This document shows, piece after piece, positions 1-26,367 of a DNA stretch of 26,367 nucleotides (position 1 is its first letter; the number at the start of each line of letters is the position of its first letter). A model generated the notes under the pieces. It saw nothing but the letters and a program-made list of their open reading frames with translations. It ran no database searches and was not told the origin of the DNA. The position numbers were made by a program, and so were the translations under genes. The DNA lies in IMG/VR virus record IMGVR_UViG_3300028925_000473, positions 1-26,367 of that record. One strand, written 5' to 3'. This stretch comes from a virus.

Positions 1-917
1 GACCCTTGAATTTTCCAGTTTTCGGGGTGACCATCAGTTCCACCAGAACGGTTTTGAATACTATATGACGCAATGGTTTTTGACGTATCAAATTGATAAG
101 TTAGAGTAGCAACTCCCCCAACACCAGAGGCTCCCCAGTATGTAGCAGCATTTCGATCAAATGCGTGCCAATTAGGTTCGTCGCCATTTGCAGCGGATGA
201 AGTTACATCCCCACTTGGAGCAGAGGCTCCTGTCATATCTGCTGTAGCAATAGGGTAATTGGATAAGCCATTGCTACCTTCTAATAACCAACCGTTCGCA
301 CCAAACGTAAGGTCAGAAATATCCTTGATCTGCCAAAATCCAGAATCTGTAAGTTCACCAAAACTTGCAGCAGTATACTTGGTCCCCATAATACCCGAAC
401 ATCTAGCATAATATCCGTCAAAAGAGTTAGAGTTATTAGATCGATCTCCGATCTCATGCGAAAATGCTGAGTTAATGTGGCAAGTAGCTGATGATCCTTT
501 GGTTGTATTAGCAGTTAGCGGCACAGAAGTTCCATTTGCATATAAAGTGACATCATTAGATCCTGTTCCGACAGACAATATTAATTGTACCCAAGCTTCA
601 GGGTCACGGAAAACAGGTACTGTGGTGTACTCCCAATTAGTAGACCCGCTGGTTTGATTCTTTATAATAATTGTGCCGTCAGTGTTTAAATAAATAAAGA
701 AAAAAGAATTTGAACTAACGTCAACAGAAAACAACCAATCACCAGAATTAATCTTTGCCAGTTTCACCAACATCTCTAAAGTGAAATCTGTTTCGGCACT
801 TCCACTTGACGGGGTGAAGTCTAGAAAATCCGAACTCCCTTGGAACAGCCCACTTCCAGCAATAACGTGGCCGCTGGCACTAGATAAACTGGCAAAGAAC
901 ATCTGTTGGATACTCAT
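1..917 (-). CDS. Tail adhesin, LamG-like plus F5/8 type C domains (partial, cut by window edge)
   Basis: The reading frame opens with ATG at 915-917 and stays open to the window edge, giving 305 complete codons without a stop, so the C-terminus is missing. Residues about 20-170 look like a LamG/concanavalin-type beta sandwich, with the strand motif DFTLEMLVKL near residue 44 and a closing SFDGYYA near 165. Residues about 245-306 fit an F5/8 type C (discoidin) domain: AFDRNAATYWGA (252-263), a YQFDTSKTIASYSI strand (274-287) and PENWKIQGS (298-306). Both folds bind carbohydrate or cell surfaces, so the protein is probably a receptor-binding tail appendage; that role is inferred. The start codon overlaps the stop of the upstream tail fibre gene in a TAATG junction, which fixes the start and suggests coupled translation. 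Confidence 0.8.
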   Translation of the reverse strand, partial: MSIQQMFFASLSSASGHVIAGSGLFQGSSDFLDFTPSSGSAETDFTLEMLVKLAKINSGDWLFSVDVSSNSFFFIYLNTDGTIIIKNQTSGSTNWEYTTVPVFRDPEAWVQLILSVGTGSNDVTLYANGTSVPLTANTTKGSSATCHINSAFSHEIGDRSNNSNSFDGYYARCSGIMGTKYTAASFGELTDSGFWQIKDISDLTFGANGWLLEGSNGLSNYPIATADMTGASAPSGDVTSSAANGDEPNWHAFDRNAATYWGASGVGGVATLTYQFDTSKTIASYSIQNRSGGTDGHPENWKIQG

Positions 918-1882
918 TAGGTCAATCCCGATCCACTAATCATCCATCTTGTTGCCGTCATCTTTATGCAAGTTGCTACCCCGTTAGCCGCTAACGAACG
1001 TGACCCTGTTGTTCCATCTGGAGATAAAACCATAACGTCAGAAGTTATAGCGATTGTTATAACACCCCCACTTGTATCGTTTACAAATGTTATGGCAGTG
1101 CCAATAGTGTATGCAACAGAAGCGTTGGCTGGGATTGTCCATATTCGGGCGGTAGTGTCACCGCCTGGATGGTAAAGATGCTTACCAGCGTCAGCTAAAA
1201 CTAACGCATAAGCCGCTGATTTACTGTTTTGAGGTATTACGGATACAATTTCATTTACGCCTAAAACAGATGGAAATTTATCGTCCGCTGTTCGTGTCAC
1301 ATTTTCAGCGCTGGTTGATTGCTCAACTAAACCAGCAACGGTTGTTGATGCCGCTGGTGCGTCTGCAATCTTCATAATCTGCATTGTTGAGGTAGTATCT
1401 AAAATACCCATGTAGATATCTGATGCTACATGGTCACCAGCCGCCAATGCCGCTCTGTCTTTTTGCACTGCAATAGTTGACAATCCGCTTATAGCAACTG
1501 TCATTGCACCTGTGTTTGAGTTTGAAGATGCCTTCCAGAAAAACCGCTGTCCAACAGCATATGCTGTTATGGCGGGTGTAGGCGCTAAAGTTCCAGCATC
1601 CGCACCAGCGCCCATTGTACCGCAAAAAACATAGGCACTGGCTTGAACTTGTCCTAAAGTTGCGCTGTCCGTAGATGCGTTTCCAACAGCTAATCCTGTA
1701 AACTTTTTATTCGCCATAGGGATATTTGCCGTGACAACGCTTTGACCATCAACCGCAATCGATTGGGTAAGGGCTGTTGCAATGTCGCTGTTGTTTGCGT
1801 CAACTTGATCGCTGGAAATTACTGTGCCAGCAACGAAATTGGGGTAAGGGTTAACATAGCTTCCTGATCCGTTACGGGCCAT
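917..1882 (-). CDS. Tail fibre protein
   Basis: This 321-residue protein begins with a glycine/asparagine-rich stretch (MARNGSGSYVNPYPNFVAGT) followed by ISSDQVDANNSDIATALTQS and IPMANKKFTGLA. From knowledge of phage proteins, this opening is typical of podovirus and siphovirus tail fibres, where it forms the trimeric virion-attachment region. The rest is rich in Ala, Thr, Ser and Val with short beta-type segments, as expected for a fibre shaft and tip. It would act outside the cell in host recognition. It follows the ejection-type gene at 1884-4145 with one base between them, and its TAA overlaps the start of the adhesin gene. The start is ATG; no signal peptide or membrane segment is seen. 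Confidence 0.8.
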   Translation of the reverse strand: MARNGSGSYVNPYPNFVAGTVISSDQVDANNSDIATALTQSIAVDGQSVVTANIPMANKKFTGLAVGNASTDSATLGQVQASAYVFCGTMGAGADAGTLAPTPAITAYAVGQRFFWKASSNSNTGAMTVAISGLSTIAVQKDRAALAAGDHVASDIYMGILDTTSTMQIMKIADAPAASTTVAGLVEQSTSAENVTRTADDKFPSVLGVNEIVSVIPQNSKSAAYALVLADAGKHLYHPGGDTTARIWTIPANASVAYTIGTAITFVNDTSGGVITIAITSDVMVLSPDGTTGSRSLAANGVATCIKMTATRWMISGSGLT

Positions 1883-1883
1883 T

Positions 1884-4145
1884 TTATCTTGCTCCTAAAG
1901 CGTCTTGCATTGTTGATGTTACTGGGGCATTCCTAGCAAACATCGTTTGGGTTATGTCCATTATTTTGCCTGTGCTTTGGTCTATTAAAGGTTGCACCGT
2001 TTGCAAATGCTCTAATGCTTGCCTAGCTTCTGCACCTCTTGGGCCTGTAAGTGCTTTTACCATTTCTATATATACAGCATCAGATACTTTTTGTTTAGCT
2101 TTATTTGATCGACCAAATATAGCAGCAATCATAGATTTTGGTGCGTCAATTACTTGACCACTTCTTAATTGATTTATTGCCCCGCCTTCAACAATATTTT
2201 TAACACCTTGAGAAGTGCTTTGCCTAACAGCCGTTGCTGAATTTGAGGCAACAGATGCCCTTAATTCAAACGCTTTCATAGATTCGTCTAATTGTTTAAA
2301 AATAGCTTGTGAAACATCTTCACCTAATAACAATTTAACTTTTTCTCTGTTAGCGCGACTAGACATATCTTTTATAAACTTAAAAGCTTCTCTAGCATCT
2401 ACATTAATATCAGACATAGCTATTTTTACATTAGCTAGAATATCATCAATATTTGATCGCAATCCTGTTGCTGCTTCTTGCCTTGCATGAACAGACATAT
2501 CTTTAACCGCATCTGCAACATTTTCGCGTGTTACATTAGATTTTAAAATTTCTGTACCAAGTCGCAAAGCTGTGTCGCGTTCTATTTTATCACCACCAAG
2601 TCGAACAGCCACACCATATTCTCTTACTGCGTTAGAAGTAGCATTTTTTATTTCTCTCGCTAGGTTTGAATACATTGTGCCGTCAGAAGTTTTTCTTCCA
2701 AAAGAATCTATAGCTTCCGCGCCTAATTTACCTAACGCACGTTTAATCTGATCTAATTGCTCAACATTTGGCATTTCTATAAATGTTACTTTTCCATCTT
2801 TAGCTACATTTGCCAAAATTTGTTGGTTTTGTAATCCTTTTGCTACCATTTGTTCATTTGCTTTAGCGATAGCAGCATCCATCATCCGATTAGGCACTCT
2901 AGCTAATGTTGCCTCAATATTACGACCTGCATCACTTGCATAATTTATAGGTTTTGAATAAGCCAATTCATAGGCATCAGCCCTAGCTTGCCTAGTTCCT
3001 TCTGCTATATTTCTAGCTGCTAGGTTAGTACCAACAGGCGCTCCTAAAGTGTCATCTAATACAGTGTTAAGTTTACGCCCTGCGTCTGTAGCGCGGCCTT
3101 CAACAGCTTCTGTTACTAAACGTGCCGCTGGTGGGCTTTCAACTATTGCAGTATCAAGCAAGCGTTGCGCTCCAGAACCAGCGTCTGCAAGCATAGCGCC
3201 TTCGCCAGCATCTTCTATACGTTTTGCCCCTGCGCCATATAAAGCATCATCAGCTTGCAACGCACGATCTAATATTTGATAAGCTGGCCCTGATAAATTA
3301 GCTTTTTTTGCGGCCTGTCGAGTTGCGTACCGTTCTGTTAAATCTGCAATACCTTTTGAAACAGGCACACCAGCAAGACCAAAAGTGCCGCCAAGAGCAG
3401 CCCCCATTCCAGTACTTTTTGCTTGATCTAGCGCACCGCCTTCACCTTGACCAAAACCGTAAACGCCACCTTGTAACGTGCCAATGCCTGGAGCTTGTAA
3501 ATATTTATTCTTAAACATTGGGGTTCTTATAGCGCCTTGAACTCCGTATTTAGAACCTTGTTGCACTCTCATTAGATTTGCTTGAGGTAGTAATGCTGTA
3601 GGTAATGCGCCTAAAATTTCAGTTCCATATGCAGCTACAGGGTTGTCTTCTCTAAATTGTTTTAATTTGCTTCTTTCTTGTGTTCGCCTAACATCATACG
3701 CATCGCTAAAATTATCTCCACGAATTGTTGAATCTAAACCAGCTTTGCCAGCGGCTACCAATTCATCACCAAACCCAAAAGTTCCACCTTGCAAATATGA
3801 CCGTGCCATTCCTTCAGTCATGCCTGGGCGTTCTGGCATAGGCAACCCACCATATTGGCGTTTAAAGGTTTCTTGTTCTGTTTCGCCAGCAACAGGTTGT
3901 GAAGCTTGTTGCCGCAAATAATCGCCTAAAGGATTGTTTTTAGAACGTGCAACACTAATACTTGTTTCGTCCATGCCAGATATTTGTGATTGGAAATCAA
4001 CACCACCAACAGAAGACCAACCTACGCCATCAAATGCAACAGATTCGCCTGTTTCTTTATTTGTTTTAACAGGAGTATCAACCCATTGATTATTTTCTAA
4101 GCGTACAGCTTTGTTTGTATCTTTATTATATTTTACATCTGCCAT
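1884..4145 (-). CDS. Large ejection-type internal virion protein
   Basis: This 753-residue protein is mostly predicted helix, with a glycine/alanine-rich stretch at about 115-260 (GTFGFGDELVAAG, then ENPVAAYGTEILGALPTALL and several GG-rich turns) that could insert into membranes. The N-terminus (KTNKETGESVAFDGVGW) resembles a recurrent opening of phage internal virion proteins. It is the last and longest of three consecutive proteins of 296, 443 and 753 residues placed just before the tail fibre. P22 has ejection proteins gp7, gp20 and gp16 in the same slot, also of rising size. The likely role is to leave the capsid with the DNA and help form the conduit through the host envelope; this rests on position and composition. 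No lysozyme motif was found. AAGGG lies 9 bases before the ATG. Confidence 0.6.
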   Translation of the reverse strand: MADVKYNKDTNKAVRLENNQWVDTPVKTNKETGESVAFDGVGWSSVGGVDFQSQISGMDETSISVARSKNNPLGDYLRQQASQPVAGETEQETFKRQYGGLPMPERPGMTEGMARSYLQGGTFGFGDELVAAGKAGLDSTIRGDNFSDAYDVRRTQERSKLKQFREDNPVAAYGTEILGALPTALLPQANLMRVQQGSKYGVQGAIRTPMFKNKYLQAPGIGTLQGGVYGFGQGEGGALDQAKSTGMGAALGGTFGLAGVPVSKGIADLTERYATRQAAKKANLSGPAYQILDRALQADDALYGAGAKRIEDAGEGAMLADAGSGAQRLLDTAIVESPPAARLVTEAVEGRATDAGRKLNTVLDDTLGAPVGTNLAARNIAEGTRQARADAYELAYSKPINYASDAGRNIEATLARVPNRMMDAAIAKANEQMVAKGLQNQQILANVAKDGKVTFIEMPNVEQLDQIKRALGKLGAEAIDSFGRKTSDGTMYSNLAREIKNATSNAVREYGVAVRLGGDKIERDTALRLGTEILKSNVTRENVADAVKDMSVHARQEAATGLRSNIDDILANVKIAMSDINVDAREAFKFIKDMSSRANREKVKLLLGEDVSQAIFKQLDESMKAFELRASVASNSATAVRQSTSQGVKNIVEGGAINQLRSGQVIDAPKSMIAAIFGRSNKAKQKVSDAVYIEMVKALTGPRGAEARQALEHLQTVQPLIDQSTGKIMDITQTMFARNAPVTSTMQDALGAR

Positions 4146-5477
4146 TTAATTAAACCCTTGTGGGGGTGGTGGAGTAGCACTTTGTGCAGATGCAGGGTTA
4201 AGGATTGAATTAAAATCAGTTTCATATGCCAACCTAGTTTTTGCAAGCAATGCTGGATATATGCGTTTAATTTTCTTTAAATTTTCTACAAGTTGTGATC
4301 CTTGCGTTGGGTCTAACGCACCATTTACTGCTTGTAATAAATCCATTTCTGATTTGTTTATTGCACCAAGTGCGCCACCAGATAGAGAATTGTCTCGCAT
4401 TTCTTGCAATCTATCAAAACCAATATTAGCTTTAATTGTCAGAAGATCATTTTTTAATTTAGCAGCATCCGTTTCCCAAGGAAGATAAGACAAATTAGAA
4501 GCAATCCCTGTTGCAAAACCAGCCTCAATATAGCCCAAAGCCTTATCAATCGTATCAGCAACAAGACCTGATTTGCTTTCCAGAGTTTGAAGTGCGCCTC
4601 TTGCTTTTGGAAACATTGTTTGCAATTTTAAAGCTCTTGCTTCTTGGCCCTCTGCCTTTTTTACTGCTGCTTTAAATACAGGTGTTTCTGATTCTTTTGG
4701 TTTAATTGAAATAACTTGTGAAGGTGCATTTCTGTCTAGTGGGTCAGGTTTTACAAACGATTCTCCAGTGTTTAACCAAGGACTAGCTCGTTTCATAGCC
4801 AAATATTGACTTTGTTCTATTGGAGTCATTTTTTGGAATCTATTCCATTCACGCATACTTGAAGGTTCTGAGCCGTCTGTTATTCCCAATTCTTTTTTAA
4901 TTTCTAATTGTTTTCTAAAATCTTCCATTTTTTGCGTTCTAGCCAATGCCGCTTGCTCTGCCGCTGCGGTTTGATTCATTTGCATTAATTGAGCATTTTG
5001 CAAGAACGGTTGAATATCTTTATTGCCTGTTGCTAAACCAGCATCAATCACGCCTTGGATACCACCGCCTACACGTTCAAGGTCAAATGCTTGTTGGTCA
5101 GGAGATGCCATGTCTGATTCATTAAACATTCCAGCGGTTTGGTCATTCAGCATATTTGATTGTTCGCTGCCAAAAGTAACATCTTCATTAGATGGCAATA
5201 CTTGTTGAACACCGCCAGCAAGCGCCTGTGCCATTGCATCGCCTTTTGCTTGTTCACGTTCCCCTTGAGCTTTCATCGTGGCATAATTTAAATAGCCGCC
5301 AATGCCGCCTTGCAATGCCCTTGCCATTCCTTCTTGCCAAGATTGCACAGGAGCCATGCTGCCACCCGTTTGCATAAGGCTTTGAGCCATATCTCTAGCT
5401 GGTGCGTATTCACGCTGTATTTTCCCGCCAAGAAGCGGTTGAGATGTTGGATAAAATGGTACGTTCTTTGTTGCCAT
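4146..5477 (-). CDS. Ejection-type internal virion protein
   Basis: This 443-residue protein is rich in Gln, Ala and Met. Its N-terminal part (SWQEGMARALQGGIGGYLNY, near residue 46) and its C-terminal helical region (LLTIKANIGFDRLQEMRDNS, then GGALGAINKSEMDLLQA) match patterns I know from internal virion or DNA-ejection proteins of podoviruses. It is the middle member of the three-gene ejection set and its TAA directly abuts the ATG of the next gene. A strong ribosome binding site (AGGTAGGAAGATAATG) supports the start. It probably sits inside the capsid near the portal and is ejected at infection. The family assignment is from memory and the mechanism is inferred. Confidence 0.6.
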   Translation of the reverse strand: MATKNVPFYPTSQPLLGGKIQREYAPARDMAQSLMQTGGSMAPVQSWQEGMARALQGGIGGYLNYATMKAQGEREQAKGDAMAQALAGGVQQVLPSNEDVTFGSEQSNMLNDQTAGMFNESDMASPDQQAFDLERVGGGIQGVIDAGLATGNKDIQPFLQNAQLMQMNQTAAAEQAALARTQKMEDFRKQLEIKKELGITDGSEPSSMREWNRFQKMTPIEQSQYLAMKRASPWLNTGESFVKPDPLDRNAPSQVISIKPKESETPVFKAAVKKAEGQEARALKLQTMFPKARGALQTLESKSGLVADTIDKALGYIEAGFATGIASNLSYLPWETDAAKLKNDLLTIKANIGFDRLQEMRDNSLSGGALGAINKSEMDLLQAVNGALDPTQGSQLVENLKKIKRIYPALLAKTRLAYETDFNSILNPASAQSATPPPPQGFN

Positions 5478-5484
5478 TATCTTC

Positions 5485-6375
5485 CTACCTTTTTAATCCA
5501 GCGTATGTTCCATATGCCCCTGCACCAGCGCCAGCCAAACCAAACAACCCGCCTGTCATAGCATTATTTGCGCCCATCTGTTGAGCATATTGGTTGTTTA
5601 GCATTGCATTAGACGAATTTTGTGCGCCAATGAAGTCTGTGTTTGCAACACCAGTTTGAGGGATAGCTGAGAATGTTGGGTTGTTAATTTGTGTGCCTGA
5701 CATTAATGCAGAAACTTCGTTTAATGGTGCGTTTCTGATACGCTCATATTCTTGTATCGCACGTTCTCTTGCGTTGCCTTGCAGACCAAATAGCCTAGAT
5801 TGTTCTGCACCACCGCCTGTAACAGCATTATTCATTGCTGACTGAAACGCATCATTTCTTGTGCGGCCTTGGCTCTCCATTGCCTTTGTATATGCGTCTG
5901 AACCAACGCCAATGCCTTGATTTGCAAGTTGTGTTTCTAAAGCCGTTTGAGCATCTGAGAATTGTGGGTTAAGGCGTGATTCATATTGGTTATACATCGC
6001 GTCAATAGTTTGTTGTCTAGCCGCTGCATCAGCAACAGGTGCGTCAGGCATACCTTCATACGAATATGGATCTGACAAGCTGCCTTCAACTCTTGTAATT
6101 TGATCTCCAGCTAATTCGTTAAGTTGACCCGATATTCCAGTTTGTTGATCAACAATAGCTTGCTGGGCAGGGTCTAAAGTTGTGGTTCTCGTGTAATCAG
6201 ATGAACCGTCTCCACCGTCTGTTTTGGTGTACACAGAAGAACCATAAGGCGTATATTCGTCAACACGGTTTAAACGGGCCTGTGTTTCCGCTGTTTCTTT
6301 GTTCATAGCACCTTGCGCTGCCGCTGTTGCGTATGGATCAGGAGCCGCTGGTGCGCGGGGGGAAGATTTACCCAT
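5485..6375 (-). CDS. Small ejection-type / internal virion protein
   Basis: This 296-residue protein opens with a proline/alanine-rich segment (MGKSSPRAPAAPDPYATAAA), followed by a VDEYTPYGSSVYT motif and long helical Gln/Asn/Ala-rich stretches. This opening recurs in a family of podovirus virion proteins found beside DNA-transfer genes. A glycine/alanine-rich hydrophobic tail (GGLFGLAGAGAGAYGTYAGL) covers the last 25 or so residues and could touch a membrane. It is the first of the three ejection-type genes and is the positional counterpart of P22 gp7. Its start overlaps the end of the acetyltransferase gene by 8 bases. A structural role is likely; assignment to the ejection complex is inferred. 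Confidence 0.6.
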   Translation of the reverse strand: MGKSSPRAPAAPDPYATAAAQGAMNKETAETQARLNRVDEYTPYGSSVYTKTDGGDGSSDYTRTTTLDPAQQAIVDQQTGISGQLNELAGDQITRVEGSLSDPYSYEGMPDAPVADAAARQQTIDAMYNQYESRLNPQFSDAQTALETQLANQGIGVGSDAYTKAMESQGRTRNDAFQSAMNNAVTGGGAEQSRLFGLQGNARERAIQEYERIRNAPLNEVSALMSGTQINNPTFSAIPQTGVANTDFIGAQNSSNAMLNNQYAQQMGANNAMTGGLFGLAGAGAGAYGTYAGLKR

Positions 6376-6790
6376 TTAGCCACCTCTTTGCGTTGTCTGA
6401 ATATAACCCATAAGTGCAAGCAGTTTTACCTTTTGCAGCGTATGGGTGTGTGCCTTCCAACAAAAAACCAAGCCCACTAAGGAGCTTTCTTGCCTTCTTG
6501 TTTGATTTGCTAGTAATTGCTGTCATTCTTTTTACGCCCAGTTGGATAAATGGATAGTGCAATAATGCTCTAACATTGCCAAGCGTGGCCCATCTCTGGG
6601 TCGCAGTAATAAAGGTTACTTCAACGTCACTATGACGAAAATTGTGATAAATCGCAACCCCTATAATTTCACCTTCACTGGATGCAATGCCAATCGATGT
6701 TAATGGTCTCGCTAATGGAGCGCAATCTGGGTATTGAGTTTCGGCCCAAGTTGCTAGTTCTTCGTCACGATCAAAGATAAGTTGCGTCAT
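6368..6790 (-). CDS. GNAT-family acetyltransferase
   Basis: This 140-residue protein has the compact layout of GNAT N-acetyltransferases. A central strand VEVTFITATQRWATLGNVRA (about 76-95) corresponds to the acetyl-CoA pyrophosphate-binding region, and a C-terminal segment NKKARKLLSGLGFLLEG (about 117-133) is the usual helix-turn-strand that closes the fold. The canonical Q/R-x-x-G-x-G/A signature is only loosely kept (RWATLGN). Small GNAT proteins are frequent in podovirus late operons, but substrates are generally unknown; a virion protein, a host protein or a toxin are all possible. It directly follows the membrane-protein gene (TAG abutting ATG) and overlaps the next gene by 8 bases, so it is a full member of the late operon. 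Confidence 0.75.
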   Translation of the reverse strand: MTQLIFDRDEELATWAETQYPDCAPLARPLTSIGIASSEGEIIGVAIYHNFRHSDVEVTFITATQRWATLGNVRALLHYPFIQLGVKRMTAITSKSNKKARKLLSGLGFLLEGTHPYAAKGKTACTYGLYSDNAKRWLNG

Positions 6791-7273
6791 CTAGATCAGA
6801 CACAGGCCAGCCATAATAAACCCATATGACAAACGTCCCCATTTCTCAGCATGGAAAAACGGTAATTTACGCTTTTCTTCAAGTTTAGATAATTCAACGT
6901 ATGTCAAAGTTAAAATAGTCCCAGAGACACCAAACGGAATTAACCAAAAAGGGTCAGCAACAAAGAAACTATATGCTAAAGCAAAAACAGCCGTGGGCAT
7001 TGCGTAACTTAAAACCATGCCGCGCCCGTGTGGGTTTTTCCAATAATTTGTAAAGCCTGGCATCCCTGCCGTCATCAATCGTGCAACAACCAAACCAGCA
7101 ACTGAAACCACACCCAACCGCACAGGGTCAAGTATCCAAGGCCCATAAGCAACCAGGCAAGACGCAACAACCAAGGCCAACGCATAAAGATTGCTGCTTT
7201 TCCATCGTTTGTCTGAGCCATCGTAATATCGCCATATGCCTGTTGCTATTCCAATTATAATAGCTTCAATCAT
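6791..7273 (-). CDS. Polytopic membrane protein of unknown function
   Basis: This 160-residue protein has hydrophobic segments at about residues 1-14, 29-46, 51-69, 86-104, 107-125 and 146-160, so four to six membrane spans are likely. Short charged loops such as YYDGSDKRWK and KLEEKRKLPFFHAEKW lie between them. It is longer than most holins and has more spans, and no endolysin or spanin gene is seen beside it, so a holin role is not supported. Its start overlaps the end of the ADP-ribosyltransferase-like gene by 4 bases (ATGA), and the acetyltransferase gene abuts its stop. A role in envelope modification, superinfection exclusion or lysis is possible; none can be chosen from the sequence. 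Confidence 0.65.
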   Translation of the reverse strand: MIEAIIIGIATGIWRYYDGSDKRWKSSNLYALALVVASCLVAYGPWILDPVRLGVVSVAGLVVARLMTAGMPGFTNYWKNPHGRGMVLSYAMPTAVFALAYSFFVADPFWLIPFGVSGTILTLTYVELSKLEEKRKLPFFHAEKWGRLSYGFIMAGLCLI

Positions 7274-8796
7274 TTGTTATTTACTCCACTTAAAGCATCA
7301 ACCATTGATTCACCATTCCGCTCTAACAACTTCATGCGGTTTAATACGTCTTGATCCCATGTGACAAAGTTACGGGTTTGTGGTTTTTCTAATTCTCTTA
7401 TAGCATCGGCCCACCTTTTTTTGTGGTCATCAGCCATTGGCCCCCAATCAGCATCCGCACTGTCGAACCGCTTCCTAGCGTTAGCTAACGCCGCCTCTTG
7501 CGAACCAGCCGCCTCTATCAGAGATTTTGTAGAACTAGCTGGGCGACTCATCCCGTCAAAGTATTTCAGACCTGGGATGCCAGCTTTGGCTAGGGCTTCT
7601 GAGGCGGCTTGATTTTTACCTGTTTTATGTAAAAGCTGATCTCCTGTAGTTGTTGTTCCTTCTAACCACTGTCTTGCTACTTTTTCAGCTTGCTCATGGC
7701 TAATTGCGGAACGAGTCAATGGTTGCATATTTGACAACGGCCCACTTCCTTTCATGGGAAAATAATTTAAATTTGTCCCACTAGGTTTTTTTGGTACGGT
7801 TACAGAATTGACACCATCACTAAAAGTTATAACTTCATCAACTTCTGTTTTTTTAATATTTCCGTTACCGTACCCCAAAGCCTTCCGCACACTCTCAGGC
7901 TGCTCACTCAAAGGCGCATCATAATCCAGATACCGCGCTATGTCGTCGTCGGGTAGATCGTGTTTGTAGAGGTATGCTTCTGTCGTTTCGTCAAAAGAAA
8001 AATCGGCCCATTTGTCTTTTTCAAGCCCTCTTTGCCCTCGCGCTGTTGGAATAACGCTTTTAGTCATAGCATCTTTTATTTGGGTCACATTCATACTGCC
8101 ATAAATAGCGCGGATTGTTTGTTCTGCGCTTTTTAATTTGTCACCTGAAATGCCTTTTGTTAGTGTTTCAACTGCAAAATCTATAGCATCTTTTCGGCCT
8201 TCTGGCGTTACAACTTCTTGTTTTACTTTATTCCCAAGAGTGTTTTTATAATCCTGTGCTACGTCTTTGCTTTCAGCATCATAACGCCCATACCCATAAG
8301 CCTGTACGCCTTCGCCCTTGCTCATGTGCTTGAGGCTTTCAGCCGCGCCCTCTGGCCCGTATTTGTGTGGGCCACCTTGGAATACGTTTGCGCCCAATAT
8401 AGCCCCCTTTGGCATATCTGTCATTCTGCTAACAACACCACCGCCCGCCATTGTATCAGCCGCCAAACCAAGCGCATCCGTTGCAGCTTGATCCATTGCG
8501 GCTGGGTTGCTTCTATCAGTTCCCATAATGCTTTTGGTTTTATCGCCCACATCTTGAACGATCATATTGCCCAAACCATAAACAGCTTTAGCTGGCAACG
8601 CCATCATGCCTAATGCAGTTTCTGGCGGTTGATATTGATTGTATGCATCGCCAAGTGCCGCTGCCATGTTTAATACTTTGCCGCCTAATCCATATTGCTT
8701 CTGACCAACAGCTCGACGTTGATTCTGCAATTGCCCTGTATAATTGGACATTTGGTTAAAATCATCAACGCCTAACGCTTGCCGCATGTTAACCAT
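7270..8796 (-). CDS. ADP-ribosyltransferase-like polyvalent protein
   Basis: This 508-residue protein has three parts. Residues 1-130 form a helical, glycine/alanine-rich module with DAYNQY (50-55), PAKAVYGLG (68-76) and ADTMAGGG (113-120). Residues about 136-480 carry the motif series of the ART-PolyVal family described in polyvalent proteins of phages and conjugative elements: VFQGGPHKY (138-146), GEGVQAYGYGRYDAE (161-175), YLYKHDLPDDDIARYLDYD (275-293), ALAKAGIPGLKYFDGMSR (401-418) and TRNFVTWDQDVL (474-485). Residues 494-508 hold NGESMVDAL. Family members are thought to transfer ADP-ribose from NAD to a target; no target is visible. The first and last modules recur in the metallopeptidase at 10939-12174. 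The position among virion genes suggests virion packaging and delivery, which is inference. TAATG overlap with the preceding gene. Confidence 0.7.
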   Translation of the reverse strand: MVNMRQALGVDDFNQMSNYTGQLQNQRRAVGQKQYGLGGKVLNMAAALGDAYNQYQPPETALGMMALPAKAVYGLGNMIVQDVGDKTKSIMGTDRSNPAAMDQAATDALGLAADTMAGGGVVSRMTDMPKGAILGANVFQGGPHKYGPEGAAESLKHMSKGEGVQAYGYGRYDAESKDVAQDYKNTLGNKVKQEVVTPEGRKDAIDFAVETLTKGISGDKLKSAEQTIRAIYGSMNVTQIKDAMTKSVIPTARGQRGLEKDKWADFSFDETTEAYLYKHDLPDDDIARYLDYDAPLSEQPESVRKALGYGNGNIKKTEVDEVITFSDGVNSVTVPKKPSGTNLNYFPMKGSGPLSNMQPLTRSAISHEQAEKVARQWLEGTTTTGDQLLHKTGKNQAASEALAKAGIPGLKYFDGMSRPASSTKSLIEAAGSQEAALANARKRFDSADADWGPMADDHKKRWADAIRELEKPQTRNFVTWDQDVLNRMKLLERNGESMVDALSGVNNK

Positions 8797-9395
8797 TAAA
8801 AAAACTTTCTTTTTGGCATTAAAGTTTTTGTCATTTCATTATTTTTAGAATAATTTACCATGCTATCAAGTCGTTCAATCTGTTCTGGTGTATAACCCTC
8901 TTTAGGCCAAGCGCCAGAGGTGTAGCCGCCTAATAATTGGTCTAAATCACTAATTTCAAACCAATCTTCATAAGATCGTGTTTCAGGGTTATTAGAATTA
9001 TAATGTTCTGAAACAGGATTTGTATAGGATTCGTAACGATTTTTTGAATTTATTATCTGTTGTGGTGACCTGTTATTTCTTAACCATTCCCTGTGTTCTT
9101 TCATTTTCGGGTCAACTTCATGCAAATAATGCAAAGCATCAGTATATGCCGTGTCTATTGGATTTTTTAAATCTTCGCTTATTATCTCAACAAAAGGCTT
9201 ACCAGGTCTTGGATTTCTATCTTCAGTAGGGTGATAAAATTCTATTTTCCTCTGATCCGTTAAACTTGACGGCTTACCATGTCCAATTTCTATTCCATAC
9301 TTTTGTAATATTGGATATTTTTTATATGCTTTAGACTGCATAGTTTCTTTAATAGGCACAATATTCTTTTTTAATGTCTCTTGCATAGTAGGCAT
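8796..9395 (-). CDS. Conserved phage protein of unknown function (199 residues)
   Basis: The frame could start further upstream at a TTG (9417-9419), but the ATG at 9393-9395 forms a TAATG overlap with the tail gene, the junction used repeatedly here, so that start is preferred. The protein reads MPTMQETLKKN and is polar and mostly helical. It has GKPFVEIISEDLKNPIDTAY (mid-protein), DALHYLHEVDPKMKEHREWL, and near the C-terminus DWFEISDLDQLLGGYTSGAW followed by YTPEQIERLD. I recall a phage family with a similar order (an [I/V]E[I/V] strand, a 'DVLxHYL...DP' helix, a 'Y..W..P..YTPEQ' region), always of unknown role. No signal peptide or membrane span is seen. It lies between the gp10-like tail gene and the ADP-ribosyltransferase-like gene, so it may be a chaperone, partner or cargo; this is not established. 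Confidence 0.65.
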   Translation of the reverse strand: MPTMQETLKKNIVPIKETMQSKAYKKYPILQKYGIEIGHGKPSSLTDQRKIEFYHPTEDRNPRPGKPFVEIISEDLKNPIDTAYTDALHYLHEVDPKMKEHREWLRNNRSPQQIINSKNRYESYTNPVSEHYNSNNPETRSYEDWFEISDLDQLLGGYTSGAWPKEGYTPEQIERLDSMVNYSKNNEMTKTLMPKRKFF

Positions 9396-10939
9396 TATAA
9401 TGCGTTTCCAACTTGCCAAATCATATCGTATGCAGAAAACTTAATAGATAAAGCATTTTCCGCACCACGAATTGTTGGTGTTGCACAATCACCAATCCCG
9501 TAAACCGTCAACCAATCGGCAATATCTATCTCGTTTGCCCAATTAGCTTGATCCCATTTAGACGTATCCCACAACGCAGCATTCAATGACGTTGCTGATG
9601 GTATACTTGTTGGCGTAACGTCAGAGAAATCAATGTTCAAATCAATTGCAACGCCTGGTGCGCCATTTGATGTAAAATGTGGTCTGCAAAGATTATATAA
9701 TTTATTCACGCCTCTGCGACCAAAATAATTAAACGCTGGCTTAATGGTAAATTCTATATTTGCACCGTTGTCAGATGTGCCTGTGTCGGCCTTGTAGACC
9801 ACACCGCCTGTTGTAGCACCAAAGTATAGATTGCCGTTAAACAACGACCAGCAAGCCGCATCTTGCCCTGTAAACTTGCACCATGATCCTGTCTGTGTGT
9901 TCACAACGTATTGTTGAGATACAGCGGAACTAATTGGCACATTAAACAACGCGTAAGATCCCTGTGGGTAATGAATTGATTGCCAGCCAAACACGGTTCC
10001 GTAGCTTCTAGCTGAAGCAATAAAAGCGTTTTGTATGTTGTCAGACAACGCTTTACCAGCCGCGCCAACTCTATCGATAGGCAACATAGTCGATAACGGA
10101 ATCGCACCGTCCTGAGTTGTAACCATAACTTCAGTACCGACAACCTCGACGCATCTGCGACCGATGGGCTTGCCAATGCTGAACGATGCACCAACCAAAA
10201 GCCAAGAGGCCGCAGTCCCAGGGTCATTGCCCGAATACAATATAACTTCGCCTTCAGAAGTAATGGCAACAAATATGTCATCAGGGCCAGAGCCACCATC
10301 TCTTGTCCAGCTTGCAAGGGCTTGGATCTTGCCGCCTTTCTTGCATAACCCGCCAAGATCAAAAGTTGAAACAGAACCCGCAATACCATTTACAGCTAAA
10401 TAACCAACAATTAAGCTATCGTTAAAAGCAAAGAATAATCTACGTTGGTGAGCAATTACATCAACTATACTTGCCGCAGTTACACCGCTTAATGTTGGTG
10501 TAGTAAATGCAGATCCGTTGTAATAAATAGGCGCATCTTCACCGTTGACCATGTAAAGAAAATTACCGCCAGCCGTCCCAAACATAACAGTCTGCCAACG
10601 GTTATTTGATTTGCCCGTAGCAATAGACGTTGATCCACCAGTTGCAGATGCGTCATATATTACACCGCCAGCGCAAGCTAATAGCTTCTTCGTTGATGGG
10701 CCAGAATATTCAACTAAAGTTTCAACCGCACCCGATCCGTTGCCCGTTGAATGTGAGGTATAGCCACCTCTTAGCTCAACATCTGTCAAATTAGGAAACA
10801 TATTTTCCAGCGTGATAGCCCAATCTTCTTCCATGTCAGCAAGCGAATCTTTAGCGTTCCATCCCCTGACAGGAGCAGGGGTGCTTGACGAATTTGATAC
10901 TGGTGACTTTCTTGAGTTATCTGCTAGTGGCTGGAGCAT
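9395..10939 (-). CDS. Tail protein, P22 gp10-like (packaged-DNA stabilisation)
   Basis: This 514-residue protein has the look of a beta-propeller tail nozzle: an N-terminal DWAITLENMFPNLTDVELRG signature (about 39-58), repeated strand pairs with W and G turns such as GKSNNRWQTVMFGTAGGNFL, and a C-terminal TSKWDQANWANEI region. From family knowledge this fits the P22 gp10/stabilisation protein group that follows the gp4-like adaptor and plugs the tail end. Its gene order agrees, apart from one inserted gene (10939-12174) between it and the adaptor. The start overlaps the stop of that inserted gene (TAATG), and its own stop overlaps the start of the 199-residue gene the same way. The virion role is well supported; exact equivalence to gp10 is less certain. 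Confidence 0.7.
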   Translation of the reverse strand: MLQPLADNSRKSPVSNSSSTPAPVRGWNAKDSLADMEEDWAITLENMFPNLTDVELRGGYTSHSTGNGSGAVETLVEYSGPSTKKLLACAGGVIYDASATGGSTSIATGKSNNRWQTVMFGTAGGNFLYMVNGEDAPIYYNGSAFTTPTLSGVTAASIVDVIAHQRRLFFAFNDSLIVGYLAVNGIAGSVSTFDLGGLCKKGGKIQALASWTRDGGSGPDDIFVAITSEGEVILYSGNDPGTAASWLLVGASFSIGKPIGRRCVEVVGTEVMVTTQDGAIPLSTMLPIDRVGAAGKALSDNIQNAFIASARSYGTVFGWQSIHYPQGSYALFNVPISSAVSQQYVVNTQTGSWCKFTGQDAACWSLFNGNLYFGATTGGVVYKADTGTSDNGANIEFTIKPAFNYFGRRGVNKLYNLCRPHFTSNGAPGVAIDLNIDFSDVTPTSIPSATSLNAALWDTSKWDQANWANEIDIADWLTVYGIGDCATPTIRGAENALSIKFSAYDMIWQVGNAL

Positions 10940-12174
10940 TACGGGTTCCTGTCTTTGCCTTGTAGAGCGTTAACCATTGATTTACCAAAGCGTTTATTTT
11001 CGCCCCTGACAATTAATTCGTCTTCTGGAACGTCTAAAGTAGACCAAGGCGTTGTTTTTTTTCGTTGTGAAGGTGTCATATCTTTTCGGGTTTGCACGTT
11101 TCGCGCTTCCGCTTCGCCAGCTAATCTTTGGTAATTACCAAATAACGTGTATTGATCATTAAGTGCTCTATGTTCATTAACTACTTTAATGCGTTCGGGG
11201 GAACCACCTTCTAACGATTTATATTTTTTTTCTAATTTAGCTAATTTGTTTTTAACTGATTTAGGCATAGCAGGGACGAATCGTTTGTCCAAATTTCCAC
11301 CAATCCCAAACCCTTCTTTGCCTTGAACTAAATGTTGAATTTCGTGAAGCATGGTGCTTCTCATACCTGGACGGTCTAATTTTGGCCCTTCGTATCCTGT
11401 GTTTAAATTAACATAATCAAATCCACCTGGGGAAGCAGAGCCGCCACCTTCTTGGCTTACCCCTCTTATTAATACAGCATCATCAAACCCAATACCTTCC
11501 CACGGATCTCCTACTCCAGTTGGGAATCTCGCTCCAGTTGGGTATGCTTTAGCAATTTCTTTATGGGGGAACGTAGTAGAAAGAGGCACTTCAGACCCTT
11601 CCCTCATTCTTCTAAATCTTTTGTAAGATTCGTTATCGAAATCAACTTTACTATCGTCAATTTCAAATTTCATTTGCCCGTCTACATCTTTATACCAACC
11701 AGTTTCTTTCCAGACTTCATCACGGTTTTTCCCGTCAGCAATCATTTTTTCAGCTTGTTTCAATTTATTTTGATCTGCGGTTTTAGCCATACGCCCTGCA
11801 AACATGCCAATAGAACCAGCGGGAACGTCACCAAGAATCTTAGAAGCACCAAAACCGCCCCCTGCAACCATTGAAGCAAGGTCGAATACTTTTTCAGTAT
11901 CTTGCGGGTTGTCCATTGCTCCTTTTAATGCGTCTGCCATCCCTTTGCCCAATCCAACAACAGCTTTAGCTGGCATAGAACCGTATTCAAGCGCACCATC
12001 TAACGTGGTAGGATCTGGAGCTTCCCATTGGTTGTAAGCGTCTAAAAGACCAAGACCACCGTGAATTGCCCTTGTTGGCAACCATGATTGCTTTACAGGT
12101 TGTTTAAGCATATTTGCAAATTGATTTGCATACCCTCCGTTTAATGCTGTTGTCATTTGAGGGCGTTCAGCCAT
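10939..12174 (-). CDS. Zincin-type metallopeptidase polyvalent protein
   Basis: This 411-residue protein has an N-terminal helical module (about 38-120) with LDAYNQW (44-50), MPAKAVVGLG (67-76) and ASMVAGGG (100-107), a central enzyme region, and a C-terminal FGKSMVNALQG (396-406). The enzyme part carries RSTMLHEIQHLVQ, with HEIQH at 277-281 as the HExxH zinc-binding and catalytic motif, and LAGEAEARNVQ (351-361), whose Glu residues are good candidates for the third zinc ligand as in gluzincin-like enzymes. Upstream segments KETGWYKDVDGQMKFEIDD (156-174) and YVNLNTGYEGP resemble domains found in phage polyvalent proteins (LPD23-like, from memory). It probably cuts a host or virion protein. 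Its ends match the ADP-ribosyltransferase-like protein. GGAG lies about 9 bases before the ATG; the gene splits the adaptor from the gp10-like gene. Confidence 0.7.
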   Translation of the reverse strand: MAERPQMTTALNGGYANQFANMLKQPVKQSWLPTRAIHGGLGLLDAYNQWEAPDPTTLDGALEYGSMPAKAVVGLGKGMADALKGAMDNPQDTEKVFDLASMVAGGGFGASKILGDVPAGSIGMFAGRMAKTADQNKLKQAEKMIADGKNRDEVWKETGWYKDVDGQMKFEIDDSKVDFDNESYKRFRRMREGSEVPLSTTFPHKEIAKAYPTGARFPTGVGDPWEGIGFDDAVLIRGVSQEGGGSASPGGFDYVNLNTGYEGPKLDRPGMRSTMLHEIQHLVQGKEGFGIGGNLDKRFVPAMPKSVKNKLAKLEKKYKSLEGGSPERIKVVNEHRALNDQYTLFGNYQRLAGEAEARNVQTRKDMTPSQRKKTTPWSTLDVPEDELIVRGENKRFGKSMVNALQGKDRNP

Positions 12175-12178
12175 TTAA

Positions 12179-12877
12179 TTAACTCCAAGAACCTTCAGGC
12201 ACATAAATTCCTGTATTAGATTGATTGCCGCCAGCCATATCCAATACTTTTTTGCCGCCAACTCTTGCAGTTTCATTAGCAAGTTTCTGCTCATAAATGC
12301 GGAAATCTTCTGAGTAATCCAAGCCGTTCTTCTTCTTAAATCGCCAAACCAAACCCATTTGCATTAGGTTTTCGTCTAGCAACCCAACGTCAGTATCAGC
12401 CGCCCATGCAGATTGATCCGTTCCACCACTAGATTCACAGAAGTTTATAGTCTGGTATTCAAACACCCATGTATTGCCCACAGGTGGTGCTGGGTACGCA
12501 AAAAGCTTTCCAGCTTGTATCCTATAGCTAGAGTATGGGCCTGTCGTCACGCGGGCTTTCTGAAGCTGCCATTCTTGTGGCGATAATGGGCCTGTTACAG
12601 GTTGCGTTAATGTTCGATTCCAGAACGTCTGATTAATAATGTAACCAAAGCCAGATGCAATGGTAGTCATCACGCCTTGCAATTCAGCCGCCAATGTTGT
12701 GTGTGTAGCTTCTGCTTGCGTTTGAGGCCAAGAAAAACGCTCAAGCAACTCCCGCCCTTCCGTTTGGGCCAGAGCCAACAATGTTCGTGTGTTACCGTCT
12801 GATGATGCAACAACAACCGTTGACCGCGTTAGGCCAATTGTGTCTTGAGCGCCATTCACCATTGTCAACAAAGTCAT
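12179..12877 (-). CDS. Head-to-tail adaptor, P22 gp4-like
   Basis: This 232-residue protein starts MTLLTMVNGAQDTIGL, followed by a helical segment RTLLALAQTEGRELLERFSW (31-50), a recurrent feature of the tail-accessory/adaptor family that binds under the portal ring. The middle is beta-rich (PYSSYRIQAGKLFAYPAPPV, VFEYQTINFCESS) and the end is a charged helical arm (RFKKKNGLDYSEDFRIYEQK). P22 gp4 is shorter (about 166 residues), so this is an extended relative or a T7 gp11-type equivalent. It would act in the virion, joining the portal to the tail. Its place after the capsid genes fits. AAGGCGA lies 9 bases before the chosen ATG; a second ATG five codons in is possible. Confidence 0.65.
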   Translation of the reverse strand: MTLLTMVNGAQDTIGLTRSTVVVASSDGNTRTLLALAQTEGRELLERFSWPQTQAEATHTTLAAELQGVMTTIASGFGYIINQTFWNRTLTQPVTGPLSPQEWQLQKARVTTGPYSSYRIQAGKLFAYPAPPVGNTWVFEYQTINFCESSGGTDQSAWAADTDVGLLDENLMQMGLVWRFKKKNGLDYSEDFRIYEQKLANETARVGGKKVLDMAGGNQSNTGIYVPEGSWS

Positions 12878-12879
12878 AA

Positions 12880-13128
12880 CTATTTCGCCTTTTTCTTAGC
12901 GGGTTTTTTTCTAACTTTAACAAACGCTTCATTTTCTGGCGTTGTAGGATCGTCTGCTTTAAATGTGCCGTCAGAGTTATGCGCCCTTACAACTGCATTG
13001 TACTCTATCCATTGCTTATTGTATTTAAGTTTATGTTCTTCCGTTGCAATTAAATCAATGGCAGTAGATGCATCTATTGTAATAGATATATAATTAATGC
13101 CATCGCGTTCAAAAAAATGTGTTTCCAT
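12880..13128 (-). CDS. Small hypothetical protein, late operon
   Basis: This 82-residue protein has an N-terminal beta-type half (FFERDGINYISITIDASTAI), a central helix (TEEHKLKYNKQWIEYNAVV) and a strongly basic tail (KVRKKPAKKKAK). I do not recognise it. The lysine-rich end could contact DNA or acidic surfaces. The ATG overlaps the stop of the helix-hairpin-helix gene (TAATG), and its TAG ends 2 bases before the adaptor gene, so it is embedded in the head-completion cluster. No homology-based function is offered. Confidence 0.55.
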   Translation of the reverse strand: METHFFERDGINYISITIDASTAIDLIATEEHKLKYNKQWIEYNAVVRAHNSDGTFKADDPTTPENEAFVKVRKKPAKKKAK

Positions 13129-13739
13129 TACGCTGCTTTTCTCTTGCGTCTTGGTTCATCTTCTGGCTCAGTCAACTGTTCCATCAACTTCTCAATTTGC
13201 AAATCTCTTTTTGTAACAGCTTCACGTAAAGATTCCATTTCAACTTTTAATGCACTTACTTCTTCACTATTTTTATTTACGCCCGCAGATTTTAAATAAG
13301 ATATAGCTTTATCTTTTAAAGCAACACCGCCCATGCCCATTTTGCGTATTGCGTCCGCGTTTGCCGTTGCCAAATCTTCTACAGTGCGAATATTGCAACC
13401 TTGGCACATTTTTAATTGCGCTGGGGTAACTCCAGGCCAATTCTTTAAATCAATTCCATTAACTGGAGCTTCTCGCCCATCTTTCCACGCTTCATAAGCA
13501 GCAATAGCAAATGGTGAAGCTTGTTTTCGTCCAGGTATGCCTCTACGCCATTCATTTAGTAAGTCATCAGATATTAATTTATCAACAACAAGATTGCCGC
13601 CTGGCATTGTAATGATTGCAATTTCTGTGTCGTAAAAAACTGGATGGCCCACTTTCATTGTTTCGTCTCTGTCTTCTTCTGCTCTCAATTCAAACTCGAC
13701 ATAAAAACCGTGTTTTTCTTCTGGAAGCATATCAACCAT
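13128..13739 (-). CDS. Helix-hairpin-helix and coiled-coil protein next to the capsid genes
   Basis: This 203-residue protein has a beta-rich N-terminal half (EIAIITMPGGNLVVDKLI) and then a helix-hairpin-helix-like region at about 104-150 (VTPAQLKMCQGCNIRTVEDL, MGMGGVALKDKAISYL). Residues about 158-190 form a coiled coil (EVSALKVEMESLREAVTKRD), and the C-terminus is basic (PRRKRKAA). Proteins with this layout recur after the major capsid gene in podoviruses and are normally unnamed. HhH units bind DNA backbone non-specifically or mediate protein contacts, so a head-completion or DNA-associated structural role is possible. AAAGGA precedes the ATG at good spacing, so translation can restart here after the terminator at 13758-13786. 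Confidence 0.6.
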   Translation of the reverse strand: MVDMLPEEKHGFYVEFELRAEEDRDETMKVGHPVFYDTEIAIITMPGGNLVVDKLISDDLLNEWRRGIPGRKQASPFAIAAYEAWKDGREAPVNGIDLKNWPGVTPAQLKMCQGCNIRTVEDLATANADAIRKMGMGGVALKDKAISYLKSAGVNKNSEEVSALKVEMESLREAVTKRDLQIEKLMEQLTEPEDEPRRKRKAA

Positions 13740-13757
13740 TGTTTTTCCTTTTGTAGT

Positions 13758-13786
13758 AAAAAGGGGCCAACCGTTAAGCCAGCCCC
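13758..13786 (-). terminator. Rho-independent terminator after the decoration-like gene
   Basis: Read on the minus strand, GGGGCTGGCT and GGTTGGCCCC can pair across a TAAC loop with G-C and G-T pairs throughout. The hairpin is followed directly by TTTTT. It sits between the stop of the decoration-like gene (13794) and the start of the next gene (13739). It would reduce but not necessarily stop transcription into the tail genes, giving more capsid and decoration mRNA than tail mRNA. The G·U pairs favour this strand over the plus strand. Confidence 0.75.
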
Positions 13787-13793
13787 AATTTAA

Positions 13794-14297
13794 TTAAGCC
13801 GCTGTTGCATCATCCATAAATGAACGCTGCATTTCAAATTCAGCGAGGCCAGTAGATGGTGTATTAACGGCAGATGCGCCTTTAGCCAACTTTACACGGT
13901 CACCAGCGACAACAGCATCATCAATGCTGCCAGCAGTAGCAGTCGCGTAAACCAGGCCATTGTCAGCGTAACCAGCCAAAGCCTTACCAACAACTTTACC
14001 ACTAATCTGATACCAACCATAATAGCCAGCAAGATTAATGGACATGGCAACCGCAACAGGTCCAATGGCATTAGCTGCCAATAGCGTAGTTGAGTTGTCA
14101 TCCGCGTTGTAAGTAACAAAAGAACCAACAACCGTTGCCGCTAATCCTTTCAAGTAAACAAATTCACCAGCGCCATAAGCGGTGGATGCATTGTCAACCG
14201 CTTGAACAATTAAGCCAAGCGGGTTGAGTTGTGTTGCAGAAGTGTCAGCGATTGGCTGCGCTCCTACAATTGGGGTCACTATATCATAACTAGACAT
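13794..14297 (-). CDS. Capsid decoration-like / head protein
   Basis: This 167-residue protein is rich in Ala, Gly, Val and Thr and almost free of Lys and Arg. It shows small beta-barrel features: LGLIVQAVDNASTAYGAGEF (28-47), VYLKGLAATVVGSFVTYNAD (48-67) and YYGWYQISGKVVGKA. Short beta-barrel proteins coded right after the major capsid protein usually bind the outer capsid surface and stabilise it; the composition and position fit that group. The role is inferred from position. AAAGGAAAA lies just before the ATG and sits inside a small hairpin (14303-14317). An intrinsic terminator follows the gene, as expected for the end of a highly expressed capsid unit. Confidence 0.6.
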   Translation of the reverse strand: MSSYDIVTPIVGAQPIADTSATQLNPLGLIVQAVDNASTAYGAGEFVYLKGLAATVVGSFVTYNADDNSTTLLAANAIGPVAVAMSINLAGYYGWYQISGKVVGKALAGYADNGLVYATATAGSIDDAVVAGDRVKLAKGASAVNTPSTGLAEFEMQRSFMDDATAA

Positions 14298-14302
14298 TTG
14301 AT

Positions 14303-14317
14303 TTTCCTTTCAGGAAA
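14303..14317 (-). promoter_or_regulatory. Small hairpin covering the ribosome binding site of the decoration-like gene
   Basis: On the minus strand TTTCCT, a GAA loop and AGGAAA form a perfect 6-bp hairpin. The AGGAAA arm is the ribosome binding site of the gene starting at 14297. The stem is short and has only two G-C pairs, so any control of translation would be mild. Confidence 0.3.
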
Positions 14318-14337
14318 TAAAGTTTGCACAAAAGCGT

Positions 14338-15315
14338 CTAAGCTTTCATAACGCCCTGAAGTGAACGGTTTGAGACTGTCATATTGCCCTGCCAAATGAT
14401 TGGAAGAACCTGACTGTCTTGGTTAACTGACCATTTTTCATGCACTTCCGTCCAGTTCGCATCTTTATGAGCGCAAAGCCCAATATAATCCGTATTCAAG
14501 AAATAAGCATGTTGATCTGGCATACCAGAAGCAACAGAATCATAGACTACATCAGCGCCTTTGTACTTTAAAGAAGTTGAACCAGCCGACACATCTGTTG
14601 TGTTAGTGTAACGCTTCAAGCTAGTTTGACTATTATCAAAAAACGTAAAATACGTGTCATCCATAATAATCAAATCAGGCATATCGTTATTACGTGTCAA
14701 GTTTAACCACAACGGAAGCATCAAACTTTCGATTGTTGTTGCGCTTGGTGTAATACCGCCACCGCCCTGCAAAGGTGCGCCAGCAGACTGAAGTGCGTTT
14801 TTCCAGAAGGTATAAGTTGATGAATTAATGCCGCCAACAGTACCAGTACCAGCGTCAGAGACAAGAGCTTGCAAGCCATTGATCTGGTTAGCTGATGTGC
14901 CGTCAGAATACATATCAACAGAGAAATTGTTCCCTGCGGTACGCATTGCATTCTTCAACTTGTTCTTAACAAGCTTGATAACGCCTTCTTTGCCGCTGTT
15001 TTGACGAATTTCTAAGCCAGATGCAACAACATTAATTGCGATTTGCTTCCAAGGGAAGTTAGCCGCAGTGAAGACTTCACTTTGAGAAACGTCCAAAGTG
15101 TCATAGCCAGAATAACGCTGATATGTACCGTTTTCGGTATAATCAAGCGGAATTTGGATTTCCCAACCGCCACCAACAAGACCAACTTGGCCTTTTTCGG
15201 TTAGGCGCTGGTGTAACGCAGTGTGGTTCGTGACGTTATCAGCAAGGTACTTATCTTTAAAATGTCGATAAGTAATTGCCGATATTTCGGTAAACGAGCT
15301 ATTTGGAGAAGCCAT
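14338..15315 (-). CDS. Major capsid protein
   Basis: This 325-residue protein carries a motif series I associate with a family of phage major capsid proteins: LADNVTNHTALHQRLTEKG (24-42), GGWEIQIPLDYTENGTYQRY (48-67), SEVFTAANFPWKQIAINVVA (78-97), LEIRQNSGKEG and NNFSVDMYSDGT. It forms the icosahedral shell, assembling from pentamers and hexamers around the scaffold. It follows the scaffold gene by 17 bases, the usual order in short-tailed phages. It is shorter than P22 coat (430 residues) and likely has the HK97-type fold, a fold-level inference. A strong AAAGGAAAG ribosome binding site precedes the ATG. Confidence 0.85.
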   Translation of the reverse strand: MASPNSSFTEISAITYRHFKDKYLADNVTNHTALHQRLTEKGQVGLVGGGWEIQIPLDYTENGTYQRYSGYDTLDVSQSEVFTAANFPWKQIAINVVASGLEIRQNSGKEGVIKLVKNKLKNAMRTAGNNFSVDMYSDGTSANQINGLQALVSDAGTGTVGGINSSTYTFWKNALQSAGAPLQGGGGITPSATTIESLMLPLWLNLTRNNDMPDLIIMDDTYFTFFDNSQTSLKRYTNTTDVSAGSTSLKYKGADVVYDSVASGMPDQHAYFLNTDYIGLCAHKDANWTEVHEKWSVNQDSQVLPIIWQGNMTVSNRSLQGVMKA

Positions 15316-15332
15316 AAGACTTTCCTTTCATT

Positions 15333-16385
15333 TTAAGCCGTCATGCGTTCGTCAACCAAGCCCCCGATAAAGTCCTCAACATTTTCAACACCAGCTTTGC
15401 CAGCGGGTCTGGCACCGCTACGAACAACATTAGATGCCGCTGCCTTCTTTGACTTAGCTGCGCGGGCCTTCGCCATTGCAACTTTATCTGTTTCTGCCTT
15501 AGTTGATTTTGAAGCTTCAACTTTAGCAGATACACCATCATTTGCCGCAATCGCCATTTTATAGGCTTTTGACAACGCATCATGGTTAGAAAGATTTGGA
15601 TCGTTTTGTCGTAATGCCGCGACAACTGGAATCATTTCATTTTCAAGTTCTGCATAAAATTCGTTGTCTTGAGCGAACTTTTGTACATCACCATTAATAG
15701 CAGTTTCCGCTTGTTGTTGCGATTGCATTTGTTGTTGTGTTAAGAAATTTTCAAAGCCTTGCATTTTCTGTTGCATGGCAGCTAATTGAGGATCAGCGGG
15801 CTGTTGAGGCCCAGCGGATTCAGTTAAAGCAGACATTGGAATCTGACGCGCATTCATCATATATTTAACAAAACCAATCGGATCATTGTTTGCATAGTCT
15901 GATAAAGCAAATAGCTGACCAACTGCGGTGCTATCATCCATGCCATCTAGTGCTAACTGTTGCCGTCTTGGTGCTAATACTTGATCTAGCTTGTCGTAAC
16001 CCTTCCTCTGATCTGCAAGTTCCATAGTCTTTTGTGTGAAAGCTGATTCCTGTTCCTTCGCACGATCCGAAATCCATTTCTGTTGTTCGGGTGGAAGTGT
16101 AGTAAAAGCTTCACGGTCTTTCGCAGACATAGATTGAGGCGCGGTGATGGTCTGATTTTCATCAGGTTCGTCGCTTGCCTCTGCCTTGGCTACGGTATCG
16201 CTATCGGTGTTTTCTTCAACATCCGAATCTGTTTTAGCCTCAACAACATCAGCAATTTGTTCTTCGCTAATGTCGGAGTCATCAATTATTTCTCCAGTTT
16301 CTTCCAACTCATCAAATGCAGATTCCATGAAGTTATCAATATCTGCGGGCGTTGAATCTTCAATAGCTGTTGTTTCTAAATCCAT
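15333..16385 (-). CDS. Scaffolding protein
   Basis: This 350-residue protein is highly charged and mostly helical. Residues 1-80 are strongly acidic (repeated D/E clusters); the middle is Gln/Met-rich with probable coiled coil, including LPPEQQKWISDRAKEQESAF and MQQKMQGFENFLTQQQMQSQ; and about residues 290-330 are basic and Lys/Ala-rich (AMAKARAAKSKKAAA). This fits capsid scaffolding proteins, which guide coat assembly and leave the procapsid, with a basic C-terminal part contacting coat. Position just before the coat gene agrees. The start has a GGAGAC ribosome binding site. No protease motif is visible, so scaffold may exit intact as in P22. Confidence 0.8.
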   Translation of the reverse strand: MDLETTAIEDSTPADIDNFMESAFDELEETGEIIDDSDISEEQIADVVEAKTDSDVEENTDSDTVAKAEASDEPDENQTITAPQSMSAKDREAFTTLPPEQQKWISDRAKEQESAFTQKTMELADQRKGYDKLDQVLAPRRQQLALDGMDDSTAVGQLFALSDYANNDPIGFVKYMMNARQIPMSALTESAGPQQPADPQLAAMQQKMQGFENFLTQQQMQSQQQAETAINGDVQKFAQDNEFYAELENEMIPVVAALRQNDPNLSNHDALSKAYKMAIAANDGVSAKVEASKSTKAETDKVAMAKARAAKSKKAAASNVVRSGARPAGKAGVENVEDFIGGLVDERMTA

Positions 16386-16403
16386 TAAAAGTCTCCGTTT
16401 GGA

Positions 16404-16766
16404 TTATTTAAAATATTCGTTTGCAACTGAATCAACTATTCCATCAATTGCCTTATCGCGTATTTTGTCTTCTGCTTGCGCTGCTATCTGAGCGTTTCTT
16501 GTGTTGTCCTCTTTCTCACCACGCTCCAAAACTCTGCAACCAGTGGCCTTTAAGTTTTCTTCGTGCGCTCTACGCCCTTCTATTGATTTGCCCGACACAG
16601 GGCATTCATATGCCTCATAATCGCTTAAAATCCTTGGCGCAGACAAATGCGACCGTGCGGATGGCATATACTCAATTACTTTTTTTGGTTTGTCAATTTT
16701 AGCCGACCAATCGATATTAGCGTAATTGGTTTTATATTCTTTTAAATTTTTGCTGTGATCGTTCAA
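16404..16766 (-). CDS. Small conserved phage protein with C/H motif, TTG start
   Basis: This 120-residue protein appears to start with TTG at 16764-16766. AGGAG lies 7 bases upstream, and the next internal Met is residue 34, inside what looks like the conserved part. The core SHLSAPRILSDYEAYECPVS (39-58) followed by GRRAHEENLKATGC (64-77) gives Cys55, His68 and Cys77, a spacing that could bind a metal but does not match a zinc finger I can name. The C-terminal 40 residues are a charged helix. Similar short proteins recur between portal and scaffold in podoviruses; no function is known to me. It may take part in head assembly. Confidence 0.6.
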   Translation of the reverse strand: MNDHSKNLKEYKTNYANIDWSAKIDKPKKVIEYMPSARSHLSAPRILSDYEAYECPVSGKSIEGRRAHEENLKATGCRVLERGEKEDNTRNAQIAAQAEDKIRDKAIDGIVDSVANEYFK

Positions 16767-16773
16767 AGGTTAA

Positions 16774-16778
16774 CTCCT
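16774..16778 (-). promoter_or_regulatory. Ribosome binding site that decides a TTG start
   Basis: AGGAG on the minus strand is followed by TTAACCT and then TTG (16764-16766). There is no ATG or GTG at a usable distance in frame, so this site is the main evidence for the TTG start of the 120-residue gene. Confidence 0.6.
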
Positions 16779-16780
16779 AA

Positions 16781-17215
16781 TTACCAGCCGCTCATGCCAC
16801 CCATGCTGCCTGTGCTTTGATCGCCCATGCCACCAGATCCATAACCACCGCCATATTCTCCACCACCACCTTGTTGGAAATTATTTGACCTAGTTGCTAT
16901 TTTTTGTTGAGGTGTTCGCAAAATAGGGCCATCTGTACGACTGTTCATTGCGTTAGAATAGGCATTGTTCGCAACAAAATTATTTGCTCTTGCTGCTAAC
17001 CCAAGGCCAATTCCCCCAGGCATTAATCCTTGAATGGCATAACCTGGGATAGAGTTGTTCATAAAGTTATTAAAATTAGATGCCCGCTCCCATCCTCGTA
17101 AACCGCCTTGACCATCTGGACGGCCTTGGTCTTGCACTGGCGAACCTTCGCTACGTTGATGATCAAGCAAAGGGAACCTGGGCTTTCTTAAGAGTGCCTG
17201 TGTCATTGTTTCCAT
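16781..17215 (-). CDS. Glycine/asparagine-rich hypothetical protein
   Basis: This 144-residue protein has a basic, proline-containing start (ALLRKPRFPLLDHQRSEGSP), a central Asn-rich section (RASNFNNFMNNSIPGYAIQG) with a hydrophobic glycine segment, and a low-complexity tail with repeated GG, YGG and MGG units (about 117-144). I do not recognise a family. The low-complexity tail suggests a flexible structural or linker protein. The start overlaps the preceding stop by TAATG, in a chain portal - 134-residue gene - this gene, which suggests translation coupled to the portal. Location between portal and scaffold fits a minor head protein. Confidence 0.5.
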   Translation of the reverse strand: METMTQALLRKPRFPLLDHQRSEGSPVQDQGRPDGQGGLRGWERASNFNNFMNNSIPGYAIQGLMPGGIGLGLAARANNFVANNAYSNAMNSRTDGPILRTPQQKIATRSNNFQQGGGGEYGGGYGSGGMGDQSTGSMGGMSGW

Positions 17216-17619
17216 TATAATACTCCCAACATAAACAAACTTACAAAATCATCATCTTGTTTCTTAACCCGTGATTTCTCTTGCTGTATTGCAAAATAAG
17301 CTTTCATCAGAACTTTTAATTCACGAATTTGACTTAACATATCTTCAGCGTTTTTAGCCTTCAATATGGCCGCTTTTGCATCAACAGTAGAAACCGTTTT
17401 ATCTTTGTACGCCTTAACAACTTGTATTGCTTCTTCAATAACTTCAATCTGTTCTTCTTCTGGTACATCGTTTTTTTGTTGTGACTTTAACCAATCGTCA
17501 TACCAGATTATCTTTTCGTTGGGCCTTCTACGTTTAGCGCCACCGCCAGCCGCCTTTGCATATGATGGGTCAGCGTCCCAAACGCCTTCGTCCCATTTGC
17601 TAACGTCCCAAGTTGCCAT
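17215..17619 (-). CDS. Hypothetical protein with N-terminal tryptophan-rich motif
   Basis: This 134-residue protein begins MATWDVSKWDEGVWDADPSY, then a basic patch AKRRR and a long helical region (about 50-125) with likely coiled coil (EEEQIEVIEEAIQVVKAYKD, DMLSQIRELKVLMKAYFAI). The WD-x-SKWD-x3-W motif recurs in the gp10-like tail protein, which may mean a shared binding peptide. Its start overlaps the portal stop (TAATG) and its stop overlaps the next start (TAATG). It may be a portal-associated or DNA-packaging accessory protein, judged only from position. Confidence 0.55.
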   Translation of the reverse strand: MATWDVSKWDEGVWDADPSYAKAAGGGAKRRRPNEKIIWYDDWLKSQQKNDVPEEEQIEVIEEAIQVVKAYKDKTVSTVDAKAAILKAKNAEDMLSQIRELKVLMKAYFAIQQEKSRVKKQDDDFVSLFMLGVL

Positions 17620-20138
17620 TAAACCGTTTCAATCCCAACAGGTCTGCCATTCTCATAAATTGCTCTCTTTGGTGCAGTTATTGCGCTGGCTAAGCGTTCG
17701 TTAGATTCAACAATTAGCTGACTTGTTTGCGCTTGCATATCCGCAATGTTCACTAAAGCTTGTTCCATGCCGCCACGATCTGCATTAGATTGGTTTGAAA
17801 TAACGTCTTTAATTCGTGTTATTGTTGATTCAATATCCGTTGTCTCATAACCGCTAATACTGCCGTCATCATTGTATGTCAGAGACTTGTTTGCGTGTAA
17901 ATCTGACAGCGCATCATCAACGCTGTTCTCATTCTCTGACTTAGCAATAATCGCTTTTGCAATGTTTGCTTCACGGTCTAAAGCTTTCTGTTCAGCTTCA
18001 GCCTGGCGGTCAAGTGCCTTCTGTTCAGCATCAAACGCCATCTTTTCGCGCTCCATTTGCATGTCATAGTCCCATTGCTCTTGCGGGGTAACAACAGGCT
18101 GCGAAGCTTTAAGCTCAAACTCTTGCGCCTTCAATGATTGATCGCCACGTTTTAGCTCAATCTCAGCCGCAGCTTTCTCGCCATCCATTTGCGTGCGTTG
18201 GGCTTCTGCGCTCTTGTCAGCTTTTAACTGTTCGTTTTCTTGCTGTAGCTGTTGCATGATTGGTTGCATTTCTTGCATTTGCTGTTGCATCTGCATCATT
18301 GCTGGATCTGGCTGTTCCTCTTCGTTTTCATCTTCGCCAATCATATCAAGCGCGTCTTCCACTTCACGGCCCATTTTAAACTTACGAACAGAAGTCATCA
18401 ACAGAGACTTAGCCGCTTCTATTGGCAAATAACCAGCCGCTACCGCAGGGCCAGCGCTTTGAATAAATGAAGCAATGCCAGTTAGCAATTCTGTTACGTT
18501 CTTTTTCTCTTGCGCTTGATCGCCCGCAATAGTGCTATCTGTCTCAATGTCGATCCGATAAGCCCGTTGCTGGTCATCGCGCAATATCTGCAAACATTCA
18601 TCCCAAGTTGGCTTATCCAATATCTCTTGTAATTTTGCAGGAATTGGTTGTTTTTGCTGTTGCATCTGTTGCGCCATCATTTGCGCTTGCATTTTCTCTT
18701 CTGGCGTTGGCAACTTTACGTCAGTCATGATTTGCATCGTTTCTGGGCTAAATTGCTCTGCAATAATCTCAGCCGCCATGCGTACTAAGTCACGCGCATA
18801 TCTTTGAACTTCGCGCCTTGTATCGTCCAACCGCATCGTTCCAAATTGCGCCTTTAATTGCTGTGCACCTAATGTTTCAGATGCAGAACTAGAACCGCGC
18901 ATAATGTCTGCAATGCCTGTAATTTCATAAATGATAGTTTTTACGGCTTCGCGCTGTTGATACAAATGAATCAGAACGCCCGCAATCTTTTCAATCGGCC
19001 AAATCCATACAGCCCGATCTAAACCGCCAGCTTGCATTAACGGCAAAACGTCTGTAGCTGGGACAAGCATTGTCTCTGAGCTATCCATGATATTAGACAT
19101 TTCTGATATTGTACTGTCGTAAATGCCACGAACTTTGCAAGCTTCAATAACGCCAGTAATGCGCCTTGTGATCGTATCTAGCTCATCAGCTTGGTCTTCG
19201 TAGTATCTGAACGGCTCAACAGGCACTAACGAATCAGTGTAGTCAACCGCGTACATTGGGCGCGGGATCGGCCAGAAGTATTTTAAGTTTAATGGATCTT
19301 TGACAGTTTTGCAGGGTCGTTCACTTAAACCAGGACACATAAACACAACTTCGCGTTTCTTTTTATCCCATATTTCCCAAACTATTGCCCGTTTGAATGT
19401 ATCGTTTATATCTTCGTAATCTTCACCGTCCATACCTTCAGGAGAATAATCTAGCGGAATGTCTTTAGCGGTATCTGGGAAGTTTTCTTCAAGCTCGTCT
19501 TTATCAAACGTGTGTTTGAATCCAACCCACATAACTTCTTCCCAAGTTCTGCCTGGGCCGCGCCTAAAGTCTGACCAATTAACATGCTCAAACTCTACTT
19601 CTTCACGCTCTAAAACTTCATATTCGCCTTCACCATCGATGCCTTGTATCTGTTCGTCTTTGCCAAACGCAGCTTCGTATTTAACACGGGTGACACCACG
19701 GCCTGATATTTGGCAATCTTTAACTGCCATTCTCATGTAGCGGTCAAAATCTTCTTCATCTAACGTGAACGACAAAGCACGTTCTAAAACGTCAGCAATG
19801 ACTTTACCTGTTTCGTCCGCATCACGGTAGCGACGACGAACATCAGGCTTTGGTGTTTGATTGTACAGGGCAGGGCAGATTGTCTGAATGTTTGAATACA
19901 GGACATTGAATCGGTCGCCTGACTGATAACGACCAACTGTACTAGTGTTGCTTTTTAGGTCGTTCTTTTCGTCGCGATAACGAGCATTAACATCATGCGC
20001 CCGTTCACGCCAGAACTTCTCATCTTTAGATGCAAGATCAAGTTCCATTTGCCAGCGTTTAACAACACCTTGCGGGCCTTCTCCAGCGTCAATTGGTTCT
20101 TCTAATGATCCTGTTTGCGCCAGTGCTGCATCACTCAT
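17619..20138 (-). CDS. Portal protein, P22-type
   Basis: This 839-residue protein matches the P22-type portal group. It has an N-terminal helical region with KDEKFWRERAHDVNARYRDE (37-56), a body with NVLYSNIQTICPALYNQTPK followed by PDVRRRYRDADETGKVIADV, and the segment RITGVIEACKVRGIYDST. The C-terminal third is Gln/Glu-rich coiled coil (about 600-740, e.g. MMQMQQQMQEMQPIMQQLQQ), which fits the P22 portal barrel and makes the protein longer than P22 gp1 (725 residues). Twelve copies should form the DNA channel at one capsid vertex and dock the terminase. It follows the large terminase after a 73-base gap and is coupled by TAATG to the next gene. GGAT lies 8-9 bases before the ATG. Confidence 0.9.
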   Translation of the reverse strand: MSDAALAQTGSLEEPIDAGEGPQGVVKRWQMELDLASKDEKFWRERAHDVNARYRDEKNDLKSNTSTVGRYQSGDRFNVLYSNIQTICPALYNQTPKPDVRRRYRDADETGKVIADVLERALSFTLDEEDFDRYMRMAVKDCQISGRGVTRVKYEAAFGKDEQIQGIDGEGEYEVLEREEVEFEHVNWSDFRRGPGRTWEEVMWVGFKHTFDKDELEENFPDTAKDIPLDYSPEGMDGEDYEDINDTFKRAIVWEIWDKKKREVVFMCPGLSERPCKTVKDPLNLKYFWPIPRPMYAVDYTDSLVPVEPFRYYEDQADELDTITRRITGVIEACKVRGIYDSTISEMSNIMDSSETMLVPATDVLPLMQAGGLDRAVWIWPIEKIAGVLIHLYQQREAVKTIIYEITGIADIMRGSSSASETLGAQQLKAQFGTMRLDDTRREVQRYARDLVRMAAEIIAEQFSPETMQIMTDVKLPTPEEKMQAQMMAQQMQQQKQPIPAKLQEILDKPTWDECLQILRDDQQRAYRIDIETDSTIAGDQAQEKKNVTELLTGIASFIQSAGPAVAAGYLPIEAAKSLLMTSVRKFKMGREVEDALDMIGEDENEEEQPDPAMMQMQQQMQEMQPIMQQLQQENEQLKADKSAEAQRTQMDGEKAAAEIELKRGDQSLKAQEFELKASQPVVTPQEQWDYDMQMEREKMAFDAEQKALDRQAEAEQKALDREANIAKAIIAKSENENSVDDALSDLHANKSLTYNDDGSISGYETTDIESTITRIKDVISNQSNADRGGMEQALVNIADMQAQTSQLIVESNERLASAITAPKRAIYENGRPVGIETV

Positions 20139-20211
20139 ATGTTTTTATCCGTCATGCTGTGGGTATCATTTCTTGATACGTTACTTGAAACAAGCCAAAA
20201 CTGCAATAGTC

Positions 20212-21591
20212 TCAATCATATCTTGGTTTGCTTCTTTTAGCTGATTTAAGCAAATCGTTAAATGTAACAGTTGATTTGCCGCCAGCGTTTATAATTCTAC
20301 CAGGCTTTTTTTCAACTTTAACTACTGGCTCTTTCCAAACCCAAGACAAATATCTTAGTGCATCAGCGTAATGATTTGTCCAATCGTGGACGGGCCTTTC
20401 TCTAAAACATTTCTTGTCGTCATCCCATTCACGCCTAAAATTTGTTAACGCATCCAAGAATTTCTCTTGGCTTTCATCAATCCATAAACGTGGAAAAAGT
20501 TGCCGCGCTGCCATAATTCCTTGTTGTTCAGTGTTGGTGTTTTTTAATATCGACACATTTTTTAAACCGTGGTCTTTAGTAAATTGTTCGTAAACTGATC
20601 TGCCCGCAGCCGCTAACGTCTTGGCTTGAGCATCGTGCGGTAGCCAATGCTTGCCGTAATTGAGCGCCCAAGGCTTGTCATTAATAACTTTGGCGTAATG
20701 CTCCAAGTCGCGTCCGTTTGCATCATATGTATCAATAATTCTAACTTCTCCAGCCAATACCTGGACAAACAATATAACCGTATCGTCAGAATAACCAATA
20801 TCCCAGACGGTCATTACTGGCAGACTTTCGTCCCATTTAATTGGAAGAATACGCCCTTCTTTTCTAGCCCTAGTCAAATGGCTACCGTAAAACGATCCAA
20901 TAATTGCCGCTTCAAAACTGCAAAAATATTCTTGCTCAAATAGTGATCTGCCAAGTTCTTCGTCATACAAATCAATATATTCAGCCAAACTTTCGTCTAA
21001 TTGGAATTGTGTCAAAGCACCAGTATCTTGAATACTAGACAGTTCTGCAAACCAATAATCGGATTTAACCGCACGATCAAACATGCGTTTTGCGTGGTTG
21101 GATCCACGGGGCGTTGTAATAAATGCCGCTGTGCCGTCTGATTCTTCAATCATTGGCTTGTGATAAGCCCAAGCTGCTGGATTGCATAACGCCCACTCTG
21201 AGTAAGCTATACCAACAGGGCCAGAGCCAACCGTTGCGTCATAGCGGTCAGATCCTAAAAGCTGCCAGGTTGATCCCCAGACAGTTTCAATAAACATATC
21301 ATTGTCGTTAATTCTTTTGCGTATCTCTGGCGGGAAAGCTTCGTCAATTCTGCGTTTGCCTGTGTGACCATTAACACCGTTCCATATTGCTTTTCTTGCT
21401 TGTGAGTATTCTGGAAAGCAATGCCAGTATGTACCAATTCTGCGCCTGGATAAATCACGAAAGCCGTTTAAAACAATTTCGTCTTTTCCCCAACGTCTGT
21501 GTGCAATGGCAATTAATCGTTTTTGTTTTTGTTCTACCAGCGCTCTGTAAAAATCTTGTTGATACCATCTTACCGTAAAATCAACGTCCAT
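20212..21591 (-). CDS. Terminase large subunit
   Basis: The frame can be extended to a GTG at 21630, but the ATG at 21589-21591 gives a start [20 protein letters not shown] that fits the family, so 459 residues are called; the ribosome binding site is weak in either case. The ATPase domain has HRRWGKD (31-37) as Walker A, VGIAYSEW (126-133) as Walker B with the catalytic Glu, and TTP (159-161) as coupling motif. The nuclease domain begins at WDIGYSDDT (263-271), with a further acidic site in HYADALRYL near the C-terminus. It cuts concatemeric DNA and drives it through the portal. The start overlaps the small-subunit gene by 11 bases, as expected for partners. Confidence 0.9.
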
Positions 21592-22039
21592 CTGGCTTTG
21601 GCTCAAAATATGTATTGAAACTAATATCACCTGTATGCTGATTATCAGTCTTCTCTGATAAGCCTAAATCTCTTGCAATGATGTTAGCGTTAAGCAAGTC
21701 AGCCGCTGCTCCTGTGAACTTTTGATCGCGAATTACGTTATCTGCTCGTGTAGCGATATGGAGTAAATCTTTTGTTTCTCGATAGCTTACCCATGTTTTT
21801 AACGTCACATCAAGAAACCGACAAAGGCTTGTAATCGTCATAGCTCGCACTTTTGGTATTTTAACTATCTCTACTTGACCGCCAACATTCATTGCCTTGC
21901 TTTCGTACAACGGATTGTTTTCAGTCCATTCAAAATACTCAACACAGGCATTCCATAGAACATCTGGATCGCTGTATTTCATTGGCGGCCCGTGTTTTGT
22001 TCTGGCTTCCCAGAATTTATTTCCTTTTGGTGCAGCCAT
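21581..22039 (-). CDS. Terminase small subunit, P22 gp3-like
   Basis: Two ATGs lie 9 bases apart. The first (22048) sits directly against the AGGA ribosome binding site, while the second (22037-22039) has a normal 9-base spacing and gives the family-like start [20 protein letters not shown], so it is chosen (152 residues). The protein shows the gp3-type packaging family pattern: [20 protein letters not shown], then [20 protein letters not shown] and [20 protein letters not shown]. The small subunit forms a ring that recognises the packaging site and regulates the large subunit. It is the first gene after the terminator at 22060-22098, so it opens the late operon. Confidence 0.9.
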
Positions 22040-22059
22040 GCAATTCATTCCTAATTACT

Positions 22060-22098
22060 AAAAAGCCCCAGCGACAAACTTGGGGGCATGTCGCTGGG
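22060..22098 (-). terminator. Rho-independent terminator between replication and packaging modules
   Basis: On the minus strand CCCAGCGACA and TGTCGCTGGG form a perfect 10-bp stem around a 12-base loop, followed by GC and TTTTT. It lies 37 bases after the stop of the dATP/dGTP diphosphohydrolase-like gene and 21 bases before the small-terminase start. There is no T run on the plus side, so it acts on leftward transcripts. Late genes must therefore be read by antitermination, partial read-through or a promoter I cannot identify. Confidence 0.85.
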
Positions 22099-22134
22099 TA
22101 GTCGGGGAAGTAATCTGTCTATACCTTAACCCCA

Positions 22135-22500
22135 TTAAATATTTCTGTCTAGCTTTCTCAATTCAAATTCAAGAACAGCTAAAGCATTCCAAGCGGCATG
22201 GCTGGAGTGCAAAAGTTTCGATTCACTATCCACCCCATCTTTAATTGTGTGCCTTAATAAAGCGCGTTTATATCTAAGAAATCCATTCTGAACGCTTTTC
22301 CAAGCTTCCCAACCGTAGCCCTTTTCAACTGCTCCATAATTACAGATTTGACTTACTGCATTTAATGCGTTTGGAAATTGTTGCAAAACAGTTAACAAAT
22401 CTATTTTACCATTGTCCATTTTTGCACCGTCTTCGCCAATCGTTTTTCCAGTTGGATCAGTTTCTTTCTGTGCCTTTTTGTGCATTCCGATTGACCTCAT
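22135..22500 (-). CDS. dATP/dGTP diphosphohydrolase-like protein (DUF5664 type)
   Basis: This 121-residue protein has the order of motifs seen in the phage family annotated as dATP/dGTP diphosphohydrolase, N-terminal (DUF5664): MDNGKIDLLTVLQQFPNALN (28-47), ICNYGAVEKGYGWEAWKSV (52-70), KRALLRHTIKDGVD (78-91) and LLHSSHAAWNALAVLEFEL (96-114). The His and acidic residues in the last two helices are likely metal ligands, as in all-alpha NTP pyrophosphatases. It would hydrolyse a purine dNTP to the monophosphate, shaping the nucleotide pool for phage replication; substrate is inferred from the family name. The start overlaps the radical SAM stop by ATGA, so the two are translationally coupled. 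A strong terminator follows the gene. Confidence 0.7.
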   Translation of the reverse strand: MRSIGMHKKAQKETDPTGKTIGEDGAKMDNGKIDLLTVLQQFPNALNAVSQICNYGAVEKGYGWEAWKSVQNGFLRYKRALLRHTIKDGVDSESKLLHSSHAAWNALAVLEFELRKLDRNI

Positions 22501-23438
22501 TTAATTAACTCCAAATATTTTTTTGATTGCTCTGGGTTCCAGCCACCTGATTTATAATCATTCCACGGCACAGATTTAAATATCGCTTTATGGTTTGCCC
22601 AACGGGTAAATGCTTTCTGATAGGAATCTTTTTTGTCATAGGGCATAACATACGGGTCACAACCAATACCCCGCAACTTCTCAACTCTGTACAAATCCTG
22701 ATCTGGTGTTGTGTTAAACCCAATAAGAACAAAAAACGCCATCTGATATGGTTTAATACCAGCGTCAACAACTCTTTCTATACCGCTCATTATAACTTTT
22801 TCTGTGCCTTTGCCCCATTGATCCCAAGCAAAGAACACTTGCTTCCTTGTGTTTTTAACATTTGTAAAGTTTACTGACGCTAAAGCAGCCGCTTGTTCTT
22901 CCGTGATGATGCGTATATTTAGCCCTTGGCTAAAGCAAACTTTTAACTTAAACTTTTTTATTTCGTCAATCCTGTCAGACCACGATGGGTTTCCAAAAAA
23001 ATCGTTGTCCAAAAGCATAACAAAATTGCTATTGCGTTGCTGCCATAATTCGTTAATCGTGTTTTCCTCGTATGGTTTTCCTTCTTTTTCTGGGACTACA
23101 CAGAACTTACAACGGAACCGACAGCCCCGCATAGTAAAGCCTATATTATGTGGGTATCCATACAGTGAATAATCTGGCTTACAATCTTCTATCTCTGGCG
23201 CAAGTTTAGATCGTAAATCCCAACCAGTGCCGCCTATTTCCATGCGGGAATCGTCCAGCAAAGACCCGTCAGAAAACTTAAAAATCTTTGACGCATATAC
23301 CTTATCATATGACGATTGGAATAAAGGGTCATACAACACCACACTATCACCAAGACTTTTATGGTAGCTTGAAACTTTCATAAGTGCCAGATTTGGGATT
23401 GTGCTATCTACATCATACAAAGCTATACTACTCATCAT
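22497..23438 (-). CDS. Radical SAM enzyme, function unknown
   Basis: This 313-residue protein carries the radical SAM cluster motif C-x3-C-x2-C in RGCRFRCKFCVVPEKEG (Cys106, Cys110, Cys113), which binds a 4Fe-4S cluster and S-adenosylmethionine. The N-terminal 95 residues (IPNLALMKVSSYHKSLGDSV, then YDKVYASKIF and GGTGWDL) resemble the Rossmann-like, B12-domain-type N-terminus of a radical SAM group found in phages and environmental bacteria; a cobalamin site is not proven. After the cluster come MLLDNDFFGNP (141-151) and CFSQGLNIRIITEEQAAALA, the usual barrel strands. Substrate unknown; coupling to a nucleotide diphosphohydrolase gene hints at nucleotide chemistry. Two adjacent ATGs (23438 and 23435) both suit the TAGGAT site; the first is given. 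Confidence 0.8.
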   Translation of the reverse strand: MMSSIALYDVDSTIPNLALMKVSSYHKSLGDSVVLYDPLFQSSYDKVYASKIFKFSDGSLLDDSRMEIGGTGWDLRSKLAPEIEDCKPDYSLYGYPHNIGFTMRGCRFRCKFCVVPEKEGKPYEENTINELWQQRNSNFVMLLDNDFFGNPSWSDRIDEIKKFKLKVCFSQGLNIRIITEEQAAALASVNFTNVKNTRKQVFFAWDQWGKGTEKVIMSGIERVVDAGIKPYQMAFFVLIGFNTTPDQDLYRVEKLRGIGCDPYVMPYDKKDSYQKAFTRWANHKAIFKSVPWNDYKSGGWNPEQSKKYLELIK

Positions 23439-23444
23439 TTTATC

Positions 23445-24011
23445 CTAAAACGGAAGTTCGTCGTTTAGATCGTCGTTGACTGCTTTGACTTTAGAATCAG
23501 GGAACACCTCTTTGATTTGGTTTACCAGCTTCATGCTATCACTTTCAAGTATGTTGCCAATTTCATCTAGCGAATAAACTGCGACACCTTCCATAGCGGG
23601 ATCTGTTCGTATAGCTTTGATTGCGTCTGCGTTGCCCTGTGCTACGGCAAACTTAAAACCATCGCCTGTCGTGTGGCTCCAGATGTTAGGCTTGAGCGGA
23701 GTGAAGCCAGATGATGTGGCATCCAAATCCATCTTCTCCCAGCCTTTAATTAACACCGTTGATCTTTTTGCGACTTCATTAGGATCGTTATCAATAATCG
23801 CCTGGTCTAGTTTTGCTTTAGCTGATCCAAACTTAGATGCAATTTGTGAGCTAACTAAACTCATCAGTCGATCACAACCCCACTTCAATTCGTATCGGTT
23901 TGCAATTCGATCCAATGGTTTTAGTGAATGGTGTATGCTATCAGAAATTGTATTTCCATATTCAGCATGATTAGTAAAATGATCTGGTCTTTGTCTTTTT
24001 GTTTTAGCCAT
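23445..24011 (-). CDS. Replication-associated protein with SSB-like acidic C-terminal tip
   Basis: This 188-residue protein is not one I can name. Its N-terminus is basic and polar (MAKTKRQRPDHFTNHAEYGN), the middle is helical (LMSLVSSQIASKFGSAKAKL), a mixed alpha/beta section follows with WSHTTGDGFKFAVAQGNADA, and the last residues are NDDLNDELPF. An acidic run ending in [I/L]-P-F is the hallmark of bacterial single-stranded DNA-binding proteins, whose tip recruits primase and other partners. No OB-fold is obvious, so it may be a divergent SSB, or a partner that mimics the tip. It lies between the primase-helicase gene and the radical SAM gene, 6 bases before the latter, with an AAAGGA site before its ATG. 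Confidence 0.65.
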   Translation of the reverse strand: MAKTKRQRPDHFTNHAEYGNTISDSIHHSLKPLDRIANRYELKWGCDRLMSLVSSQIASKFGSAKAKLDQAIIDNDPNEVAKRSTVLIKGWEKMDLDATSSGFTPLKPNIWSHTTGDGFKFAVAQGNADAIKAIRTDPAMEGVAVYSLDEIGNILESDSMKLVNQIKEVFPDSKVKAVNDDLNDELPF

Positions 24012-24073
24012 TGTTTTAATCCTTTATTTATTTTCGACATAAGGTAGAAATATCCCCACCGCCCCACACGGGG

Positions 24074-24091
24074 GGGTATATTTATATACCC
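24074..24091. promoter_or_regulatory. Operator-like palindrome GGGTATATTTATATACCC
   Basis: The 18-base sequence reads GGGTATA-TTTA-TATACCC on the plus strand, 7-bp arms around a 4-base centre (8-bp arms if the centre is TT). It overlaps the possible -10 element of the leftward promoter at 24083-24111, which is where a repressor dimer would bind to block RNA polymerase. It could also fold as an RNA hairpin. The binding protein is unknown. Confidence 0.45.
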
Positions 24092-24111
24092 TTGCTGTGT
24101 GTATAGGTTAA
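24083..24111 (-). promoter_or_regulatory. Candidate leftward promoter for the SSB-tip/radical SAM/diphosphohydrolase operon
   Basis: On the minus strand TTAACC (24106-24111, 4 of 6 to TTGACA) is followed after 17 bases by TATATA (24083-24088, 4 of 6 to TATAAT; a TATAAA lies two bases further on). The site is upstream of the gene starting at 24011 and leads into three closely spaced genes that end at the terminator 22060-22098. Each element is only a moderate match, so this remains a candidate. Confidence 0.35.
24091..24100 (-). repeat. ACACAGsAAG repeat, copy 1
   Basis: On the minus strand ACACAGCAAG, followed by GGTATAT. It lies in the spacer of the candidate promoter, directly next to the palindrome. 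Confidence 0.45.
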
Positions 24112-24137
24112 GTAATTGATATTGCTTAATAATATAC

Positions 24138-24147
24138 CTTCCTGTGT
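24138..24147 (-). repeat. ACACAGsAAG repeat, copy 2
   Basis: On the minus strand ACACAGGAAG, followed by GTATATT. It differs from copy 1 by one base and lies 47 bases from it in the same orientation; the similarity extends into the following TATAT. Confidence 0.4.
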
Positions 24148-24226
24148 AGCCCTTACACCCGACAAGCTATTATCGTTATATTTCAATAGGTTACATGGCA
24201 TTTTAAGCAAATATTCAATAAACCTT

Positions 24227-24236
24227 ACACAGCAAG
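24227..24236 (+). repeat. ACACAGsAAG repeat, copy 3 (inverted)
   Basis: On the plus strand ACACAGCAAG, identical to copy 1 but in the opposite orientation, so copies 1 and 3 form a long inverted repeat about 145 bases across. The flanking TATAT is absent here. Confidence 0.4.
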
Positions 24237-24275
24237 CAACATTGTTTATATTTATCAATAACTTAACCCTGTTTT

Positions 24276-26270
24276 TCATCGTTTTTGCACCCTAAACCCC
24301 TTGCGGTCAATGTTGATTATTTTGCCTTCATCTACTAGGTCATTGAAGGCTTTTAATAGTGGCCCTTTCTTCTCATTTGGAAAGGCTTTTGGCAGTGCCG
24401 TCTTAACAATTCTGCCCTGCGATTTATTAGATTTGTATGGCGTATTATCGCACCAAGCTGATTCAATTTCAGTTAATATATCTTCTTTTAACTTCGTGTT
24501 ATTGATCCTATCCAATTGATCTGGTGACGATGGCATCACCATTACGCCTTTATCCCAAATAAGAGTAATATCGCTGTCGCCACCAATATCAGAGTAGTTA
24601 GATTTCTTTCTAGATAACACCCTTAATTCGTCGCTGTCCTTCACTCTCTCTAAGTATGCGCGGCTTCTGACACTGTTCTCCCAGGCGGTTGATCCTGACA
24701 ACCCAGAGCCGCTTGCAAGGCCCGACAACGATGGATGCGCTAGAAGTATAACCGTAGCATTAAACTGCTTCGTTAAAGACCCTAAATAGGTCTTACAGAA
24801 TGTATTTACTTCTCTACGGACATTCTCATTGCCGCCAAACATATCAGCCGCTGTGTCAAGAATAACTAAAACGTCATCTCTATCTTTTTTAATTTCTTTA
24901 ATCTTATCGCATAGTATCTTGTAAAATTCACCTGCCTTTGCTTCACCTTGGCTTGGAAAAGTAACAATAATATTGTCGCTTCCAACTCTAGGCCACAGCG
25001 TCAGATCGTCGGGGCCAGCGTCAAATTCTGCAACGCCTAGCCAATTATTAATGTCTAGTTGCCTACGTTTTAACTCCAATGAATCATCTTCACACATAAC
25101 GCAAATAACTGGCATCTGCTTAGTTGCTATACCAAAGAAATCTTTCCCCATTGCAACACAATTAGCAAACTGGTGAATTAATAAAGATTTGCCAACGCCA
25201 CCAGCCCCAAAGAACAACCCCGTTGTCTTATAAGGGAACCATTGGTCTAATAACCATTCTCTGTCAGGCAGAGGCCCAACAACGCTTGATGCCACAAAAC
25301 TACCATCGCCTTCAATATCGTCATCAGTAACGCTTATTTGGTCTTCTAGATCATCAGGGCCAAAGTTCTTTGGTGTTAAGCAAGTAAGATCAAAGCCATT
25401 CTGCTGCGCCATATGAAAGATTGATCCAGCGCCAATCGTTTTAACTTCACCGATTGAGTTCCACAATCTGTCCGTTTCTGTTGGATCATACTTGGACGAT
25501 CGCTTTGACCATTTGTGGAATAGCTCCAGACCTTCTGGCCCAACACTACCCTTTATTGCATGAGCCGTATAAACCCAGTCGTCATAATGTAAGTCGTTGT
25601 TAGGAACATGGCATATCGCATTATCTATCTTTTCTAAATCTGCCATCTTTGTATCTTCAGCAAAATCAAAGTTTGTGTTCTCTGGCGGCTTCGATCCGTT
25701 TGATAATGACTTTGCTTTAATCTCTCCACGTTCTGCCAAGGTGTTGTTGCAGACGGCAATGAAAGATGTAATGTCAGATGGGCTAATCGTTGTTAATGCT
25801 AATGGTGGAACATCTAAAAGACTATCGTCTGGCCAGCTATAGTTCTTCTTTGTATCTGGGTGTTTTCCACTGGCTACAAATTGCTGGCCTTCAGCTAAGA
25901 CTTCAATACAGGCATCTTGTCCTTTAATCGAATAAATAGCTGTTTTAGTTTTATAGAACGGCTCAGAACATTTGAAAACAAACAACGTCTTTGGAGCATT
26001 GCCGATTCGTTCTGGAGCAAAACCTAGCTGATCAATCGCAATGTTACGAATTGTTTCAGCCGTTGCGGGGTCTTTAACATCAATGTCAACGGCAACAATG
26101 TTGTGGATTCCACCGCATAGTAACCCAATGTTGCTGTTGCCATGCTTGGCGTAATCTTTGGCGGTGTCTGGCCTAGTCTGCCATGCTTTTAAAATAGGCA
26201 CTTTACCATTCAGCGGAGTTACATCGTAACCTAGTGTCGCCAATTCTTCCGCATATTTTTCATATCTCAT
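24276..26270 (-). CDS. Primase-polymerase fused to a RepA-like AAA+ helicase
   Basis: This 664-residue protein combines the steps of replication initiation. Residues about 1-170 form a bifunctional primase/polymerase (Prim-Pol) domain: VDIDV (61-65) gives the catalytic D-x-D and SGKH (134-137) the conserved His of the nucleotide site. Residues about 208-290 match the PriCT_2 domain that often follows it (LEKIDNAICHVPNNDLHYDD, then AHAIKG). Residues about 330-575 are a RepA/KaiC-like ATPase: Walker A GAGGVGKS (355-362), Walker B VLVILDTA (467-474) and a strand with HPS (512-514). It should unwind DNA and lay primers at the phage origin. No separate DNA polymerase is seen here, so host or out-of-window polymerase is needed. 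AAAGGG precedes the ATG at somewhat long spacing. Confidence 0.9.
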   Translation of the reverse strand: MRYEKYAEELATLGYDVTPLNGKVPILKAWQTRPDTAKDYAKHGNSNIGLLCGGIHNIVAVDIDVKDPATAETIRNIAIDQLGFAPERIGNAPKTLFVFKCSEPFYKTKTAIYSIKGQDACIEVLAEGQQFVASGKHPDTKKNYSWPDDSLLDVPPLALTTISPSDITSFIAVCNNTLAERGEIKAKSLSNGSKPPENTNFDFAEDTKMADLEKIDNAICHVPNNDLHYDDWVYTAHAIKGSVGPEGLELFHKWSKRSSKYDPTETDRLWNSIGEVKTIGAGSIFHMAQQNGFDLTCLTPKNFGPDDLEDQISVTDDDIEGDGSFVASSVVGPLPDREWLLDQWFPYKTTGLFFGAGGVGKSLLIHQFANCVAMGKDFFGIATKQMPVICVMCEDDSLELKRRQLDINNWLGVAEFDAGPDDLTLWPRVGSDNIIVTFPSQGEAKAGEFYKILCDKIKEIKKDRDDVLVILDTAADMFGGNENVRREVNTFCKTYLGSLTKQFNATVILLAHPSLSGLASGSGLSGSTAWENSVRSRAYLERVKDSDELRVLSRKKSNYSDIGGDSDITLIWDKGVMVMPSSPDQLDRINNTKLKEDILTEIESAWCDNTPYKSNKSQGRIVKTALPKAFPNEKKGPLLKAFNDLVDEGKIINIDRKGFRVQKR

Positions 26271-26304
26271 AAGGTCGTACCCTTTAAATTAATGTTTAGG
26301 GTTT

Positions 26305-26333
26305 TTCGGGGCTACCATGACAGCAACCCCGAA
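26305..26333 (-). ncRNA. Strand-specific hairpin in the leader of the primase-helicase mRNA
   Basis: On the minus strand TTCGGGGTTGCTG and TGGTAGCCCCGAA pair over 13 positions around a TCA loop, the inner half using G-U pairs. The same bases on the plus strand give C-A mismatches, so the fold belongs to the leftward transcript. No T run follows (AAAAACCC), so it is not a usual terminator. It lies 35 bases upstream of the primase-helicase start and may be a leader control element. Confidence 0.4.
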
Positions 26334-26367
26334 TATCCCTTTCAGCGGGGCGGGTACGAATCAACCC

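Follow-up and report, generated by a model that had tools for sequence, protein, structure and literature searches.

A radical SAM gene in one transcript with a PF18909 (DUF5664) gene in a tailed phage: probably exchangeable cargo in a nucleotide-pool operon

Methylthiotransferases of the MiaB/RimO type combine a Rossmann-like N-terminal domain, which carries three auxiliary-cluster cysteines, with a radical SAM barrel, and AprD4, a radical SAM diol dehydratase, works without B12. On the side of the PF18909 domain (DUF5664), the stand-alone enzyme of Arthrobacter phage Wayne (DUF5664-1, ALY10775.1) is described as converting dATP, dUTP and dGTP to dNMPs with kcat values of 0.48, 0.22 and 0.053 per second, dATP being hydrolysed about ten times faster than dGTP, and the same source reports DUF5664 also from Arthrobacter phages with canonical genomes (PMC12884076). 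The Wayne gene encodes a single PF18909 domain and lies directly 3' of an adenylosuccinate-synthetase-like (PurA-like) gene in a phage with its own PurZ0 and a DmtZ-DutZ protein; the MazZ-type DUF5664-DUF550 fusion gene of Acinetobacter phage SH-Ab 15497 likewise follows directly 3' of such a gene. For the Z-genome system of cyanophage S-2L, the source describes a modified genome copied with PrimPol only, alongside a dNTP hydrolase (PMC8065100).

The locus studied here lies in a stretch of 26,367 nucleotides (the window) from IMG/VR record IMGVR_UViG_3300028925_000473, a tailed phage according to profile matches for a P22-like portal, a small terminase and a major head protein. As in Wayne, a single PF18909 domain directly follows the gene of a putative modifying enzyme, and as in S-2L a PrimPol, here the sole polymerase-like gene found, stands beside a dNTP hydrolase, here a predicted one. 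Unlike Wayne and S-2L, the window phage yielded no PurZ when searched; PF18909 stands in place of the DatZ/MazZ of S-2L, and the protein lacks the DUF550 half of the SH-Ab 15497 fusion, to which it is 26% identical in the alignment. We regard it as probable that the two genes are independently acquired cargo in one transcript, that is, an exchangeable and possibly DNA-modifying radical SAM cassette within a nucleotide-pool operon.

Gene anatomy and genome of the window phage

The radical SAM gene and the PF18909 gene are both on the minus strand (Table 1), and the start ATG of the latter (22500-22498) overlaps exactly with the stop TGA of the former (22499-22497). Downstream of the PF18909 gene, a minus-strand hairpin, CCCAGCGACA...TGTCGCTGGGG, followed by CTTTTT, folds at -24 kcal/mol (z -4.13), and none of 200 shuffles folded equally well; it is missing from the list of the consensus terminator scanner because its loop exceeds the length which the scanner allows. 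The initial annotation had already described the ATGA overlap and the common terminator, and both features, now located precisely, support its view that the two genes are made together as one transcript. Its assignment of the enzyme classes was likewise upheld by profile matches (phrog_9298 and PF18909).

Table 1. Features of the radical SAM-PF18909 region of the window, and a second slot, upstream of the primase, in four sister phages
Feature	Record	Position	Strand	Remarks
Small terminase (GP3_package)	window	21581..22048	-	first gene past the terminator; profile matches
Intrinsic terminator 3' of the PF18909 gene	window	~22060..22098	-	hairpin fold and shuffles
Stand-alone PF18909/DUF5664 gene	window	22135..22500	-	121 aa; predicted dATP/dUTP/dGTP pyrophosphohydrolase
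ATGA overlap, radical SAM stop/PF18909 start	window	22497..22500	-	read from the sequence
Radical SAM gene (phrog_9298)	window	22497..23438	-	313 aa; N-terminal Rossmann/B12-fold-like domain, then radical SAM barrel, C106-x3-C110-x2-C113
Sequence absent from the junction of L184-L187	window	~22502..23438	-	edges blurred by ATGA microhomology
AGGA, Shine-Dalgarno-like, 5' of the radical SAM ATG	window	23443..23446	-	read from the sequence
188-aa gene of unknown function, directly upstream of the radical SAM gene	window	23445..24011	-	6-bp gap; kept in all sister phages
Prim-Pol/PriCT_2/AAA_25 replication protein	window	24276..26270	-	664 aa; Pfam; sole polymerase-like gene found in the phage
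Slot upstream of primase	L184	21-812		TAGT glycosyltransferase (PF20691)
Slot upstream of primase	L185	1657-2493		C5 methyltransferase
Slot upstream of primase	L186	3260-3940		Mom
Slot upstream of primase	L187			no DNA-modification gene there

The IMG/VR contig G001 (35,646 bases; L265 and L266) represents the same phage: the window record corresponds to part of it, rotated, and is 99.9-100% identical to it where the two overlap. The ends of G001 share about 99 bases, matched in each case by positions 6103-6201 of the reversed window; the contig, classed as linear in IMG/VR, therefore looks complete and circularly permuted, with a length of about 35.5 kb. A Pfam scan of 45 chosen frames from the window and G001 gave 26 matched families, 25 of which were listed. 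The Prim-Pol gene was the only polymerase-like gene in these frames, and neither PurZ nor thymidylate synthase, DNA methyltransferase or PAPS reductase was among the families listed. One short gene within the structural region (6368-6790 of the window) looks like a GNAT acetyltransferase, and the scan gave a GNAT match that was not assigned to a named frame. The PurZ (Adenylsucc_synt) profile and the thymidylate synthase profile PF00303 each matched 0/8 records, a set that took in both the window and G001; on these results a Z-genome or thymidine route was rejected, and there is no sign of thymidine/cytosine hypermodification at the nucleotide level; a separate profile search for PAPS reductase was also negative in the window phage. 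Thus, the lack of PurZ previously noted for the window extends to the 35,646-base contig and the known 2-aminoadenine route is, as stated then, unsupported, and a thymidylate-synthase gene, which the rest of the genome might also have held, was not found there either.

The initial annotation had gone further and suggested that the two genes could belong to one route. In its fullest form, the radical SAM enzyme would make a modified dNTP, PF18909 would remove the competing purine dNTP and Prim-Pol would incorporate the modified one. The single transcript with its ATGA coupling agrees with such a route, as do the preference of the Wayne enzyme for dATP over dGTP (PMC12884076), its position after a PurA-like gene, and the PrimPol-only copying described for S-2L (PMC8065100). 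The absence of PurZ and of any thymidylate-synthase family from the records searched argues against it, as does the distribution of the two families set out below.

The PF18909 and radical SAM proteins

The PF18909 protein scored 58.4 bits with dGTP_diPhyd_N (cut-off 27). It is 22% identical to the Wayne enzyme and keeps the core residues, G56, Y62, W67 and H84 being invariant in 16 aligned PF18909 sequences, Wayne included. A label as dNTP pyrophosphohydrolase is reasonable because the stand-alone Wayne DUF5664 has an activity described in print, and this homologue also bears out the earlier view of the family as able to break down purine dNTPs (PMC12884076). Relatives of the window protein were present in 773/50,697 phage records, mostly Pseudomonas and Vibrio phages; the domain is therefore common, and its presence does not mark modified DNA. 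Most likely the window protein simply trims the nucleotide pool, as an ordinary enzyme of this kind, and its place in the radical SAM transcript is coincidental. Its structural model had a pLDDT of 85.6, and no solved structural relative was found for it, although this does not demonstrate a new fold. The name of phrog_5033, 'endolysin; inhibits RNA polymerase', was judged a carried-over label and not a function of PF18909. Many other phage records also label PF18909 proteins 'endolysin', which looks like a wrong name carried over.

The radical SAM protein matched phrog_9298 ('radical SAM domain protein') with an E-value of 2e-72, residues 4-296 aligning to positions 2-292 of the 305 in the profile, so that the family match spans nearly its full length. 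Pfam Radical_SAM scored 29.1 bits in hmmscan, slightly below the cut-off of 29.5, and 31.6 bits, above it, when the frame was scored with its neighbours. The CX3CX2C cysteines C106, C110 and C113 were invariant in 98 aligned sequences, which places the protein in the radical SAM superfamily. An AlphaFold2 model built on these 98 sequences had a mean pLDDT of 96, and its best Foldseek match was the tRNA methylthiotransferase MiaB (TM 0.61, E 1e-7). VIA-align gave Z-scores of 18.4 for AprD4, 18.2 for MgmA, 18.0 for MiaB and 17.2 for TsrM; together with RimO, these enzymes scored 17.1-18.4 over ∼274-284 residues of the model, whereas single-domain radical SAM enzymes stayed below 12. This places the protein among the two-domain enzymes, whose N-terminal domain is Rossmann/B12-like. 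Consistent with the B12-binding fold of the cobalamin-dependent class B, TsrM, MgmA, CysS and OxsB matched across both domains (Z 14-18), and AprD4 has the same two-domain arrangement. In contrast to these enzymes, the window protein has its own set of conserved N-terminal residues (D9, D11, P15, N16, H26, K51 and G69-G70-x-G72).

Outside the radical SAM triad, no column of the 98 sequences reached 50% cysteine. With the triad as the sole conserved cysteines, a second iron-sulfur cluster as in the methylthiotransferases is therefore unlikely, and identity as a MiaB-type methylthiotransferase was rejected despite the similarity in domain arrangement (VIA Z 17-18 for MiaB/RimO). On the model, the protein appears to be a two-domain enzyme of the B12-fold/methylthiotransferase class without an auxiliary cluster, in which cobalamin binding is putative. 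These comparisons bear on two other readings. In the first, the enzyme would modify tRNA (or rRNA) like its MiaB/RimO-class relatives and tune host translation during infection; MiaB is the best Foldseek match and near the top by VIA, but sulfur insertion would call for auxiliary cysteines that the family does not conserve, no TRAM domain was reported by Pfam, and the neighbours of the family are DNA methyltransferases rather than translation genes. We consider this unlikely. In the second, the enzyme would be metabolic or peptide-modifying cargo with AprD4-like chemistry on a sugar, cofactor or protein and no link to nucleic acids. AprD4 is nominally the top VIA match, tied with others, and the bearing of the gene neighbours on this reading is considered in the last section.

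In a comparison with prokaryotic viperins (ddhNTP synthases), the viperin-like structure 9dfw (Z 9.7 by VIA) fell far below the two-domain enzymes, and the single PADLOC match of the radical SAM protein was weak and to another model (E 0.018). As neither protein had a convincing PADLOC match, a defence gene was rejected as a candidate. Sequence searches of the PDB gave nothing useful, and in open-licence full texts we found no report of a function for the phrog_9298 family or of its pairing with PF18909.

Sister phages and distribution of the pairing

Four sister phages (L184-L187), whose DNA is ∼86-95% identical to the window around the site, carry the 188-aa gene, a PF18909 gene (90-93% identical) and a phrog_799-type methyltransferase gene in this order, and none of the four has a radical SAM gene at the PF18909 site. 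The methyltransferase, of 172-174 aa, follows PF18909 directly in 4/4 sisters, and the profile was run on that of L184. The empty site is base-precise, with the radical SAM frame lying between the ribosome-binding sequence and the PF18909 ATG: the sisters read TAG-GATAAA plus three bases and then ATGAG (PF18909), and the window reads TAG-GATAAA, then the ATG of the radical SAM gene and, at its end, AAATGAG (PF18909). The AGGA which serves PF18909 in the sisters thus stands 5' of the radical SAM start in the window. Since PF18909 persists in sisters that lack the radical SAM gene, the two genes seem to be exchangeable cargo and not a dedicated DNA-modification pathway.

A survey of the 188-aa gene fetched 13 loci, three of them from the window phage; a radical SAM gene was beside it in 0/10 of the others, one of which (L271) ends ∼0.4 kb past that gene. 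In L268 and L269, apparent first codons of the PF18909 gene alone remain 5' of a phrog_799-type methyltransferase gene. L268, a more distant relative (890-1225, 6671-7219), has a further DUF5664 gene elsewhere. The reverse course, in which an ancestral operon held both the radical SAM and PF18909 genes and the former has since disappeared from the sisters, has in its favour that presence and absence alone cannot fix the direction; the 0/10 count argues against it, as do the nearest radical SAM relatives (up to 71% identity), which sit in other phage backgrounds. We therefore regard loss as quite improbable, and gain as the likelier direction. The preferred course would be that PF18909 was the long-resident gene, probably trimming the nucleotide pool in replication by converting dATP, dUTP and dGTP to dNMPs, and that a phrog_9298 cassette was inserted between its ribosome-binding sequence and its start codon. 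Placed 5' of that codon, the radical SAM gene would be translated first and PF18909 via the ATGA overlap.

The survey of co-occurrence proposed along with the joint route gave little sign of a partnership. Among 90 other virus or phage records that contain the radical SAM family, a count that omits three copies of the window phage, PF18909 occurred in four and was adjacent in L036 only; it lay within the flanks of 2/80 genome loci of the family, adjacent in neither. Conversely, one of 77 other PF18909 loci (L257) held the radical SAM family. Relatives belonging to phrog_9298 at ≤37% identity, such as those of Bacteroides LoVEphage, Dulem virus 39 and vir215, were found in 15/50,697 phage records, and PF18909 was absent from the seven of these 15 that were searched. 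A MazG-type hydrolase as substitute partner was rejected, with MazG in 2/50 radical SAM records, one of them above the cut-off. Adjacency occurred at 2/146 distinct loci (the window phage and L036) compared with 0.66 expected (permutation p 0.13), in a test that took in all seven DUF5664-bearing radical SAM loci, including L036, L088, L035 and L148. With 0/4 sisters and no excess over chance, a conserved radical SAM-PF18909 operon was rejected.

In L036 a radical SAM gene 38% identical to that of the window is directly upstream of PF18909, and in L257, an unrelated phage, a diverged phrog_9298 gene (6983-7816) lies 194 bp upstream of it. The sisters and the surveys indicate that coupling is not conserved; as the order is nevertheless seen in three phages unrelated to one another, a few phages may couple the two genes. 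For the window phage, the joint route of the initial annotation is disfavoured by the sisters, which lack the radical SAM gene but retain both PF18909 and Prim-Pol, by the base-precise junction, by the rarity with which the families co-occur and by an adjacency that is not above chance, and we hold it to be very improbable.

Neighbours of the radical SAM family and its possible role

Neighbour statistics were obtained from 147 groups at 90% identity, of which 146 were usable; the genes there were called mechanically, by taking the longest frames with a preference for the same strand, so that distances counted in genes are blurred. In 41/146 loci, the radical SAM gene had a DNA methyltransferase gene at most two genes away, as compared with a mean of 20.9 and a largest value of 31 in 2000 permutations drawing random genes of the same loci (p <0.001), a null which corrects only in part for the frequency of methyltransferases in the early regions of phages. 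Similarly, a PAPS-reductase-like gene was found within two genes in 12 of the 146 loci (null 6.2, p 0.005). When the 559 genes at most two positions away were set against the 1056 genes six to ten away, C5 methyltransferases numbered 18 versus 4, N6/N4 methyltransferases 20 versus 9, Dam 5 versus 1 and PAPS reductases 12 versus 4. Pfam tallies of random samples (148/359 genes at 1-2 positions and 148/302 at 7-8) gave 7 versus 1 for N6_N4_Mtase, 6 versus 2 for PAPS_reduct and 5 versus 2 for the C5 methylase; PF18909 was not among the 25 of 91 families listed for the near sample and had two matches in the far one.

Two PAPS-reductase-like neighbours had the phosphorothioation protein SspD as their best PADLOC match (E 1e-17 and 3e-15). 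Genes resembling PAPS reductase or SspD adjoin the radical SAM gene or lie near it in close relatives of the window gene (L027:3461-4270, L030:143-961 and L016:1097-1930). Within this close clade the Pfam PAPS reductase profile matched 3/18 records, the SspD-like gene of L016 not among them, and the link is therefore moderate. Several annotated stretches around phrog_9298 relatives have a PAPS reductase or a DNA methyltransferase nearby, unlike the window phage, whose own enzyme would need to act unaided by such partners.

The methyltransferase neighbours, together with the DNA-modification genes in the sisters' slots (Table 1), are grounds for guessing at DNA modification, as an association and not a proof. 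The same non-random placement, seen across many hosts, and the same slots weigh against metabolic or peptide-modifying cargo, which we consider rather unlikely. That the radical SAM enzyme alone serves in DNA modification is plausible, with some support of its own: the enzyme would most likely modify the phage DNA after replication, as an anti-restriction measure, with a tRNA or small-molecule substrate as the main alternative. A bolder and doubtful extension is that phrog_9298 is an undescribed DNA-modifying class, in which a radical SAM enzyme acts directly on a base, or on the backbone, of phage DNA; as an anti-restriction cassette it would be interchangeable with methyltransferases, TAGT or Mom, and in some phages would have an SspD/PAPS-reductase-like partner.

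A transcript shared with a dNTP hydrolase gene is weak evidence for a pathway at a hotspot for cassettes, and the sister phages offer a clean natural comparison between presence and absence of the radical SAM gene. The phrog_9298 family is spread across phages and prophages of many hosts, and if it does modify DNA, radical chemistry on DNA would join the phage anti-restriction repertoire.
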